The notes beneath the pieces are model-generated. The model saw nothing but the letters and a program-made list of their open reading frames with translations, made no database searches and had not been told where the DNA came from. From NCBI RefSeq assembly GCF_000452705.1, contig NZ_CP007014.1, positions 2,728,001 to 2,792,000 on the forward strand: 64,000 nucleotides of DNA. The letters run 5' to 3'. Below are positions 1 through 64,000 of the stretch, in pieces (position 1 is the first letter of the stretch; the number at the start of each line of letters is the position of its first letter). The DNA is from Pseudomonas syringae CC1557 (GTDB taxonomy: Bacteria; Pseudomonadota; Gammaproteobacteria; Pseudomonadales; Pseudomonadaceae). Made by a program: the position numbers and the translations under genes.

Positions 1-771
1 TTAGACGCAGCAGCCAGGCAAGCAGGTGTAACCTTGCTCAGCGGCTGCAGCTCTGTACCTACGCTGTCATCAGCCATCATTGATCAGTACCGTCACCGCT
101 TCAGCCGTATTGACGTCATTAAACACGGCATCTCCTCCTCGGCAAAAATGCCAGGATTGTCCACCGTTGAAGGTGTACTCGCTTACGCTGGCAAGCCGAT
201 CAAACAGCTACGAGGCGGGCAGGTCCACGAGGTTTCGGGCTGGCAGGATCTGACCTTACGCAAAATGCAGCATCTGGGGACGCGCTTGCTGGCTAACGTC
301 GACGTGCCAGATATCGACATTTTTGGTGACCGTTACGGCGCACACACCCTGAGTTTCAAGGCAGGCTCTGGGCTCAAGCTTGGCGGCATAGCCAATTACT
401 TGTTGGCGGCCGGCTTACGTGCAGGGCTTCTGAAGGACCGGATGGGATGGGCCGCACGACTGCATCGCTGGGGGACGCTATTCGAGCGCTTCGGTGACGG
501 TCTCAGTGCCATGTACATCGATGTCGAGGGTGTCGGATTGGACGGTGAATTCCTGACCATGAATGCCCAGCTAACGGCGCACAACGACAAAGGTCCGGAG
601 ATTCCCAGTTGTGCAGCGGTAGCGTTAATGGCTAAAGTCGCTCAGCAGTATCGTCCACAGCCAGGTGCCCGACCCTGTGTGGGGGAGATTAATGTTGACG
701 AGTATCTGGCGGCTATGAACGATCCGCAGAATATACAGCTGGCTGTACGCTTTTCAGATGAGCAGGGTTGA
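1..771 (+). CDS. Saccharopine dehydrogenase-like NAD(P)-binding protein, 5' truncated by window edge
   Basis: The reading frame is open from base 1 (L-D-A-A-A-R-Q-A-G-V-T-L-L) to the TGA at 769, so only the C-terminal ~256 residues are visible and the Rossmann GxGxxG segment lies outside the window. The visible part (AARQAGVTLLSGCSSVPTLS, then a GGQ...EVSGW stretch and a C-terminal catalytic-like domain) resembles the saccharopine dehydrogenase / trans-acting enoyl-reductase-like family, whose substrates are usually unknown in pseudomonads. An apparent lipobox-like L-S-G-C is internal and is not a signal peptide. The stop is followed 3 bp later by the DUF2269 start, so the two genes are probably co-transcribed. 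The family call is from motif recognition; the reaction is not assigned. Confidence 0.7.
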   Translation, partial: LDAAARQAGVTLLSGCSSVPTLSSAIIDQYRHRFSRIDVIKHGISSSAKMPGLSTVEGVLAYAGKPIKQLRGGQVHEVSGWQDLTLRKMQHLGTRLLANVDVPDIDIFGDRYGAHTLSFKAGSGLKLGGIANYLLAAGLRAGLLKDRMGWAARLHRWGTLFERFGDGLSAMYIDVEGVGLDGEFLTMNAQLTAHNDKGPEIPSCAAVALMAKVAQQYRPQPGARPCVGEINVDEYLAAMNDPQNIQLAVRFSDEQG

Positions 772-774
772 TCA

Positions 775-1269
775 ATGCTTTATCTGGCGATGAAGTATTT
801 ACATGTGATCGCGGCGATCTTCCTGTTCGGATTCGGCATGGGCTCGTTTCTCTATCTGATCGCTGCCAATCGCACTCGCAACCCACAAGTCATCGCTCAT
901 GTCTGTGCGATGGTGGTGCGTTTCGATACCTGGATTACCACGCCCGCCGGCTTTCTTCAGCTCGGTACGGGCTACCTGCTGGTGACATTTGCGGGGCTGT
1001 CGATGACTTCGCCTTGGTTGATGACTTCGGTGGCGATCTTCATTGGCGTCGGTGCCCTCTGGCTGCCGGTCCTCGTCCTGCAAAAGCGGATGCAAGGGCT
1101 GGCATTGAGCGCGGTTGAGCAGGGCCTGTCGCTGGATTATCGATACCACACTCTCTATCAGAAATGGTTCTGGATGGGCATTTTCGGATTTCTGGGCATG
1201 TTCGTCGTGGTGCTAATGATGGTGACTAAGCTGACCCCGTGGCAGTGGCTTGAGATATTGGTGGCCTGA
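775..1269 (+). CDS. DUF2269-family integral membrane protein
   Basis: A 164-residue hydrophobic protein with four predicted membrane helices (about residues 5-30, 47-72, 77-100 and 130-155). It has the N-terminal KYLHVIAAIFLFGFGMGSF pattern and the Y-x-x-W-F-W-x-G segment before the last helix that I associate with DUF2269 proteins. Function is unknown; members often sit beside oxidoreductases, as here. The ATG at 775 follows the previous stop by 3 bp and no better start exists. It is probably translated as the second cistron of the unit that begins left of the window. Confidence 0.75.
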   Translation: MLYLAMKYLHVIAAIFLFGFGMGSFLYLIAANRTRNPQVIAHVCAMVVRFDTWITTPAGFLQLGTGYLLVTFAGLSMTSPWLMTSVAIFIGVGALWLPVLVLQKRMQGLALSAVEQGLSLDYRYHTLYQKWFWMGIFGFLGMFVVVLMMVTKLTPWQWLEILVA

Positions 1270-1273
1270 TTAT

Positions 1274-2497
1274 TTACGGCAGTTGGCTGAGCTGCTCGGC
1301 CGTCGGGAACCCGTCGACCCTGAACCTGATCGGGTAGAGCGTCGCGGGCTTCATCAACTCGCCGAACCTTCGTTCAAGTTCTTCCCATTCCACAATGCGA
1401 GGATGGGTAGATCCATCCTGTAGAGGTTGCACAAGCGAAACCCAGTCTGTTTTGGGTAGTAGCGTGATTACGTTTTCTGTCCAGCTACAGATAGAAAAAG
1501 TGCTTTCGCTGGACTCATCCGATTTGTAGAGCGAGTAAGACGCAACGAACACATCCTCCTGGTGTTCGTCGTGGATCGCATCAAGAAGCGTCTTTTGTGA
1601 AGCGTACTCATCCTGAAGGAGAACGCGTTCCAGTGTGGCGAGAAGGACCCGGTTGTCCTTGTCCTGAGGCAAGAACGTGACGACCTTCTCGTCCTGATAC
1701 GTATATAACTGGCTTGAAACAACGCATTCGCTTTCCGTCACCTGGAAACAGACCTGAATCATGTGGCGAATCGCTTGCTCATCCTCGTCGCCGGCCACCA
1801 TCAAAACATCGCGGGTCGGAATCATGAAAACGGGTTGTCCCTGCAAGGGGATTCGCTGCAAAACGTCAGGCAGTAGTACCCGACTGATGTCATAGCCGTC
1901 GCTCCAACGACCGGCATGAAGTCCCGGCGAGATTTCTTCGAAGCGGTACTCGGTGTCCTCACGCAAGTTTTGAATTGCAATCGATAATCCTTCGTCCAGC
2001 GTGATGTCCCAGTCATCGGGTATACCGTTAAACAAGATTGATCGCGAGTCGGGGTAGTCGACGGCGAGCAGTACAGCGCAATCCTTGCCAAAGGCTCGTT
2101 GGGCTATTTCGAACGGAGCATCCCAGCCTTTAGTGCGGACCTGGTTCAAGCGAATTTCCTCATACGTCGTCAGGTTACGAATAACCGGTCGCAGCAGGGA
2201 TCTGGCGTCCTCGAAAGTCCGGCGTGATGCCGAGGGGGCGGAGTTGGCGTGGATAAAGGCCGACACATACTTGACCACTATTTGAGTCTTTTCGGATTTA
2301 TCAGCGTTCTGATATTCCTCAAAAGCATTATGAAGGTTCAGGTAGCTGTTATCGCCATGCTGGATCCTGAACTCTTCCGGACGGTAGTCAAGGGGGCCAG
2401 TGAAGCCTTTTTCTCGCGTAGCAGCGATGAGGTATTCGGCGAACTGCTGTTTCGTCAGCGGACGATTGAGAAGGCGGTTGAGCAGTTTTTTGAGCAT
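1274..2497 (-). CDS. DUF1444 (YtpQ-like) protein
   Basis: A soluble protein of about 407 residues. The central R-P-V-I-R, the S-D-G-Y-D-I-S-R-V-L and the P-T-R-D-V-L-M-V-A-G-D segments correspond to conserved blocks of the DUF1444/UPF0354 (Bacillus YtpQ) family. This copy carries about 130 extra C-terminal residues without a motif I recognise. The frame opens at a TTG (2515), but the ATG at 2497 has AGGGA nine bases upstream and is preferred. It converges on the DUF2269 gene with 4 bp between stops. Family function is unknown. A lysine/leucine-rich N-terminus (MLKKLLNRLLNRPLTK) could be an amphipathic helix. Confidence 0.65.
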   Translation of the reverse strand: MLKKLLNRLLNRPLTKQQFAEYLIAATREKGFTGPLDYRPEEFRIQHGDNSYLNLHNAFEEYQNADKSEKTQIVVKYVSAFIHANSAPSASRRTFEDARSLLRPVIRNLTTYEEIRLNQVRTKGWDAPFEIAQRAFGKDCAVLLAVDYPDSRSILFNGIPDDWDITLDEGLSIAIQNLREDTEYRFEEISPGLHAGRWSDGYDISRVLLPDVLQRIPLQGQPVFMIPTRDVLMVAGDEDEQAIRHMIQVCFQVTESECVVSSQLYTYQDEKVVTFLPQDKDNRVLLATLERVLLQDEYASQKTLLDAIHDEHQEDVFVASYSLYKSDESSESTFSICSWTENVITLLPKTDWVSLVQPLQDGSTHPRIVEWEELERRFGELMKPATLYPIRFRVDGFPTAEQLSQLP

Positions 2498-2561
2498 GCT
2501 TTTCAATCCCTGCAATTATATTTTCGAGACCTGCACTCTAGCTGCCAGACTTGTCGTGTTG

Positions 2562-2581
2562 AATAGTACAGGTGTGCTATT
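2562..2581. promoter_or_regulatory. Copy 1 of a 20-bp palindromic operator
   Basis: AATAGTACAGGTGTGCTATT, differing at two positions from the perfect palindrome at 5426-5445. It lies between the divergent DUF1444 gene and the secreted protein gene starting at 2667, where a repressor site would be expected. The cognate regulator is unknown. Confidence 0.5.
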
Positions 2582-2666
2582 GAATGCTAAAGAAGGTATG
2601 AGATTATCAGGGGCGATTCAAAGTTTGTTCGGTTCTTATTGTCAGCAACTATGGGAGAAACCTTTG

Positions 2667-3188
2667 GTGCTTAACTACGCTTTGGTTGTGGCGGTCCTAT
2701 CCCCACTCGTAATCACCCCTGGCATGGCTGTTGCCGCAGAGCCTGACTGGTGGCTAATTTTCGGAAGTGGTGATCAGCCAAAAAGGCAAGTCATATATGC
2801 CGATGCTCTTTCCGTCGCGGACACTCCTTCGAAATCAGCATCTGAGCCCTCTCGCTCAGTGGATGTTGTTTATGTATTCGAAGAGAAAGACAAACCTCTC
2901 TTCACCCTGTACAACATTTCCTTTCAGTGTAAAGCTGGCCGGTACAGCGTAGAGGCGGCGAATTCCAAAATGCGTTCGGGCGAAATCACCCAGGGACCTA
3001 CAAGCACTCAGTGGGAACCGGTTGCCCGCACTGTGCTGGAGCGGCCCTATGATTTCGTCTGTAACGCAAGCTCTCGGCGAACTAACGGCATGATCAAAAT
3101 CGGTGGTGGGCCGGTGACGGCGAGTATGTTGCAGGAGTTCACGTATGAGGCGTTCTGGGATCCTGCGAATAACGTCCCACGTCAATGA
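2667..3188 (+). CDS. Small exported protein of unknown function
   Basis: A 173-residue protein. The GTG at 2667 is chosen because a GGGAGAAA Shine-Dalgarno precedes it and because it gives a clean signal peptide (M-L-N-Y-A-L-V-V-A-V-L...G-M-A-V-A-A, cleavage before EPDWW). The alternative ATG at 2598 would put 23 residues before the signal. The mature part starts with WWLIFGSGD and has two cysteines (SFQC and FVC) that could form one disulfide, as expected for a periplasmic protein. I do not recognise a named family. The upstream palindrome at 2562-2581 suggests shared regulation with other small exported proteins in this accessory stretch. Confidence 0.6.
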   Translation: MLNYALVVAVLSPLVITPGMAVAAEPDWWLIFGSGDQPKRQVIYADALSVADTPSKSASEPSRSVDVVYVFEEKDKPLFTLYNISFQCKAGRYSVEAANSKMRSGEITQGPTSTQWEPVARTVLERPYDFVCNASSRRTNGMIKIGGGPVTASMLQEFTYEAFWDPANNVPRQ

Positions 3189-3269
3189 ACAGGTAACGTC
3201 AGGTCAGCGCTGCCATTCCGGTACGCTGAGCGGAAGTCTAGTTCGTTAGCTCATAGTCGACAGAAAAAC

Positions 3270-3416
3270 TTAATATTTGCTAAAAATCGGATCAGAGCAA
3301 GCGGTGTATAGGACCTTACACTCACGGCCACCGCTATCTTCTTTGCAACTGTCCATCGCCAAATCATTCGCCCGCTGTTCCGAAGCGGAGCATTGAACGA
3401 CGCTGTTGATTTCACT
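3270..3416 (-). pseudogene. C-terminal remnant resembling a DUF4189 protein
   Basis: On the minus strand a 48-codon open stretch with no start codon at its head encodes a cysteine-rich tail (V-V-Q-C-S-A-S-E-Q-R-A-N-D-L-A-M-D-S-C, then G-G-R-E-C-K-V-L-Y-T-A-C) ending in TAA at 3270-3272. The spacing of cysteines and the A-x-x-x-C...G-x-x-C-x-V pattern resemble the repeat of DUF4189 secreted proteins. Upstream is a stop at 3417-3419, so the rest of the gene is missing. The remaining intergenic sequence from 3189 to 3641 shows nothing else I recognise. Confidence 0.3.
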
Positions 3417-3641
3417 TTAGATCAGTGCGACACACTGACTTTTAATTGATTTATCGACTGCAGTCCGTCAGTTGGTTACCAGAAAAAATGCCAACAGCCA
3501 GGAAGTGTCGTGCGCACCTGTCGAACGTTTAGGCGCGCGAAGCTCGATGGTGTTTGTTTACGCGGTGGCGCAGTTTCAGGTGCCCATGCATCTGATACGC
3601 GGCGTCATTAAATAGGCACAATCCTCCATGAGAACGTAGTG

Positions 3642-4373
3642 ATGAAGCGAACTATTAATATTTGCTATGCTGCTTTTTGCGTTACCGCGTTGATGGTGCC
3701 CGTCTCAGTCAGGGCGCAACAGTCACCGCCACATGCAGGCACTTACGCCACCGAAGGTGGTTGGGGCCAACTGGTCATCGGATCTGTCGATGCGAAGGGT
3801 ATTCAGACGTTTTCGCTGGACACCGAAAACGCCGGTAGTGGCTGTACGTTTTCCGGCCGGCTGAACCCCGGAGGAGGAGCGGTTGTTTACGAAGGCGATG
3901 CCCCAGGCCAATGTTCACTGGATCTGACTATCGCGCCCAAAGTGTTGATGGTGAGTTCATCTACAAAAGAACAGTGTCGAGAGTATTGCGGCAGCAATGG
4001 AAGTTTCGAAGGTGATTACCACTATGTGCCTGCCTTCTGCGCTCACCCCGCGTTGGACAAGACGCGTCGAGCGTTTAAAAAGCTCTATGACGAGAAAGAG
4101 TACGCCCAGGCCGAGACGGCCTTAGCGCCTGTTTATCGTGAGTGCCTCGGCACAGTGGGGATGATTGATGAGGGCGGTCTGCGCAATGACTATGCACTGA
4201 CGCAGTATAAATTAAATGACAAGGCCGGATGCTTGGCGACGCTGTCGAAATATCGTTATGACGCAGCGAGGGCAGATGACGCAATTACCCAAGACATGGC
4301 AGCTGCCGTCGCCGACGATTACTTGAGCATGATCCATGCTGCGCGCACGAACCTTACGCTCTGCGCTCAATAA
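3642..4373 (+). CDS. Exported protein, unknown, cysteine-containing
   Basis: A 243-residue protein with an N-terminal signal peptide (MKRTINICYAAFCVTALMVP, cleavage near VRA-QQS). The mature N-terminal half (GTYATEGGWGQLVIG, GSGCTFSGRL, PGQCSLDL) looks like a small beta-barrel or sandwich domain with paired cysteines. The C-terminal half (residues ~130-240) is helical and TPR-like (RRAFKKLYDEKEYAQAETAL, NDYALTQYKLNDKAGCLATL). No named family is recognised. A GTG three bases upstream is an alternative start. The gene stands alone in its orientation between remnants and is probably accessory. Confidence 0.6.
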   Translation: MKRTINICYAAFCVTALMVPVSVRAQQSPPHAGTYATEGGWGQLVIGSVDAKGIQTFSLDTENAGSGCTFSGRLNPGGGAVVYEGDAPGQCSLDLTIAPKVLMVSSSTKEQCREYCGSNGSFEGDYHYVPAFCAHPALDKTRRAFKKLYDEKEYAQAETALAPVYRECLGTVGMIDEGGLRNDYALTQYKLNDKAGCLATLSKYRYDAARADDAITQDMAAAVADDYLSMIHAARTNLTLCAQ

Positions 4374-4526
4374 AGGGGTGTTCAAGGGATAGGCAACTCA
4401 GGACGGAAAGTGAGTTGCCAGAGTAAAATGTGAGTTGGCCCGCTTCTTATTGCATCAGTCAATATATGCCCCCAGTCAGGCCCGCACTGAGGGCCTCCGG
4501 GGGGAGCGACGCTGCCCGGTCAAGCC

Positions 4527-4785
4527 GTCTTTGCAAATGCCGTCATGATGGGCCTCAGCCACCTCCGATATCAGAAACAACTCAGGTTGCAGGAATCTAG
4601 GCGGCTTCTGCTAGCCGGTGAGCATCGTGCGTCCGGCGTAGCATTCGCTCTTAGTTATGAAAGCGCATCGCAGTTTAGTCGCGTATTCATGGCAGTTCGG
4701 TGCGTCGCCTGCCCGTGATGTGCGGGAGATACGGCAGGCGATTGGAATTCAACAAGGTCCTGACGCGAAGCACTGCCCGCGTTGA
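4527..4785 (+). pseudogene. Fragment of an AraC-family transcriptional regulator (frameshifted)
   Basis: Only the C-terminal DNA-binding part remains. From 4527 the frame reads V-F-A-N-A-V-M-M..L-R-Y-Q-K-Q-L-R-L-Q-E-S-R-R-L-L-L-A-G and continues ALSYESASQFSR, the second helix-turn-helix of AraC proteins. After 4683 the homologous continuation (Y-S-W-Q-F-G-A-S-P-A-R-D-V-R-E-I-R) is in another frame, consistent with loss of two bases, and ends at TGA 4783-4785. No sensor domain or start codon is present. The flanks (4374-4526 and 4786-4881) hold nothing recognisable. Confidence 0.75.
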
Positions 4786-4881
4786 GAACAGGCAGACCAT
4801 TCACTCAGGCTCGGTGGCGAGATTAGCGATGGTGACCTATCTTTTCTCAGCGGGGCATTGGGTAAGCGCAGGCGAACACGA

Positions 4882-5241
4882 TTACAGTGTAGGCTTGGGA
4901 ACGGGAGTGTTAGGAATAAACTTGGCATTTTCAGGTCTTACCGGACAGCCGTCGGACAAGCCCCACCGCGTGATGACGCCACCCTCGACAAGGAACTTTT
5001 GAACGCACCAGACATACCTTGGGTTATATCCACCGGCGCCTGCAAGCCTCAGGTACTCATAAGAAAGCATCGTGGAACCGTTCTCCATTTTATAGCTGTT
5101 GTTTGGCGTTCCCCATGACATGACCAAATCATCTGCCGAGGATCCTATCCATGAGGCCTGCACATCCTCAACTGTCTGATAACGCTGGTTAGAGCACCCG
5201 GAGAGCACGACCCCCAACAACACGACACCCAATAACTTCAT
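4882..5241 (-). CDS. Small BamE/SmpA-like lipoprotein
   Basis: A 119-residue protein with a type II signal (MKLLGVVLLGVVLSGC; lipobox L-S-G-C, lipidated Cys16). The mature part has a short helix followed by the S-A-D-D-L-V-M-S-W-G-T-P-N pattern, then S-Y-E-Y, typical of small outer-membrane lipoproteins with a BamE/SmpA-like fold in which a helical segment precedes a W-G-x-P turn. Two further cysteines (WCVQ and DGCP) may pair. Shine-Dalgarno CGGAG lies upstream of the ATG. Its precise role is unknown. The palindrome at 5424-5447 lies about 180 bp upstream. Confidence 0.6.
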   Translation of the reverse strand: MKLLGVVLLGVVLSGCSNQRYQTVEDVQASWIGSSADDLVMSWGTPNNSYKMENGSTMLSYEYLRLAGAGGYNPRYVWCVQKFLVEGGVITRWGLSDGCPVRPENAKFIPNTPVPKPTL

Positions 5242-5423
5242 ACCCTGACTCCGTTAATCAATCGCGCGATAGGCTTGTCGTAGCGCTGAGTTATTCTTGG
5301 TTTTCAAGTTTTAACCTGAATGAAAAATTCCACTTTCATCTTGCGGTGTTAAAACTCGCCAGTAGGTTCAGGCTGTTAGATCAGTCATTTGATGAACCGT
5401 TATACGCCCCGTCGTCAGCCTGA

Positions 5424-5447
5424 AAAATAGTACACGTGTACTATTTT
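5424..5447. promoter_or_regulatory. Copy 2 of the operator: perfect 24-bp palindrome
   Basis: The core AATAGTACACGTGTACTATT (5426-5445) is flanked by A-A and T-T, giving a perfect 24-bp inverted repeat with no spacer. It lies between the lipoprotein gene (minus) and an open frame on the plus strand. Perfect dyad symmetry and near-identical copies elsewhere argue for a dimeric repressor site rather than a terminator, as there is no following T-run. Confidence 0.65.
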
Positions 5448-5474
5448 GCTGAACGCAGAAACGCTCTAGGTTGA

Positions 5475-5855
5475 AGAAGAAAATTCTGTCATTCACCTCG
5501 GATCTCTGATGACCGCGCAGTGCTGTTGGTTATTTCGACGGCCGTTAAAGTGCTGGGTGAGCGTTCCGGAGCGGTGTGGTGCGATGCTGCGAGTCTCGCT
5601 AATCGTGAGTATTACAATCGGCAAAGGACAGTAGCTACGATCCCCAACAAGATTCGTAAACAAATCGAATGGACTGCTAAGCATGGCGGTATAGACAAAT
5701 ATTGGGGCCGCCCCAGCATCACATTGCTGGCTAGCAGGGGATGGCGTTTCTGGCGTTACTGGAAATCGACGAGCTTACAGAAGGGAAGGATTGGCCAAGT
5801 TTGCTCAATCCTTTCTGCAGCGGCGATCAGTTGCTATTGTATAAAGGATGGTTAA
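5475..5855 (+). other. Unassigned open frame, possibly a gene remnant
   Basis: A plus-strand open stretch from 5475 contains a protein-like segment (NKIRKQIEWTAKHGGIDKYW) with only a GTG at 5520 as a plausible start and no good Shine-Dalgarno. From about 5741 a second frame looks more protein-like (ELTEGKDWPSLLNPFCSGDQ) and runs to 5932, overlapping the phosphoesterase start. This could be one frameshifted gene or chance. No family is recognised. The rest of 5242-5916 holds only the palindrome. Confidence 0.25.
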
Positions 5856-5916
5856 GCCGCGTTAAAGGGCCCGAGCGTATGCCAGTAGGGCATTACGACA
5901 GGATCAGGGAGGCAAT

Positions 5917-6840
5917 ATGTACGATTTTATAGGCGACATCCACGGTCAGAGTGAGCGTCTGGAAGCATTGCTGGTACTGATGGGGTACACCAAACGCGGA
6001 GGTACATACAGCCACCCGAAACGCAAAGCATTCTTCATCGGCGATCTGATCGATCGAGGTCCTCGACAAGTGGAGACGCTTGAGATCGTAAGGCTGATGG
6101 TAGAAGGCGGACACGCTCGAATCGTTCTAGGAAACCACGAGTTCAATGCCTGCGCCTGGGCAACGCCTGACCCAGAAAATGCGGGTAAATTCCTGCGCGA
6201 TCACAACGAAAAGAATCGCCGTCAACATAGAGCCTTCCTAGACCAAGTCGGAGAAAACAGCGCACTGCACCACGACCTCATCGCGTGGTTCAAGAAAATG
6301 CCGGTGTACGTGGAGACGCCTGAGTTCAGAGCGATTCACGCCTGCTGGCATGCGCCGCTTATTGAAAAGTCAGTACCCTATTTGGACGCAAACAACGCCA
6401 TTCTTCCAGAGTCATGGGCACCGATGAGTCGCAAGGACAGTGAGCCCTATCTCATTATTGAAACGCTGCTGAAGGGCACTGAAATCGATTTGCCCTCCGG
6501 CCTGAGCTATCTCGATCCTGATGGTACCGAGCGAACCCGTACCCGTACGCGGTGGTGGGATGAATCAGCAAAAACATATCGCTCAGCCAGTATGCTCAAA
6601 AGCAGCTTGCTGCATCAGCTTCCCGAAGACCCGATTCCTGAGAAAAATCTCCTTGTTTACGACAAGGCCGCGCCTTTGTTCATAGGCCATTACTGGCAGA
6701 CCGGACGTCCCACAGTCCTTAATCCACAGATCGTTTGCCTTGACTACAGCATCGGCAAAGGGGACAAAGGGAACGAAGCTATGTGCTTATCGATGGAATG
6801 GGGAAAGGTTGCTTACGAACGTTGCTTTTGTATGGGTTGA
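5917..6840 (+). CDS. Calcineurin-like (PPP-type) metallophosphoesterase
   Basis: A 307-residue cytoplasmic protein with all PPP-family metal-site motifs in order: GDIHG (residues ~6-10), GDLIDRGP (~43-50), GNHE (~73-76), HACWH (~140) and GHYW (~250). It resembles bacterial serine/threonine phosphatases and diadenosine-tetraphosphatase-like enzymes, which hydrolyse phosphomonoesters or nucleotides with two metal ions. The substrate cannot be told from sequence. GGGAGG lies 4 bases before the ATG, fixing the start. No kinase gene is adjacent, and it appears monocistronic. The following 6841-7348 region contains no gene or motif that I can support. Confidence 0.85.
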   Translation: MYDFIGDIHGQSERLEALLVLMGYTKRGGTYSHPKRKAFFIGDLIDRGPRQVETLEIVRLMVEGGHARIVLGNHEFNACAWATPDPENAGKFLRDHNEKNRRQHRAFLDQVGENSALHHDLIAWFKKMPVYVETPEFRAIHACWHAPLIEKSVPYLDANNAILPESWAPMSRKDSEPYLIIETLLKGTEIDLPSGLSYLDPDGTERTRTRTRWWDESAKTYRSASMLKSSLLHQLPEDPIPEKNLLVYDKAAPLFIGHYWQTGRPTVLNPQIVCLDYSIGKGDKGNEAMCLSMEWGKVAYERCFCMG

Positions 6841-7348
6841 TGCACTTGAATGCGAGCTCTCCCAGCATTCATTAGCTGAGTAATAGGGCCAGAAGGCAGG
6901 CTCACAGGGCTCTGTCACTAGCGAATCTGGATGCAAGCCGACAACTTTTGCTTGCACCTTCGGCGGGCTCAAGACTCGTCGAACTCACATGGCTGATGGT
7001 CGATACTAGGTTACGCTCACTCTACGCCATCGCCGTGAGGCCTCAAAAAGCCATTGGCTGGATCGAGGCATCTGACTTAGTTAATAGGCGTGACAGATAT
7101 TACCGGCTTCTTCTGGCAGCTTCCCCACACCCAAACTTTGTCAAGTGGTCGACGCCTGCGCCTGTACTTTGTCAGAAAAAAGTGTCCGACGAAGTGGCTT
7201 TGGAGGTGTTCTGTAACGGCAAGGAGGCGGCCTTATCAAGACGTTGAGCGGTATAGCGGACGACTGCCGGTGACGACCACCACATCTGCAGCAAAGGTAG
7301 GATGATCGTTGTTGCACGGGTTGCTGTACGGGTGGGGGCGTATTTGAG

Positions 7349-8239
7349 TTACTTGGGCGACGGGTTACCGCCGGCGTCGGTATTTGCAGCTTTAGCCAGC
7401 TCGACAAGGTGGGAATAATCTGGATCTCTGTTCTGGCGTGGGGTATCAAAGGGAAGGGGCTCAAAACTGTTTGAAATCAACACGGAGATCGGCTGCATTT
7501 CCACGTCCCGGCTGCCGCTCCAGACCAGGTCATAACCAAGGATTTTGCTACCACGCTGTTCATAGCGGGCGTAATATTTTCGGGTGCCGCGATGACCCTC
7601 GATGATGAACAAACTGCCTTTTCTGAAGGATTTAGTTACAGGGGACTTACCGTCGCTAGTCAGGAACCTGTACATCTCATCCATAGCGTCAGGTTTGACG
7701 TCATCGAGACGGAATATCTCGATCGAAACACTTTTGTCTTCGGAATCAATATCGACCAACTTGGCCGGGTTCGATTCCGGATACGTGGTTCTGGTGAGTA
7801 ACATCGAAGGGTAGGCCAGCTTTACACCGGATGTGGGCTCGAGGATGGCCACCCAGCCGCAATTCATCCGTTTAGTCACCGCCAAGTCACCCAAGCGCAC
7901 CGCGAGGTCGGCATTTAGCATCCCGGTGCCAGGTTGATTGTACTGGCGCTGAGCGTTTGCAAGAGCGTCCCGGGTGTCTTTACCAAACTGGCCATCAATC
8001 CGGCCGTTGTAAAAACCGCCCCAAACTAAGCCTTCCTGAATCAGTTTTCGTTCATCGACATTGAGCGAGCCTTCGGTGTTGTCGGTATTTTCAGAAGAGT
8101 TGGCGCGCTCGGGTGCTGCGACATCCGCGAACACGCCTACAGGCTGCCAGACAAAGGTTGCGACAATCGTGATGAACGCCACGTGCAGCATTCGATTTTT
8201 CCAGCTCGACGAGGAGCGAGTTACTACGGTATGTATCAT
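7349..8239 (-). CDS. Exported peptidoglycan-binding-domain-like protein
   Basis: A protein of about 296 residues. A basic, serine-rich N-terminus and hydrophobic segment (MLHVAFITIVATFVW) precede an export site near VFA-DVA. Residues ~55-110 (ERKLIQEGLVWGGFYNGRID, then GQFGKDTRDALANAQRQY) match the PG_binding_1 three-helix repeat that docks periplasmic proteins to peptidoglycan. The C-terminal ~180 residues, rich in beta-strand pattern (TRTTYPES, KYYARYEQRGSKILGYDLVW), are unassigned. ATG at 8239 is used; a TTG codon three bases upstream is less likely. AAGGGG lies about 13 bases upstream. Confidence 0.65.
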   Translation of the reverse strand: MIHTVVTRSSSSWKNRMLHVAFITIVATFVWQPVGVFADVAAPERANSSENTDNTEGSLNVDERKLIQEGLVWGGFYNGRIDGQFGKDTRDALANAQRQYNQPGTGMLNADLAVRLGDLAVTKRMNCGWVAILEPTSGVKLAYPSMLLTRTTYPESNPAKLVDIDSEDKSVSIEIFRLDDVKPDAMDEMYRFLTSDGKSPVTKSFRKGSLFIIEGHRGTRKYYARYEQRGSKILGYDLVWSGSRDVEMQPISVLISNSFEPLPFDTPRQNRDPDYSHLVELAKAANTDAGGNPSPK

Positions 8240-8355
8240 CAATGGAATAGCCCCTTAAGTGCGTTTGCCAGATAAAAAATTCGTCATCGTTTGGTTCAGT
8301 TATCGGGTATTGCTTGATAGCACTTCGAGTGCATAGCCACTGATGCTTGTTCCGC

Positions 8356-8544
8356 TCAAGTGTGTGTCAATACACCTATAACTTCGCCGATCGTAAGCCC
8401 GGACAACATGTGGTCTTTGATCGTACTGGGTGGCAGTTGCCCGCTGGCATGGACGCAGATGGGCAGAATCAAAAGTACGAGCGACGACATGAAGCCAGCC
8501 GTTGCTTCACGAGGTGCCGCTGTCCTGATGCAGGCAGCAGCCAT
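8356..8544 (-). other. Possible tiny exported peptide or remnant
   Basis: The frame contains a signal-like stretch (MSSLVLLILPICVHA-SGQ) followed by only about 29 residues. No Shine-Dalgarno is visible and the opposite strand is also open here, so coding is doubtful. The surrounding 8240-8720 otherwise shows only the operator copy at 8666-8685. Confidence 0.2.
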
Positions 8545-8665
8545 ACTCCGTATTTATCCCTAATTGCTGCACTGTCGACGGTTTTTTCTCGGCTGCGAAA
8601 TCACGCCACCGGCAGAAATAGCAGATGGTTGTTATTATGAATTTACGGGGAAACGATAAAACTCC

Positions 8666-8685
8666 AATAGCACATCCGTACTATA
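8666..8685. promoter_or_regulatory. Degenerate operator copy 3
   Basis: AATAGCACATCCGTACTATA has the same 20-bp length as the perfect palindrome at 5426-5445 and keeps 15 of 20 bases, including both outer arms. It lies next to the conjugative ATPase remnant, with no intact gene immediately downstream. Confidence 0.35.
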
Positions 8686-8719
8686 GGGCGCGCGATAGTG
8701 AGTGTGCTAAAAACTGAAG

Positions 8720-9186
8720 TTACTCCAATTCGCCGAGCACGTCGCGCTGCTCGTCCGCCTCCATGGCTACGGCATCCGGTGGCAGGTCTTCGCCCAGCGC
8801 ATCGGCATCGAGTGTCTGCATGTCGCTCGGCGTTTCGATCAGCCGACGCACATCAGCGCGCCAGGCTGATGCCCGAGCGAGGAGCCAGCTTGATCCGATT
8901 TACGGTCAGGACTAAGCGCTTGGCGAAGTCGCTGAACCACAACGAGAAGCCGTGGCCGGTAGAGCGCAGTGACCTGGTTGAGCAAGTTATTGAGCGTGGC
9001 GCTCTTGCCCGAGCCGGTGGGCCCGAAGAGAAACAGGTGGACGTTCATCTGCCTGTCCAGGCGATTGAGTGGGTCGAAGGTGATCGGGCCGCCACCGCGA
9101 TTGAACATCGTGATGCCAGGGTGTCCCGTGCCCTGGGAGCGTCCCCACACGGGCGACTGTGTGTACCACTTTTTCGCCCAAAATTT
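8720..9186 (-). pseudogene. Decayed integrating-conjugative-element ATPase (TraC/VirB4-like, PFL_4706 type)
   Basis: Three minus-strand frames together reconstruct part of the ICE conjugative transfer ATPase. 9186-8940 carries V-W-G-R-S-Q-G-T-G-H-P-G, then the Walker A F-G-P-T-G-S-G-K-S-A-T-L-N-N-L-L-N-Q. About 8936-8860 carries F-S-D-F-A-K-R-L-V-L-T-V-N-R-I-K-L-A-P. About 8850-8720 carries R-R-L-I-E-T-P-S-D-M-Q-T-L-D-A-D-A-L-G-E and ends at a TAA. At least two frameshifts and a small internal loss separate them, and most of the ~950-residue family protein is missing. It is a remnant of an integrated conjugative element. Confidence 0.8.
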
Positions 9187-9238
9187 TCACATAAGTTTCT
9201 AGTCTTCGGCCAAGGCTACTTCTTGAAATAAATCCTGC

Positions 9239-9258
9239 AATAGCCTCTGTGTACTATT
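9239..9258. promoter_or_regulatory. Operator copy 4 (one intact half-site)
   Basis: AATAGCCTCTGTGTACTATT: the right half GTGTACTATT is identical to the perfect palindrome and the outer AATAG of the left half is kept at the same spacing. It ends 6 bp before the first codon of the two-cistron unit at 9265-9956, so it would overlap that unit's leader. Confidence 0.45.
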
Positions 9259-9264
9259 TATTTT

Positions 9265-9501
9265 TTGAATAATCTATGGGGAGCTGGGAAGATTTTGGAA
9301 CAGACAGTGGGTGGTTTTGTTGCGGTCAGGCCTGACTTGGCGCCGCAATTGGTGATGATCTACGATGAGAGCGGCACTGCCTGGAACCTGCCCTCCAAAT
9401 TAGTTTTCTGGCCCCGCCCGAGCAATGGTCAGCCTAATGGCGATCGAAAACGTCTGTTTTTCTTAGCTAATACGTTTCTACTCAGCGGCAAAACGATATG
9501 A
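9265..9501 (+). CDS. Small hypothetical protein, first cistron
   Basis: A 78-residue open frame from a TTG at 9265 (another TTG is at about 9295), containing PDLAPQLVMIYDESGTAWNL and W-P-R-P-S-N-G-Q. No family or signal peptide is recognised, and the start is uncertain. Its stop overlaps the ATG of the following membrane protein (ATGA at 9498-9501), which supports real translation of this frame. The operator copy directly upstream is further circumstantial support. Confidence 0.4.
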   Translation: MNNLWGAGKILEQTVGGFVAVRPDLAPQLVMIYDESGTAWNLPSKLVFWPRPSNGQPNGDRKRLFFLANTFLLSGKTI

Positions 9502-9956
9502 ATCGAGTGCTCTTTCGAAATCTCAATGCGCTCTACAGCTGGACTGTAGCGATAGCATGGTGCGCCATATCAAACTATGCGGCCATTGCACTTTTGCTGA
9601 ATAAAAGTGGCACAACCGATGTGACCGTTCAGACGATTGTTATCCTGTTCTTGCTGATCGAGCCATTTATTTTCTTTAAATTTACGCAGCCCCCTATCAT
9701 TTCCATTTGGGAGGAGGGCAGTGATAATTTGTTAATCGTACGCCGATGGCTTTGGAAAGTTCAAAAAGAACATGTCAATCGTCAGCTTCTGCCGATGCCC
9801 GCGATTGAAGAGGAAAGCGATAATGAAGGTGGGAAAATCTATCGATGCCTCCTTCGTACGTCTGCTGACAGGGTCGAATTCGGAACCTATCGCCGACGTG
9901 AGCGGGCTGAAGTCGCTTGCGACAGAATGCGGAAAATCCTCTCAAGACGGCCGTAA
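9498..9956 (+). CDS. Two-helix membrane protein, unknown
   Basis: A 152-residue protein with two predicted membrane helices (about residues 12-35 and 45-65: AIAWCAISNYAAIALLL and TIVILFLLIEPFIFF) and a basic cytosolic tail (residues 80-152) containing YRCLLRTSADRVEFGTYRRR. It is translationally coupled to the preceding small frame through ATGA. No family is recognised. Composition is more AT-rich than the core genes, consistent with an accessory origin. Confidence 0.5.
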   Translation: MNRVLFRNLNALYSWTVAIAWCAISNYAAIALLLNKSGTTDVTVQTIVILFLLIEPFIFFKFTQPPIISIWEEGSDNLLIVRRWLWKVQKEHVNRQLLPMPAIEEESDNEGGKIYRCLLRTSADRVEFGTYRRRERAEVACDRMRKILSRRP

Positions 9957-9980
9957 CGTTTGCTCTGTTTGCCCTCATGT

Positions 9981-10170
9981 CTAGGTACGGAGTTTTTCCG
10001 GAAGCCTAGAGATGATTTCCTTTAGTAACGGCGCTGCGTTATTCGCGATGGATTCCAGCCTCCGGTGAAGGCCGATGAAGGCGGCATCCTCAACCCATGC
10101 TTTCCGTATGCGTACGGGCAAGTCGCCTTGAGCTACTGGGTCAATAAGGTGTGTGGTCCGGACTGTTAGG
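9981..10170 (-). pseudogene. C-terminal gene fragment, unassigned
   Basis: A minus-strand open stretch (V-R-T-T-H-L-I-D-P-V-A-Q-G-D-L-P-V-R, then RKAWVEDAAFIGLHRRLESI and LLKEIISRLPEKLRT) ends at TAG 9981-9983. It has good codon character but no start. It directly follows the broken DUF4189-like gene, so it may be the tail of a different gene joined by deletion. The family is not recognised. Confidence 0.3.
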
Positions 10171-10172
10171 GT

Positions 10173-10410
10173 TCAACAGCTACTGTTACCTAAGTTACCG
10201 AACGGGAGCGCACCCCAGGTTTTTATCCATTCTCCACTTGGACGAGGAGGCTCAGGCTGACTTTGCTGATAATACCCTTGGGGTTGGCCCGCATGACGTC
10301 ATGTTTCCACCAGCTTGTGCGGGAATTTTTCATGGCGGACAACCCTCATCAGCTTGTGCGCTTTCAACGAAACATGGGAGAAATACGATTAAAACCCGAA
10401 AAAATTTCAT
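10173..10410 (-). pseudogene. Broken secreted protein gene, DUF4189-like N-terminus
   Basis: An AAGGAG Shine-Dalgarno precedes an ATG at 10410 and a textbook signal peptide (MKFFRVLIVFLPCFVESAQA, cleavage before DEGCPP). A TGA at 10332-10330 interrupts right after C-P-P, where related proteins continue with glycine (GGA to TGA would explain it). The downstream homologous text Y-Y-Q-Q-S-Q-P-E-P-P-R-P-S-G-E-W-I-K-T-W-G-A is in a shifted frame after about 10280 and ends at TGA 10175-10173. Translation initiation signals are therefore intact while the reading frame is dead, which points to recent inactivation. Confidence 0.6.
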
Positions 10411-10507
10411 AGAATTTTACTCCTTCGTGCTATAGGAATTAATGCTCGAATTTGCTGTGTTATTGCGCCTTGACTTGAGCTGCGCACGATTATACTAATG
10501 TGCATGA

Positions 10508-10633
10508 GGAAACTGCCTAGATACATCAGGCTCCAGCTCTTCAGAGGTACGACGCAGGCTTTTTATTATTCGGGTCGCAAGTAATCGATTGGGTAACAGG
10601 GGATATGGCTTTTGTATGTTAACCAGAAGGTAT
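10508..10633. repeat. Composite repeat, copy A
   Basis: It contains a 70-bp segment (10508-10577) found in reverse orientation at 17991-18060, followed by a 47-bp segment (10587-10633, starting GATTGGGTAACAGG) found in direct orientation at 18082-18128 with two mismatches. The two copies bracket the helicase/peptidase operon. No transposase is attached. Confidence 0.8.
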
Positions 10634-10681
10634 GTCGGGCAAACGCTAACGTAGGGGCCACCCCCTTCTTCTCGCTGCTGC

Positions 10682-10704
10682 AGCGCGTTCAGATTGAACG
10701 CGCT
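10682..10704 (-). terminator. Hairpin downstream of the helicase gene
   Basis: A perfect 10-bp stem (AGCGCGTTCA/TGAACGCGCT) with a 3-base loop lies 29 bp beyond the helicase stop. There is no T-run after it, so it may be a pause or 3'-protecting hairpin rather than a classical rho-independent terminator. Confidence 0.4.
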
Positions 10705-10732
10705 TGTCACAATCATGCTGCACCGACTCAGT

Positions 10733-13700
10733 TCACTCCGGGGTGATTGAACCCGCCTGCTCTTGATACCCTTTTCGGAGTTTTTCCGCGATCAGCTTTT
10801 CTGCTTCACGCAAAGCGCGTTCGGGACTGTCGAGGGACTTGATCAATGTCTGGCCCTTGGTGCCGATACGGCCAAAACTCACCGTGACCTCGACCTCCGC
10901 CACGCCAATACGCCAGAACTTGTTGGAGTTGCCTTCTCCAAAGGTGAACTCGCGCATCAAGGGTGACGCTTCAGTGGTGAATGGTACGTCGGCCGCAATT
11001 TCGACGGTTCCCTCTGTCTGTTCCAGTTCTTGCAACGCATGCGTTTCCTCCCCCCTTATCAGCCATTCGATGCGATTGAGCACGTCCTCCGAATCGCGCA
11101 GCCAATCATGGCTGAGCACGTCGATAATCTTCCAACCGAAACTGCGCAGTACCGTCGGGCGAAAGATATAACGCTCACGCACGTCAGTTGCAGCTCTATC
11201 ACCGTCCAGCAGCACGCCGAGGCTGAAGTGTTCGCCGCTGGCGTCACTGATCGCCAGGTCACAGCGGAACTGCGAACGTCCAACATATTCCTGGACCGAA
11301 TGCCCGCGTTTGCGCAACTCGGCTGCGATGGCGCCGCGCAGGTGGTCCTTGGGCAGGCTGACGGCAAAGGACTGCTTGGCGCCTGGATTGAGGTTGGCAA
11401 GGATACCCTGGGAGCGCAGCCCATCCCCGCTGGCACTGGCCTGGGCGAATTGCAGGAACGCACGCAGTGCGGCGGCACCATCGTTGTGGGTGTTGGTGAT
11501 GGCTTCGGACTCAATGCTGGAGACAATTGCCATGCGCTTGCGGGCGCGACTGAGGATCACATTAAGGCGTTTTTCCCCGCCACGCTGGTTGATTGGGCCG
11601 AAGTTCATCAGCATCTTGCCGTTCGGTCCTGGCGCGTAGCAGATGCTCAAGATGATCACATCACGCTCATCTCCTTGGACATTCTCCAGGTTCTTGACGA
11701 AGAGGCCATTGAATTGCCCGGCATCTTCACGCACGTACTCACGCTCAAGCCGGGTGGCAAAGGCCGAGTCGCCGCTGGCCAAGTCTTCCAGGGCCTGCTC
11801 GATGGCACCTTGCTGGGCCTCGGAAAAGGCCACGATACCCAAGCTAAGACCAGTCTCCCGTTGCAGCAGCTCCCGTACCAGGTTGGCGATATACCCGGCT
11901 TCGGCCAGGTTGCTGCGGCTGAGGTAGACACCGTCGCTCATCTTCAAGAAGCTGATCGGGTTTTCCAACAGAGTGTCGGCGCCCTGGATCACTGCCTGGG
12001 CGTCCGTGGAGCCAAGGGCTGCGTGAGCCGGGGCAGGGCGCTCGATACGACGGTCGGGAATGGTGATCAGCCGCCCTTCGTAGAACGCTGCATTGGAGAA
12101 ACTGATCAAGGCTTCGTGGCGACTGCGGTAGTGCCAAGCCAAGAGGGTTGCCGGCAAGTTTCGCGCGGCTTGGCTCAGCAGGCTGTCGGCATCAAGGTTA
12201 ATTGCGATTTGTTCGCCATCCTCCATGGCAATCAGTTCGTTATCGTCCTGATCGCCCGCGCTTGAGAAGAAGTTAGTCGGTGGCAGTTGCATCTCATCAC
12301 CGACCACAATCACCTGCTGAGCACGGCTCAGTGCAGGCACTGCTTCTTCGCTGGGGATCTGACTGGCTTCGTCGAAAATCACCACGTCAAACAGGTCCGG
12401 TGTCAACGGCAGGGTGTCGGAAACCGACAGCGGGCTCATCAACCAGATGGGCTTGAGGTCGTTGATCACGCGGCCACTGTCGCCACTCGCCATTTCGCGA
12501 ATGGAACGATAGCGCATGGTCTTGCCCAGCTCATGTTCCAGTTCACGGCGGCCTTTGGCGTAGGCTTTTTTGAACTCACGAGCCTGGGCGTCGAGTTGAG
12601 TCACAGACATCGTCGATTGCTTCACATGCTCCAGAAAGCGCTGGTGCAGCGTCGCGCTAAGCACTTGGGCATTGCTTTTGAGCAGGTTGCATTCAGCCTG
12701 GCTGACCTGGCGCGCGGCCAAACTCAAGGCCGGGCCGTCGAAGCGAGCCAGCTGTGGATTGGCGCGATACAGGCGGGCCAGGTTTTCCTGGGCAATCAAA
12801 CCGTCCAGTGCGCTTTGCGCCAAGGCGTACTGTTGCACAACCGCCAGGCAGACAGGATCTGCCTGGTGTAGCTCATTGAGCAGGGGCAGGGTGTCTGGCA
12901 GCTCGTCGAGTTCTTCACGCAGGTCGCGCAGGTACTCTGCCAACTCGCCCAGGCTCAGCGCCGGGTCGAACACACAATGTTGCGCGACCATCTCGGCCAA
13001 GCGCGCCACCGGCTGGCGCAGGCCGGCTTCCTGGCGTACACCGGACAGGGCGTCCGTATTACCTCGCAGGCCCTCAACCCATTGGCGCAACAGCGGTGAT
13101 GCGCTCAGTTGCTGGAGCAAGGCTTGCAGGTTGTGCACGAACAGGTTGATATCCGGGATGCCATAACGGTCTTGCAAACGTTGCTGCTCGGTATGCAGCT
13201 CGCCAGTGGCGCGATGCTCGCCGGCCAGGTTTTCCAGCACGCTCCGGAAACTGGGTCGAATCGCGTGCTGACTGAAGTCGTAGCGTCGTCGCAATTCACC
13301 GCGCAGCCGCCACCAAGCGGGTTGCAGCCAACGCAGCAGCGAGCCTTCCAGCCGCTGTACCAGATCGATGGCAGCCTGGGTGTCCTGGGGCGCGAGTTTT
13401 TCACGCCAGTGCTGCGTGAATTCACGGGCGTTGTGTTGCTGTACGGCGAGTGCTTGCAATGCCGCCTGCTCGGCGTGCAGCGCTTGCCCTCCCGATGAGT
13501 CCGGTTCCAGCAGGTCGAGGTGCGCTGCCAGGTTGGCGCTGGTCAACTGTTCGGCGGCCTGGGTCAGCACGCACGCATCCGCCAGGCGGGTGTCCCCGGA
13601 CAACAGGCTCGAAGAAGATTCCAGGAATTGCTCGACGCTGTCCATTAGCTCACTGGCTTCATCTAGAAACGCCTTGAGTTGGCCGTACGCATGTTCGTGG

Positions 13701-16186
13701 GTAATCAGGCTTGAGGCCAAATGGCTAAAAGGATGACGTGCCAAGCTGTCGAGGCCAAAACGTTCTTTGATCGCCTGATACACTCGACCAGTCAGCTCGC
13801 TTTGTGCCTGCCAATGGCGCCATTCGGGTAAACGTTCCAAGGCTTCGGGGGGCAGCTTGGCAGCAACGGGCGGCAGCTCGATCAGATGACGCACCAACTC
13901 GCGTACCGAGCATGCCAAGGACTCCGGCATACCGCGCATTGCCTGTTCAAAACGCTCTATCAAGCCCAGTTGTTGGCTCAGGCCGGCCAGTAAGGTGTCG
14001 CGCCGTGCTTGCAACTGCGCCGACTGCGCATCACCGGCGATCCAGCGCTCATAGCAATCGCGCAGCTTGTCCACGAAGGCCTTCTTGTCGGTCTGGGAAT
14101 CGTGGATCAGGCAGCACAACTCACCCAGTTCACTTTGTTGCAGACGGTGGAACACCACGTCCAGCGCTGCACGTTTTTCACAGACAAACAGCACTCGCAG
14201 GCCGCGACCGGCATAGTCCGCGATCAGGTTTGTGATGGTCTGGGATTTGCCGGTGCCTGGCGGTCCCTGAATGATGAAATTACGCCCGGTACGGGCCAGA
14301 CTAACGGCAGCATTCTGCGTAGCGTCGCCAGCAACCACGTTCCATTGTTCGGGTAACGGGATCGGGTCGGGGGCCTGGACCTCGACGTCCCGAGGCTCGA
14401 TGGAGAACATCCGGTCAAACGCTTCGTTCTGCGCCGATTCGTCGATCAACTGTGCATAATCACGCACCAGCGACATCTTGCGATAATTGAAGTTGGCCAA
14501 GGTCACCTGGGTCAAGTCTATGTTCCAGGCGTAGCGATGCCCCTGGTTCTCGGGCATGGCGAAGGTGCTATTTTCGGCGCTGCTGGCAACCATCTGAGGG
14601 TGTTGGTTGCGCAGAGCGGGCTTGGCGCCTACGGCCAGGCGCAGCGGCAACTCGCTGGGCAGCACCTTCTGCTGGAACAACTGCACGCCCAACGGACGGA
14701 AATCTTCGCGGTCGTAGCTGAAATCTGGCTTCATCAAAGGCGCAGACATGCGTTGGCGGGCACGACGGCGCTGGAAGTGGTGCAGATGCTGCACAGCCTT
14801 CTGGTGGATCAGCTCGATTTGCGGTTTACTTTGCAGGCGTAACTCGACGCCGGGCTCCGTCAGTTTGATCTGGTGCGCAATATCGGCATGGATGTCTTCC
14901 AGCGAAGTCTTTTGTAGGTCGACTGTTTCCGGCAACTGGATGTCGTAGAGCTGACGCAATTGATGACGCAGTACCGGGTTGAATTCGGCCTCGGTTTCAT
15001 CGCACTGCAACACGAATTGGTCACGTACCCCTTTTTTGCGACTCAATTCCACCGGCAGCCATAGCAGCGGAGTGACGATGCGTTCTTCCGGCGTGTCCTT
15101 GAGGTTGTGCCAGCGCATGAACGCCACCACCAAACGAAGATTACTGAAGCCGAATTCGGCGCGGTCTCGGCGGGTTTCCTGGATGATGCGCTCCAGCGAC
15201 GCCTGCAACCAGCTCTGGTCTTCGAACCGTAGCCATTGCTGCAGGCCGACAGGTTTACCGCTCAGCAATTGTTCGGAGAATCCGCCGAAGGTGGGCTGCC
15301 AGGTGCACAGCGCTTCGGGCCGGATACTTTCAATGCGCATCACCAACGGAACACTGGCCACGGTCAAGTTGACAGTGGCCTGGGTAGGCCGGAAATACAG
15401 CAGGCGATTGCGACGTGAAAGGTCAAATAACCGGTTGCGCAGATGTTCCAGCACCACAGTGCGCCGCGAAGCAGGGCCTTCGGTCTGGGCCAACACTCGC
15501 TCGACATCGAGGCTGACGGGCTGGTCGCGCCAGGACTCCAGACGGCGTGTCAGCGAGCCTACATCTGTGGCGCGCTCATGGCGGTTGAGCTCAGTCATCT
15601 CGACGATTAGGTTGGCCAGCACCGGGTTGAGTCGGCCATTTAGCTGGAACAGATTGCGACGGTGCCGTGCAAACGTCTTGAGATCATTGATATCGGCGAA
15701 ATCCAGCCCGCACGCCAGGCACGCCAGCAACTGGCCGAGCTGGAATATATCGGTGATCTCATCGTGGTGCCCGAGGCGATGCTCCCAACTTTGCAGTTCC
15801 GGGAGGAACACCGGGTAGTCGATGGGTTGATGCAGGTCTTCTTGGACTTGCAGGTCGGTAATGGCAACGCCGCTTTCCGAATCCCGAATCAGGCGGACTT
15901 TGCCGACGACATTAAGCGCCGATTCCGGATTGGGTTGCACCTGCTTGATTGCTTCCAGCGCCAGTCGCGGAGGGACACCCTCGGGATTGCGCAGTTGCAG
16001 CGTGCGTTCCGGCCCCTGCATCACATCGAGATAACCGAGCTGGGCGACACGTCCCAGTTCATGCAGTTGCGCCACTTGACGTAAAAGCGGTAGCGCGAGG
16101 AACAACACATCGTCGATGGGCACGGCAGCGCCATCGTGGCTATTCAGTAATTGAGTCAATGTGACGGGCTGAATTACTGGGTCCAT
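10733..16186 (-). CDS. Giant kinase-like / DUF4011 / SF1 helicase / Vsr-like nuclease / WGR protein
   Basis: A 1817-residue cytoplasmic protein. Residues ~20-225 look like a degenerate protein-kinase C-lobe (H-E-L-G-R-V-A-Q-L-G-Y-L, then EITDIFQLGQLLACLACGLD) without clear catalytic HRD/DFG. DUF4011 follows from ~245 (RNRLFDLSRRNRLLYFRPTQ). The SF1 helicase core has Walker A G-P-P-G-T-G-K-S-Q (~640), Walker B V-V-I-F-D-E-A-S (~1265), G-D-E-M-Q-L-P-P (~1297) and R-L-N-V-I-L-S-R-A-R-K-R (~1540). Then comes a Vsr/DUF559-type nuclease-like domain (VGRSQFRCDLAI, GVLLDGDRAA; ~1605-1700) and a C-terminal WGR domain (~1735-1800). From memory, DUF4011-helicase-Vsr proteins have been reported as antiphage. 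Its start overlaps the upstream peptidase stop by 13 bp, indicating coupled expression. The kinase-like assignment is the weakest part. Confidence 0.85.
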   Translation of the reverse strand: MDPVIQPVTLTQLLNSHDGAAVPIDDVLFLALPLLRQVAQLHELGRVAQLGYLDVMQGPERTLQLRNPEGVPPRLALEAIKQVQPNPESALNVVGKVRLIRDSESGVAITDLQVQEDLHQPIDYPVFLPELQSWEHRLGHHDEITDIFQLGQLLACLACGLDFADINDLKTFARHRRNLFQLNGRLNPVLANLIVEMTELNRHERATDVGSLTRRLESWRDQPVSLDVERVLAQTEGPASRRTVVLEHLRNRLFDLSRRNRLLYFRPTQATVNLTVASVPLVMRIESIRPEALCTWQPTFGGFSEQLLSGKPVGLQQWLRFEDQSWLQASLERIIQETRRDRAEFGFSNLRLVVAFMRWHNLKDTPEERIVTPLLWLPVELSRKKGVRDQFVLQCDETEAEFNPVLRHQLRQLYDIQLPETVDLQKTSLEDIHADIAHQIKLTEPGVELRLQSKPQIELIHQKAVQHLHHFQRRRARQRMSAPLMKPDFSYDREDFRPLGVQLFQQKVLPSELPLRLAVGAKPALRNQHPQMVASSAENSTFAMPENQGHRYAWNIDLTQVTLANFNYRKMSLVRDYAQLIDESAQNEAFDRMFSIEPRDVEVQAPDPIPLPEQWNVVAGDATQNAAVSLARTGRNFIIQGPPGTGKSQTITNLIADYAGRGLRVLFVCEKRAALDVVFHRLQQSELGELCCLIHDSQTDKKAFVDKLRDCYERWIAGDAQSAQLQARRDTLLAGLSQQLGLIERFEQAMRGMPESLACSVRELVRHLIELPPVAAKLPPEALERLPEWRHWQAQSELTGRVYQAIKERFGLDSLARHPFSHLASSLITHEHAYGQLKAFLDEASELMDSVEQFLESSSSLLSGDTRLADACVLTQAAEQLTSANLAAHLDLLEPDSSGGQALHAEQAALQALAVQQHNAREFTQHWREKLAPQDTQAAIDLVQRLEGSLLRWLQPAWWRLRGELRRRYDFSQHAIRPSFRSVLENLAGEHRATGELHTEQQRLQDRYGIPDINLFVHNLQALLQQLSASPLLRQWVEGLRGNTDALSGVRQEAGLRQPVARLAEMVAQHCVFDPALSLGELAEYLRDLREELDELPDTLPLLNELHQADPVCLAVVQQYALAQSALDGLIAQENLARLYRANPQLARFDGPALSLAARQVSQAECNLLKSNAQVLSATLHQRFLEHVKQSTMSVTQLDAQAREFKKAYAKGRRELEHELGKTMRYRSIREMASGDSGRVINDLKPIWLMSPLSVSDTLPLTPDLFDVVIFDEASQIPSEEAVPALSRAQQVIVVGDEMQLPPTNFFSSAGDQDDNELIAMEDGEQIAINLDADSLLSQAARNLPATLLAWHYRSRHEALISFSNAAFYEGRLITIPDRRIERPAPAHAALGSTDAQAVIQGADTLLENPISFLKMSDGVYLSRSNLAEAGYIANLVRELLQRETGLSLGIVAFSEAQQGAIEQALEDLASGDSAFATRLEREYVREDAGQFNGLFVKNLENVQGDERDVIILSICYAPGPNGKMLMNFGPINQRGGEKRLNVILSRARKRMAIVSSIESEAITNTHNDGAAALRAFLQFAQASASGDGLRSQGILANLNPGAKQSFAVSLPKDHLRGAIAAELRKRGHSVQEYVGRSQFRCDLAISDASGEHFSLGVLLDGDRAATDVRERYIFRPTVLRSFGWKIIDVLSHDWLRDSEDVLNRIEWLIRGEETHALQELEQTEGTVEIAADVPFTTEASPLMREFTFGEGNSNKFWRIGVAEVEVTVSFGRIGTKGQTLIKSLDSPERALREAEKLIAEKLRKGYQEQAGSITPE

Positions 16187-17376
16187 GTGTCGACCTCCGC
16201 TTTGAGCGTACGAACGATCGGGTCGAGCTCACGTTTTGGTAATTTAATATCGCGCTTAAGCACTTTGATAAAGTCGTCGGCGCTGCCGAGTTTCCTGGCG
16301 GTGCGCGCGGCGTGCAGGAGGGCTTCATCCCGCAGGTCGCGGTCCACCACGCTCAGGTCGAGCATAATGAAGTGCAGGTATTCATGGATGCTTGTGTCGA
16401 TACGCTCGGCATTCAGCGTCGCTAGGTCGAGTGGCGTTTCATTATCTCTCCAGTCGGGAAAGAAACCGCGCACCTGGTTGAGCACAACCTCTGATTGCAA
16501 CACGGACGTGCCGATGAAATGGGCAATAAAGCTGCGGGTTAGGTCGGTCAACTCGACCTGACCAGTCACGTCCAGGCGATTGAGCGACAACGGCCCGCGC
16601 AACCGGCGATCCAGCCAGTTATCCGTATCCGGGAGTTGCTGCCACCAGCTGTCGACCGCCTGGGCGCGTAGAAACGTCTCCGGATGGGAAATGGCCTTCG
16701 ATAACTGTGCATCCTTGCCATCAAGCTCGCGGGCCTGCTTCAAGTAGCTGGCGGCATCAACGCTGACAATTCCGGTGTGAATCTTGACCAGCGAGGTAAT
16801 CGACGCTTCTGGCCCATTAGCCACCAGTGCCGCGCCGCGGTCCGCATAAATTTCGGTGTGCAGGCTATATAGACGTGCAGTCTCTTCCAAGCTGGGCGGC
16901 GTATTCACATCGGACATGGCATGATTGAGAATCCGCTCGGCGGTGAGAAAGTCGCCACTGTGCTCAGACCATAAACGGTAATGGGCCAACTCATGTCCCA
17001 GCAACGCCGGTAACTCTTGGGCGTCCAGCCTCTCAAGAATCGGCCCGTAAAACACCACATGCACTTCACCGGCCAGGTAATACAGGCTCGCATTCATCGC
17101 GCCGTCGCCAGCTTGGTAAAGGGTGGCGGGTGCCGTAATCTGCAAACACTGCAATGCTGTTTCACAGGCCTGATAGGCCTGCGGATGGGTTTCGGGACTT
17201 AAGCGATAGGTGTCACGCAGCAATTGCGCACGTACATCCTGGGCGTGTTCCTGCTGAACGCCTAAGGACGAGGCCCATTCCCATACTACAGGTTCATGGG
17301 CTTTGAGGTAGTCGACCACACGCTGGTGGTAAGGCAGTGGCGTCAGGCTGCTGATATCCAGCACTGGGGTACTCAT
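16174..17376 (-). CDS. M48-like zinc metallopeptidase, partner of the helicase
   Basis: A 400-residue soluble protein. The zinc motif H-E-L-A-H lies at ~126-130 (LLGHELAHYRLW) and a likely third ligand in HTEIYADRGAALVA at ~172-185, the M48 arrangement. Unlike membrane M48 enzymes (HtpX, Ste24) there is no membrane helix or signal peptide, so it acts in the cytosol. The C-terminal ~200 residues (including LRAQAVDSWWQQLPDTDNWL and a helical end) are unassigned. The ATG at 17376 (MSTPVLDISS) is preferred over the 17415 opening. AAGGA lies 12 bases upstream, and a TTG nine bases before the ATG is an alternative. It is the first gene of a two-gene operon with the helicase. Confidence 0.75.
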   Translation of the reverse strand: MSTPVLDISSLTPLPYHQRVVDYLKAHEPVVWEWASSLGVQQEHAQDVRAQLLRDTYRLSPETHPQAYQACETALQCLQITAPATLYQAGDGAMNASLYYLAGEVHVVFYGPILERLDAQELPALLGHELAHYRLWSEHSGDFLTAERILNHAMSDVNTPPSLEETARLYSLHTEIYADRGAALVANGPEASITSLVKIHTGIVSVDAASYLKQARELDGKDAQLSKAISHPETFLRAQAVDSWWQQLPDTDNWLDRRLRGPLSLNRLDVTGQVELTDLTRSFIAHFIGTSVLQSEVVLNQVRGFFPDWRDNETPLDLATLNAERIDTSIHEYLHFIMLDLSVVDRDLRDEALLHAARTARKLGSADDFIKVLKRDIKLPKRELDPIVRTLKAEVDTWTQ

Positions 17377-17469
17377 CGCATTCAAACGTCCTTGAGAGGA
17401 TACGGCTCCATACACTGCGTGGGCAGCAGAGACTGGGCTGGCATCCCGGTATCAGTGATCGGCAATAAA

Positions 17470-17512
17470 CGCGTAGCATACCTAGGGTGTGGGTAAAATA
17501 CTTGTGAAAGTA
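17470..17512 (-). promoter_or_regulatory. Weak candidate promoter for the peptidase-helicase operon
   Basis: Read on the minus strand, TTCACA is followed after 18 bases by TAGGTA, about 100 bp upstream of the peptidase start, in an AT-rich patch (tatatata). The match to sigma-70 consensus is modest and no operator was found. Confidence 0.25.
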
Positions 17513-17666
17513 TATATATCTGTGCAGCGTCGCGAAGCGGTGGGGGGCTATGGCTGAGCACGTGTGGCAGGAATACCCAAGAGTTATTGCTCAAGGCTAT
17601 TATTCGATTTTCGGATGATCAGGCAAGGAATCGCATGAACGCGGCAGCACAGTTTCGCAAGATATA

Positions 17667-17873
17667 TTAGCGCAGCTCCCTGATATCGATGCCTGATACA
17701 CGCTTGAAGGCGACAAGGAGATCGGCGAAGTTAGTGGCTTTGGTACTGTTTGACGTGCGCACGATCACTGGATTGGTTCGAAGGTCGCCATTAAATTTAG
17801 TGTATATAATCTCTCGGATAAAGTTCGACTCTGCCGTGAGATTGATGGGAAGACGGTTTGGGTATTTTGATTT
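17667..17873 (-). pseudogene. C-terminal gene fragment, unassigned
   Basis: A minus-strand open stretch without start codon encodes a convincing protein tail (NLTAESNFIREIIYTKFNGD, V-I-V-R-T-S-N-S-T-K-A-T-N-F-A-D-L-L, FKRVSGIDIRELR) ending at TAA 17669-17667. An in-frame stop at 17876-17874 cuts it off. It lies just upstream of repeat copy B. The family is not recognised; it is interpreted as debris from an accessory gene. Confidence 0.35.
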
Positions 17874-17990
17874 CTATAAGGAAGTAAATGGCTGGGAGGC
17901 TTATAGAAGTCTGCGCGCGAAGACTTCCCGGTTCGCCAGAGTTTTTAAGCGTCTGAGCATGCCGTCATGCTTCTGTATGCCGATTACTGA

Positions 17991-18128
17991 CGACCCGAAT
18001 AATAAAAAGCTTGTCTCGTCCCTGTGAAGAGCTGGAGCCTGATGTATCTAGGCAGTTCCCGCCTGTATCCGTACGGTGCAGGATTGGGTAACAGGCGATA
18101 TGGCTTCTGTATGTTAACCAGAAGGTAT
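17991..18128. repeat. Composite repeat, copy B
   Basis: 17991-18060 is the reverse complement counterpart of 10508-10577 (about 85 percent identical by eye). 18082-18128 is the direct counterpart of 10587-10633. The relative orientation of the two blocks is thus flipped between copies. Confidence 0.8.
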
Positions 18129-18287
18129 ATTGGAAAAATGCTAACACAACAGATGCAGATATTAGTGATCTTCTGGGTCGGCAACTGCATCATTCTATTA
18201 CGTTAAACAGTAATTCAAGGCTGATCGGCGCGAGCGCGCTTTGAGTTAGCAACTTCACGTAAGACTCGACATTGCAAGGATGAGTCC

Positions 18288-18545
18288 ATGTCGACTTCGT
18301 AATCGACGTATTTGCCCTCGCATCGTTGGCTGGAAGGCGTCGTTCTCAATGCAGACATCTTGCTCGACGCCTTCGAACGGACGCTCTACGCGAGGAAGCC
18401 GGATTGCTCTAGTTGTCTGATTCATCACAGCGACCGAGGAGTTCAGTAGGTATCGATCTATTACATGGGGGGGCACCGAGGTTGGCAGTCCCTGTACGTT
18501 GGTGGAAGTCTCTGTATGAGCGTTATTGCCTAGGAAGGAAAACGA
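18288..18545 (+). pseudogene. Remnant of an IS3-family transposase (OrfB)
   Basis: Pieces of the DDE integrase domain are recognisable in shifting frames: V-D-F-V-I-D-V-F-A (18289-18315, with the catalytic Asp), R-I-V-G-W-K-A-S (18319-18342), I-L-L-D-A-F-E-R-T-L-Y-A-R-K-P (18357-18401), and L-I-H-H-S-D-R-G-V-Q followed by a TAG where tyrosine is expected (second catalytic Asp). At least two frameshifts and a nonsense codon make it dead. No terminal inverted repeats are evident. Apart from the repeat and the fragment at 17667, 17377-19062 has no intact gene that I can support. Confidence 0.75.
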
Positions 18546-18683
18546 GGCTACAATTGAGTCCTTCGCTAACGAAGCAGGCGAAGAAAACAGTTGGAAAACA
18601 ATGACTTAGTGCTTCAATGCATGTCTCGTTTCCCGCTCCATATATAGCGTTACAGGATTCGAATGAATGTTGTAGCGATGAAA

Positions 18684-18709
18684 TAAAGGACCTTCGGGTC
18701 TTTTTTTTC
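18684..18709 (+). terminator. Rho-independent terminator without an obvious gene
   Basis: A stem AAAGGACC/GGTCTTT (one G-T pair) with the stable TTCG tetraloop is followed by eight T residues on the plus strand. No intact plus-strand gene ends here, so it may end a small RNA or be left over from the decayed element. Confidence 0.6.
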
Positions 18710-19062
18710 GTTTCCGCGAAAACGCGTCTATTTAGAGCCATCCTCAATTTCCCCACGTCAATCCACGTGCCCGACAGGGTGCTTGAACGCGCTTGATCGG
18801 TCACTCGACTAATACGCATCGAGCAGGACCGGCTTAAATATTTCTCAAAAGCATACCGAAGTGTACATTTTAGATTGACGAGCTCTCGTTGAACGTCTAA
18901 AACTGTACTCCTTGGTACAGCTTTGATGAGGTCAGCCCTCTTGGTGTCCACACTCCTCAGCTGAACAACGTCAACGTGCATTCCCGCCCGTTAATGCTCT
19001 GCGTTGAGCACTGCCGGCGAACGTCTGAATTTAAATGACCCGATTGTTCTGGAGAGTTATGC

Positions 19063-19725
19063 ATGCGCGACCATATGAATCTGACCTGGCTGTTGCTGTC
19101 TGGGTTTCTTGTCACGGGGTGTGCCAGTCATGAACCCTCACCTTATTCAGGCGTAGGGTCTTCGCTTGAAATGCGGCCCAACCAACAGGACGGCACCGGT
19201 CGTATGCCATTTAAATATTCAACGTCAGTCAACTGGCACAAATACGACCAGATCATGCTGGAGCCAGTAGTGATTTACTCCGGAGCAGACGCGCAGTTTT
19301 CAGGCCTGGAGCGTAAGGACAAGACAGTTCTGGCCAACGACATGACGGTCAAATTTTCGGAAGCGCTGGGGCAGCATTTTCGGTTCACGGCAACTCCCGG
19401 ACAGGGGACATTGAGGATTCGTCTGACACTGACCGGGGCAGAGACCACAGTGGCGGGTTTGTCGACGTTCTCCAGATTCGATATCGGGATGGGGTCCTAC
19501 AACCTCGTCCAGGCTGCAAGGGACCGTGAAGGTACATTTACCGGGTCCGTCAGCTATGCGGTCGAGATCTACGATGCGTCCACTTCGCAACTTTTGGAGT
19601 CTTATGTGAGTCGCCAGTATCCGAAAGTCTATGACATAAGCTCCACGTTCGGGCGCCTGGCGGCGGCGCAGGCAGGCATATCCCGCGGGGCAGAGGAGTT
19701 GGTTGATATTTTGCTTTCTGATTGA
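19063..19725 (+). CDS. DUF3313 lipoprotein
   Basis: A 220-residue protein with a type II signal peptide (hydrophobic WLLLSGFLVTG then Cys20; lipobox V-T-G-C). The mature part (NWHKYDQIMLEPVVIYSG, TLRIRLTLTGAETT, YAVEIYDASTSQLLESYVSR) follows the DUF3313 family, predicted outer-membrane lipoproteins of unknown role with a fold related to curli-associated lipoproteins. GGAG sits 8 bases before the ATG at 19063, preferred over the internal ATG at 19075. The gene marks the return to ordinary chromosomal composition after the degenerate region. Confidence 0.75.
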   Translation: MRDHMNLTWLLLSGFLVTGCASHEPSPYSGVGSSLEMRPNQQDGTGRMPFKYSTSVNWHKYDQIMLEPVVIYSGADAQFSGLERKDKTVLANDMTVKFSEALGQHFRFTATPGQGTLRIRLTLTGAETTVAGLSTFSRFDIGMGSYNLVQAARDREGTFTGSVSYAVEIYDASTSQLLESYVSRQYPKVYDISSTFGRLAAAQAGISRGAEELVDILLSD

Positions 19726-19911
19726 AGTCGGGTGGTACGTCTTGATCAGATATCCATTCTTATTCCTGTTCGGCACGTTGATCTTTTCAAGTATGCATCG
19801 ATCAACATTGTTACGTTGAGTGGAGGTTATGCCTGCCCGGCTTCAAGTAAGCTTTCCTGGACGCCACTTCAAGCTGCCCATGGCTTGGAGCGCTCACTGA
19901 AGAGTGCACCT

Positions 19912-20541
19912 ATGTTTGAATTGTCGAGTTTTTTCGCAGCGTTGTGTGTCTACGTGATCGGCACCGTCAGCCCAGGGCCGGCTAATCTGGCGATTGCCAA
20001 TACTTCCCTTAATTACGGCCGTACGCCGGGCCTTGTATTGGCGGCTGGGGTAATTTCCGGTTCGTTGTGCTGGGGGGCGATGACCGCTGCCGGGGTTTCT
20101 GCGCTGTTGATGTCCAACCCGCAGATATTGCTGTGGCTGAAAGTGCTGGGGGCCTGCTACCTGTTCTTCCTCGCCTGGAAGTCGATTCGCGGGGCTTTGT
20201 CCCCGGACGCCGCTTCGGTGTCGCGGGTAAGTGAAAAGCAGGCCCGTTACCTGGGGTTCTATCTTCAGGGCCTTGGCATTCACCTCACCAATCCCAAAGC
20301 GGCTTTCACCTGGTTCACCGTGACCACCGTTGGGCTCAGCGCCAACGCGCCTGCGTGGGCCAGCTTCATGCTGGTGGCGGGTTGCGCGCTCTTGGGATTG
20401 CTGATTTTCTGCACGTACGCGCTGGCATTTTCCGCACAGTCGGCGGAGCCGTTCTTCACCAGAACCCGCAAATCGTTCGGGCTGATTTGCGGCGTTTTCT
20501 ATTCGATCATTGCCATTGGCTTTCTCGGCTCGCTGTTCTGA
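19912..20541 (+). CDS. LysE/RhtB-family amino-acid exporter
   Basis: A 209-residue inner-membrane protein with six predicted helices and the family signature near the N-terminus (V-I-G-T-V-S-P-G-P-A-N-L-A-I-A). It also has the conserved G-I-H-L-T-N-P-K-A-A-F-T-W segment in the middle (~120-135). LysE/RhtB proteins export amino acids or derivatives (lysine, homoserine, threonine, cysteine) by proton exchange; the substrate here is unknown. The frame is open from 19732, but the ATG at 19912 (MFELSSFF) gives the normal family length. It converges with xylH, 80 bp apart. Confidence 0.9.
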   Translation: MFELSSFFAALCVYVIGTVSPGPANLAIANTSLNYGRTPGLVLAAGVISGSLCWGAMTAAGVSALLMSNPQILLWLKVLGACYLFFLAWKSIRGALSPDAASVSRVSEKQARYLGFYLQGLGIHLTNPKAAFTWFTVTTVGLSANAPAWASFMLVAGCALLGLLIFCTYALAFSAQSAEPFFTRTRKSFGLICGVFYSIIAIGFLGSLF

Positions 20542-20621
20542 ACATGCCAGGGCAGTAGTTCTGCTGCCGGGCACCTTTCCAGTGAACGTCCGGAAGAAAG
20601 GTGCGTGTGTTTCCCGTTTGT

Positions 20622-21758
20622 TCAACGCCGACCAGCTCGCGTACTCACATCCACCCACACCGCCAGCACCAGAATGCCGCCCTTGACGATCATCTGCCAG
20701 TAACTGTCGACATCGAGCATCGACATGCCGTTATCCAGGCTGGTGATCACCAGTGCGCCGAGCAGGGCACCGTAGACGGTTCCTGAGCCGCCGCGCATTG
20801 ACGTGCCGCCGATGAAGCAGGCCGCGATGGCGTCGAGTTCGCCCATGTTGCCAGCCGAGGGCGAGCCCGCCGCCAGGCGCGCGGTGTTGACCAGCCCGGC
20901 GAAGGCACACATGACCCCCATGATGCCGAAGATCCACAGTTTCACCGCTTGCACGTTGATGCCGGACAGGCGCGTGGCTTCCATATTGCTGCCGACGGCG
21001 TAAACCCGCCGGCCGAATACGGTCTGGCTGGTGACGTAACTGAACACCCCGAGCAGCACCAGCAACAACAGAACCGGAACCGGAATACCGTCGTAGCTGT
21101 TCAGGATGTAGACAAACCCGGCCAGCACGGTGCCAATCAACGCTACGCGCAACAGGTCTCGCACCATCGAGTGCGGCGCCAGACCATGCAGGGCGCGGTT
21201 ACGGCGCTGTTTCCAGGTCAGGAAAATCGTCAGCGCCATCAGCAGCAGGCCCAGTCCGGTGCCTACCGCGTGCGGCAGATAACCCTGACCCACATAGACC
21301 AGCGACGGCGATACGGGTGCAATCGTGGTGCCTCCGGTAATCCCCAGCAATACGCCACGAAACGCCAGCATGCCGCCGAGTCCGACGATGAATGAGGGAA
21401 TGCGCAGGTACGCGGTCATGTAGCCGTTTGCCAGGCCGATCATCAAACCGCACAAGGCCACCACGCTCAGATTCGCCAGCAGCGGGACGTGATAGACCAC
21501 GTCGAGAATCGCTGCCAGGCCACCCAGCAAGCCAAGCATCGAGCCGACCGACAGATCGATCTCGCCGCTGATGATCACCAGCACCATGCCGCAGGCCAGG
21601 ATTCCGGTAATGGACATCTGGCGCAACAGATTGGAGAGGTTGCGCGGGGTCAGAAACCCGCCATCGGTTTGCCAGCTGAAAAACAGCCAGATCACCGCGA
21701 TGGAAATCACCAGTGCGAGCATCTTGTAGCGGGTGAAGAACTGTTTGACCTGATTCAT
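20622..21758 (-). CDS. xylH: Xylose ABC transporter permease XylH
   Basis: A 378-residue inner-membrane permease of the CUT2 (ribose/xylose) class. It has about ten hydrophobic segments and the conserved VLVIISGEIDLSVGSMLGL (residues ~59-77), ANGYMTAYLRIPSFIVGLGG and GGTSMRGGSGTVYGALLGA blocks. It forms the channel for D-xylose with XylG as ATPase and XylF as periplasmic receptor. The ATG directly follows the xylG stop with no gap, so translation is coupled. Length matches E. coli XylH (about 393). It is the last gene of the xylFGH operon, whose order is identical to that in enteric bacteria. Confidence 0.92.
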   Translation of the reverse strand: MNQVKQFFTRYKMLALVISIAVIWLFFSWQTDGGFLTPRNLSNLLRQMSITGILACGMVLVIISGEIDLSVGSMLGLLGGLAAILDVVYHVPLLANLSVVALCGLMIGLANGYMTAYLRIPSFIVGLGGMLAFRGVLLGITGGTTIAPVSPSLVYVGQGYLPHAVGTGLGLLLMALTIFLTWKQRRNRALHGLAPHSMVRDLLRVALIGTVLAGFVYILNSYDGIPVPVLLLLVLLGVFSYVTSQTVFGRRVYAVGSNMEATRLSGINVQAVKLWIFGIMGVMCAFAGLVNTARLAAGSPSAGNMGELDAIAACFIGGTSMRGGSGTVYGALLGALVITSLDNGMSMLDVDSYWQMIVKGGILVLAVWVDVSTRAGRR

Positions 21759-23327
21759 TTACGCGGTCTTCCGCTCGTTATTGTTAGGTGTGTTATCAGG
21801 GGCGTCCGGGTGGCTGAGGGCGGCAGCAAGCACCTGTTCCTGGGTGAGTTCGTGGTTGATGAAGTCGCCGCGCAGCTGGCCTTCGCCGATCACCAGCACG
21901 CGGTCGGAAACACCCAAAACTTCGGCCAGTTCCGACGAGACCATGATGATCGAAACGCCTTCAGCGGCCAGCGCGCCCATCAGCTTGTAGATCTCGTATT
22001 TGGCGCCTACATCGACGCCTCGCGTGGGTTCATCGAGAATCAGCACGCGAGGTTTGGTCAGGAGCATCTTCGCCAGCACGGCTTTCTGCTGATTGCCTCC
22101 AGACAGGCTGGTGATCGGCAGGAACGGGCTGGCGGTCTTGAGGTGCATCCGCGAGATTTCCCGGTCGATGCTGCCCAGTTCGGCTTCGGCGTCGATGCGG
22201 GTCATATTGGCGTAATTGTCGAGAACGGCGAGAGTGATGTTCTGGCCCACACCGAGGTCCGGAATGATGCCTTGACGCTTGCGGTCTTCGGGAACCATGC
22301 ACAGTCCGGCGCTTATGGCCTTGCGCGGTGTACGCGTATCGATGAGCCGGCCGTCCAGCCATACCTCGCCGGTGTAGCGGCCCGGATAGGCACCGAACAG
22401 CGCCGAGACCAGTTCCGTACGGCCAGCACCCACCAGCCCGGCAATGCCGAGAATTTCCCCGCGTTTCAGGACAAACGAAATGTCGTCCACGCGTTTGCGT
22501 TTGGGGTTATCGACGTCGTAACAGGTGATGTGCCGTGCCTCGAAAATCACCTCGCCGACCTCGTGCGGTTCGGTGGGATACAGGTTGCTCATTTCGCGCC
22601 CGACCATCTGGGTGATGATCTTCGGGATGTCCATTTCCGTCATGGCGGTGGTGGCAATGTGTTTGCCGTCGCGGATCACCGAGATGGTGTCACACACGGC
22701 CGCCACCTCATCGAGTTTGTGCGAGATGTAGACACAGGCAACGCCTTTGGCTTTCAGGTCGCGAATAATATCCAGCAGCACCTCGATTTCCGAACGCGTC
22801 AGGGCCGAGGAGGGCTCATCAAGGATCAACAGCCGTGCCTGCTTGTTCAGCGCCTTGGCGATTTCAACCAGTTGCTGATAGCCACCGCCATACTGCGAAA
22901 CCGGCAGCGCCACGTTCATGTCGGGGACTTTGAGCTCGCGCATCAGGGCTTCGGCACGGTGGATCATGGCCGGGTAGTTCATGCGGCCGCCCGTCAGGGT
23001 CAGCTCGTGGCCCATGAAGATGTTTTCAGCCACAGAGAGGTCCGGGACCAGTGTCAGTTCCTGATGGATAATGACGATCCCGGCGGCCTCGGTTTCGCTG
23101 ATCGACTGCGCTCTCAGAGGCTGACCGTCCCAGAGAATCTCGCCCTCCCAGGTGCCATAGGGATAGACCGCCGAGAGGACTTTCATCAAGGTCGATTTTC
23201 CGGCACCGTTTTCACCGCACAACCCCACGCATTCGCCGGGTCTGACCTTGATGTCGATGCCGTTCAGAGCGTTGACGCCGCCAAAGGTTTTGATGATGCC
23301 GTTCATTTGCAGCAGATAGTCGGACAT
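21759..23327 (-). CDS. xylG: Xylose ABC transporter ATP-binding protein XylG
   Basis: A 522-residue tandem ABC ATPase. The first cassette has Walker [10 protein letters not shown] (~36-44), a Q-Y-G-G-G-Y-Q-Q signature variant and Walker B L-L-I-L-D-E-P-S. The second has a degenerate Walker A (G-L-V-G-A-G-R-T-E), the signature L-S-G-G-N-Q-Q-K and [12 protein letters not shown], the usual asymmetric pattern of CUT2 ATPases. The start at 23327 ([17 protein letters not shown]) matches family N-termini; the frame extends six codons further to a GTG. It energises xylose uptake with XylF and XylH. Confidence 0.93.
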
Positions 23328-23445
23328 GGCGAATAACTCGGACACAAGCCACGGGCTGGCGCAGGCAGGACACCTGCGGGTCCGATTCAGCGGATCCCGC
23401 AGGGTAGCGCTCAGGTTCTCTGTCGATGCTGTTCAGCCCGACCGG

Positions 23446-24447
23446 TCATTTCCCGTCAATCTGTTCCTTGGTGTAAAAGCCGTCTGTGACCAGCAGGTCG
23501 AGGTTGTCTTTGGTCAATGGCGTCGGGGTCAGCAGGATGGTGTCGACCTTTTTGCTGCCATTGTCGTACTGCGAGCTGAAGGCAGGTTTTTCGCTACGCG
23601 CCAGTTGCACCGAGAGCTTGGCCGCTTCAGTGGCGATCAGCTTCAGCGGCTTGTAGACCGTCATGGTCTGCGTGCCATCTTTTACCCGCTTGATCGCGGC
23701 CAGGTCAGCGTCCTGACCCGAGATAGGCACCTTGCCCGCCAGTTGCTGCGCTGCCAGCGCCTGAATGGCGCCACCGGCTGTGGCGTCGTTGGAGGCTACG
23801 ATGCCGTCAATCTTGTTGTTATTGCGGGTCAGGGCGTTTTCCACAATGCTCAGCGCTTCGGTGGGGTTCCATTCCTTCACCCACTGTTGGCCGACAATCT
23901 TGATATCGCCCTTGTCGATGGCTGGTTGCAGCACTTTCATCTGGCCTTCGCGCAGTATCTTGGCGTTATTGTCGGTCGGCGCGCCACCGAGCAGGAAGTA
24001 ATTACCTTTGGGTGCCGCTTTGAGCACGCCACTGGCCTGCATCTCGCCGACCTTTTCGTTATCAAACGAAATGTAGGCGTCGATGTCAGCGTTGAGGATC
24101 AGCCGGTCATAGGACACGATCTTGATACCGGCCTTCTTGGCTTCGGCAACCGCGTTGGTCAGCACCGTGGCGTTGAACGGCACGATGACAATCACATCCA
24201 CGCCACGGGAAATGAGGTTCTCGATCTGCGAGATCTGCTTTTGCTCATTGGCATCAGCCGATTGCACAAACACCTTGGCGTCCATTTTTTCAGCCGCTGC
24301 AACGAAGTAATCCCGATCTCTGGACCAGCGTTCCAGACGCAGGTCATCAATCGAGAAACCAATTTTCGGGTGGGCGGCGTCAGCCATCACAGGCAGGGAC
24401 AGGAGTGCCAGAGCACTGGCGAGTAGTGTACGTTTCAGGGTGTTCAT
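23446..24447 (-). CDS. xylF: Periplasmic D-xylose-binding protein XylF
   Basis: A 333-residue periplasmic receptor with a Sec signal peptide (MNTLKRTLLASALALLSLPV, cleavage near ADA-AHPK). The mature N-terminus K-I-G-F-S-I-D-D-L-R-L-E-R-W is characteristic of xylose-binding proteins (type I periplasmic binding fold). Hinge and ligand segments (IVSYDRLILNADIDAYISFD, ASNDATAGGAIQALAA, ISGQDADLAAIKRV) are all present. AAGGACG precedes the ATG at 24447. It is the first gene of xylFGH and lies 134 bp downstream of xylA on the same strand; it may be read from the xylA promoter, its own promoter, or both. Confidence 0.93.
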   Translation of the reverse strand: MNTLKRTLLASALALLSLPVMADAAHPKIGFSIDDLRLERWSRDRDYFVAAAEKMDAKVFVQSADANEQKQISQIENLISRGVDVIVIVPFNATVLTNAVAEAKKAGIKIVSYDRLILNADIDAYISFDNEKVGEMQASGVLKAAPKGNYFLLGGAPTDNNAKILREGQMKVLQPAIDKGDIKIVGQQWVKEWNPTEALSIVENALTRNNNKIDGIVASNDATAGGAIQALAAQQLAGKVPISGQDADLAAIKRVKDGTQTMTVYKPLKLIATEAAKLSVQLARSEKPAFSSQYDNGSKKVDTILLTPTPLTKDNLDLLVTDGFYTKEQIDGK

Positions 24448-24581
24448 GAGGGTGCGTCCTTTTATTGTTGTTTGAAGACACTGGCATCCGTTGTGATGCC
24501 GATACAACTGTAGAGCGTTACCGGGTGCCGCGTGCATGGATTTGTCGTGAGAATGTCACAGCGCCCCGGCCTTGCCTTTCG

Positions 24582-25898
24582 TCAGGTGTAGATAAAGCGG
24601 TTGACCACACCTTCGAGCCATTCCTGACGGCCGCTGACCGGCTGCGGGTTCAGCTCGTGGGTGAACGCATGTTCGGCCAGCGAGGCGAGACTGAACTCAC
24701 CCGCAAGCACCGACTTGCCGAACGGCTGCTGCCACCCGGCGTAACGTTGATCCTTGAATTGTTGCAGCTTATCGTTCTGCAGCATGGCCGCAGCCCGCTC
24801 CAGTGACAGGGCGAGCACGTCCATCGCGGCAACATGGCCGTAAAACAGATCTACCTCTTCGAGGCTCTGGCGCCGGACCTTGGAATCAAAATTGTAGCCG
24901 CCATGGGTGAAGCCACCTGCCTTGAGGATTTCATAGGTGGCGAGGGTCATTTCTTCGATGCTATTGGGAAACTGGTCGGTGTCCCAACCGTTCTGCGGGT
25001 CACCACGGTTGGCGTCGATGCTGCCGAAGATGCCCAGCGAGACGGCGGTGGCGATTTCGTGATGAAAGCTGTGCCCGGCCAGCGTGGCATGGTTGGCTTC
25101 GATATTGACCTTGATCTCGTTTTCGAGACCGTACTGTTGCAGAAATCCGAAAACCGTGGCGCTGTCGTAGTCGTACTGGTGCTTGGTCGGTTCCTGGGGC
25201 TTGGGTTCGATCAGCAGATCACCTTTGAAACCGATCTTGTGCTTGTGCTCGACCACCATGCGCATGAAGCGTCCCAACTGTTCGCGCTCGTGTTTCAAAT
25301 CGGTGTTGAGCAGGGTCTCGTAACCCTCGCGACCGCCCCACAGTACGTAGTTGGCTCCTTTCAGGCGCAGGGTAGCGTTCATGGCACTGAACACCTGAGC
25401 GGCAGCGTAGGCGAACACCTCAGGGTCCGGGTTGCTGGCAGCACCTGCGGCAAAGCGCGGGTTGCTGAAGCAGTTGGCGGTGCCCCAGAGCAGTTTGATC
25501 CCGCTCTGTTCCTGGTGGCGCTCCAGGTGATCGATCATCTGCGCGAAGTTATTGCGGTACTCCTTGATTGAAGTGCCTTCCGGGGCGACATCAGTGTCGT
25601 GGAAACTGTAATAGTCGATGCCCAGCTTGGAGAAGAACTCGAACGCCGCCTCGGCCTTGCCGATTGCCACTTCCATCGGATCACCGGCACGTTGCCACGG
25701 GCGCTTGAAGGTGCCGACGCCGAACATGTCCGCACCCGGCCAGACGAACGTGTGCCAGTAGCAGGCAGCCATCCGCAGGTGCTCGCGCATGGGTTTGCCG
25801 AGGACCAGTTTGTCGGCGTCATAGTGGCGAAAGGCGAGGGGCGAGTCGCTGTCGGGGCCTTCGTAGATAACCTTGTCGACAGTGGGGAAGTACGGCAT
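24582..25898 (-). CDS. xylA: Xylose isomerase
   Basis: A 438-residue class II xylose isomerase that converts D-xylose to D-xylulose in the cytoplasm. The catalytic/metal motifs are present in order: Y-Y-S-F-H-D-T-D (His100), [23 protein letters not shown] (metal Glu and catalytic Lys), [12 protein letters not shown], and [21 protein letters not shown] lies upstream of the ATG at 25898. It is divergent from xylR with a 189-bp regulatory gap. No xylulokinase gene follows, so the next catabolic step must be encoded elsewhere. Confidence 0.97.
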
Positions 25899-26087
25899 GT
25901 GCGATTTCCTTATTGTTCTTGGATTGATCGTCTGTTGATCTTGGCGATGTCTCGATACTAGCAACGGCCTCATGGCTGCTGATTATGAAAATCATCAACC
26001 GGCAGTGCGATTTTGAGTATTGAGATTCGCCTTTCACGCGCCTAGTCTGTTGAAAAGCATCGCGCTTCCCGGATCGGCATAAAAACA

Positions 26088-27272
26088 ATGAAAACCGTAC
26101 CTCCTGTGCACCGCATCGCACTGTTGTTCAACGGCAGCAAGATCTACGATCGCGGCATTATCAGCGGCATTGGCAATTACCTCAGCAGCACCCGTGTGTC
26201 CTGGGACCTGTTCCTTGAGGAAGACTTTCTCTGCCGTCTGAAAGGCATCGAGCGCTGGCAGGGTGACGGGATCATCGCCGACTTCGATGACCCGCTGATT
26301 GGCGAGGCGCTGGCCGGCATCAGATTGCCGGTCGTGGCAGTCGGCGGCTCCTACCAGGATGAGCGCGCCTATCCAAAAGGCATCCCCTATGTCGCCACCG
26401 ACAATCACGCGCTGATCAAGGCCGCCTACGAACACCTGATCGAAGCAGGGCTGACGCGGTTCGCCTGCTTCAGTCTGCCCGAGGCACAAGCCAACCGCTG
26501 GGCGCAGGAACGGGAAAAAGCCTTTCGCCGGTTGCTGCACCGCGATGGCCTGCACGCCGAGGTCTATCGCGGCATGGGCACCAGCGCTCCACTCTGGGAC
26601 AGCGCTGTCGAACAGCAGATCGCCTGGCTGCAAAGCCTGCCCAAACCCATCGGCATTATCGCGGTGACCGACGCCCGCGCCCGGCAGTTGCTGCAGGCTT
26701 GCCTGACCGCTGGGATTGCCGTGCCCGAGCAAGTCGCACTGATCGGCATCGATAATGACCCGCTGACCAGAACCCTCACACGTGTGCCGCTGAGCTCGGT
26801 GATCCAGGGAACCGAGACTATGGGAAGAACTGCCGCGCGTCTGCTCCATCAAATGTTGCACGGCATGCCGGCCACCGGCACCCAGATCCTAATCCCGCCG
26901 GAGGCAATCAACGTGCAGGCCTCTAGCCTGCATCAACCGCTGGGTAACCCCTACGTTATGCAAGCGATGCTGTTCATCCGCCAATACGCCTGTCAGGGCA
27001 TCAAGACCGCACAAGTCGCCGCCTACGTAGGCGTGTCGCGCTCATCGCTGGAGGCGCACTTTCGCAAAGCGCGCGGCTGCAGCGTGCATGACGAAATCCT
27101 GCGCTTCAAACTGGCCGCCGCTGCCAACGGGCTGGAAAAAACCGATTCGGCCATTGCAGAGATTGCCCGCAACTGCGGCTTCAAATCGGCGCAGTACCTG
27201 CATACCGTGTTTCGCCGCGAGTTTGGGTGTACGCCGAGGGAGTATCAGACGGGAAATGCGGTGACACGCTGA
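26088..27272 (+). CDS. xylR: Xylose operon activator XylR (AraC family)
   Basis: A 394-residue regulator. Residues ~8-275 form a LacI/periplasmic-binding-like xylose sensor (ALLFNGSKIYDRGIISGIGN, VATDNHALIKAAYEHLIEAG, IIAVTDARARQLLQACLTAG, ALIGIDNDPLTRTL). Residues ~285-390 carry the two AraC helix-turn-helix motifs (AQVAAYVGVSRSSLEAHFRK and IAEIARNCGFKSAQYLHTVF). Size and architecture match E. coli XylR (392). It is divergent from xylA, the expected geometry for activation of xylA and xylFGH from sites in 25899-26087. I could not delimit those operators by eye. Confidence 0.92.
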   Translation: MKTVPPVHRIALLFNGSKIYDRGIISGIGNYLSSTRVSWDLFLEEDFLCRLKGIERWQGDGIIADFDDPLIGEALAGIRLPVVAVGGSYQDERAYPKGIPYVATDNHALIKAAYEHLIEAGLTRFACFSLPEAQANRWAQEREKAFRRLLHRDGLHAEVYRGMGTSAPLWDSAVEQQIAWLQSLPKPIGIIAVTDARARQLLQACLTAGIAVPEQVALIGIDNDPLTRTLTRVPLSSVIQGTETMGRTAARLLHQMLHGMPATGTQILIPPEAINVQASSLHQPLGNPYVMQAMLFIRQYACQGIKTAQVAAYVGVSRSSLEAHFRKARGCSVHDEILRFKLAAAANGLEKTDSAIAEIARNCGFKSAQYLHTVFRREFGCTPREYQTGNAVTR

Positions 27273-27290
27273 ATGCCTGCGGGAATCGGG

Positions 27291-27911
27291 TTACTGACCT
27301 CCCTGAGCCCCGCCCAGAAACATTCCCACCGCCTGATTTACCAGCATTTCCACCTCGGACATCGGCATGGGAGCGGGCTCCTGCTGGAACAGGCGCTCGC
27401 CGGTTTCGGCAGTCAACAGTGACAGAAATTGTCTGGCTCTTAGTCTGGGGCAGGCTTTTGTCAGCTCACCGTTGGCCATCGCACGTGACATCAGGTCCGA
27501 AAGTGCTTCTACGCACTGACTGGGACCCGTGTCATGGAAACGCTTGCCAATGTCTGAGCGTCCGGATTCCGACAGGACCAGCCGGTAGACATTGATGGCC
27601 TTTGAGTCATGGGTCAGGACCTTCATCATCTTGCGTCCAAAGCGGACCAGTGATTCGTGCAACGCGATGTCGTCCGCGGACTGCAGCAGTGAGGTCAAGG
27701 CGTCGTACAAATGAGAGGTTGCGTACATCTTCACCACAGCGCTGAACAGATCCTCCTTGCAGCGAAAGTATCCGTAGAGCGTCGCCTTCGACCCACCCAG
27801 TCGGCGTGACACCTCTGTCATGGAGGTGCCGTCATAGCCGAGGTCGAGAAATACCCCGGCGGCGACCTCGACGATGGCCAGACGACGTGCTTCGGTGCGT
27901 GCTTTCATCAT
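27291..27911 (-). CDS. TetR-family regulator (AefR-like)
   Basis: A 206-residue regulator with an N-terminal TetR helix-turn-helix (SMTEVSRRLGGSKATLYGYF, residues ~31-50) and a C-terminal all-helical domain resembling the AefR/TetR_C_7 group. The ATG at 27911 (MMKARTEARR) has GGAGG six bases upstream; the frame continues upstream but without a better start. It is divergent from the DUF3237 gene with a 178-bp gap that contains an inverted repeat suited to autoregulation. Target genes are unknown; neighbours suggest DUF3237. Confidence 0.8.
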   Translation of the reverse strand: MMKARTEARRLAIVEVAAGVFLDLGYDGTSMTEVSRRLGGSKATLYGYFRCKEDLFSAVVKMYATSHLYDALTSLLQSADDIALHESLVRFGRKMMKVLTHDSKAINVYRLVLSESGRSDIGKRFHDTGPSQCVEALSDLMSRAMANGELTKACPRLRARQFLSLLTAETGERLFQQEPAPMPMSEVEMLVNQAVGMFLGGAQGGQ

Positions 27912-27922
27912 TCCTCCATAAG

Positions 27923-27938
27923 CGTACTGAATGGTACG
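27923..27938. promoter_or_regulatory. Inverted repeat upstream of the TetR gene
   Basis: CGTAC-TGAATG-GTACG, a 5-bp dyad with a 6-bp spacer immediately upstream of the regulator's ribosome-binding site. It is a plausible autoregulatory operator by position; binding is inferred. Confidence 0.4.
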
Positions 27939-27944
27939 TTTAAA

Positions 27945-27973
27945 TTGACAGCGCGTCAGCTCCCAGCTAAAAC
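27945..27973 (+). promoter_or_regulatory. Candidate promoter toward the DUF3237 gene
   Basis: A perfect -35 hexamer TTGACA is followed after 17 bases by TAAAAC. It starts 7 bp after the TetR-side inverted repeat, so a repressor bound there could cover both directions. It lies about 115 bp before the gene start. Confidence 0.3.
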
Positions 27974-28089
27974 ATACACCACCGTACACTTATGAATACC
28001 CGACTCCCGGAAGCAGTGGCTTTTAACTGTGCAGCCAGCAATCGTCGAATGTGTGATCGAGTGATTTTGCAAGAAGAAGAGGTAGAGCG

Positions 28090-28563
28090 ATGGAAACCAT
28101 ACAGTTACATGAAATGCTGACTGTTCACCTGCACATCGACACACCGCAAGCGCTACACCAGCCTGGACAGGGGCCACGGAGCAGCAGTGAAATACTCGGA
28201 GGAGAATTCCATGGCCAACGTCTGCAAGGGGCGGTCGTGCCGGGAGGGAGTCTGTTTCTTGTACCGCAGGATGAGGAGCTTGTGCGATTCAGCCTGTATT
28301 ACACCTTGCTGACCGACGACGGAATAAGCATGCATGTTGTTGGAGAAGGCCTCACGGCGGTTGATACCATTGCCGTGCAACATCTGAAAGATGACGGGTC
28401 GCGGGTAGCAAGATCCTTGGCTCGCTGCACATGCAACATTCAGTTCAGTGTCCCTGAGGGTGTTCATGAGTACCTGCAGAAACACCTGTATATCGGCAGG
28501 GTCAATGTCATGGCGGGTAGCGACGGGATGACGATCAGTATTTTCCAGGTTGACGAGACTTGA
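28090..28563 (+). CDS. DUF3237 (UPF0311) protein
   Basis: A 157-residue soluble protein with the DUF3237 beta-barrel pattern: L-G-G-E-F-H-G-Q-R-L-Q-G-A-V-V-P-G-G-S, then a R-F-S-L-Y-Y-T-L-L-T-D-D-G strand pair, and a C-terminal HLYIGRVNVMAG. Family function is unknown; members are often near aromatic or small-molecule catabolism genes. AGAGGTAGAG precedes the ATG at 28090; a second in-frame ATG nine codons later is possible. It lies divergent from the AefR-like regulator, which may control it. Confidence 0.75.
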   Translation: METIQLHEMLTVHLHIDTPQALHQPGQGPRSSSEILGGEFHGQRLQGAVVPGGSLFLVPQDEELVRFSLYYTLLTDDGISMHVVGEGLTAVDTIAVQHLKDDGSRVARSLARCTCNIQFSVPEGVHEYLQKHLYIGRVNVMAGSDGMTISIFQVDET

Positions 28564-28592
28564 AGGTCTCGCCAACAGGTCACGCCTGATCA

Positions 28593-29021
28593 TCACTTCC
28601 CTGCAAAAAAGCTCATCCCCTTGCCAATCGCACACGTATAACTCACCGCCTTGCCCACCGGCTGATAGCCCGGAACGCTCAGCGTTGTCATGCTGAAATC
28701 CGCCGTGCCGTTGGAGCGCACCTGATAGCGGATGAATTGCTCGATGGGTTTGTTATCGCGGTCGAGGGTGAAGTGGGTGTCGGAGAAGGCCAGGGTGCCG
28801 TCTGCAGTTATGCGGTAGGTTTCTATGCGCTTGCCGCCCCTGGTTTTCGAGGGCTCTGCGCCTTCGACCGAGGATTTGCATTGCCCCAGGTCAAGCACCA
28901 CGGCGACCGACTCCCCGGTGTTCAGTGCCTGGGTAATGGCGGGATAACTGACCAGTGCGTCGCCCGCATGGGCAAGGGCAGGCAGTGATAATGCAAGTAA
29001 CGCGGCATAGTAACGTTTCAT
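28593..29021 (-). CDS. VirK-family periplasmic protein
   Basis: A 142-residue protein with a signal peptide (MKRYYAALLALSLPALAHA, cleavage before GDALVS). The mature part has V-V-L-D-L-G-Q-C, the ETYRITADGTLAFSDTHFTL block and a final cysteine (S-Y-T-C-A-I-G), as in the VirK family first named in plant-associated Agrobacterium virulence regions. The two cysteines probably form a disulfide. Biochemical role unknown. It converges on the DUF3237 gene with 29 bp between stops and appears to be a single-gene unit. Confidence 0.8.
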   Translation of the reverse strand: MKRYYAALLALSLPALAHAGDALVSYPAITQALNTGESVAVVLDLGQCKSSVEGAEPSKTRGGKRIETYRITADGTLAFSDTHFTLDRDNKPIEQFIRYQVRSNGTADFSMTTLSVPGYQPVGKAVSYTCAIGKGMSFFAGK

Positions 29022-29230
29022 GGCTTCTCCAGTAATGCTGACTGGCTAATGGCTTCCAGTCATGTCCGGGGGGTTAAAAAGCAGCACGAACCCTAGCACA
29101 TGGTATTTCCCAAGTGGGCCGAAAATTGCAGTGGCACAGCTGTGGATCCGTATTCTTCATCCTTTCCTACCTTTAGCCGATAGCGTTAACGGTGTTAATC
29201 GTATCGTCAATTAAGGGAAGGGGACTGAAC

Positions 29231-30841
29231 ATGCTGAGACAGCTGAAGATTGCCGCGCGGACTTCCGTCTGCTTTGCGCTGATGGTCGTTCTGGTACTGG
29301 GGCTCGGCATTTTCAGCCTTGTGCAACTGCACGGTATTCGAGAGCAATCATTGGAGATCGAAAACGACTCTCTGCCGGGCGTCGCGCTGGGCGATGACAT
29401 CGCTCTGGCGTTCGAGAGAACCCGTACTGCCGTCGTCAAGATGCTGGTTAGTCAGGGCGCCGCGCAGGTTGCCGAGGCCCATGCTGATTTCATCGATAAA
29501 AAAGCCGGATTTCAAAAAGCCATACAGGCTTACAGCCCGCTCATCACCGCTGACGACGAGCAAGCGCTCATTACCGGACTGACAACTGACTATCAGGCCT
29601 ACGCTGACAAGGCCGAACAAAGCTACAAACTGGGTAAAGACAACCAGGCCGCGTGGGGCGATATGAAGGCCATTGCTGACGATATCGAGGCCTCGCTGCG
29701 CAAGCTGGAAAAACTCAACGACGACTCCGAGGCCGATTCCAGCGCGTCCTCCACAAAGGTCTTCGAGAATGCCTTGATGGTGACGCAATTGGTCATGCTG
29801 TTCACGGTACTGCTGACGGTGCTGCTTGCCTGGCGCCTGACGAAAAGCCTGGCAGTGCCTATCAGCCAGGCGCTGCAGACCTCTGAAACCATCGCCGCCG
29901 GTGATTTGCGACCGATTTTGATCAACCGCGAGGGCGTCGATGAGGCGGCCTTGCTGTTGCAGTCAATGGAACGCATGCGCGGCAGTCTGAGCAAGACCCT
30001 GACGCAAGTGGGTGATGCCGCCCATCAACTGGCGTCTGCCACTGAGGAAATGAGTGCGCTGATGGTCAACAGCAACGCCGACCTTGTGGTGCAGAACAGT
30101 GAAATCGAAATGGCTGCCACAGCCGTCACCGAGATGAGTCAGGCAGTGGACGAAGTGGCACGCAACGCGGTCGCCACTTCGGAGGAGTCGAAAGCTTCTT
30201 CGGAGTCTGCCCGCAAGGGGCAGGATGAGCTGAACCATACTGTAACCTCCATTATCGAGCTGACCCGCAACGTGAGTACTGCATCAACCGAGGCCCAGGC
30301 ACTGGCGACCCGCACACTGGACATCAGCAAGGTGCTGGATGTCATTCGCGCCGTGTCCGAGCAAACCAACCTGTTGGCACTCAACGCGGCAATCGAGGCA
30401 GCGCGGGCAGGTGAGGCAGGGCGCGGTTTCGCTGTGGTCGCTGACGAAGTACGTGCGCTGGCGCATCGCACCAGCGAATCGACCCGCGAGATCGAAACCA
30501 TGGTCGGGCACATTCAGTTGGGCACCAAAAGCACGCTGGCGGCGCTTGAAGTCAGTACCGAGCAGGCACAACGCACCAAGCAGCAGGCAGAGTCAGCCAA
30601 CGCTGTACTGGCGACGATTGCCCATTCGGTCATGGTTATCGACGAACGCAACACGGTAATCGCCAGCGCCTCCGAAGAGCAGGCACTGGTTGCCAGAGAA
30701 GTGGACCGCAACCTGGTGCGAATTCGCGACCTGTCGACGCAATCGGCAGTCCGCACCGGCCAGACCGGCAGCGCCAGCCAGTCGTTGGCAGAGCTGGCCA
30801 GCGGGCTGACGACCACCTTGAGGCAGTTCAAACTCGGTTGA
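29231..30841 (+). CDS. Methyl-accepting chemotaxis protein
   Basis: A 536-residue inner-membrane chemoreceptor. TM1 lies at ~10-30 ([20 protein letters not shown]) and is followed by a periplasmic four-helix-bundle sensor of ~150 residues ([20 protein letters not shown]). TM2 lies at ~180-202, then HAMP ([19 protein letters not shown]) and the long coiled-coil signalling domain with the conserved hairpin [19 protein letters not shown] (~376-394). GGGG lies upstream of the ATG at 29231, preferred to the opening at 29192. The ligand is unknown. The 219 bp after it contain only the sigma-54-like site of the next operon. Confidence 0.92.
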
Positions 30842-31002
30842 GACCGGCTGAAGCTGTTGGCTGGGCAACAGCCAATCGGCAATCTGTTCTGCAGCAGGGT
30901 CTGATAACGCCTGTTGCCGGCCGGCAAGCGACTCTCGCAATCGCGGAATAACGCCTGCCGGCAGGGCTTGGCCTGGTTGCAGACCAGCGTGACAAGGCTT
31001 TG

Positions 31003-31016
31003 GGCATGACCTGTGC
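31003..31016 (+). promoter_or_regulatory. Sigma-54-like promoter of the ABC importer operon
   Basis: TGGGCATGACCTGTGCACTG around 31001-31020 holds GG-N10-GC at 31003-31016, with GCAT after the GG and TGCA at -12. It ends 45 bp before the ATG at 31061. Two similar sites precede the oxidoreductase genes of the same cluster. Confidence 0.5.
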
Positions 31017-31060
31017 ACTGCTGATCGGGATTGTTTTCCTGAGCCAGTGGAGCTACCCGA

Positions 31061-32065
31061 ATGCCTGATGCCATCCCGCCTGCCAAGCCAACTCGCCTGA
31101 GTACAGTATGGCGCACTCTGGCGCTGACACTGTTTGCCACCAGCCTCGTCGCAACGGCACATGCCGATGACGGCAACGTGCCTTCGCTGGCGGGTAAACG
31201 CATTGCGATCAGCATGACTGGCACCAGTCATTACTTTGATATCAAGACCTTTCAGGCCCAGGTCGATGAGGTCAAGCGCCTGGGCGGCACGCCGATCACC
31301 CTCGACGCGGGCCGCAATGACAAGAACCTGGTCAATCAATTGCAGACGGTAGTCACGCAGAAGCCCGATGCAGTGATCCAGACGCTGGGCACGCTCAGCG
31401 TCATCGATCCCTGGCTCAAGCGCATCAGCAAGGCTGGCATTCCGCTGTTCACCATTGATGCACCGTCGCAATACAGCCTCAACAACACCACCTCTGACAA
31501 CGTCGCCACCGGCAAGGCGCTGGCCGGGCAGTTGATCAAGGATGCAGGCGGGAAGGGCAATGTGCTGGTGTTCAATGGTTTTTACGGCGTGCCGGTCTGC
31601 GCCATTCGTTACGACCAGCTCAAGCTGGCGCTCAAAGATCACCCGGAGCTGAAAATCATCGAGCCTGAGCTGCGCGATGTAATCCCCAATACGGTTCAGG
31701 ATGCTTACTCGCAAGTGTCTGCACTGCTCAACAAATACCCCAAAGGCAGCGTTTCGGCGATATGGGCGGCCTGGGACATTCCGCAACTGGGTGCCAGTAA
31801 GGCCTTGATCGATGCCGGGCGGACCGAGATCAAGACTTACGGCGTCGATGGCACCCCGGAGGTGCTGGAGCTGATGCGCCGCGAAGACTCGCCGATAGGC
31901 GCCGTGGTCGCTCAGCAGCCGGTATTGATTGGCAAGACCGCTGTGCAGAATGTCGCGCGCTATCTGGCCGGGCAGCGTGATTTGCCCAGGGAAACCCAGG
32001 TTCCGACGTTGCTGACCACCGCTGCCAACCTGCCGGAAGTGCAAAAGCTCCGGGGCGATAACTGA
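31061..32065 (+). CDS. CUT2-type ABC transporter substrate-binding protein
   Basis: A 334-residue periplasmic receptor with a long signal peptide (hydrophobic TLALTLFATSLVATAHA, cleavage before DDG). It has the type I binding-protein fold: RIAISMTGTSHYFDIKTFQA, V-D-E-V-K-R-L-G-G, N-L-V-N-Q-L-Q-T-V-V-T-Q-K-P-D-A-V-I. It resembles ribose/autoinducer-2 receptors, yet the conserved sugar-stacking pattern cannot be confirmed by eye. The downstream operon of sulfur-scavenging oxidoreductases suggests a sulfur-containing or otherwise non-sugar ligand (inference). It is the first gene of a four-gene importer operon. Confidence 0.8.
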   Translation: MPDAIPPAKPTRLSTVWRTLALTLFATSLVATAHADDGNVPSLAGKRIAISMTGTSHYFDIKTFQAQVDEVKRLGGTPITLDAGRNDKNLVNQLQTVVTQKPDAVIQTLGTLSVIDPWLKRISKAGIPLFTIDAPSQYSLNNTTSDNVATGKALAGQLIKDAGGKGNVLVFNGFYGVPVCAIRYDQLKLALKDHPELKIIEPELRDVIPNTVQDAYSQVSALLNKYPKGSVSAIWAAWDIPQLGASKALIDAGRTEIKTYGVDGTPEVLELMRREDSPIGAVVAQQPVLIGKTAVQNVARYLAGQRDLPRETQVPTLLTTAANLPEVQKLRGDN

Positions 32066-32080
32066 CACGGGGGATTGATC

Positions 32081-33652
32081 ATGTTTTCAGCGAAAACGCA
32101 GGGTGCAGCGGTGCCTGCCTTGCACCTCACAGGCATCAGCAAACGTTTTGGCGCTACTCAGGCGCTCGACGGCGTCAATCTGCGGGTCGACTCGGGCACG
32201 ATTCACGGATTGGTCGGAGAAAACGGTGCGGGCAAGTCGACGCTGATCAAGGTGCTGGCTGGTATTCATCGCGCTGACGCAGGCAGCCTGAATATCCACG
32301 GTCAGCCTTTCGCTGCTGTCACGCCGCGCCACGTCGAGGCCATGGGCGTGCATTTCATTCATCAGGAACGTCTGCTGCCGGGCAGCTTCACGGTCGGGGA
32401 AGCGCTGTTTTTCGGTCAGGAGATCAAGCGCGGTCTGTTGGTCGACCGGCGCGCTCAGGATCGTGAGGCAGCGCGGCTGCTGGAGGATTACTTTGCAATA
32501 CGCCTGCCGAATGGGGCATTGGTACGCGATCTGGACAGCGCCCAGCGACAGATATTGCAGATTACCCGCGCGCTGCTGGCCAAGCCCAGGGTTCTTGTGT
32601 TTGACGAGCCCAGCGTGTCACTGGTCAAACAGGAGGTGGATCGCTTACTGGCCATCGTGCGGCGTTTGCGCGCCGAAGGCCTGACCATTCTGTATATCTC
32701 CCATTACCTTCAAGAAATCGAATCGCTGTGCGATCAGGTCACGGTGCTGCGCAACGGGCGTGATGTGGCCGTGGTCGATCCTGCAATGACCAGTCCCGCA
32801 CAGATTGCCCGGTTGATGGTCAATCGTGACGTGGGTGAGCAGTACATTCGCTCGCAGACGGTTCCCGGTGCCGATGTTTTGCAACTGCGCGGGCTGGGGG
32901 CAGGGCGTTACTACGACGCGGTTGATCTCCGCGTGCGACGTGGCGAAGTGCTTGGCTTGACGGGGCTGGTCGGCTCGGGGGCCAAGGAGCTGCTCAAGAG
33001 CCTGTTCGGCTTGCTGCCCCCGGATCGCGGCGAGTTACTGCTCAATGGCCAGCCATTACGCCTGAAATCACCTCGCGATGCGGTGCGCCAGGGTATTGCG
33101 CTGGTCCCAGAGGAGCGCCGTAGCCATGGCGTGGCTCCGGCGCTGTCAGTGCTGGAAAACATCACACTGGCCAGTCTTGGGCGATTCAGCCGCTGGGGGT
33201 TCCTCGATGGTGCTGCTCAGGCTCGCGAGAGCAAAAGACTGATCGATGAGCTGGCAATCAAGACGCCAGGTCACGAGTCGGCGGTGCAACTTCTCAGTGG
33301 CGGCAACCAGCAAAAGGTCGCGCTGGCCAAGTGGCTGAGCCGGCATTCCTCGCTGTATTTACTGGACGAGCCCAGCGTAGGTGTCGATATCGGCGCGAAA
33401 GTGGAAATCTACCGGCTGATAGCGCGGCTTGCCGAGGGCGGTGCGGCGGTACTGGTGTTGTCGTCGGACTTGCCAGAACTGATCGGCATTACCCATCGCA
33501 TCGTGGTGCTGCACCGTGGACGTGTGGCGGGCGAGTTCAATTCCAAAACCACCGACAGCGATGAGCTGCTGGCCTGCGCCACCGGTGCCAGTGAAGGCCG
33601 CCGTAGTGTCGTCGAAACACTCCCTGAGGAGGCTGATCATGCCCACGCTTGA
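32081..33652 (+). CDS. CUT2-type ABC transporter ATP-binding protein
   Basis: A 523-residue tandem ABC ATPase like RbsA/XylG. The first cassette has G-E-N-G-A-G-K-S-T (~46-54) and V-L-V-F-D-E-P-S; its signature is poor (L-D-S-A-Q-R-Q). The second has [17 protein letters not shown] and LYLLDEPSVGVDIG. GGGGG sits 7 bases before the ATG at 32081, preferred over the TTG at 32075. The last 14 bases overlap the first permease start. It powers import with the two permeases that follow. Confidence 0.9.
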   Translation: MFSAKTQGAAVPALHLTGISKRFGATQALDGVNLRVDSGTIHGLVGENGAGKSTLIKVLAGIHRADAGSLNIHGQPFAAVTPRHVEAMGVHFIHQERLLPGSFTVGEALFFGQEIKRGLLVDRRAQDREAARLLEDYFAIRLPNGALVRDLDSAQRQILQITRALLAKPRVLVFDEPSVSLVKQEVDRLLAIVRRLRAEGLTILYISHYLQEIESLCDQVTVLRNGRDVAVVDPAMTSPAQIARLMVNRDVGEQYIRSQTVPGADVLQLRGLGAGRYYDAVDLRVRRGEVLGLTGLVGSGAKELLKSLFGLLPPDRGELLLNGQPLRLKSPRDAVRQGIALVPEERRSHGVAPALSVLENITLASLGRFSRWGFLDGAAQARESKRLIDELAIKTPGHESAVQLLSGGNQQKVALAKWLSRHSSLYLLDEPSVGVDIGAKVEIYRLIARLAEGGAAVLVLSSDLPELIGITHRIVVLHRGRVAGEFNSKTTDSDELLACATGASEGRRSVVETLPEEADHAHA

Positions 33653-34643
33653 AGTGCTTGACAGTCTGGAAGCCGAGCCGCCGCACCAGTGGCTCGTGCG
33701 CCTGGCGCGGCGCGGGTCGCTGCTGGTGTTCCTGGCGATTTTGCTGGTGTTCGCCATCAGCGCACCGAATTTTCTCAGCGTCGGCAATATCAGCAACGTG
33801 TTCGCTCAGTCGGCCGTGCTTGGCATTCTCGCGCTGGGTCTGACCTGCGTTGTGATCGGTGGTGGCTCCAACGTGGTCAGCGGCGGGCTGGACCTGTCTT
33901 TGGCGGCCAACCTAGGCTTGTGTGCGGCGGTCTACAGCAGCCTGAACAACGCCGGTTTCGAGGCCTGGCAGTCAATTGCGCTGACCTTCGCTTGCGGCCT
34001 GCTGGTCGGCGCGTTCAATGGCCTGGCAGTGGTGCTGTTACGTCTGCCGCCGCTGTTGGCGACTCTCGCGAGCATGAACCTGATCGCCGGGCTGGAACTG
34101 GTGCTGACCCAAAATACCGTGCTGGCCACTGATTCGGAGCTGCTAGACAGTCTGGCTTCAGGTATCTGGCTCGGTATCCCGGCGCTGGCATGGGTTTTAC
34201 TCGGCGTCGCCGGGTTGCTTTGGCTGTTGATTCAGCACAGCGCCTTTGGCCTGCGTCTGTATGCCATCGGCGAGTACCCGCAAGCGGCGAAGGCGGCCGG
34301 CTTGAACCTGCAACGCTATGTGTTTGCCAGCTACGTGATTGCCGGTGGCTGCGCCTCCATTGCGGCCTTTTGCTCCGCTGCGTTTTTCAGCGGCAGTACC
34401 ACGGGCTCTGGCGACCTGCTGCTGTCGGTGGTGGCCATCGCCTTCCTTGGTGTGGTGTTCTCGCGCCGTCTGACGGCGAACATTCCCGGCACGTTGTTGG
34501 CGACGCTGTTATTGGGTTTCCTGATCAATGGCTTTCAATTACTGAACATCTCCAACTTCTGGGTCAACGGGGTGCAAGGCCTGTTGATTCTGCTGGTTGT
34601 GGCATTTTCCGGCGCACTTGACCGACGGGACGGTGAACAATGA
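33639..34643 (+). CDS. CUT2-type ABC transporter permease 1
   Basis: A 334-residue inner-membrane permease with about nine hydrophobic segments and the family block V-V-S-G-G-L-D-L-S-L-A-A-N-L (here SGGLDLSLA, like SGEIDLSVG in XylH). The start ATG at 33639 lies within the end of the ATPase gene, and GAGG precedes it. Longer upstream frame is shadow of the ATPase. It probably forms a heterodimeric channel with the second permease. Confidence 0.88.
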   Translation: MPTLEVLDSLEAEPPHQWLVRLARRGSLLVFLAILLVFAISAPNFLSVGNISNVFAQSAVLGILALGLTCVVIGGGSNVVSGGLDLSLAANLGLCAAVYSSLNNAGFEAWQSIALTFACGLLVGAFNGLAVVLLRLPPLLATLASMNLIAGLELVLTQNTVLATDSELLDSLASGIWLGIPALAWVLLGVAGLLWLLIQHSAFGLRLYAIGEYPQAAKAAGLNLQRYVFASYVIAGGCASIAAFCSAAFFSGSTTGSGDLLLSVVAIAFLGVVFSRRLTANIPGTLLATLLLGFLINGFQLLNISNFWVNGVQGLLILLVVAFSGALDRRDGEQ

Positions 34644-35626
34644 ATAGCTTGACCCTGAACACCTCTTCGACGCTGGTAAAAGTGCTGCCGCGCTTGCTGC
34701 CAGCGGTGCTGCCGCTGTTGGTACTGATCATCCTGCTGTTCTTCGCCATCAATGCGCCGGGGTTCCTCAGCTGGGGTAATCTGTCGAGCCTGGTGCTGAA
34801 CAATTTCGTCCTGCTGGCCATCGTTGCCATTGGCATGACCTGGGCGGTCGCGGTGGGTGGTATTGACCTGTCGGTGGGCACTGCGCTGGATTTTGCCAGC
34901 CTCGGTTTCGTGGTGGCGCTCAACGCCGGTCACGGCCTGGGTGTAGCCATTGCAATTGCCTTGCTGGCGGGCGTTGCGGCTGGCGTGTTCAACGCGCTGC
35001 TGATCGCCGGGCTGCGTATTTCGCCATTTCTGGCGACGTTGGGCACCTTGTTCATCGGCACCAGCGTGCAGCAATTACTCTCCGACGGCGGCCAGCCGAT
35101 CTACATTGCCCAGAGTGCGCTGCCTGGAATCAGCGGCGTGTCGATCCTCGGCGCGCCACTGCCGCTGGTGGTCGTGCTGCTATTGGCAGGTGTTTACGGG
35201 GCGGTGCTGGCGCGTGGACGTTTGGGGCGGGAAATTCTGGCCGTCGGCACGCAGCCGCAACTGGCTTACTACTCGGGGCTGTCTACGCGACGTATCGCAG
35301 CGCTGGTGTTTGTCGGCAGCGCGCTGGCCTGTTCGATCGCGGGTATTCTGCTCAGCTCCACGGTCAATGCCTACGTGCCGATGTCTGGTAATGCGTACCT
35401 GATCAATGCCATTGGCGCCGTGTTCATTGGCACGACGCTGAGCCGCCAGGCACGACCCAACATCGTAGGCACGTTGCTGGGTGTGTTGTTCATCAACGTC
35501 ATTGCCAATGGCTTGCTGTTGATTGGCTGGAACTTTTACTGGCAGCAGGTGGCGACCGGGGCGCTAATTTTCATGGTTCTGGCTTTCAGCTTTGCCAGTC
35601 GCCACCTGCTGCGTAATGCCGCCTGA
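34640..35626 (+). CDS. CUT2-type ABC transporter permease 2
   Basis: A 328-residue inner-membrane permease, paralogous to the preceding gene, with V-A-V-G-G-I-D-L-S-V-G-T-A-L-D near residue 73 and a C-terminal GNAYLINAIGAVFIGTTLSR block. Its ATG overlaps the previous stop (ATGA, 34640-34643), so the two subunits are made in step. Two distinct permeases instead of an XylH-type homodimer is the less common CUT2 layout and occurs in autoinducer-2/Lsr-type systems. Convergent with the next gene, 8 bp apart. Confidence 0.88.
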   Translation: MNSLTLNTSSTLVKVLPRLLPAVLPLLVLIILLFFAINAPGFLSWGNLSSLVLNNFVLLAIVAIGMTWAVAVGGIDLSVGTALDFASLGFVVALNAGHGLGVAIAIALLAGVAAGVFNALLIAGLRISPFLATLGTLFIGTSVQQLLSDGGQPIYIAQSALPGISGVSILGAPLPLVVVLLLAGVYGAVLARGRLGREILAVGTQPQLAYYSGLSTRRIAALVFVGSALACSIAGILLSSTVNAYVPMSGNAYLINAIGAVFIGTTLSRQARPNIVGTLLGVLFINVIANGLLLIGWNFYWQQVATGALIFMVLAFSFASRHLLRNAA

Positions 35627-35634
35627 ACGAGGCT

Positions 35635-36873
35635 TCAGGCTTTATCGGTGCCGCTGCCGATCTGCCAGACAAAGGGCGGCTCGGTGCCGTTGATACGCCA
35701 GTCGCCGACAATCCGCGCCTTGTAGATCAGCGGATTGTGTGAGGCGGCCGTGCGTGCATTGCGCCAGTGGCGATCCAGTGCCTTGTTGACGCTGACGCCC
35801 GAGGCGCCCAGTGCGTTGAACAGCTCGGTGGCTGAACGCAGCACCAGCTCCGAGACAATCACCTGCGCCTTGGCGGTCTCGATTTCGGCGGCGATATTGG
35901 CGTCCTTTTCCAATTGCGGGTCATTGCCAAAGCGTGCCACGTACGCCCGTTGCAGTGGCTCGGCCGAACGCAACGTGGCCGCTTCTGCGGCATACACCTG
36001 CGCGGCGATCTGCCCTACCACCTGTTGCACCTGTGAATCCTGGCTGACGCTGCCGGCATTGCCGTGGCTGAAGATACGTTTGCGGTCACGCACCTCTTGA
36101 GCGATGTCACGCTCGACCGCCCGGCCAATACCTGCCAGCACCGCCAGCAGCACCAATTGATAAAAAGCCGTCTGGTATTTGAAGCGTTGTTCGAACGGGA
36201 TGACATGGCTCGCAGGCAGCGGCACATTGTCGTAGACCGACGTGCCGCTGCCGGTGGTGCGCTGACCGAACCCGTCCCAGTCATCACTGTGGCGCACCCC
36301 CGCATGCTTTGCGTCCACCACCGCAATCACATCGGCACCGGTGTCTGCGCGTTGGGCGTAAACGTCGATCCAGTCGGCGAAAATACTGCCGGTGCTGTAG
36401 TACTTGGTGCCGTTGAGCACAAAGCCATCGCCCTGAACGCTGACCTTGGTAATCACGTCACCGATTTTCACCGCGCCGACTTCGGTCCAGCCATTGCCTA
36501 CAAGGTCACCTGCCACGAAACGCGCGAACCAGGTGTCACGTTCCGCGGCCGGCGGCGCATTAAGCCGGTCTTCGACAAAGGCGAAGTGCGCCCGCAAGGC
36601 CTGCGGAATGTTCGAATCGGCCTCGGCCAGTTCTATCAAAAGCTGAAACAGCTGGCCGATCGAGGCACCCGCACCGCCGTATTCGGTGGGTACCCGGACT
36701 GCGCCGAAACCTGCTTGCTTGAGCCAGGCAATCGGCTCATAGGGCAGGGCGCGGGCCTTTTCGCGCTCGACGTTACCCGCGCTGATCTCGCGGAAGATAG
36801 GGCGGAAGCGGTTGGCGAGGGTTTCATAATCGGTGCCCAACGAGAGTGGGTTAGAACCGGTTGATTGAGTCAT
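35635..36873 (-). CDS. Acyl-CoA-dehydrogenase-fold flavin oxidoreductase (DszC/SfnB-like)
   Basis: A 412-residue soluble protein with the acyl-CoA dehydrogenase fold: helical N-domain (FGAVRVPTEYGGAGASIGQL), beta domain with G-T-K-Y-Y-S-T-G-S (~163-171) and D-D-W-D-G-F-G-Q-R-T-T-G-S-G, and a helical C-domain with K-A-L-D-R-H-W-R-N-A-R-T-A-A-S-H-N-P. The Y-Y-S-T-G and H-W-R-N-A-R-T signatures point to the DszC/SfnB monooxygenase group, which uses reduced flavin for S- or C-oxidation of organosulfur compounds, rather than true acyl-CoA dehydrogenases. CAGGAG precedes the ATG at 36873. It has its own sigma-54-like promoter and faces the SfnB gene. Confidence 0.82.
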   Translation of the reverse strand: MTQSTGSNPLSLGTDYETLANRFRPIFREISAGNVEREKARALPYEPIAWLKQAGFGAVRVPTEYGGAGASIGQLFQLLIELAEADSNIPQALRAHFAFVEDRLNAPPAAERDTWFARFVAGDLVGNGWTEVGAVKIGDVITKVSVQGDGFVLNGTKYYSTGSIFADWIDVYAQRADTGADVIAVVDAKHAGVRHSDDWDGFGQRTTGSGTSVYDNVPLPASHVIPFEQRFKYQTAFYQLVLLAVLAGIGRAVERDIAQEVRDRKRIFSHGNAGSVSQDSQVQQVVGQIAAQVYAAEAATLRSAEPLQRAYVARFGNDPQLEKDANIAAEIETAKAQVIVSELVLRSATELFNALGASGVSVNKALDRHWRNARTAASHNPLIYKARIVGDWRINGTEPPFVWQIGSGTDKA

Positions 36874-36921
36874 GCAGTACTCCTGAGCAGGTCGGCCAGT
36901 GAATGGGTCGTTCAGTTCAGT

Positions 36922-36935
36922 GCATGCTTTGTGCC
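36922..36935 (-). promoter_or_regulatory. Sigma-54-like promoter, leftward
   Basis: On the minus strand AGGCACAAAGCATGCACTG gives GG-N10-GC (36935 down to 36922), with GGCAC at -24 and TGCA at -12. This is the closest of the three to the TGGCACG-N4-TTGCA consensus. It ends 49 bp before the start at 36873. Confidence 0.55.
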
Positions 36936-37159
36936 TGATCATAAGCTTTTGAATTCAATGATTATTTTTCTTAATGACCGGTCTGCCTGTTGTAAGGGCA
37001 ACAGCGGCCCAACAGCTTGTCGGCAAACCGCACATTCTTAACCGCGTTCCGTGGGGCACTGTTCAATCTGCAACAGCGTCTGCACATTTTGCGTGGTGTG
37101 ATGCTGCTGGTTATCAGGATATTTACGTAACTAACTGTTTTTAAATGTAAATAATTTTC

Positions 37160-37173
37160 GGCATGGGCTGTGC
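37160..37173 (+). promoter_or_regulatory. Sigma-54-like promoter, rightward
   Basis: TCGGCATGGGCTGTGCAATG contains GG-N10-GC at 37160-37173, and is nearly the same text as the site at 31001-31020. It ends 63 bp before the SfnB start. The rest of 36936-37159 could hold activator sites but no dyad stood out. Confidence 0.5.
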
Positions 37174-37235
37174 AATGTTCAGGGTTACGTGTGTTGAGTG
37201 TTTTTCAACCTGTCGCCAACGATCAGGAGCCGTTC

Positions 37236-38438
37236 ATGAGTAACCCATCCCCGACGCCGCCCAGCGCAAACGTGATTGCCTCGGACGCCGAAGCCATCGC
37301 AGTCGCCAGGGCACTGGCCAGCCGTTTTGCCGAAGAGGCTTCGCTACGTGATCGCGAACGCCGTCTACCGTTTGCCGAGCTGGATGAATTCTCCGCCAGC
37401 GGCCTGTGGGCCATCACCATTCCCAAGGCCTATGGCGGCGCTGGCGTTTCCTACGTCACGGTCGCAGAAGTGATCAAGATTATTTCGGCCGCCGACCCTT
37501 CGCTAGGACAGATCCCGCAAAACCACCTGGGCGTGCTCGATATCCTTTTGCAGACCGGCACCGAAGAGCAGAAGCGTCATTACTTCGGTAAGGCGTTGGC
37601 GGGTTACCGCTTCGGCAATGCGTTTTCGGAATCGAAAAGCAAGAACGCCGGAGCCTTCCAGACCCGCATTCGTTTCGAGGGCGAGCAGGCCGTGCTGGAC
37701 GGTGAGAAGTTCTACTGCACCGGTGCGTTGTTCGCGCACATCGTGCCGGTAGCCGGTGTCAATGAACAGAATAAGGCCTTCATTGCCTTCGTCGAACGCA
37801 ACAATCCGGGCCTGACCATCATCGATAACTGGGACGGATTCGGTCAGCGCACCACGGCCAGTGGCGGCGCGGTCCTGAAAGACGTACGGGTGCCGTCGAG
37901 CGCGGTGATCCCGGCGCATCGGGCGTTCGATGAACCGACCGCCGACGGGCCTATCTCGCAGATCATCCAGGCAGCGGTGGACACCGGTATCGCCCATGGC
38001 GCATTTGAAGAAACCCTCAAGCACGCACGTCTGGCGCGGCCGTGGATCGACAGCCAGCAGGATTTCGGCTGGCAGGACCCATTCAGCATTGCTGCCATTG
38101 GTGACTTGCAATGGCGACTGCACGGCACCGACGCGATCCTTGCCAAGGCCGGGCGTGCCATCGATCACGCCTTGGCTGAACCGAGCGAAGCCAGCGTCGC
38201 GCAAGCGTCGGTGGTGGTTGCGCAGGCCAAAGTGCTGTCGGCGCAGATTGCCTTGCTCGCCAGCAGCACACTGTTCGAACTGGCCGGTACTCGCTCGGTA
38301 TTGGGCAAGCTCAACCTTGATCGCTATTGGCGCAATGCACGCACCCACACGCTGCATGACCCGGCGCGCTGGAAATACCACCTGATCGGCAATCAGGTGC
38401 TCAACAACATCCCGCCGCCACGTCACGCCTGGAACTGA
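37236..38438 (+). CDS. SfnB-family sulfur-acquisition oxidoreductase
   Basis: A 400-residue flavin oxidoreductase of the acyl-CoA dehydrogenase fold. The N-terminus (I-A-S-D-A-E-A-I-A-V-A-R-A-L-A) and R-D-R-E-R-R-L-P-F-A-E-L-D match the SfnB family. Further motifs are KFYCTGALFAHIVPV, NWDGFGQRTTASGG and DRYWRNARTHTLHDP with the catalytic-region His. SfnB proteins belong to dimethyl-sulfone/organosulfur use under sulfate limitation in pseudomonads. CAGGAG precedes the ATG at 37236; upstream codons to 37170 are unlikely to be translated. It is the first gene of a three-gene operon (37236-40299). Confidence 0.85.
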   Translation: MSNPSPTPPSANVIASDAEAIAVARALASRFAEEASLRDRERRLPFAELDEFSASGLWAITIPKAYGGAGVSYVTVAEVIKIISAADPSLGQIPQNHLGVLDILLQTGTEEQKRHYFGKALAGYRFGNAFSESKSKNAGAFQTRIRFEGEQAVLDGEKFYCTGALFAHIVPVAGVNEQNKAFIAFVERNNPGLTIIDNWDGFGQRTTASGGAVLKDVRVPSSAVIPAHRAFDEPTADGPISQIIQAAVDTGIAHGAFEETLKHARLARPWIDSQQDFGWQDPFSIAAIGDLQWRLHGTDAILAKAGRAIDHALAEPSEASVAQASVVVAQAKVLSAQIALLASSTLFELAGTRSVLGKLNLDRYWRNARTHTLHDPARWKYHLIGNQVLNNIPPPRHAWN

Positions 38439-38453
38439 TCAAGGAGCAACCTC

Positions 38454-38894
38454 ATGCCTCATCCCGCTATCACCGCGCAACTGGCCGTCGCCACCGAAGA
38501 CCTTGGCCACGCCCGCCAAGGCTTGCAACAAACTCTTGATTACCTGCGCGAGCAGGGCCAGCCGTGGTCATTCAGCAATCTGCACCGCATTGTCGATGAC
38601 CCTTATGTGATCAGCAAAGTCGGCGATCTGCAGATTCGTCTGGACGTTGCTGCTGCCTTGCTGGAGCGCGCGCAACGCCTGGAAGGTTCGTCAGAGCAGC
38701 GCTTGATCGCCAGCAGCGAGGCGGTTATCGCCAGTGCCGATGCGCTTCAGGCGGTCGGCAACATTCAGTACGAACTCACCGGGCAACGCATTTCGCTGCC
38801 AGCCCAGCCCCATCGCGAACCGTTGCGCTGGCACTACCAGGTGATCGGCAATCAACGCCTCAACGGCGTCGTGCCGCCGCAGCTTCAGGAGTAG
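38454..38894 (+). CDS. Stand-alone C-terminal acyl-CoA-dehydrogenase-like domain
   Basis: A 146-residue protein aligning only with the last third of the SfnB protein just upstream: D-P-Y-V-I-S-K-V-G-D-L-Q-I-R-L here against D-P-F-S-I-A-A-I-G-D-L-Q-W-R-L, and RWHYQVIGNQRLNGVVPP against RWKYHLIGNQVLNNIPPP. It lacks the N-terminal and beta domains and the Y-W-R-N-A-R-T catalytic segment, so it cannot bind flavin on its own. There is a proper AAGGAG-type site (aaggagcaacctcATG), and it is 15 bp after SfnB and 4 bp before the monooxygenase. It looks like a maintained small subunit rather than debris. Confidence 0.75.
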   Translation: MPHPAITAQLAVATEDLGHARQGLQQTLDYLREQGQPWSFSNLHRIVDDPYVISKVGDLQIRLDVAAALLERAQRLEGSSEQRLIASSEAVIASADALQAVGNIQYELTGQRISLPAQPHREPLRWHYQVIGNQRLNGVVPPQLQE

Positions 38895-38898
38895 CTCT

Positions 38899-40299
38899 AT
38901 GTCTCGTCAAATACGCCTCAATGCCTTCGACATGAATTGCGTAGGCCATCAATCGCCAGGTCTTTGGGCGCACCCGCGTGACCGTTCGTGGCAGTACAAG
39001 GACCTGGAATACTGGACTGATCTGGCCAAAATTCTTGAGCGTGGCAAGTTCGACGGGCTGTTCATCGCTGACGTGCTGGGCATCTACGATGTCTATCGCG
39101 GCAATGGCGAAGCCGCTATCCGCCAAGCCACGCAGGTGCCGGTCAATGACCCGTTGCAATTGATCCCGCCCATGGCATTGGTCACCGAACATCTGGGTTT
39201 TGGCTTGACGGCGTCGTTGTCGTTCGAGCATCCGTACCCGTTCGCGCGCCGTATTTCTACGCTGGACCACCTGACCAAGGGCCGGGCGGGCTGGAATATC
39301 GTGACGTCTTATCTGGAAAGCGGTGCGAAGAATCTGGGACACAAGACCCTGACTGAACACGATGCGCGCTACGACTATGCCGAGGAGTACCTGGAGGTTT
39401 GTTACAAACTGTGGGAGGGCAGCTGGGAAGAGGGCGCCATTCTGCGTGACCGCGAGCGGCGGGTGTTCAGCGACCCGAGCAAGATTCATGAAATTCGCCA
39501 CGTCGGCAAACACTTTCAGGTCCCCGGCATCCATTTGTGTGAGCCTTCGCCGCAACGCACACCGGTTCTTTATCAGGCCGGCGCTTCAAGCCGTGGCAAG
39601 CAGTTTGCCGCCGAGCATGCCGAGTGTGTGTTCGTGGCTGCGCCGTCCAAGGTGCTGCTGAAAAAGACCGTTGCTGATATTCGCCGCCGTACTGCCGAAG
39701 CGGGTCGTGACCCGGCCAAGGTGCTGATCTTCAATTTGCAGACGGTGATCCTCGGTGAAACCGACGCAAAGGCGAAAGCCAAATTCGAAGAGTACAAAAG
39801 CTGGGTCAGTTACGAGGGAGCCATGGCGCTGATATCTGGCTGGACCGGTATCGACTTCAGCCAGTTCAAGCCTGACGAGCCGCTGCGGCATGTGCACACC
39901 AATGCCATTCAGTCGGCCGTCGAGACTTTTTCCACCGCCGACCCGAACACCGTCTGGACCCCGCAGGCGCTGGCCGATTGGGTAGGTATCGGTGGGTTCG
40001 GTCCCTTGTTTGTCGGCAGCCCGGAAACCGTTGCGGACCTGTTGCAGGAGTGGGTTGAAGAAACGGATGTCGACGGATTCAATCTGGCCTACGCGCTGAC
40101 CCATGAAACCTTTATTGATGCGGTTGAACTGTTGGTGCCGGAACTGCAGAAACGCGGCGTCTACAAGACCGAATACGCCTCAGGCACGTTGCGTGAGAAG
40201 CTGTTTGGCGACGGCCCGCGCCTGGAAGCAGACCATCCGGGGGCTGCCTTCCGCGACCTGGCAGCACTGAACCGTAACCGGCAGACCGAGAGTGCCTGA
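38899..40299 (+). CDS. NtaA/SnaA/DszA-family FMN-dependent monooxygenase
   Basis: A 466-residue luciferase-like (LLM) enzyme that uses FMNH2 from a separate reductase to oxidise small organosulfur or amine compounds. Family marks are NCVGHQSPGLWAHPRDRS, F-D-G-L-F-I-A-D-V-L-G, the S-F-E-H-P-Y-P-F-A-R-R-I-S-T-L-D-H block, GRAGWNIVTSYLESGAKNLG and VLYQAGASSRGKQFAAEHAE. Length is typical (440-480). It overlaps no neighbour and starts 4 bp after the small subunit. The exact substrate is unknown; its context supports an organosulfur compound. No dedicated flavin reductase is in the window. Confidence 0.87.
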   Translation: MSRQIRLNAFDMNCVGHQSPGLWAHPRDRSWQYKDLEYWTDLAKILERGKFDGLFIADVLGIYDVYRGNGEAAIRQATQVPVNDPLQLIPPMALVTEHLGFGLTASLSFEHPYPFARRISTLDHLTKGRAGWNIVTSYLESGAKNLGHKTLTEHDARYDYAEEYLEVCYKLWEGSWEEGAILRDRERRVFSDPSKIHEIRHVGKHFQVPGIHLCEPSPQRTPVLYQAGASSRGKQFAAEHAECVFVAAPSKVLLKKTVADIRRRTAEAGRDPAKVLIFNLQTVILGETDAKAKAKFEEYKSWVSYEGAMALISGWTGIDFSQFKPDEPLRHVHTNAIQSAVETFSTADPNTVWTPQALADWVGIGGFGPLFVGSPETVADLLQEWVEETDVDGFNLAYALTHETFIDAVELLVPELQKRGVYKTEYASGTLREKLFGDGPRLEADHPGAAFRDLAALNRNRQTESA

Positions 40300-40331
40300 C
40301 GGCGTACTGACTGTCGCCGCGCAGTAAAGAT

Positions 40332-40402
40332 CGGACGCAGAGCGTCCAGAACGGCATACCGACGCCTGCGCTCCAGCGTGGGGGGGGGGGGGGGGGGGGG
40401 GG
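40332..40402. repeat. Truncated intergenic repeat ending in a 23-base poly-G tract
   Basis: 40332-40365 repeats the left arm of the compound element at 61081 (CGGACGCAGAGCGTCCAGAA then CGGCATACCGACGC). After a deletion it resumes with CTCCAGCGTG and runs into 23 G residues (40380-40402) where the other copy has GTGGGAACGCC. Confidence 0.75.
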
Positions 40403-40453
40403 TTGTGGCGGCATGATGAATACTCTTGTTCCTGCCTCTTTCCTTCAGGCAAT

Positions 40454-40481
40454 AAAAAACCGACCCTGAGGTCGGTTTTTT
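40454..40481 (-). terminator. Rho-independent terminator of rpsT
   Basis: AAAAAACCGACC / GGTCGGTTTTTT arms form a near-perfect stem, 15 bp beyond the rpsT stop. The flanking A and T runs make it bidirectional, so it can also stop transcripts coming from the monooxygenase operon. Confidence 0.9.
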
Positions 40482-40495
40482 AACAAGCGTGTCGC

Positions 40496-40774
40496 TTAGG
40501 CTGCAGCAGCAAGGCTCAGAGCCTTGATGTGACCGTTCAGACGACCTTTATGGCGAGCAGCCTTGTTCTTGTGGATGATGCCTTTGTCGGCCATACGGTC
40601 GATAACAGGCACTGCAAGAACATAAGCGGCTTGCGCTTTTTCTGCGTCTTTTGCGTCAATGGCTTTAACTACATTCTTGATGTAGGTACGAACCATGGAA
40701 CGCAGGCTGGCGTTGTGGCTGCGACGCTTCTCAGCCTGTTTTGCACGTTTTTTGGCGGAAGGTGTGTTGGCCAC
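40496..40774 (-). CDS. rpsT: 30S ribosomal protein S20
   Basis: A 92-residue basic protein with the S20 pattern [20 protein letters not shown] at the N-terminus and [11 protein letters not shown] near the end. It binds 16S rRNA early in small-subunit assembly. The start is a GTG at 40774 with GAGGAG 6 bases upstream; the upstream extension in the same frame (to 40813) is not conserved in the family. A non-ATG start is known for S20 in several bacteria and lets S20 autoregulate its own translation. Divergent from murJ. Confidence 0.96.
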
Positions 40775-41024
40775 CGTCGAGCTCCTCGAAAGACTTTGTG
40801 AAATAGCAAACAAAATAGGCCGCGAATCATGCCGATGAGTTGAAGTCTTGTCAAGGGCAGTTAAGGTGTTCCGCTGAGTGGTTGCTACATTTGACCGGAG
40901 GATTTATTTCCGGCCTGTGACCTGTAAACTCGCGGCCTTTGCTTCGGGCGTTTTTGCGGCGCGAAGTATCGCATAAATGGCTGGCTTAATCGCCCATCCT
41001 TTGCCAAGGCGCACAACTCTTTCC

Positions 41025-42563
41025 ATGAATCTACTCAAGTCACTTGCCGCCGTCAGCTCTATCACCATGGTTTCCCGGGTTCTGGGCTTCATTCGCGACA
41101 CCATTATCGCGCGCACTTTCGGCGCCGGAATGGCAACGGATGCGTTTTTCATTGCCTTCAAACTGCCCAATCTGCTGCGGCGCATTTTTGCCGAAGGGGC
41201 TTTTTCCCAGGCATTCGTGCCGATTCTGGCTGAATACAAGAGCCAGCAGGGCGAGGAGGCGACCCGCACGTTTGTTGCGTACGTGACCGGGCTGCTGACG
41301 CTGGCGCTGGCGCTGGTGACGCTGCTGGGCGTTATTTTCGCGCCTTGGGTGATCTGGGCCACGGCGCCAGGCTTTGTCGACACGCCAGAAAAGTTTGCGC
41401 TGACCTCGGATCTGCTGCGCGTGACCTTTCCTTATATATTGCTGATTTCCCTGTCCTCGATGGCCGGTGCGATTCTCAATACCTGGAACCGCTTCTCGGT
41501 GCCTGCATTCGTGCCGACGCTGCTCAACGTCAGCATGATCTTCTTCGCGCTGTTCCTTACCCCTTACTTCGATCCTCCGGTGATGGCGCTGGGCTGGGCA
41601 GTGCTGGTCGGCGGCTTGCTACAGTTGCTGTACCAGCTGCCGCACCTGAAAAAGATCGGCATGCTGGTGCTGCCGCGTCTGAATCTGCGTGATACCGGCG
41701 TCTGGCGGGTCATGAAACAGATGCTGCCCGCCATCCTCGGCGTGTCAGTCAGTCAGATTTCTCTGATCATCAATACGATTTTTGCCTCGTTCCTCGTCGC
41801 CGGCTCGGTGTCGTGGATGTACTACGCAGACCGCTTGATGGAATTGCCATCCGGCGTGCTGGGGGTTGCGCTGGGTACGATTCTGCTGCCGATCCTGTCC
41901 AAAACCTACGCACAACGGGATCGTCAGGAGTATTCACGGATTCTCGACTGGGGGCTGCGTCTGTGTTTTGTGCTGGTGCTGCCTTGCACGCTGGCGCTGG
42001 GGTTGCTTGCCGAACCGTTGACCGTTTCGCTGTTTCAATACGGCAAGTTCGATGCGCTGGACTCGGCCATGACCCAGCGTGCGCTGGTCGCCTATTCGGT
42101 CGGGCTGCTGGGGATCATCCTGATCAAGGTGCTGGCACCCGGCTTTTATGCTCAACAAAATATCCGCACCCCGGTGAAAATCGCGATCTTCACCCTCATC
42201 GTCACTCAGTTGCTCAACCTTGCGTTTATAGTGCCGTTGCAGCATGCAGGGCTGGCGCTGGCGATTAGCGTGGGCGCGTGCATCAACGCCGGCCTGCTGT
42301 TCTGGCAGTTGCGCAAGCAACAGCTGTTTCAGCCGCAGCCGGGCTGGACGAAGTTTCTGCTGAAACTGGTCGTTGCAGTTACCGTGATGTCGGCCGTCCT
42401 GCTGGGGATGATGCATTTCATGCCCGCGTGGGACCACGGACAAATGCTTGAGCGCTTTCTGCGTCTCGGTGCGCTGGTGGCGGCGGGTGTCGTGACCTAT
42501 TTTGCAATGCTTCTGTTACTCGGCTTTCGCCTCCGGGATTTCGCCCGCAAGGCGGTCATGTAG
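41025..42563 (+). CDS. murJ: Lipid II flippase MurJ (MviN)
   Basis: A 512-residue inner-membrane protein with about 14 helices that flips lipid II to the periplasm for peptidoglycan synthesis. The diagnostic N-terminus [19 protein letters not shown] and [22 protein letters not shown] are intact, including the essential arginines. ATG at 41025; codons before it in the same frame (from 40977) are not family-like. It lies upstream of ribF as in most pseudomonads. Confidence 0.96.
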
Positions 42564-42571
42564 GTCGCTGC

Positions 42572-42598
42572 ACAGCGGTTGGCTGTCGGTTTTTTTTT
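42572..42598 (+). terminator. Possible weak terminator after murJ
   Basis: A 5-bp stem ACAGC/GCTGT with a 5-base loop, then CGG and nine T residues. The stem is short, so it would at best be leaky. Confidence 0.35.
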
Positions 42599-42697
42599 CA
42601 TTGCGCGCCACGAACCGCTGTCCGGTCTTGGCGTGTTGCCTGTCGTCCGTGGCCTTGTGTGGTTATAATCGGCCACTTTATGAGCAAGAAGTGCGTT

Positions 42698-43624
42698 ATG
42701 CAGCTGGTTAGAGGCCTTCACAACCTGCGCCCCGAACATCGGGGCTGCGTCGCCACGATTGGCAATTTCGACGGTGTACACCGCGGCCACCAGGCTATCC
42801 TGGCGAGGTTGCGTGAGCGTGCCGTCGAGTTGGGTGTGCCCAGCTGCGTGGTGATTTTCGAGCCACAGCCGCGTGAGTTTTTTGCGCCCGACACGGCTCC
42901 GGCACGCCTGGCGCGTTTGCGCGACAAGCTTGAGCTGCTTGAAGCCGAGGGCGTTGACCGGGTACTTTGCCTGTCCTTCAATCAGCGCCTGTGCAAACTC
43001 AGTGCGGCGAGTTTCGTGGAAACCGTGCTGATCGACGGTCTGGGTGTTCTGCACCTCGAAGTGGGCGACGATTTTCGTTTTGGCTTTGACCGGGTCGGTG
43101 ACTTTGACTTCCTGCAACAGGCCGGCACAACTTATGGCTTTACCGTAGAAGCGGCGCAGACCGTTGAGATCGATGGCATCCGGGTCAGCAGTACCAAAGT
43201 GCGTAAAGCCCTGGCTGCGTCGGATTTTGCCCTTGCCGAGCGTATGCTGGGTCGTCCGTTCCAGATAACCGGACGGGTATTGCATGGCCAGAAGCTGGCG
43301 CGGCAATTGGGTACGCCCACCGCCAACGTACAACTCAAGCGTCGTCGCGTGCCGCTGAGCGGGGTTTACCTGGTCAGCATGGACATCGACGGCAAGGCTT
43401 GGCCGGGGGTCGCCAATATTGGTGTGCGCCCGACAGTGGCCGGTGATGGCAGTGCCCACCTTGAGGTGCATCTTCTGGATTTTGCCGGCGACCTTTACGG
43501 CCGGCGTTTAACGGTGGCTTTCCACCACAAGCTACGTGATGAGCAGCGTTTTGCCTCGCTTGAGGCGCTCAAGACGGCGATCAATGCGGACGTCGCCGCC
43601 GCCCGTGCCCATTGGCATGGTTAA
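42698..43624 (+). CDS. ribF: Bifunctional riboflavin kinase / FAD synthetase
   Basis: A 308-residue enzyme that makes FMN and FAD. The N-terminal FAD synthetase domain has A-T-I-G-N-F-D-G-V-H-R-G-H-Q (~18-31) and I-R-V-S-S-T-K-V-R. The C-terminal riboflavin kinase has G-T-P-T-A-N-V-Q-L (PTAN motif) and E-V-H-L-L-D-F. ATG at 42698 (MQLVRGLHNL) is the family start. The frame opens 39 bases earlier without support. It precedes ileS by 74 bp in the usual murJ-ribF-ileS-lspA order. Confidence 0.96.
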   Translation: MQLVRGLHNLRPEHRGCVATIGNFDGVHRGHQAILARLRERAVELGVPSCVVIFEPQPREFFAPDTAPARLARLRDKLELLEAEGVDRVLCLSFNQRLCKLSAASFVETVLIDGLGVLHLEVGDDFRFGFDRVGDFDFLQQAGTTYGFTVEAAQTVEIDGIRVSSTKVRKALAASDFALAERMLGRPFQITGRVLHGQKLARQLGTPTANVQLKRRRVPLSGVYLVSMDIDGKAWPGVANIGVRPTVAGDGSAHLEVHLLDFAGDLYGRRLTVAFHHKLRDEQRFASLEALKTAINADVAAARAHWHG

Positions 43625-43698
43625 CCTGATGGACATGTATCAAAAATAGTCGACCGAACGCAGACATTTTGCATGCATAGCCTAACCAAGAGCCTGAA

Positions 43699-46530
43699 AT
43701 GACCGACTACAAATCCACGCTAAACCTTCCGGACACCGCCTTCCCTATGAAGGCCGGCCTGCCCCAGCGCGAGCCGCAAACTCTGCAGCGCTGGGACAGC
43801 ATTGGCCTGTACCAGAAGCTGCGCGAGATTGGCAAGGATCGTCCCAAGTTCGTCCTGCACGACGGTCCTCCGTACGCCAACGGCAATATTCACATCGGTC
43901 ATGCGGTCAACAAGATTCTCAAGGACATGATCCTGCGTTCCAAGACCCTGGCGGGCTTCGATGCCCCTTATGTGCCGGGCTGGGACTGTCATGGTCTGCC
44001 GATTGAACACAAGGTCGAAGTGACCCACGGCAAGAACCTGTCCGCCGATCGCACGCGTGAGCTGTGCCGCGCCTATGCAGCCGAACAGATCGAAGGCCAG
44101 AAGTCCGAGTTCATCCGTCTGGGCGTGCTGGGCGACTGGAGCAATCCGTACCTGACCATGAATTTCGCCAACGAAGCCGGGGAAATCCGTGCGCTGGCGG
44201 AGATGGTCAAGGGCGGTTTCGTCTTCAAGGGCCTGAAGCCGGTCAACTGGTGTTTCGACTGCGGATCGGCATTGGCCGAAGCCGAAGTCGAATACCAGGA
44301 CAAGAAATCCTCGACCATCGACGTCGCGTTCCCGACTGCCGACGAGGCTAAGCTGGCCGCAGCGTTCGGCCTGCCTTCGCTGGGCAAGCCTGCGTCCATC
44401 GTCATCTGGACTACTACGCCTTGGACCATTCCGGCCAACCAGGCGCTGAACGTTCACCCGGAGTTCGAATATTCGCTGGTCGATGTCGGCGACAAACTGC
44501 TGGTGCTGGCGTCCGAGCTGGTCGAAAGCTGTCTGGCCCGTTACAAGCTGGAAGGCACGGTCATCGCGACCACCACCGGTCAGGCGCTGGAACTGATCAA
44601 TTTCCGCCACCCGTTCTACGACCGTCTGTCGCCGATCTACCTGGCGGAATACGTCGAACTGGGTGCGGGCACCGGTATTGTTCACTGCTCGCCTGCCTAT
44701 GGCGTGGACGACTTCAATATCTGCAAGCAGTACGGCCTCAGCAACGACGACATCATCAGCCCTGTGCAGAGCAATGGTGTGTATGTCGAGTCGCTGGAGT
44801 TTTTCGGTGGCCAGTTCATCTTCAAGGCCAACCAGAACATCATCGACAAGCTGGTCGAAGTCGGCAGCCTCATGGACACCGAAACCATCAGCCACAGCTA
44901 CATGCACTGCTGGCGCCACAAGTCGCCACTGATTTACCGCGCCACCGCGCAGTGGTTCGTGGGCATGGACAAGCAGCCTGAGAGCGGTGAAACGCTGCGC
45001 AAGCGTGCGGTCAAGGCCATCGAAGACACCGAATTCGTACCGGCCTGGGGTCAGGCGCGCCTGCACTCGATGATCGCGAACCGTCCTGACTGGTGCATCT
45101 CGCGTCAGCGCAACTGGGGCGTGCCGATTCCGTTCTTCCTGCACAAGGAAAGCGGCGACCTGCACCCACGTACCGTCGAGCTGATGGAAGAAGTGGCCCA
45201 GCGCGTCGAGAAAGAGGGCATCGAAGCCTGGTTCAAGCTGGACGCCAGCGAGTTGCTGGGTGACGAAGCCGGCAAGTACGACAAGATCTCCGACACTCTG
45301 GACGTCTGGTTTGACTCGGGCACCACGCATTGGCATGTACTGCGCGGTTCGCACCCGATGGGCCATGAAAGCGGTCCGCGTGCCGACCTGTACCTGGAAG
45401 GTTCCGACCAGCACCGCGGCTGGTTCCATTCGTCGCTGCTGACCGGTTGCATGCTGGACGACCACGCACCGTATCGCGAACTGCTGACCCACGGGTTTGT
45501 GGTCGACGAGAACGGTCGCAAGATGTCCAAGTCGCTGAATAACGTAGTCGCGCCGCAGAAGGTCAACGATTCGCTGGGTGCAGACATCATGCGCCTGTGG
45601 GTATCGGCAACTGACTATTCGGGCGAAATGGCGGTTTCCGATCAGATCCTGCAGCGCAGCGCCGATGCCTATCGTCGTATCCGCAACACTGCACGCTTCC
45701 TGCTTTCGAACCTGACGGGCTTCAACCCGGCGACCGACATCCTGCCAGCCGAAGAGATGCTCGCGCTGGACCGCTGGGCCGTGGACCGCACCCTGCTGCT
45801 GCAACGTGAGCTGCAAGAGCATTACGGTGAATACCGCTTCTGGAACGTGTACTCGAAGATCCACAACTTCTGCGTGCAGGAGCTGGGTGGTTTCTATCTG
45901 GACATCATCAAGGATCGCCAGTACACCACGGCTGCCGACAGCACTGCGCGTCGCTCCTGCCAGACCGCGCTGTTCCACATCTCGGAAGCGCTGGTACGCT
46001 GGATCGCGCCGATCCTGGCGTTCACCGCCGACGAGCTGTGGCAGTTCCTGCCGGGCGAGCGCAACGAATCGGTGATGCTCAACACCTGGTACGAAGGCCT
46101 GACCGAAATGCCTGCCGAGTTCGACATGGACCGCGCCTACTGGGAGCGGATCATGGCGGTGAAGACCTCGGTCAACAAGGAGATGGAAAACCTGCGCGCG
46201 GCCAAGGCCATTGGCGGCAACCTGCAGGCTGAAGTGACCTTGTACGCAGAAGATTCACTGGTTGCTGACCTGTCGAAGCTGAGCAACGAACTGCGTTTTG
46301 TGCTGATCACCTCGACCGCCAGCGTTGCACCGTTCGTGTCGGCTCCGGCGGATGCGGTGGTCACCGAAGTAGCGGGTCTGAAACTGAAGGTGGTCAAGTC
46401 CAGCCACGCCAAGTGTGCCCGTTGCTGGCATCACCGCGAGGATGTCGGTGTGAACCCCGAGCATCCGGAAATCTGCGGCCGTTGCGTAGACAACATCAGC
46501 GGTGCAGGCGAGGTGCGTCACTATGCCTAA
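43699..46530 (+). CDS. ileS: Isoleucyl-tRNA synthetase
   Basis: A 943-residue class I synthetase charging tRNA-Ile. The HIGH motif is G-N-I-H-I-G-H-A (~62-69) and the KMSKS motif is [10 protein letters not shown] (~606-615). A CP1 editing domain ([11 protein letters not shown]) removes valine. A C-terminal zinc finger has four cysteines (CARC and CGRC near residues 906-932). This is the eubacterial IleS1 type. Its end overlaps lspA by 8 bp, coupling the two. Confidence 0.98.
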
Positions 46531-47029
46531 CGCCTCGTTTGGCCGGCTGGCCTGGCTGTGGTTGACCGTGCTGATTGTGGTGATAGACCAGGCCAGCAAG
46601 TATTACTTCGAGAATGCGTTGAGCCTGTATCAGCAGATCGTGGTGATTCCGGATTTCTTCAGCTGGACCCTGGCCTACAACACGGGTGCTGCCTTCAGCT
46701 TTCTGGCAGATGGTGCCGGTTGGCAGCGCTGGTTGTTCGCCCTGATCGCGATTGTAGTCAGCGCGGTACTGGTGGTCTGGCTCAAGCGTCTCGGTCGCGA
46801 TGACACCTGGCTGGCCATTGCGCTGGCGCTGGTGCTGGGCGGCGCGTTGGGTAATCTCTATGACCGCATCGTATTGGGTCATGTGATCGACTTCATTTTG
46901 GTTCACTGGGAAAACCGCTGGTATTTCCCGGCCTTCAACGTCGCCGACAGTGCAATCACCGTCGGCGCGATCATGCTGGCGCTGGACATGTTCAAGAGCA
47001 AAAAAACCGGAGAGACCGTCAATGACTGA
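46523..47029 (+). CDS. lspA: Prolipoprotein signal peptidase (signal peptidase II)
   Basis: A 168-residue inner-membrane aspartic protease that cuts the signal from prolipoproteins ahead of the lipidated cysteine. It has four membrane helices, with the catalytic aspartates in [15 protein letters not shown] (~Asp122) and F-N-V-A-D-S-A-I (~Asp142). The ATG at 46523 lies inside ileS; the last 8 bases overlap fkpB. It would mature the lipoproteins encoded elsewhere in this window. Confidence 0.97.
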
Positions 47030-47498
47030 GCAACCTTCGACTCAAGGCTCGTCTGGCGAGCTGCGCATCGGTCAGAACACACAGGTCACCTTGCACTTCG
47101 CCCTGCGTCTGGAAAACGGTGATACCGTCGACAGTACGTTCGAAAAGGCGCCTGCCACGTTCAAGGTCGGCGACGGCAACTTGCTGCCCGGTTTTGAAAT
47201 GGCGATTTTCGGTTTCAAGGCGGGCGACAAAAAGACCGTGCAGATTCCACCGGAAAACGCCTTTGGTCAGCCCAACCCACAAAACGTGCAGATCATGCCA
47301 CGCTCGCAGTTCGTGGGCATGGAGCTGTCCGAGGGGTTGCTGGTGATCTTCAATGACGCGGCCAACACCGAGTTGCCCGGCGTGGTGAAAGCCTTCGATG
47401 ACGAGCAGGTCACCATCGACTTCAATCACCCGCTGGCGGGCAAGACCCTGAGCTTCGAAGTGGAAATATTCGAAGTGCAGGCGATTCTGGCTTCCTGA
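47022..47498 (+). CDS. fkpB: FKBP-type peptidyl-prolyl isomerase (SlpA/FkpB)
   Basis: A 158-residue cytoplasmic FKBP of the SlyD-like group: the FKBP domain opens with [17 protein letters not shown] and [13 protein letters not shown]. An inserted IF chaperone domain includes R-S-Q-F, and the end is [13 protein letters not shown]. It assists folding at prolyl bonds. It overlaps lspA by 8 bp and precedes ispH by 53 bp, the conserved lspA-fkpB-ispH arrangement. Confidence 0.94.
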
Positions 47499-47551
47499 TC
47501 TTCGCCATCAAGCCCGGCTTCGGCCGGGCTGTTCCGCACATGAGGCACAGC

Positions 47552-48499
47552 ATGCAAATCAAACTCGCCAACCCCCGCGGCTTCTGTGCCGGAGTGGATC
47601 GTGCGATCGAAATCGTCAATCGTGCTCTGGAAGTGTTTGGTCCGCCGATCTACGTGCGCCATGAAGTTGTTCACAACAAATTTGTCGTCGAAGACCTGCG
47701 CTCTCGCGGTGCGATCTTCGTCGAAGAACTGGACCAGGTGCCGGACGACGTCATCGTTATTTTCAGTGCCCACGGTGTTTCCCAGGCCGTTCGCACAGAA
47801 GCCGCAGGTCGTGGCCTGAAAGTGTTCGATGCCACCTGCCCGCTGGTCACCAAAGTACATATCGAGGTCGCCCGCTACAGCCGGGACGGTCGCGAGTGCA
47901 TTCTGATCGGTCATGCCGGTCACCCGGAAGTCGAAGGCACCATGGGTCAGTACGACGCCATCAATGGCGGCGCGATCTATCTGGTCGAGGACGAAAGTGA
48001 CGTCGCGAAGTTACAGGTCCGCAACCCGGACTCGCTGGCCTTCGTGACCCAGACCACATTGTCGATGGACGATACCAGCCGTGTCATTGACGCCTTGCGC
48101 ACGCGTTTCCCGGCCATTGGCGGGCCGCGCAAGGACGACATCTGCTACGCCACACAAAACCGTCAGGACGCCGTCAAGCAACTGGCCGACGAGTGCGACG
48201 TGGTATTGGTGGTGGGCAGCCCGAACAGCTCCAACTCCAACCGTCTTCGCGAACTGGCCGAGCGCATGGCCACCCCGGCGTACCTGATCGATGGCGCTGA
48301 AGACATGCAGCAGAGCTGGTTCGACGGCGTGCAACAGATCGGCATCACCGCCGGTGCATCGGCTCCGGAAGTGCTGGTGCGTGGGGTGATTCAGCAACTG
48401 CACGCCTGGGGCGCGACCGGCGCGGATGAGCTGGCGGGTCGTGAGGAGAACATCACCTTCTCGATGCCCAAGGAGCTGCGCGTCAAGTCGCTGCTCTGA
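47552..48499 (+). CDS. ispH: 4-hydroxy-3-methylbut-2-enyl diphosphate reductase
   Basis: A 315-residue iron-sulfur enzyme catalysing the last step of the MEP isoprenoid pathway (HMBPP to IPP and DMAPP). The three cluster cysteines are seen in R-G-F-C-A-G (~12), D-A-T-C-P-L-V (~97) and [10 protein letters not shown] (~198). Substrate residues are E-V-V-H-N, the [11 protein letters not shown] segment and [14 protein letters not shown] at 47552; an ATG 12 bases upstream is less likely. End of the ribF-ispH block. Confidence 0.97.
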
Positions 48500-48505
48500 C
48501 ATCGC

Positions 48506-49006
48506 TCAGCCGCACAAGGCTGTTTCCCTTTTTGTGTCTTCGATCCTGACCCGGCCGGTGGCAGCCACTATCACGCGATAGCGGCTGACCGGCTGGTCCC
48601 TGACGCAAACATGCAGCGTATCGTTAGTCCTGCCCCGCAACCCTCCAAGGCCATTGAAGCTCAGCTGTCTGGCTCGCTTTGGGCTGCCAGCAACCCGTGT
48701 CTCACCGCCATTGGCGCGTTCCACCAGTAACGTATCGTTTTCGTCAGGCCCTTTGCCATCTGTGTCGAGTATGATCCGCCAGCCATTGCTCCAGTCTTGC
48801 TCGATGGCGTAAATCGTCACGATCTGATTGCGCGTGATCGCGGCGACTCTTGCCGAGCGGATGCCGCTGGCCAGCTCCTGAGCCGTTGCGAGTCCACGAT
48901 TTGATTCGATCAGTTCCTTGAAAGAAGGTGTTGCGATGTTGGCGAGAATGGCGATCAGTGCAACCACGATGAGTAATTCGACCAGTGTGAATCCTGCATG
49001 CTTCAT
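48506..49006 (-). CDS. fimT: GspH/FimT-family pseudopilin
   Basis: A 166-residue prepilin-like protein with a type III signal: short basic leader then G-F-T-L-V-E-L-L-I-V-V-A-L-I-A-I-L (cleavage after Gly5, Glu at +5). A GspH-type C-terminal domain follows (L-V-E-R-A-N-G-G-E-T and CVRDQPVSRYRVIVAATGRV). It is transcribed opposite to the fimU-pilE operon with 131 bp between starts. ATG at 49006 preceded by GGGAGGAAAG. Processed by PilD, not in this window. The fimT/fimU distinction is by position only. Confidence 0.75.
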   Translation of the reverse strand: MKHAGFTLVELLIVVALIAILANIATPSFKELIESNRGLATAQELASGIRSARVAAITRNQIVTIYAIEQDWSNGWRIILDTDGKGPDENDTLLVERANGGETRVAGSPKRARQLSFNGLGGLRGRTNDTLHVCVRDQPVSRYRVIVAATGRVRIEDTKRETALCG

Positions 49007-49137
49007 GTGCTTTCCTCCCTGGAAAACGCCGTTTCCGAACCTTGCGGACGTTCGTCGTCGCAAAACAACCGTACGTCTCGCTATGGATTTTCCTGCGGCG
49101 TTGCTGCCTTATAGTCATAACGTCTAGGAGACACTCA

Positions 49138-49611
49138 ATGCGTCATATAGCCAAGGGATTCAGCCTCATCGAATTGTTAGTCACTGTGTCCCTGGTGGGC
49201 ATCCTGGCGGCTATCGCGATCCCGAATTTCACCAGCTCCATCCAGAGCAACAAAGCCGACACAGAACTCAGCGATTTGCAGCGAGCGCTCAACTATGCGC
49301 GACTTGAGGCGATAAACAGGGGAGTGACAGTGCGAATTGCACCGACCAGCGGGACCGCCTGGACCGGCGAATTGCAGGTGTATCTGGCTTCCGACACCAA
49401 GACGCCGCCTACTGCGCTTCGTACCATTGCCGCTATGAGCGGCGGGGGGACGCTGGTATCGAACCCTAACGTAGCGGCATTTGACTTCAATAATCTGGGC
49501 GGGCTTATAGCCCCGGCTTCGGCGGTAACCATGACCTACACCCGAGGCAGCACGACTAAAAACATGAGTATTTGCCTGACTGGGCGGATTGTCCTCGGTG
49601 GAAGCTGCTGA
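49138..49611 (+). CDS. fimU: Minor type IV pilin FimU-like
   Basis: A 157-residue minor pilin with leader and hydrophobic helix G-F-S-L-I-E-L-L-V-T-V-S-L-V-G-I-L-A-A-I (cleavage after Gly7) and a GspH/FimU C-domain ending in a cysteine pair (SICLTG and GGSC). Minor pilins prime assembly at the pilus tip. First gene of fimU-pilV-pilW-pilX-pilY1-pilE. Its stop overlaps the pilV start (TGATG). AGGAG lies upstream of the ATG at 49138. A longer frame from 49042 is not supported by the prepilin leader. Confidence 0.82.
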   Translation: MRHIAKGFSLIELLVTVSLVGILAAIAIPNFTSSIQSNKADTELSDLQRALNYARLEAINRGVTVRIAPTSGTAWTGELQVYLASDTKTPPTALRTIAAMSGGGTLVSNPNVAAFDFNNLGGLIAPASAVTMTYTRGSTTKNMSICLTGRIVLGGSC

Positions 49612-50129
49612 TGCTTTACAACACCCGACATCGCCAGACCGGCATGACCTTGATCGAGGTACTGGTTTCGGTACTGATCCTGGCTATCGGGCTGTTGGGG
49701 GCTGCGGCTATTCAGCTTAATGCGCTCAAATACACCGACAGCTCGACCATGAGCAGCCAGGCCAGCTTCATTGCCTACGACATGATGGACCGTATTCGCG
49801 CCAACGTTGATGGTAATGCGAGTGCCAATGGGTCGAACAGCAATGTGTTGGCGACTTATGGTTTGGCAAGTCTGGATTTGGCCCCTGTTGCCAACCTGAA
49901 CAAGGCCAGAGATCAGGATCTGTCTGATTTCAGAGCCAATATCATTAATTTTGCAAGCACGAGCGGCACGGGCAGCATTGTGGTCAGTGACTCTACGTTG
50001 GTGACTATTACCGTTGGCTGGAGCGACACACGTGCCGCCGGTGCGAGCAATCAGGCAACAGGCAGTGCGACTGTTACGCCGCCACCTCAAAGCTTCAAGC
50101 TAGTCTCGCGCATCGGGGTCTCCCCATGA
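49611..50129 (+). CDS. pilV: Minor type IV pilin PilV
   Basis: A 172-residue minor pilin: leader ending in Q-T-G, then M-T-L-I-E-V-L-V-S-V-L-I-L-A-I-G-L-L-G (type III signal, Glu at +5), and the family A-A-I-Q-L-N-A-L-K and Y-D-M-M-D-R-I-R-A-N segments. TGA/ATG overlap with fimU and an ATGA overlap with pilW indicate coupled translation within the minor pilin operon. Confidence 0.88.
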   Translation: MLYNTRHRQTGMTLIEVLVSVLILAIGLLGAAAIQLNALKYTDSSTMSSQASFIAYDMMDRIRANVDGNASANGSNSNVLATYGLASLDLAPVANLNKARDQDLSDFRANIINFASTSGTGSIVVSDSTLVTITVGWSDTRAAGASNQATGSATVTPPPQSFKLVSRIGVSP

Positions 50130-50830
50130 GAAAAGCTTCCAGAGGCTTCGGACTGGTCGAAATCATGGTGGCACTGGTGCTCGGGCTGGTAGTGAGCCTG
50201 GGCATCATCCAGATATTCACCGCTTCCAGAGGCACGTTTCAGAGCCAGAACGCTGCCGCGCGCATGCAGGAAGATGCCCGTTTCATCTTGAGCAAACTGG
50301 TACAGGAAATCAGGATGACCGGTATGTATGGCTGCCTTAGCTTCAGTGGTTACATACCTGTTTCGCCAGCTATAACCTATCCCATAGCGATGGATAACCC
50401 GATCCTGTGGGATAACGCGAACAATAAACTGACGCTGATAACTGCTGATATTGGCACTACAGGAGGCTCGCCCACCTGGACGATCATTTCGGATTGCCAA
50501 TCAACGCTCCAGCTATATGCCGGTGCGCGTGCTCCAACTGCCGGGCAAACCGCGTTTCCCTTGCGGCAACTGGTTTACACACTGAGCGGCACAGACCTGA
50601 CTATCCAGGCCACCACGGGTGGTAAGCCAGAGCCGCTGCTACAGAACGTGGTCGGACTGGATTTTCTCTTCGGCATGGTGGGCAATCCGATGACTTACAC
50701 CCGGACCATTACCGAAGCCAATGCCGGCGATATACGCAGCGTCCGCATCCTCTTGACGCTGAAGGACCCGGATGGACGCGTCAATACTCAGCAGTACAGC
50801 GTCGTCGCCTATTTGCGTAACCGCTTTTGA
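50126..50830 (+). CDS. pilW: Minor type IV pilin PilW
   Basis: A 234-residue minor pilin with leader M-R-K-A-S-R-G and G-L-V-E-I-M-V-A-L-V-L-G-L-V-V-S-L-G helix. The N-A-A-A-R-M-Q-E-D-A-R-F segment follows, and a C-terminal V-R-I-L-L-T-L-K-D-P-D-G-R-V. It belongs to the tip complex with PilV, PilX and PilY1. Coupled to pilV by ATGA; its stop overlaps an in-frame TTG of pilX. Confidence 0.88.
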   Translation: MRKASRGFGLVEIMVALVLGLVVSLGIIQIFTASRGTFQSQNAAARMQEDARFILSKLVQEIRMTGMYGCLSFSGYIPVSPAITYPIAMDNPILWDNANNKLTLITADIGTTGGSPTWTIISDCQSTLQLYAGARAPTAGQTAFPLRQLVYTLSGTDLTIQATTGGKPEPLLQNVVGLDFLFGMVGNPMTYTRTITEANAGDIRSVRILLTLKDPDGRVNTQQYSVVAYLRNRF

Positions 50831-50841
50831 ACAGGCCGAAC

Positions 50842-51345
50842 ATGAACAAGATCGTGCGCCTTAATGTGCCCCATGCCTTCGCTGCCCGACAGCGCGGCAT
50901 GGTGTTGCTGGTCAGTCTGGTATTCCTGCTGCTGCTGACGCTGCTGGGTATTTCATCGATGCAGAACGCCACGTTGCAGGAGAAGATGGCGGGCAGCGTA
51001 ATGGTCCGTAACCAATCCTTTCAAATGGCTGAAGCGGCGTTGCGCCTTGGGGAGTCGGAGATTAAAAAGGCGGGTTTCTCAATGGCTGTGTGCTCTCAAG
51101 CCAATTGTGCGCCACCTACCGACTTCAATACGGTGCAAGGCAAAGGTGCAGGTAGCGCCGGTGTGACGTGGTTTGAAGCGGCGGGCGGCGGGGTGTATGC
51201 CATTCAGAATCTGGGCACTACGATGACGCCGGTAAAGTGTAAAACTTCAAGTGCCGCGACGCTTTATCGGGTAACTGCTGTTGCTCCCGTTTCCAGTCAG
51301 ACCGCCCCGCGCACGGTGCTGGAGAGCATTTATGCCAACTGTTAA
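50842..51345 (+). CDS. pilX: Minor type IV pilin PilX
   Basis: A 167-residue minor pilin-like protein with an unusually long leader (about 19 residues: M-N-K-I-V-R-L-N-V...R-Q-R-G) before M-V-L-L-V-S-L-V-F-L-L-L-L-T-L-L-G and the M-Q-N-A-T-L-Q-E-K-M-A-G block typical of PilX. Hydrophobic +5 in place of Glu is normal for PilX. The ATG at 50842 has AGG six bases upstream; a TTG at 50827 is the alternative. It ends 14 bases inside the pilY1 start region. Confidence 0.85.
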   Translation: MNKIVRLNVPHAFAARQRGMVLLVSLVFLLLLTLLGISSMQNATLQEKMAGSVMVRNQSFQMAEAALRLGESEIKKAGFSMAVCSQANCAPPTDFNTVQGKGAGSAGVTWFEAAGGGVYAIQNLGTTMTPVKCKTSSAATLYRVTAVAPVSSQTAPRTVLESIYANC

Positions 51346-54300
51346 GGTGCTGCGTGGTGCATTGAGGTACATTTACGGCGCATTGTTTGCGTTGTACATG
51401 ACGACGCCGGTTTACGCGTTTACCCCCGCGCAGGTGCCATTGCTCAGTGCATCGGCGGTGGCGCCGAATCTGATGCTGCTCGTGGATAACTCCGGGAGTA
51501 TGTACAACATCATCTGGGCGGCAGGGTTCGATCCGACGATTAAGCGGTCGGACATCACTTATTACTCCACTCAATGTATAAGTGGTTTCATCACCGTTGT
51601 CTGTCCTTTTGCGAGCACGATCTCGGGAGACGATACGTTGTCGTTGGGAGATATCAACGGCATCAGTATTTTCGATCTGTCGCTGCTTTGCCCGTCGGGA
51701 GGGCGTCCCGTTTTTCGCGGTAATATTCGATACTGCCTCGCCCTTCCTGATCCTGCCGGAGGCGGGCTAACGCGTTATACCGCCAATTACCTGTCCTATC
51801 TGATCGATCTGGTCCAGCCTAACTTCGGAGTTCGCAACTACCTTACTGGTGTCATCCCCAACGATTACCGGATGAACGTTGCCAAAACCGTAGCAACCAA
51901 TCTGGTGACCAACAATACGTCGCTAAGAATCGGGCTTGCCACGTTCAACGATCCGAATAATTTCGACCTCGGACCAGGTGGCAAGATTGCAAGAGTCGTC
52001 ACCGATCTATCCCCGGTGGCAGGCACCACCAATGGCGTCACTCAGGCCCAGGCTAATGACAATATTACGGCCCTCAAGCAGGCCATTGCCGACCTGAACC
52101 CGACAGCCAACACCCCGCTGGCTGAGACCTATTATGAGATCACGCGGTATTTTCGCGGCATGTCACCGTACTATCAGAACGGTTCGAACTATGTGAGTCC
52201 GATTCAATACCGTTGCCAGAAAAACTACGGTGTCGTGGTTACCGATGGCTTGCCAACCTACGATCGAACCTTCCCGACCAACGACCCAGACGATGTTCTG
52301 AATACCACTCGTTCGCTACCCAACTGGGATCTTAATGCGGCCAACGATGGAGACAATCTGTCGGGTGATGGTGAGGGTGACACGCTGTATCTGGACGATC
52401 TGGCCAAATTCGCTTACGACATTGACCTGCGACGCGACGCTGTGAATCCAGGCGGTGACCTGACTGGTAAAAGTTGGGATAACGCAGGTTTCACCAAGCA
52501 AAACCTGAGTACCTACACCATCGGTTTCACAGCATCGAACCAGATGCTGATTGATGCTGCAGACGACAACCATGGGCATGGAAAGTATTTTCAGACCAAC
52601 GATAGTGCTGGTTTGAACGCTGCATTGAACCTTGCGTTGAGTGATATTTACGCGAAGGCGGGTTCTGGCGGAGGTGCGTCATCGAACTCCTCGTCCTTGG
52701 CGTCGGGCACGCTTTTCTTCCAGACGCTGTATGACCCGACTGACTGGCACGGCACGGTAAATGCCTTCAAGCTGGATGCCAGCACCGGGGCTACAGGTGC
52801 TCTCGCCTGGTCTTCCGACACAACGATATTAGCGAGCTCTACCCCTCCGCCGACCTACGAAAGCTGGAATACGTTATCGTCTGCGGTCATTGCGCTGAAT
52901 TTCACTGCCCTGTCTCCTGCCCAGCAAACTGCATTTACTGCTACGTTGCCTAATGGCGTGAACGGTTCGCAAATGATCGCCTGGGCCAAAGGCACTGCAA
53001 ATGCGGCGTTGCGAACTCGCACGCGAGTGCTGGGCGATTTGATCAATACCAATCTGCTGGTTACGAGCCCTTCGGAGAAGACGTCCACAGATTACGGCAC
53101 CGGCACGTCCTACTCTGATTATCTGACCATCAAGGCCAACAACATGAGCTCAAGCCTGCTGGTCAATGCCAACGACGGTTTCTTTAACGTGATTACTCCC
53201 GGCACAGGCAAGCGCACTTACGGCTATATGCCATCGACGGCGCTGAACTCGCTGGCCACTATCGCAGCAAGCAACTATGGGGCAGGGGTGCATAAATTTA
53301 CAGCAGACGGGCAGATAGCTGTATTTGATACCCAGAATGGCAGCGGTGCTACGTGGCGCACAGTCGCTGCAAGCGGACTGGGCGCCGGCGGCAAGGCGTT
53401 CTTTGCTATCAGGCTGTTTGAGGGCACAACCAATAACGTAGGTGCTCTTTGGGAAGTCAAAGCGCCTGACACCTCTAACACCAACAACAAATTCAATAAT
53501 CTGGGGTACACCTACTCCAGGCCTGAGGCCGCCCGAATGAATGACGGCACCGGGATAGTCGTGGTCGGCAATGGTTACGGCAGCTTTACCGGCCGAGCCT
53601 CTCTTTTCGTGCTGAATGCGTCGACGGGAGCGCTGATCGCTGAAATCCCTACTCCGGCCATTGGCAGCGAAACGGATAACGGGCTGTCATCGGTAAAGCT
53701 GCGCGTGAACTCGCAGAACGTGGTTCAGGCGGCTTACGCAGGCGACCTGAAAGGGCGCATGTGGAAGTTTGATTTGAGCTCTAATGCTGCCAGCGGCTGG
53801 AAGGTTGCATTCAGTGGATCGCCTTTGTTTACTGCGCCACGAGGCGCGGGCCAGCCGATTACCGTACAGCCCTATATTCTGGACCACCCTCTTAACGGAA
53901 AGCTTATCTATTTCGGGACCGGCAAGTTTCTTGAAACGGCCGACAAGCAGACAACTGCGCTACAGGATTTCTATGCCATATGGGATGCAGACGGAGGAGT
54001 TGGAGGTATCGTAGAGGGTAACCTGCAGGCCCAGCAGATCGTTTCGAGTACGACCGGATCTGGAGCAACCTATTTTACCTCCAGGTCGAATAAAGTGGAT
54101 TGGACGAGCCAGAAAGGCTGGTATTTGCCGCTCTCTACAGGCGCGCCATATGTGGGTGAACGAATTATCTTCCCGGCACAAACCATCAGGGGGCGAATTG
54201 CGTTCACTACAGCGGCGGTAAACTCAACTGATCCCTGCGAAAGTACGGGGACAGGTCGACTGTTAGAGCTGGAACCGATAACCGGCAGTATGCTCACTTA

Positions 54301-54520
54301 TCGCTTCCTTGATACCAATGGGGACGGTGACATCACCACCAGCGATATATTGGTGTCTGGCATCGGTTTTGGCGCGGGTATTCCAAATCTGGCTTCGGTG
54401 GTTTCTTCGTCCTCCAATGCAGTGACCTATGTAACGGACAGCAAAGGAAATATCTTCGGTTTTATAGAGCCCTTATCTGCGACGGTCTTTCAACGCATCA
54501 TGTGGCGACAAATCCAATAG
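51332..54520 (+). CDS. pilY1: Type IV pilus tip adhesin/biogenesis factor PilY1
   Basis: A 1062-residue exported protein. Signal peptide at ~1-29 (hydrophobic [15 protein letters not shown] before FTPAQ). An N-terminal von Willebrand A domain has the metal site D-N-S-G-S-M-Y-N (~52-59). A C-terminal PilY1 beta-propeller (~550-1050) includes the calcium loop [12 protein letters not shown] (~993). PilY1 caps the pilus, promotes extension against PilT and acts in adhesion and surface sensing. The ATG at 51332 overlaps the end of pilX. Length is close to the ~1160 of P. aeruginosa, with variation expected in the N-terminal half. Confidence 0.93.
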
Positions 54521-54531
54521 GGAAACTAATC

Positions 54532-54936
54532 ATGCGCGCGACATCCAGGGGCTTTACGTTGATCGAACTCATGATCGTCGTGGCGATTGTCGGTATTCTG
54601 GCCGCCATCGCTTATCCCAGTTACACCGAGTACGTAAAACGCACTCAGCGTTCGGCTATCGCCAGTCTGCTGTCGGAGCAAACGCAGGCGCTGGAGCGCT
54701 ATTATTCTAGAATCAGTCCGGCTAGCTACGCCGGGGCGACGGTGGTGGCTGCCAATACGTACTACAAAATTACGCCGGTCCTAAACGCCACCGATTTCAC
54801 CCTGACAGCCGACCCCATCCCGGGCTCGATGATGGCTGGCGACAAGTGCGGCAGCTTCGTGATCACCAACACCGGAGCGCGCACCAATCCAGGCGCCACA
54901 GCCGGCGTGACCCCGAAAGACTGTTGGGGCCGCTGA
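54532..54936 (+). CDS. pilE: Minor type IV pilin PilE
   Basis: A 134-residue minor pilin with leader M-R-A-T-S-R-G and [24 protein letters not shown] (Glu at +5), a helical Y-V-K-R-T-Q-R-S stretch and a C-terminal disulfide loop (DKCGSF...KDCWGR). ATG at 54532, 11 bp after the pilY1 stop with GGGAAACTA between. Last gene of the minor pilin operon. Confidence 0.9.
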
Positions 54937-54962
54937 AACCGTTTTCCTGTCCCGAGAGCAAG

Positions 54963-56066
54963 ATGTCCAAGCAGAAAGTAGTCATCGTCGGCGGTGGAGT
55001 CATAGGTCTGCTGACCGCCTTCAATCTCGCTTCCGAACAGGTCAACGTCGTATTGCTTGATCGCTCCGCCGTCGGCCAGGAATCTTCATGGGCCGGTGGC
55101 GGGATCGTTTCGCCGCTTTATCCATGGCGCTACAGCCCGGCGGTCACCGCGTTGGCGCACTGGTCGCAGGACTTCTATCCGCTCCTCGGTGAGCGCTTGT
55201 TCGCGCAGACCGGCGTCGATCCCGAAGTTCATACCACCGGCCTGTACTGGCTCGACCTCGATGACGAACAGGCCGCGCTTGAGTGGGCTGCCCGCGAAAA
55301 GCGGCCCTTGAGCAGTGTCGATATCTCGGCTGTGCATGATGCCGTGCCGGTGCTGGGGGAGGGGTACTCACGGGCGATCTACATGGCCAATGTGGCCAAT
55401 GTGCGCAACCCCCGGCTGGTCAAATCGCTTAAGGCGGCCTTGCTGGCGATGCCCAATGTCGAGATTCGCGAGCAGTGCGAAGTCAGCGGCTTTGTGCGTG
55501 AAGGCAGCAGGGTTTCAGGCGTTAACACACCGTCAGGTGCTGTCATCGGGGATCGGGTGATTCTCACTGCAGGCGCCTGGAGCGGTGAGCTGCTCAAGAC
55601 TCTCGGCGTGGACCTGCCGGTCGAGCCGGTAAAAGGTCAGATGATCCTCTACAAATGCGCATCGGATTTTCTGTCGAGCATGGTGCTGGCGAAAGGGCGT
55701 TATGCAATCCCGCGTCGTGACGGGCATATCCTGATCGGCAGTACGCTGGAACACGAAGGGTTCGACAAGACCACCACGCAGGCTGCTCTGGAAAGCTTGA
55801 GGGCATCGGCCATTGAGTTGCTACCAGAACTGACCAATGCCGAACCCATCGCCCAGTGGGCCGGGCTGCGTCCAGGCTCACCCGAAGGCATCCCCTTTAT
55901 CGGGCCGCTTGCCGGTTTCGAAGGGCTTTGGCTGAACTGCGGTCACTACCGCAACGGGTTGGTACTGGCCCCTGCGTCGTGCCAATTGCTCACCGACTTG
56001 CTGCTGGACCGCAAGCCCATCATTGACCCAGCGCCTTACGCACCGGCAGGCCGCCTGCATTTCTGA
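54963..56066 (+). CDS. thiO: Glycine oxidase ThiO (FAD-dependent)
   Basis: A 367-residue FAD-dependent D-amino-acid/glycine oxidase providing iminoglycine for the thiazole half of thiamine. The dinucleotide motif V-V-I-V-G-G-G-V-I-G-L-L-T-A is at ~6-19. Then come S-S-W-A-G-G-G-I-V-S-P-L-Y-P-W-R-Y, V-E-P-V-K-G-Q-M and, near the end, W-A-G-L-R-P-G-S-P-E-G-I-P-F-I-G and N-C-G-H-Y-R-N-G. Starts 26 bp after pilE. No other thi gene is near. A shadow extension to 54846 overlaps pilE and is not used. Confidence 0.92.
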   Translation: MSKQKVVIVGGGVIGLLTAFNLASEQVNVVLLDRSAVGQESSWAGGGIVSPLYPWRYSPAVTALAHWSQDFYPLLGERLFAQTGVDPEVHTTGLYWLDLDDEQAALEWAAREKRPLSSVDISAVHDAVPVLGEGYSRAIYMANVANVRNPRLVKSLKAALLAMPNVEIREQCEVSGFVREGSRVSGVNTPSGAVIGDRVILTAGAWSGELLKTLGVDLPVEPVKGQMILYKCASDFLSSMVLAKGRYAIPRRDGHILIGSTLEHEGFDKTTTQAALESLRASAIELLPELTNAEPIAQWAGLRPGSPEGIPFIGPLAGFEGLWLNCGHYRNGLVLAPASCQLLTDLLLDRKPIIDPAPYAPAGRLHF

Positions 56067-56076
56067 CTGACTGCAT

Positions 56077-59000
56077 TCACTCAGACTGTACAGTCATCGG
56101 CCTGTTGTTACCCTGCGCCCTGATCCTGAACCAGATCGAATACATGGCGGGCAAGAACACCAGTGTCAGTACCGTACCCGCGAAGGTGCCGCCGATCAGC
56201 GTGTAGGCGAGCGTGCCCCAGAACACCGAATGGGTGAGCGGGATGAAGGCCAGAATGGCCGCCAGCGCCGTCAGTATCACGGGGCGCGCACGTTGTACGG
56301 TTGCCTCGACCACCGCCTGAAACGGATCAAGCCCTGCCTGCTCGTTATGATGAATCTGGCCGATCAGAATCAGCGTGTTGCGCATCAGAATGCCCGACAG
56401 GGCGATCAGCCCGACCAGTGCATTGATGCCGAACGGTTGCTGAAAAAGAATCAGCGTAGGCACCACTCCGATGAGTCCCAACGGGCTGGTCAGGAACACC
56501 ATGACCATGGCCGATATCGAGCGCACTTGCAGAATGATGATGATCAGCGTCACCGCCAGCATGATGGGGAACAGCGGCAGCATCGCGTCCATCGCCTTGC
56601 CGGACTCTTCGATTGAGCCTGCCTGCGTAATCCGGTAGCCACTGGGCAAGGTGTCGATTATTGGCTGCAACTGCCGGGTGATGGCTGTCGACACATCGGG
56701 TGGTTGCAGGCCGTCGGCGATGTCGCCGCGCACTGTGATGGTCGGCACGCGGTCACGACGTCGCATTACCGGCTCTTCCATGCGCACGTCGACGCTCCCC
56801 ACCTGCGACAGCGGAATACGCTGCCCGTCGGCGCCTGCGAGGGTGAAGTCCATTATTTTCGCCGGATCGAGGCGCGTGTCTCCAGCTGAGCGGGCGATCA
56901 CCTGCACCGTGCGAATGTCCTCACGCACCGCAGTAACGGGCAGGCCCGTCAGAAGGAACTGCAGCTGTTGCGCGACCTGGCTGGAGCTCAAGCCGATGGC
57001 CTGCATGCGGTCCTGTTGCAGGGTGAAATGCAAAGTCGGTGTGCGGCTGCCCCAGTCGGTATTGACCGTGCGCATCATCGGGCTGGCGGTCATGACCTGC
57101 TGCACCTGCGAAGCAATGCTACGCAGCATGTCCGGGTCCTGGCCGCTGACACGATAGGCAACAGGGAATGCTGAATACGGGCCGAATACCAACTGTGTGA
57201 CCCGCACACGCGCTTCCGCCGCCAAGCCTTCGGAGATCGCCTGGCGCAATCGGTGTTTCAGCGTTTCGCGTTGTTCCTGGCTGTCAGTGCGGACCACGAT
57301 CTTGGCGAATGACGGGTCAGGCAATTCCGGGCCCATCGCCATGTAGAAACGTGGCGCACCCTGGCCGATGTAGGCGGTGACGATGGTAGCTTCGGCCTGC
57401 TCGGCCAGCCAGTTTTCCACTTTTGTGGCGGCGGCACTGGTTTGCGCGATTGATGTGCCGTAAGGCATCTGCACTTCGACCAGTACTTCAGGGCGATCAG
57501 ACACCGGGAAAAACTGCTTCTTGACCAGCCCCATGCCCAGCACGGCCAGCACAAAAAGCCCGATGACCGAACCTGCGACCATCCATTTGCCAGCGATGAT
57601 CCTGGCTAGAATCCGGCGGAAACGGTTGTAGCGCGGTGTGTCGTAAAGCGCTGCGTGCCCGCCTTCGACCTGCTTCACGTCAGGCAGCAGCTTGACGCCC
57701 AGATACGGTGTGAAATAAACGGCGACGACCCACGAGGCAATCAGTGCAATGCCCACGATCCAGAACATGTTGCTGGTGTATTCGCCCGCAGTGGAACGTG
57801 CGAAGCCGTTGGGCATAAAGCCGACGGCGGTGACCAGCGTGCCGGATAACATGGGGGCGGCGGTGTGGCTCCAGGCGTAGGCAGACGCGGCGATGCGGTC
57901 ATAACCTTCTTCCATTTTCACCACCGTCATTTCGATGGCAATGATCGCGTCGTCGACCAACAGTCCTAGGGCCAGGATCAGCGAGCCCAGTGTGATGCGG
58001 TCAAAATTCTTGCCGCTCATGGCCATGATCACGAAGACCATCGCCAGGGTCAGCGGTACGGCGGCAGCGACCACCACGCCGACACGCCAGCCCATGCTGA
58101 TGAAGCAGACCAGCATGACCACCAGCAGGGCGACGAAGAACTTGATCATGAACTCGTCGACCGACGAGCTTATGTTGACGGCCTGATCGGTGACTTTATT
58201 CAGGCTCATGCCTAGTGGCAGCTCGGCGTTGATCGCGCCGACTTCTCGATCCAGTGCCTTGCCCAGGTCCAGGCCGTTCCAGCCGTCACGCATGACAATA
58301 CCCAGCAGCAGCGCGGGTTCGCCGCCACTGCGAATCATGAACGTCGCCGGGTCTTCGTAACCGCGTTTGACCGTTGCGATGTCCGCCAGCTTCAGCGTGC
58401 GGCCCTGCGCCACGACCGGTGTGTCGCGGATTTTCTGCAACTCATCGAACGCGCCATCCAACCGAATGAACACCTGCGGCCCACGGGTTTCAACCGAGCC
58501 TGCCGCAGTCAGCGCATTCTGGTTGTTCAGTGCGGTGAATACGTCCTGAGGGCTGATCCCCAGCGTTGCCAGTCGCTCATGCGAGAACTCAACGTAAATC
58601 CGTTCCGGCTGCTCGCCGACGATATTGACTTTCTTCACGCCTGACACATGCAGCAAGCGTTGGCGCAGAGATTCGGCGTCCCGGACCAGCACGCGCTGTG
58701 GCTCGCCTTTGGCCTTCAGCGCGAACAGTGCAAAAGTGACATCAGAGTATTCATCGTTGACCATCGGCCCGATGACTCCGGATGGGAGTGTCATGGCCTC
58801 GTCACTGATTTTCTTGCGCGCCTGATAGAACTCATCCGGGACCTGTGAGGGCGGCGTGCTGTCGAGCAAGGTCAGGGTTGTGAACGCCATACCCGGTCGG
58901 GTGTAGGTTTCGGTACGGTCGTACCAGCGCAGTTCCTGCAGGCGTTTTTCGATCTTTTCCGCGACCTGGTCTTGCATCTCCTGCGCAGTTGCGCCGGGCC

Positions 59001-59166
59001 AGACCGACACCACGGTCATCACCTTGACCGTGAAGGCGGGGTCTTCAGCGCGACCCAGTTTGAAAAACGCAATGATTCCGGCCAATGAAATCAGGCAGAT
59101 CAGAAACAGGGTGATCGAGCGCTCACGCACCGCCAGTGCCGACAGGTTGAAACGATCACCGCTCAT
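56077..59166 (-). CDS. RND efflux transporter, inner-membrane pump subunit
   Basis: A 1029-residue proton-driven RND (HAE1) pump with twelve helices and two large periplasmic loops. The proton relay pair is in L-G-L-L-V-D-D-A-I-I-A-I-E (~Asp403/404). The N-terminus R-F-N-L-S-A-L-A-V-R-E-R-S-I-T-L-F and G-R-A-E-D-P-A-F are of the TriC/MexK-like subgroup rather than MexB, so substrates may include triclosan- or biocide-type compounds (inference). Its start overlaps the stop of the adaptor gene (ATGA). No outer-membrane channel gene follows; a channel from elsewhere must be used. Confidence 0.9.
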   Translation of the reverse strand: MSGDRFNLSALAVRERSITLFLICLISLAGIIAFFKLGRAEDPAFTVKVMTVVSVWPGATAQEMQDQVAEKIEKRLQELRWYDRTETYTRPGMAFTTLTLLDSTPPSQVPDEFYQARKKISDEAMTLPSGVIGPMVNDEYSDVTFALFALKAKGEPQRVLVRDAESLRQRLLHVSGVKKVNIVGEQPERIYVEFSHERLATLGISPQDVFTALNNQNALTAAGSVETRGPQVFIRLDGAFDELQKIRDTPVVAQGRTLKLADIATVKRGYEDPATFMIRSGGEPALLLGIVMRDGWNGLDLGKALDREVGAINAELPLGMSLNKVTDQAVNISSSVDEFMIKFFVALLVVMLVCFISMGWRVGVVVAAAVPLTLAMVFVIMAMSGKNFDRITLGSLILALGLLVDDAIIAIEMTVVKMEEGYDRIAASAYAWSHTAAPMLSGTLVTAVGFMPNGFARSTAGEYTSNMFWIVGIALIASWVVAVYFTPYLGVKLLPDVKQVEGGHAALYDTPRYNRFRRILARIIAGKWMVAGSVIGLFVLAVLGMGLVKKQFFPVSDRPEVLVEVQMPYGTSIAQTSAAATKVENWLAEQAEATIVTAYIGQGAPRFYMAMGPELPDPSFAKIVVRTDSQEQRETLKHRLRQAISEGLAAEARVRVTQLVFGPYSAFPVAYRVSGQDPDMLRSIASQVQQVMTASPMMRTVNTDWGSRTPTLHFTLQQDRMQAIGLSSSQVAQQLQFLLTGLPVTAVREDIRTVQVIARSAGDTRLDPAKIMDFTLAGADGQRIPLSQVGSVDVRMEEPVMRRRDRVPTITVRGDIADGLQPPDVSTAITRQLQPIIDTLPSGYRITQAGSIEESGKAMDAMLPLFPIMLAVTLIIIILQVRSISAMVMVFLTSPLGLIGVVPTLILFQQPFGINALVGLIALSGILMRNTLILIGQIHHNEQAGLDPFQAVVEATVQRARPVILTALAAILAFIPLTHSVFWGTLAYTLIGGTFAGTVLTLVFLPAMYSIWFRIRAQGNNRPMTVQSE

Positions 59167-60278
59167 GGTTGCGCACTCTCGGCCACGCTGGCCGCCGCTG
59201 GCGCGATCACTCTTACGGGCTGGGCGTCATGCAGCAGGTGTGCGCCCAGGGCGACTATCGGCACGCCGGGGCTGAGCTGGGTGCTGATAAAAGCGTGCTC
59301 GTCATCAAGGTGGCGGACGGTTACCGGCGTCCAGTAAGCCTGCGCCGACTCGCCTTTGATGACCCAGATGCCCGGTCCCTTGCCCGCGTCGTACAAGGCG
59401 CTGATCGGTACCTGGAAAACGTCCTGTCCGAAGGCGTCTGTGCCTGGAATTTTCACGGTGATGGTGGTGCCCAGCGGCGCATTGGCCATATCGCCTTCCA
59501 GCACATAACGCGCCTCGAAGGTGCGGGTCTGGCGGTCTGCAACGTCCGAGAGCTGTCGCAGCCGAGCGCTGGTGTTGAGGTCCTGATTGCCGAACAGCGT
59601 GGCTTGCGCGGCAGAACCTATGCGCGGTCGCAGGTTCTCCGGGAGCTGAATGACGGCTTCACGAGGCCCTGCATGTGCAACCCGCACTACCACTTGTCCG
59701 GCGCTGACGACCTGGCCAGGTTCAACGAGGGTTTCCATGACGATACCGTCGGCATCCGCGATGAGTTCTGCATAACGGGTCGCATTGAAAGCAACTTCTG
59801 CCTGCGCTTCGGCGGCGCTGAGTCGAGCCTTGGCCGAGTCGGCTGCGGCTTTGATCTGGTCGTAGTTTGAAGCCGATATTGCGCCGCTGCTGCGCAGGTT
59901 TCGGTAGCGCGCCTCATCATCCGCCGTCTGCCTGGCCTGCGCTCTGGCGGCAGTCACTGCCTCGCGTTGCGCCTGGGCAGCCAGTTTCAGGTCTGCAGGA
60001 TCGATACGCATCAGCGGTTGCCCGCGTTTTACGGCTTGCCCAGTGTCGACAAATCGCTCCAGTACCTTGCCGGAAACCCTGAAGCCCAGATCGCTTTGCA
60101 CTCTCGCCGCCACAGTCCCGGTGAAGGCGCGGGGTGCTACGACAGCCTCTTTGAGGGTTGCGACGCGCACCAAAGGCGATTCGGTGCGCGGGTCCGATTG
60201 CGTCTTTTCGCTGCAGGCGGTCAGTGCGATCGGTAGAACACAGGCAAAAGTGAGCAGGGCGAGGCGGTGCCGGAGCAT
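59163..60278 (-). CDS. RND efflux periplasmic adaptor (lipoprotein)
   Basis: A 371-residue membrane-fusion protein with a lipoprotein signal (MLRHRLALLTFACVLPIALT then A-C; lipidated Cys22). A lipoyl/hairpin/beta-barrel pattern follows: V-Q-S-D-L-G-F-R-V-S-G-K-V-L-E-R-F-V-D-T-G-Q, a helical hairpin at ~100-165, and A-D-G-I-V-M-E-T-L-V-E-P-G-Q-V-V. It bridges the pump to an outer-membrane channel. First gene of the two-gene efflux operon, facing its TetR regulator's promoter region. Confidence 0.9.
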   Translation of the reverse strand: MLRHRLALLTFACVLPIALTACSEKTQSDPRTESPLVRVATLKEAVVAPRAFTGTVAARVQSDLGFRVSGKVLERFVDTGQAVKRGQPLMRIDPADLKLAAQAQREAVTAARAQARQTADDEARYRNLRSSGAISASNYDQIKAAADSAKARLSAAEAQAEVAFNATRYAELIADADGIVMETLVEPGQVVSAGQVVVRVAHAGPREAVIQLPENLRPRIGSAAQATLFGNQDLNTSARLRQLSDVADRQTRTFEARYVLEGDMANAPLGTTITVKIPGTDAFGQDVFQVPISALYDAGKGPGIWVIKGESAQAYWTPVTVRHLDDEHAFISTQLSPGVPIVALGAHLLHDAQPVRVIAPAAASVAESAQP

Positions 60279-60323
60279 GGGAATCTCAACGTGCAGTGAT
60301 CGAGACCTGCACTTTGATTCTAG

Positions 60324-60338
60324 TGACCAAATTAGTCA
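60324..60338. promoter_or_regulatory. Operator-like dyad upstream of the efflux operon
   Basis: TGACCAAATTAGTCA, an inverted repeat TGAC-N7-GTCA, 46 bp upstream of the adaptor start and 21 bp past the TetR stop. A second GTCA-like half (AGTCAC) follows at 60341. Suits binding by the adjacent TetR protein. Confidence 0.45.
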
Positions 60339-60359
60339 ATAGTCACAAATCTGTTTTAC

Positions 60360-60977
60360 TCACGGCGACAGGCTGCGTAGCACCAGGCTGGACAGTTGGG
60401 CGGGGCCTTCGTCTGTGTAATCGAAGCTGTGCTGCAGGAGCAGCGGATTGGAGTAGGTTCGCATCACCAGGTAGATCGCCGCGACGGTTTCATCAAGCGG
60501 CGTCTTGCGCTCGAAGTCGCCGGTTTGCCGACCTTCCTGGAGAATCTCCTGAAGGATTTCCTGGAGCTGTTCCTGATAAATCAACGTTGCCTGCCAGTGC
60601 TCAGTGGCTGCCGAAGCGGCGATTTCGTACAGCTTGCGATCTTGTGAGAACAGCCGCACGCTGGCGTCGACAACCGACTTGAACATGCGTCGCAGCTTTT
60701 CCGGTGGGGTGCTCGCGTCGTTGACCGCTGCGCGGACTTCAGCCTCGATTTCGCTCAGGCAGTTGGCGCAGATCATCTCGCCGATGGCCTGTTTGGACTC
60801 GAAGAACTTGTAGATATACGCCTTGGAAAAACCGATGGCCCTGGCGAGATCAGAGACAGTGGTCTTGCCGTAACCGTATTGGCTGAAATGCTCCGTGGCC
60901 GCAATCACGATCTGATCACGAATCTCATGGTCTGCCGGACCACGGCCTGCTGCGGGATTGCTGATGGTTTTGTTCAT
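60360..60977 (-). CDS. TetR/AcrR-family repressor of the efflux operon
   Basis: A 205-residue regulator with an N-terminal helix-turn-helix T-T-V-S-D-L-A-R-A-I-G-F-S-K-A-Y-I-Y-K-F (~39-58) and a C-terminal ligand-binding helical domain (YEIAASAATEHWQATLIYQE). It lies just upstream of the adaptor gene in the same direction, with only 81 bp between, containing a TGAC-N7-GTCA dyad. This places it as local regulator of the RND pair; repression is inferred from the family. Confidence 0.85.
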   Translation of the reverse strand: MNKTISNPAAGRGPADHEIRDQIVIAATEHFSQYGYGKTTVSDLARAIGFSKAYIYKFFESKQAIGEMICANCLSEIEAEVRAAVNDASTPPEKLRRMFKSVVDASVRLFSQDRKLYEIAASAATEHWQATLIYQEQLQEILQEILQEGRQTGDFERKTPLDETVAAIYLVMRTYSNPLLLQHSFDYTDEGPAQLSSLVLRSLSP

Positions 60978-61080
60978 GGGGGGAGCTTACTGGCATTGAT
61001 AGGAGTGGACAATGAGTGACTGCGCTTGAGAGTGGTCATGATTATTGCTGCTTCAATACTTCGCAACACCCGAGCTAGAC

Positions 61081-61206
61081 CGGACGCGGAGCGTCCAGAA
61101 CGGCATACCGACGCAGAGCGTCGGCACGATAGGTGTTCCTTCGGACATTCATGATCATCGTTCCTCACTCCAGCGTGGGAACGCCTTTCTGGACGCTCCG
61201 CGTCCG
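61081..61206. repeat. Compound inverted-repeat element
   Basis: A 126-bp element bounded by the 20-bp repeat CGGACGCGGAGCGTCCAGAA (61081-61100) and its exact inverse at 61187-61206. Each end is itself a small hairpin (GGACGC-GGA-GCGTCC), and an inner GACGCAGAGCGTC hairpin is also present. It resembles intergenic repeats common in P. syringae genomes. A truncated relative is at 40332-40380. No coding content. Confidence 0.8.
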
Positions 61207-61232
61207 ATTCTCAGCGCTCGGCGCTGCGTGCC

Positions 61233-61322
61233 TCACAGCTCCAGCCGATAACCCACCCCATACCGCGACTGAATCGGGTCCTGCCCAGGGCAGGCCTGTT
61301 CCAGTTTGCGGCGCAGGTTGCG
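61233..61322 (-). pseudogene. Tail of an OmpR-family response regulator
   Basis: Minus-strand [20 protein letters not shown], then Y-G-V-G-Y-R-L-E-L and TGA at 61235-61233. This is the end of the winged-helix domain of an OmpR/PhoB-type regulator (R-x-L-R-x-K-L-E...R-x-x-G-Y-G/R-L signature). Sequence upstream of 61322 is unrelated, so only the last 29 residues survive. Confidence 0.75.
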
Positions 61323-61460
61323 TTTTCCCCCTGCATTACCCTCACGGCCAGCGCGGGCCCGAGCAGCACCAGCCTGTCCGGACTGTTCAAGTCAGGCACC
61401 GGAGCCTGGAGTTTTGCGCCGAGGGAATCGTTGAAAGTTTTCTCGATTGCACTTGAATAA
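61323..61460 (+). pseudogene. Internal fragment of an OprM/NodT-type outer-membrane channel
   Basis: Plus-strand [20 protein letters not shown], then [13 protein letters not shown], then stop at 61458-61460. This is the well conserved region of OprM-family efflux channels (x-F-P-x-I-x-L-T-A-x-A-G...G-L-F-x-x-G-x-x-x-W-x-F-x-P). Neither start nor the rest of the gene exists. It abuts the response-regulator tail at 61322/61323. Confidence 0.7.
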
Positions 61461-61549
61461 CTATGATGCTGGAACTTTTCAACCGTACCCAGTGTGTGGC
61501 CATTGACGGGGCGCACTGCGGTTTTGATCCTTCATGAACAGGAGTTCTC

Positions 61550-63280
61550 ATGAAACCCACGCTACCCCGATACACCCATGTCCTGATATTGCTGGCCAGC
61601 TCAGTCCTCTTTCAGGTTCCGGCTCAGGCCAGAACTTCGCTTTCAGCGGCCAGCGGCAACATCGCTCAACTCGCAGTGGTCAAGCCGGTAAAGGCCTGCG
61701 CTGCGTTAAGCGATCTGGAGCTCAGCGACATTGGCGGGCAGGGTAGTCGCGTAGTGTCAGCCAGCGAATCCACACGCGCCGGTATTGCCGTCTGTGTGGT
61801 GGAGGGACGGCTGGCACCGGAGATCGGTTTCAGGCTCGAACTGCCGACCGGCACCTGGGCGCAACGTTACCTGCAAGTCGGATGTGGCGGGCTGTGCGGC
61901 AACATCAACACGACAGTGCGCGCCGCCGAGCGCTGCAGGCCGCTGAATACTGGCGCGTTCGCCGTTGCAGCCACCGACATGAGACATCAGGCATCGGACA
62001 CCACCTTTGGCGATGACCCGCAAAAGCGGATCGACTTCGCCCATCGCGCCGTCCACCTCACGGCGCTGGCGTCGAAGAAGCTGATCAGCGCCTTTTACGG
62101 GCAGCAAGCCGAATATGCCTATTTCAGCGGCTGTTCCGATGGCGGACGCGAAGCCTTGATCGAAGCCCAGCGTTACCCCGATGATTTCGACGGCATCATC
62201 GCCGGCGCCCCGGCGCTCAACTTTCAGGTGCAGAAAACGCTGTATCACGGCTGGATGACCCGCTCCAACACCGGGCCGGATGGCAAACCCATCCTGCTGG
62301 CCGCAAAGCTGCCGCTGCTGCACAAGGCGGTGTTGGCCAAGTGCGACGTGCTGGATGGGCAGATTGATGGCCTGATAGCGGACCCGCGTATCTGCCACTT
62401 CGATCCTGCTTCGCAGCAGTGCAAGACTGCAGCGGACACCAGCAACTGCCTCAGCGAGCCGGAAGTCGCAGCGGTCAAGCGTTTCTACGAAGGCCCGAAA
62501 GATCCCGCCAGTGGTGAGCGCTTGACCCTCGGTGGCCCACAGCCTGGCTCGGAACTGGCCTGGGCTGGCGTGTTCGTGCCGGTGGCTGCTGATCAGATCG
62601 CATACAGCGAAAAAGCTGCATCAGAGGCTATTCGCAACGTGGTATTCGAGAAAAACCCCGCAGCGGATTTCGACCTTCGCACGCTGAACATCGATAAAAA
62701 CACGTTCGATAAACTGCGCCCGTTGCACGCGTTGTATGACGCTACCAACCCCGATCTCTCCTCATTTGCCAACCGTGGCGGCAAGCTGATCCTTTGGCAC
62801 GGCTGGTCCGACCCGAACATCTCGCCGCTCAACACGCTGGCCTACCACGAAGCAGTCGAAGCGCAGATGGGCAAGGCGCGCGCTGAGTCGTTCGAACGCC
62901 TGTACATGCTGCCTGGCGTCTACCATTGCGGTGGCGGGGAAGGGCCGAGCCTGGTCGACCTGCTGACACCCATAATGGCCTGGGTCGAAAAAGGCCAGGC
63001 ACCCGACGCCATCGTCGCCAGGCAGGCGATGCCCGACAAGGCGGGCAACAGACAGATCCCGGCACAGCAATCGGCGGCCGCGTTCCTGATCAATGATGAT
63101 GTCGCCAACCGAGGCCGCACCCGCAAGGTATTCCCGTATCCGTACATGGCCGAGTATGACCACAAGGGCTATTCGAAACGCGCCAGCAGCTATCGACGCG
63201 CAGAGCCCTTGACCACAGAAAAAGCGCAACAATGGATGGGGTCAGCGTTCTTTCGGCCATACACACCTATCGAGCGCTAG
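61550..63280 (+). CDS. Tannase/feruloyl-esterase family exported hydrolase
   Basis: A 576-residue alpha/beta hydrolase with signal peptide (hydrophobic VLILLASSVLFQVPAQA before RTSLS). The nucleophile elbow is F-S-G-C-S-D-G-G-R-E-A-L (Ser near 195), with a paired-cysteine context typical of the family. The acid region is ILWHGWSDPNISPLNTLAYH, and the catalytic His in L-P-G-V-Y-H-C-G-G-G-E-G (~459). Such enzymes release gallic or ferulic acid from plant polyphenols or cell-wall esters, fitting a plant-associated bacterium; the actual substrate is not determinable. CAGGAG precedes the ATG. Confidence 0.9.
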   Translation: MKPTLPRYTHVLILLASSVLFQVPAQARTSLSAASGNIAQLAVVKPVKACAALSDLELSDIGGQGSRVVSASESTRAGIAVCVVEGRLAPEIGFRLELPTGTWAQRYLQVGCGGLCGNINTTVRAAERCRPLNTGAFAVAATDMRHQASDTTFGDDPQKRIDFAHRAVHLTALASKKLISAFYGQQAEYAYFSGCSDGGREALIEAQRYPDDFDGIIAGAPALNFQVQKTLYHGWMTRSNTGPDGKPILLAAKLPLLHKAVLAKCDVLDGQIDGLIADPRICHFDPASQQCKTAADTSNCLSEPEVAAVKRFYEGPKDPASGERLTLGGPQPGSELAWAGVFVPVAADQIAYSEKAASEAIRNVVFEKNPAADFDLRTLNIDKNTFDKLRPLHALYDATNPDLSSFANRGGKLILWHGWSDPNISPLNTLAYHEAVEAQMGKARAESFERLYMLPGVYHCGGGEGPSLVDLLTPIMAWVEKGQAPDAIVARQAMPDKAGNRQIPAQQSAAAFLINDDVANRGRTRKVFPYPYMAEYDHKGYSKRASSYRRAEPLTTEKAQQWMGSAFFRPYTPIER

Positions 63281-63467
63281 ACCGGCGGGGTAATTATTTT
63301 CGCCTCGTTCTTGACATGGCATGCGAAGCAGTAGAGAATTGCGTCCATTCCTGAACGAGGAATTGAAAAAAACCCTTAAGATTCAATGGGTTGGAAGCCA
63401 AAGAAATTGTGGTTTCCCATGCAGTTCAAAATACGTTTGATGTTGCGGTAAAACATTTGACGTTTGA

Positions 63468-63541
63468 GGCCGAGTAGCAAAATGGTTATGCAGCGGATTG
63501 CAAATCCGCCTACGCCGGTTCGATTCCGACCTCGGCCTCCA
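63468..63541 (+). tRNA. tRNA-Cys (anticodon GCA)
   Basis: A 74-nt cloverleaf: acceptor GGCCGAG (63468-63474) pairs with CTCGGCC (63531-63537), discriminator T then encoded CCA. The anticodon stem GCGGA/TCCGC frames TTGCAAA, with anticodon GCA at 63500-63502. The T-loop TTCGATT is intact. The 63281-63467 leader shows no other gene. No integrase or repeated tRNA 3' end is seen nearby, so it is not used as an attachment site within this window. Confidence 0.97.
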
Positions 63542-63552
63542 CTATTTGAAAG

Positions 63553-63582
63553 CCCCGCAGATTAAAGTCTGCGGGGTTTTTT
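63553..63582 (+). terminator. Rho-independent terminator after tRNA-Cys
   Basis: A 9-bp perfect stem CCCCGCAGA/TCTGCGGGG with a 6-base loop and six T residues, starting 12 bp past the tRNA. Confidence 0.93.
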
Positions 63583-63702
63583 ATTGAGCGCGGAAAAGGG
63601 GTTCCGAAACTTCCTCATTTGACTCTCCCGCCAATGCTCCGCGCTGGCCATGCTGGAGCGCGGAACGAGAGGTGCCCTGAAGAGCACCACTCACCCGCAC
63701 AG

Positions 63703-64000
63703 TCACTCAAACCGACTCGCATTGATGTAGCCATACTGATTCTGCTGATAAATCGTGTAAGGCAGCAGCACGGTATCGGCGATTCCGGATGCACCCATGT
63801 CGAGCAATACCCACGCAAGACCGGCGCGTACCTGATTAGGGCTGGCTGATTGCGGCCCAGCGTTCAAATTACAGAAATCGAGCATGACCCCGCTGTACAC
63901 CCGGGGTATCGATGAGCATGTTGATTTCCAGCGCGTGAGTTTTTCCCCGGCTACAGAGTCCGGCCTGAACACGGTATTGATTGTTCCGCATCCTGTCAGG
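63703..64000 (-). CDS. YceK/YidQ-family lipoprotein, N-terminus beyond window edge
   Basis: The minus-strand frame is open through base 64000. It shows a lipobox-like L-T-G-C-G-T-I at the very edge, then N-T-V-F-R-P-D-S, R-V-Y-S-G-V-M-L-D and G-A-S-G-I-A-D-T-V-L-L-P-Y-T-I-Y, the pattern of small YceK (DUF1375) lipoproteins (compare S-G-C-G-S and D-T-L-L-L-P-x-D-I in E. coli YceK). About 90 residues follow the cysteine region. Function unknown; signal peptide start lies outside the window. Confidence 0.75.
   Translation of the reverse strand, partial: LTGCGTINTVFRPDSVAGEKLTRWKSTCSSIPRVYSGVMLDFCNLNAGPQSASPNQVRAGLAWVLLDMGASGIADTVLLPYTIYQQNQYGYINASRFE

What the first reader, a model, noticed from the sequence alone, without database searches (positions are those of the whole stretch)
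10733..17376. Two-gene metallopeptidase plus giant kinase-like/DUF4011/helicase/nuclease/WGR operon, a candidate defence system
Seen: a cytosolic M48-like HELAH peptidase gene overlaps by 13 bp a 1817-residue protein combining a kinase-like N-domain, DUF4011, a complete SF1 helicase core, a Vsr/DUF559-like nuclease domain and a C-terminal WGR nucleic-acid-binding domain. Both genes are intact while nearly everything within several kb is decayed, which implies selection to keep them. Known: DUF4011-helicase proteins, some fused to Vsr-like nucleases, occur in defence islands (recalled, not checked). Inference: the helicase-nuclease senses or cuts foreign nucleic acid and the peptidase either processes it or is an effector. 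The peptidase partner is the unusual part.
Basis: partly seen in the sequence, partly recalled or inferred. Interest (0 to 1): 0.78.

Follow-up and report, generated by a model that had tools for sequence, protein, structure and literature searches.

The report
Protease-helicase gene pair, possible defence
Two bacterial genes that travel together as one unit, and in other bacteria are fused into one giant protein, couple a protein-cutting enzyme to a DNA/RNA-motor protein related to known anti-phage proteins; this suggests a machine that cuts proteins when it meets particular nucleic acids, but what it cuts and whether it protects against phages is untested.

Summary
A 400-aa M48 metallopeptidase gene (ATG at 17376) overlaps by 13 bp an 1817-aa DUF4011/SF1-helicase/Vsr-like-nuclease/WGR gene. 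The kinase-like N-domain is real by fold, but resembles the C-lobe of protein kinases only.

The pair is a real unit: peptidase directly upstream in 47 of 49 full-length relatives sampled from seven phyla; helicase adjoining in 18 of 18 genomes with a close peptidase. A second lineage fuses M48, TerB, DUF4011, helicase and nuclease regions in one chain, mostly about 2000 aa. There HExxH is kept in 120 of 120 checked, but the nuclease Asp in 13 of 111 aligned. The window's lineage keeps both. My reading: a nucleic-acid-triggered protease; the helicase chain senses, the peptidase acts.

Defence is plausible, not shown. The helicase resembles the ProA and Hhe anti-phage proteins, but scores below their cut-offs. 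The pair moves as a lone ~6.8-kb cassette among mostly ordinary genes; tblastn found no peptidase in 72,556 plasmid or 50,697 phage records, nor did a viral-contig scan. No library searched names the pair. Verdict: new variant of the DUF4011-helicase kind.

The parts
16174..17376 (-). M48-family metallopeptidase gene, 400 aa (ATG at 17376)
16981..16995 (-). HExxH zinc motif (H128-H132); third ligand region E175-D179 at 16840-16854
   Evidence: H128, E129, H132, E175, D179 invariant in 85 aligned peptidases; HExxH in 120 of 120 listed relatives (116 by the strict pattern, the other 4 as HEIAH)
16177..16569 (-). C-terminal helical part of the peptidase (residues about 270-400), TerB-like by profile alignment only
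   Evidence: Pfam TerB is hit in the fused relative, not here
10733..16186 (-). 1817-aa DUF4011/SF1 helicase/MTES_1575 nuclease/WGR gene, overlapping the peptidase gene by 13 bp
15524..16171 (-). Kinase C-lobe-like domain (residues 6-221), no N-lobe
14957..15433 (-). DUF4011 (residues 252-410)
11516..14326 (-). SF1 helicase core (AAA_11 start to AAA_12 end, residues 621-1557; Walker A GPPGTGKS 641-648)
11066..11332 (-). Vsr-like nuclease domain MTES_1575 (residues 1619-1707); Asp at the first catalytic position, D1643, present
10754..10957 (-). WGR domain (residues 1744-1811)
   Evidence: absent from the precomputed Pfam lists of some relatives such as P0133, P0134, P0137
17377..17511 (-). Conserved upstream region of the cassette (ribosome-binding site, presumed promoter)
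   Evidence: Aligned in the window and 13 other Pseudomonas loci, with an outer edge near TTTCACAAGTA that L098 lacks; DNA similarity to most loci stops here. No sigma-70-type site was found inside it
10682..10704 (.). Perfect 10-bp hairpin with 3-nt loop after the helicase stop, without a T-run
   Evidence: Read; visible in about 9 of the 14 loci aligned; not scored as a terminator
10587..10650 (+). Left copy of a 64-nt direct repeat flanking the cassette
   Evidence: partner 18082-18145, 89% identical
18082..18145 (+). Right copy of the 64-nt direct repeat
10503..10587 (+). Left arm of an 85-nt inverted repeat, 88% complementary to 17981-18065

Best explanation
The two genes encode one machine in which a DNA/RNA-handling chain (kinase-like C-lobe, DUF4011, SF1 helicase, nuclease-fold and WGR domains) recognises abnormal or foreign nucleic acid and thereby switches on or positions a partner zinc protease. 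The conserved output is proteolysis. The nuclease domain cuts or merely grips nucleic acid and can lose its catalytic residue. The likeliest use is defence against phages or other invading DNA, by cutting an invader or host protein. Shown: the partnership, the intact motifs, purifying selection, the fusion, and nuclease decay in the fused lineage. Inferred: physical contact of the split proteins, triggering by nucleic acid, proteolysis as output, defence.
For: Peptidase directly upstream, same strand, in 47 of 49 full-length relatives and in 0 of 31 less similar hits of the same scan, 8 of which have under 800 bases before the frame and so cannot be judged. Peptidase-first: 18 of 18 genomes with a close peptidase (270 bits or more) have the helicase next to it. 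A 4-nt overlap is possible in 26 of 47 loci and the window's 13-nt overlap recurs in 3. 202 relatives of a fused M48-TerB-DUF4011-helicase protein; the 120 listed were checked. HExxH in 120 of 120 listed split and 120 of 120 listed fused proteins, while the nuclease Asp is kept in 13 of 111 aligned fused proteins (9 of 120 not aligned), against 29 of 29 non-peptidase cousins, 118 of 118 aligned listed pair helicases (2 of 120 not aligned) and 41 of 47 pair loci. dN/dS 0.08-0.13. Kinship to anti-phage models. Patchy: 15 of 398 genomes of the window's genus, in different settings. A GmrSD restriction gene 196 bp away in one relative, a PDC-S65/SIR2-like gene about 1 kb away in another, OLD-TOPRIM and AbiEii genes near one fusion.
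Against: No tblastn match of the peptidase or of a fused M48-TerB stretch in 72,556 plasmid and 50,697 phage records, nor of the split peptidase in a viral-contig scan, although relatives of the helicase region are on 451 plasmid records (none covers 80% of it). Neighbours are mostly ordinary genes. The PADLOC excess is small: 35 models, 25 shown, on perhaps ten of 102 near ORFs, against 6 models on perhaps five of 90 far ORFs (no statistical test). Outside Pseudomonas 118 near ORFs matched 21 models, many of them general helicase models. Of ten near ORFs looked up singly only two matched a defence model. In the window's own lineage the nuclease Asp is kept, so the nuclease may still be an effector there. 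Three Chitinophaga relatives lack the peptidase. Distant stand-alone M48(-TerB) proteins exist without a helicase beside them. No experiment.
Confidence: 0.45

Rival explanations
1. A genome-maintenance machine, working like SPRTN/Wss1 (recalled): the helicase chain tracks along DNA and the protease degrades proteins crosslinked to or stuck on it, whether cellular or from mobile elements.
For: Same enzyme combination (metalloprotease, helicase, DNA-binding WGR domain, nuclease fold); not found in the plasmid, phage and viral collections searched; flanks mostly ordinary genes; loss of the nuclease Asp where the protease is fused.
Against: Very patchy (15 of 398 genomes of the genus) and carried as a cassette in different settings, unlike housekeeping repair; closest named relatives are anti-phage models.
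Confidence: 0.2
2. The nuclease-helicase is the anti-phage effector, as in Hhe/ProA, and the peptidase only activates or licenses it by cleaving the large chain or a repressor, as CapP does with CapH in CBASS (recalled).
For: Nuclease Asp kept in 118 of 118 aligned listed pair helicases and 41 of 47 pair loci; the peptidase is encoded first, in its own chain; metallopeptidase switches are known in defence and in the IrrE/DdrO damage response (abstract start of PMC8533742 seen in the listing, otherwise recalled; CapP recalled).
Against: In the fused lineage the nuclease Asp is mostly lost (13 of 111 aligned) while HExxH is kept in 120 of 120; six Bacteroidota pair helicases also have Ser/Thr there; no repressor-like gene recurs beside the pair except common LysR-type regulators.
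Confidence: 0.2
3. The pair serves another cellular stress function; kinship to defence proteins reflects shared domains only.
For: A DUF4011 gene, which I did not compare with this one, is a core gene in every P. aeruginosa isolate of one survey (passages of PMC10250203); stand-alone M48(-TerB) relatives without a helicase beside them sit among ordinary-looking genes in nine Pseudomonadales genomes.
Against: Different genomic settings and strong conservation of the two-gene unit.
Confidence: 0.15

Closest known systems
ProA anti-phage protein (NCBIfam NF058533; perhaps the DefenseFinder system Prometheus, the link between the two names being my guess)
   Same: Helicase core and MTES_1575 nuclease region: best stretch residues 553-1734, 689 bits
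   Different: Score under half of the curated cut-off (1500); the best stretch leaves out the kinase-like N-domain and the WGR domain; the less similar hits L050-L080 have no peptidase beside them (8 of 31 not judgeable)
Hhe anti-phage protein (NF042953; PADLOC Hhe)
   Same: DUF4011-helicase-nuclease chain; 472 bits
   Different: Cut-off 2000 not met; the model is of a single protein without an M48 partner
PADLOC candidate PDC-S37
   Same: Best PADLOC hit of the helicase, 683 bits
   Different: A model of one protein; no PADLOC model hits the peptidase at E<=0.1
M48 peptidases (HtpX, Ste24/ZMPSTE24, BepA)
   Same: HExxH, third ligand and HPE region; fold match
   Different: No membrane-like segment; extra C-terminal helical region; operon or fusion with a helicase
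CapP (CBASS) and IrrE metallopeptidases (recalled)
   Same: Metallopeptidases tied to DNA stress or defence
   Different: Another peptidase family (recalled); CapP came up only at Foldseek rank 22, probability 0.16, which is no evidence of kinship; they cut a repressor (recalled), and I found none here

Membership tests
ProA anti-phage protein (NF058533) | Whole-protein score at or above the curated cut-off 1500 | tested here: not met
   689.3 bits; four other split members 664-713 and the Gilvimarinus fusion 506
Hhe anti-phage protein (NF042953) | Score at or above the curated cut-off 2000 | tested here: not met
   472.5 bits
PADLOC PDC-S37 | Match to the candidate model (no curated cut-off given) | tested here: inconclusive
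   683 bits, best stretch residues 551-1724
Mokosh (MkoA/MkoC) | Mokosh helicase model plus its partner architecture | tested here: inconclusive
   Best stretches in the helicase region only, 133 and 71.5 bits
M48 peptidase | Pfam PF01435 above cut-off with HExxH and downstream Glu | tested here: met
   35.4 bits against 20.3; residues invariant in 85 sequences
MTES_1575 (Vsr-like) nuclease | Pfam PF18741 above cut-off; Asp at the first catalytic position | tested here: met
   57.5 bits against 38.2; D1643 present
Active protein kinase | N-lobe with ATP-binding Lys, HRD and DFG motifs | tested here: not met
   No Pfam kinase hit; the fold match covers the C-lobe with no room for an N-lobe; no HRD Asp at the corresponding loop (my reading of the consensus)
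TerB domain in the split peptidase | Pfam TerB match | tested here: inconclusive
   No Pfam TerB hit in the window protein; profile alignment to a fused protein that has one, probability 99.5% over 345 columns, the TerB part aligned less clearly
Anti-phage defence system | Protection against phage that depends on the genes | not testable with these tools
   Needs an experiment

The most novel reading that the evidence does not exclude
An unnamed class of nucleic-acid-gated proteases: M48-TerB metalloproteases coupled, as an operon or as one ~2000-aa chain, to DUF4011-SF1 helicases that have shifted their output from DNA cutting to protein cutting, with the nuclease fold mostly reduced to a non-catalytic module in the fused form. 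It would be a protease effector in genome defence, or a bacterial counterpart of SPRTN.
Probability: 0.35. Interest if true: 0.83.

Novelty: new variant of a known kind. Interest (0 to 1): 0.64.

Why it matters
DUF4011 helicase-nucleases include named anti-phage proteins whose trigger and mode of action are, as far as I recall, little understood. A deep lineage that nearly always carries a protease, plus a second that fuses one and mostly loses the nuclease Asp, offers a direct way to ask what the helicase senses and whether its output is DNA or protein cutting. It gives a clear prediction (peptidase-dead but not nuclease-dead mutants lose function) and a ready two-gene cassette to test in laboratory Pseudomonas.

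Tried and rejected
Chance or an annotation artefact was rejected: long open frames with dN/dS about 0.1 and the same neighbour in seven phyla.

A typical defence-island resident: not supported as a general rule. I could not map every PADLOC model to an ORF; one search looked up ten near ORFs and two matched.

A thymidylate-kinase-like gene as a third partner: it lies within 400 bp of the pair in 5 of 15 Pseudomonas loci, but is found in 61 of 119 genomes of the genus and, in the 20 regions read, in varied settings, so I do not count it as a part.

Peptidase on phages or plasmids: none; viral contigs, split form only: none. CapP kinship: rank 22, probability 0.16, rejected. No TerB fold appeared in the lists, which are filled by the M48 part, so this says nothing.

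Literature: ten searches (some lists were capped) listed no paper whose title or abstract start describes this pair; I did not open all listed papers, and the library lacks most subscription journals. Papers opened, passages only: PMC10250203, PMC3710099, PMC12629846, PMC11718236 (there Prometheus is an instrument), PMC12390725, PMC6589727.

Counts mended: the nuclease Asp was first counted with a text pattern (pair helicases 115 of 118 found, pair loci 39 of 47, fused 12 of 103, cousins 26 of 26) and then by alignment column, which I quote; both give the same picture.

Rows dropped: L050 left out of the tree (frame in two pieces). 118 of the 225 near ORFs were given. One of 91 far ORFs (L156:14265-20000) was left out. 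The 205 far ORFs were not scanned. Listed: 120 of 889 peptidases, 120 of 1074 helicases, 120 of 202 fused relatives. One search gave 27 matching genomes, of which 22 are weak matches to general M48 proteins (E above 1e-6) that I set aside.
Full report

THE PAIR IS A UNIT. L001-L049 match the whole protein or nearly so; the peptidase lies upstream on the same strand, next to the helicase, in 47 of 49. The exceptions L023 and L045, and the shorter L058, are Chitinophaga. None of the 31 remaining loci (L050-L080, L058 included) has it, but 8 of these have under 800 bases before the frame and cannot be judged. Phyla with the pair: Pseudomonadota, Verrucomicrobiota, Planctomycetota, Bacteroidota, Actinomycetota, Bacillota, Myxococcota. 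From the other side, a close peptidase (270 bits or more) was found in 15 of 398 genomes of the genus, in G579 and G516 besides two of these among 397 genomes of the phylum, and in G1040 besides G000 among 274 of the class; in all 18 of these genomes the helicase adjoins. The helicase start nearest to the peptidase stop overlaps it by 4 nt in 26 of 47 loci; three of the four Pseudomonas in that set overlap by 13 nt like the window (taking the nearest start favours short distances). dN/dS is 0.08-0.12 for the helicase and 0.08-0.13 for the peptidase.

A FUSED FORM. One phylum hit (G361; Gilvimarinus by the name of protein P0241) is a single 2073-aa frame with M48, TerB, DUF4011, helicase and MTES_1575 regions (the MTES_1575 match of 31.9 bits is under its cut-off of 38.2). 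A search with its first 700 residues found 202 relatives, 120 listed, 114 of them of 1800 aa or more. All 120 match the helicase profile, 119 of 120 the peptidase profile, and all 120 have HExxH. Two more fusions turned up among 274 class genomes (G1261, G1147). This is strong evidence that the peptidase and helicase act together. In a tree of 99 helicase cores the pair's clade (window, 47 loci with peptidase, three Chitinophaga without) has SH-aLRT 99 and the 19 fused rows 100, while 27 loci without peptidase form a third group and two more (L070, L074) fall beside the fused rows on long branches; the root is unknown, so one origin with loss and two origins are both open (quick method, long branches flagged).

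WHICH ENZYME IS THE OUTPUT? At the position of D1643, by alignment column, the 29 non-peptidase cousins (L051-L080 without L058) all have D. Listed pair helicases have D in 118 of 118 aligned (120 examined); pair loci in 41 of 47, the other six, all Bacteroidota, having Ser or Thr, as do the three Chitinophaga. Fused proteins have D in 13 of 111 aligned (120 examined) and Pro in 88 (an earlier text-pattern count gave the same picture). HExxH is in 120 of 120 listed split and 120 of 120 listed fused peptidases. So where the protease is fused, the nuclease has mostly lost a key residue while the protease is kept. In the window's lineage both are intact. I infer that proteolysis is the conserved output. 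That the Asp is catalytic rests on general knowledge of the Vsr/PD-(D/E)XK fold, not on a test here.

WHERE IT SITS. Between the window and seven other Pseudomonas loci, DNA similarity begins at 10654-10764 and ends at 17486-17511 (G080, more distant, only inner pieces), and no flank is shared, apart from matches of L093 to window 56-61 kb. Against G017, homology of five other loci (G707, G722, G670, G669, G723) likewise runs from about the helicase stop to about 135 bp before the peptidase start; in G095 it runs on into the kinase-like gene next door. The unit is therefore a self-contained cassette. Four loci (G017, G707, G722, G669) have it within about 8 kb of the same PEP-mutase gene, with different DNA between; in G090, where this region shows no pair, that place holds a KaiC-like and a response-regulator-like gene (labels read from the sequence starts). 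In the window, 64-nt direct and 85-nt inverted repeats bracket the cassette.

DEFENCE OR NOT. For: kinship to ProA, Hhe and PDC-S37; a GmrSD gene 196 bp from the pair in G707; a PDC-S65/SIR2-like gene in G188; OLD-TOPRIM and AbiEii genes and an integrase near the Gilvimarinus fusion; patchy distribution in different settings. Against: 35 PADLOC models among 102 near ORFs, but on few distinct ORFs, against 6 models among 90 far ORFs, and 21 models among 118 near ORFs of other taxa, without a control; only two of ten near ORFs looked up singly matched; Pfam of the near set shows response regulators, LysR regulators, transporters and the like; the peptidase has no match in plasmids or phages or in a viral-contig scan, while relatives of the helicase region occur on 451 plasmid records. 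So defence is the likeliest single use but not established.

WHAT IS KNOWN. MTES_1575 was described as a Vsr-like nuclease in a protein with an SF1 helicase (passages of PMC3710099). ProA is an NCBIfam anti-phage name; Prometheus is listed among the abundant systems of one Pseudomonas island hotspot (passage of PMC12629846); that ProA belongs to Prometheus is my guess. No library searched (PADLOC 2.0.0, NCBIfam 20.0, Pfam) names the pair, and my ten literature searches listed no description of it.

VERDICT. A real, conserved protease-helicase system; a new variant of the DUF4011-helicase kind. Mechanism committed to: nucleic-acid-triggered proteolysis, probably in defence (0.45).

Noticed in passing
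window 8839-9150 (-): Fragment of a conjugative-transfer ATPase (traC_PFL_4706, 71 of 892 model positions), probably a remnant of an integrative conjugative element beside the cassette.
   Followed up: partly
window 18561-18642 (+): Rfam sX8 small RNA (71 bits, gathering score 50), overlapped by the frame 18523-18981 (-).
   Followed up: no
window 10503-10650 and 17981-18145: Direct and inverted repeats of 64 and 85 nt bracket the cassette; for 10508-10650 the search of 38 genomes (few candidates scored per genome) showed no copy other than these.
   Followed up: partly
window 7311-8396: Two further copies (80-82% identical) of about this stretch lie in the same genome at C1:2663173 and C1:2712935.
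   Followed up: no
L158-L162 and L165-L168: Stand-alone M48(-TerB) proteins (open frames of 377-423 aa) in nine other Pseudomonadales genomes, without a helicase beside them and among ordinary-looking genes; three of the nine genomes have a DUF4011-type helicase match elsewhere; six similar proteins in the class sample.
   Followed up: partly
L097:1340-1951 and homologues: A thymidylate-kinase-like P-loop protein lies beside the pair in 5 of 15 Pseudomonas loci, and in 61 of 119 genomes of the genus in varied settings; possibly itself cargo of variable regions.
   Followed up: partly
G080:C1:444516-445699 (L088, L089): A diverged peptidase gene split over two frames, with the helicase still beside it; disrupted gene or assembly error.
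   Followed up: no
P0330: A fused M48-DUF4011-helicase protein with an additional exonuclease domain (PF00929) in Nannocystis; its HExxH lies late, near residue 447.
   Followed up: no
L023, L045, L058: Chitinophaga helicases without the peptidase, with Ser/Thr at the nuclease Asp; L058 matches only from residue 237, so it may also lack the kinase-like domain.
   Followed up: partly
L146:194-1276 (+): A protein-kinase-domain gene 303 bp from the pair in G691.
   Followed up: no
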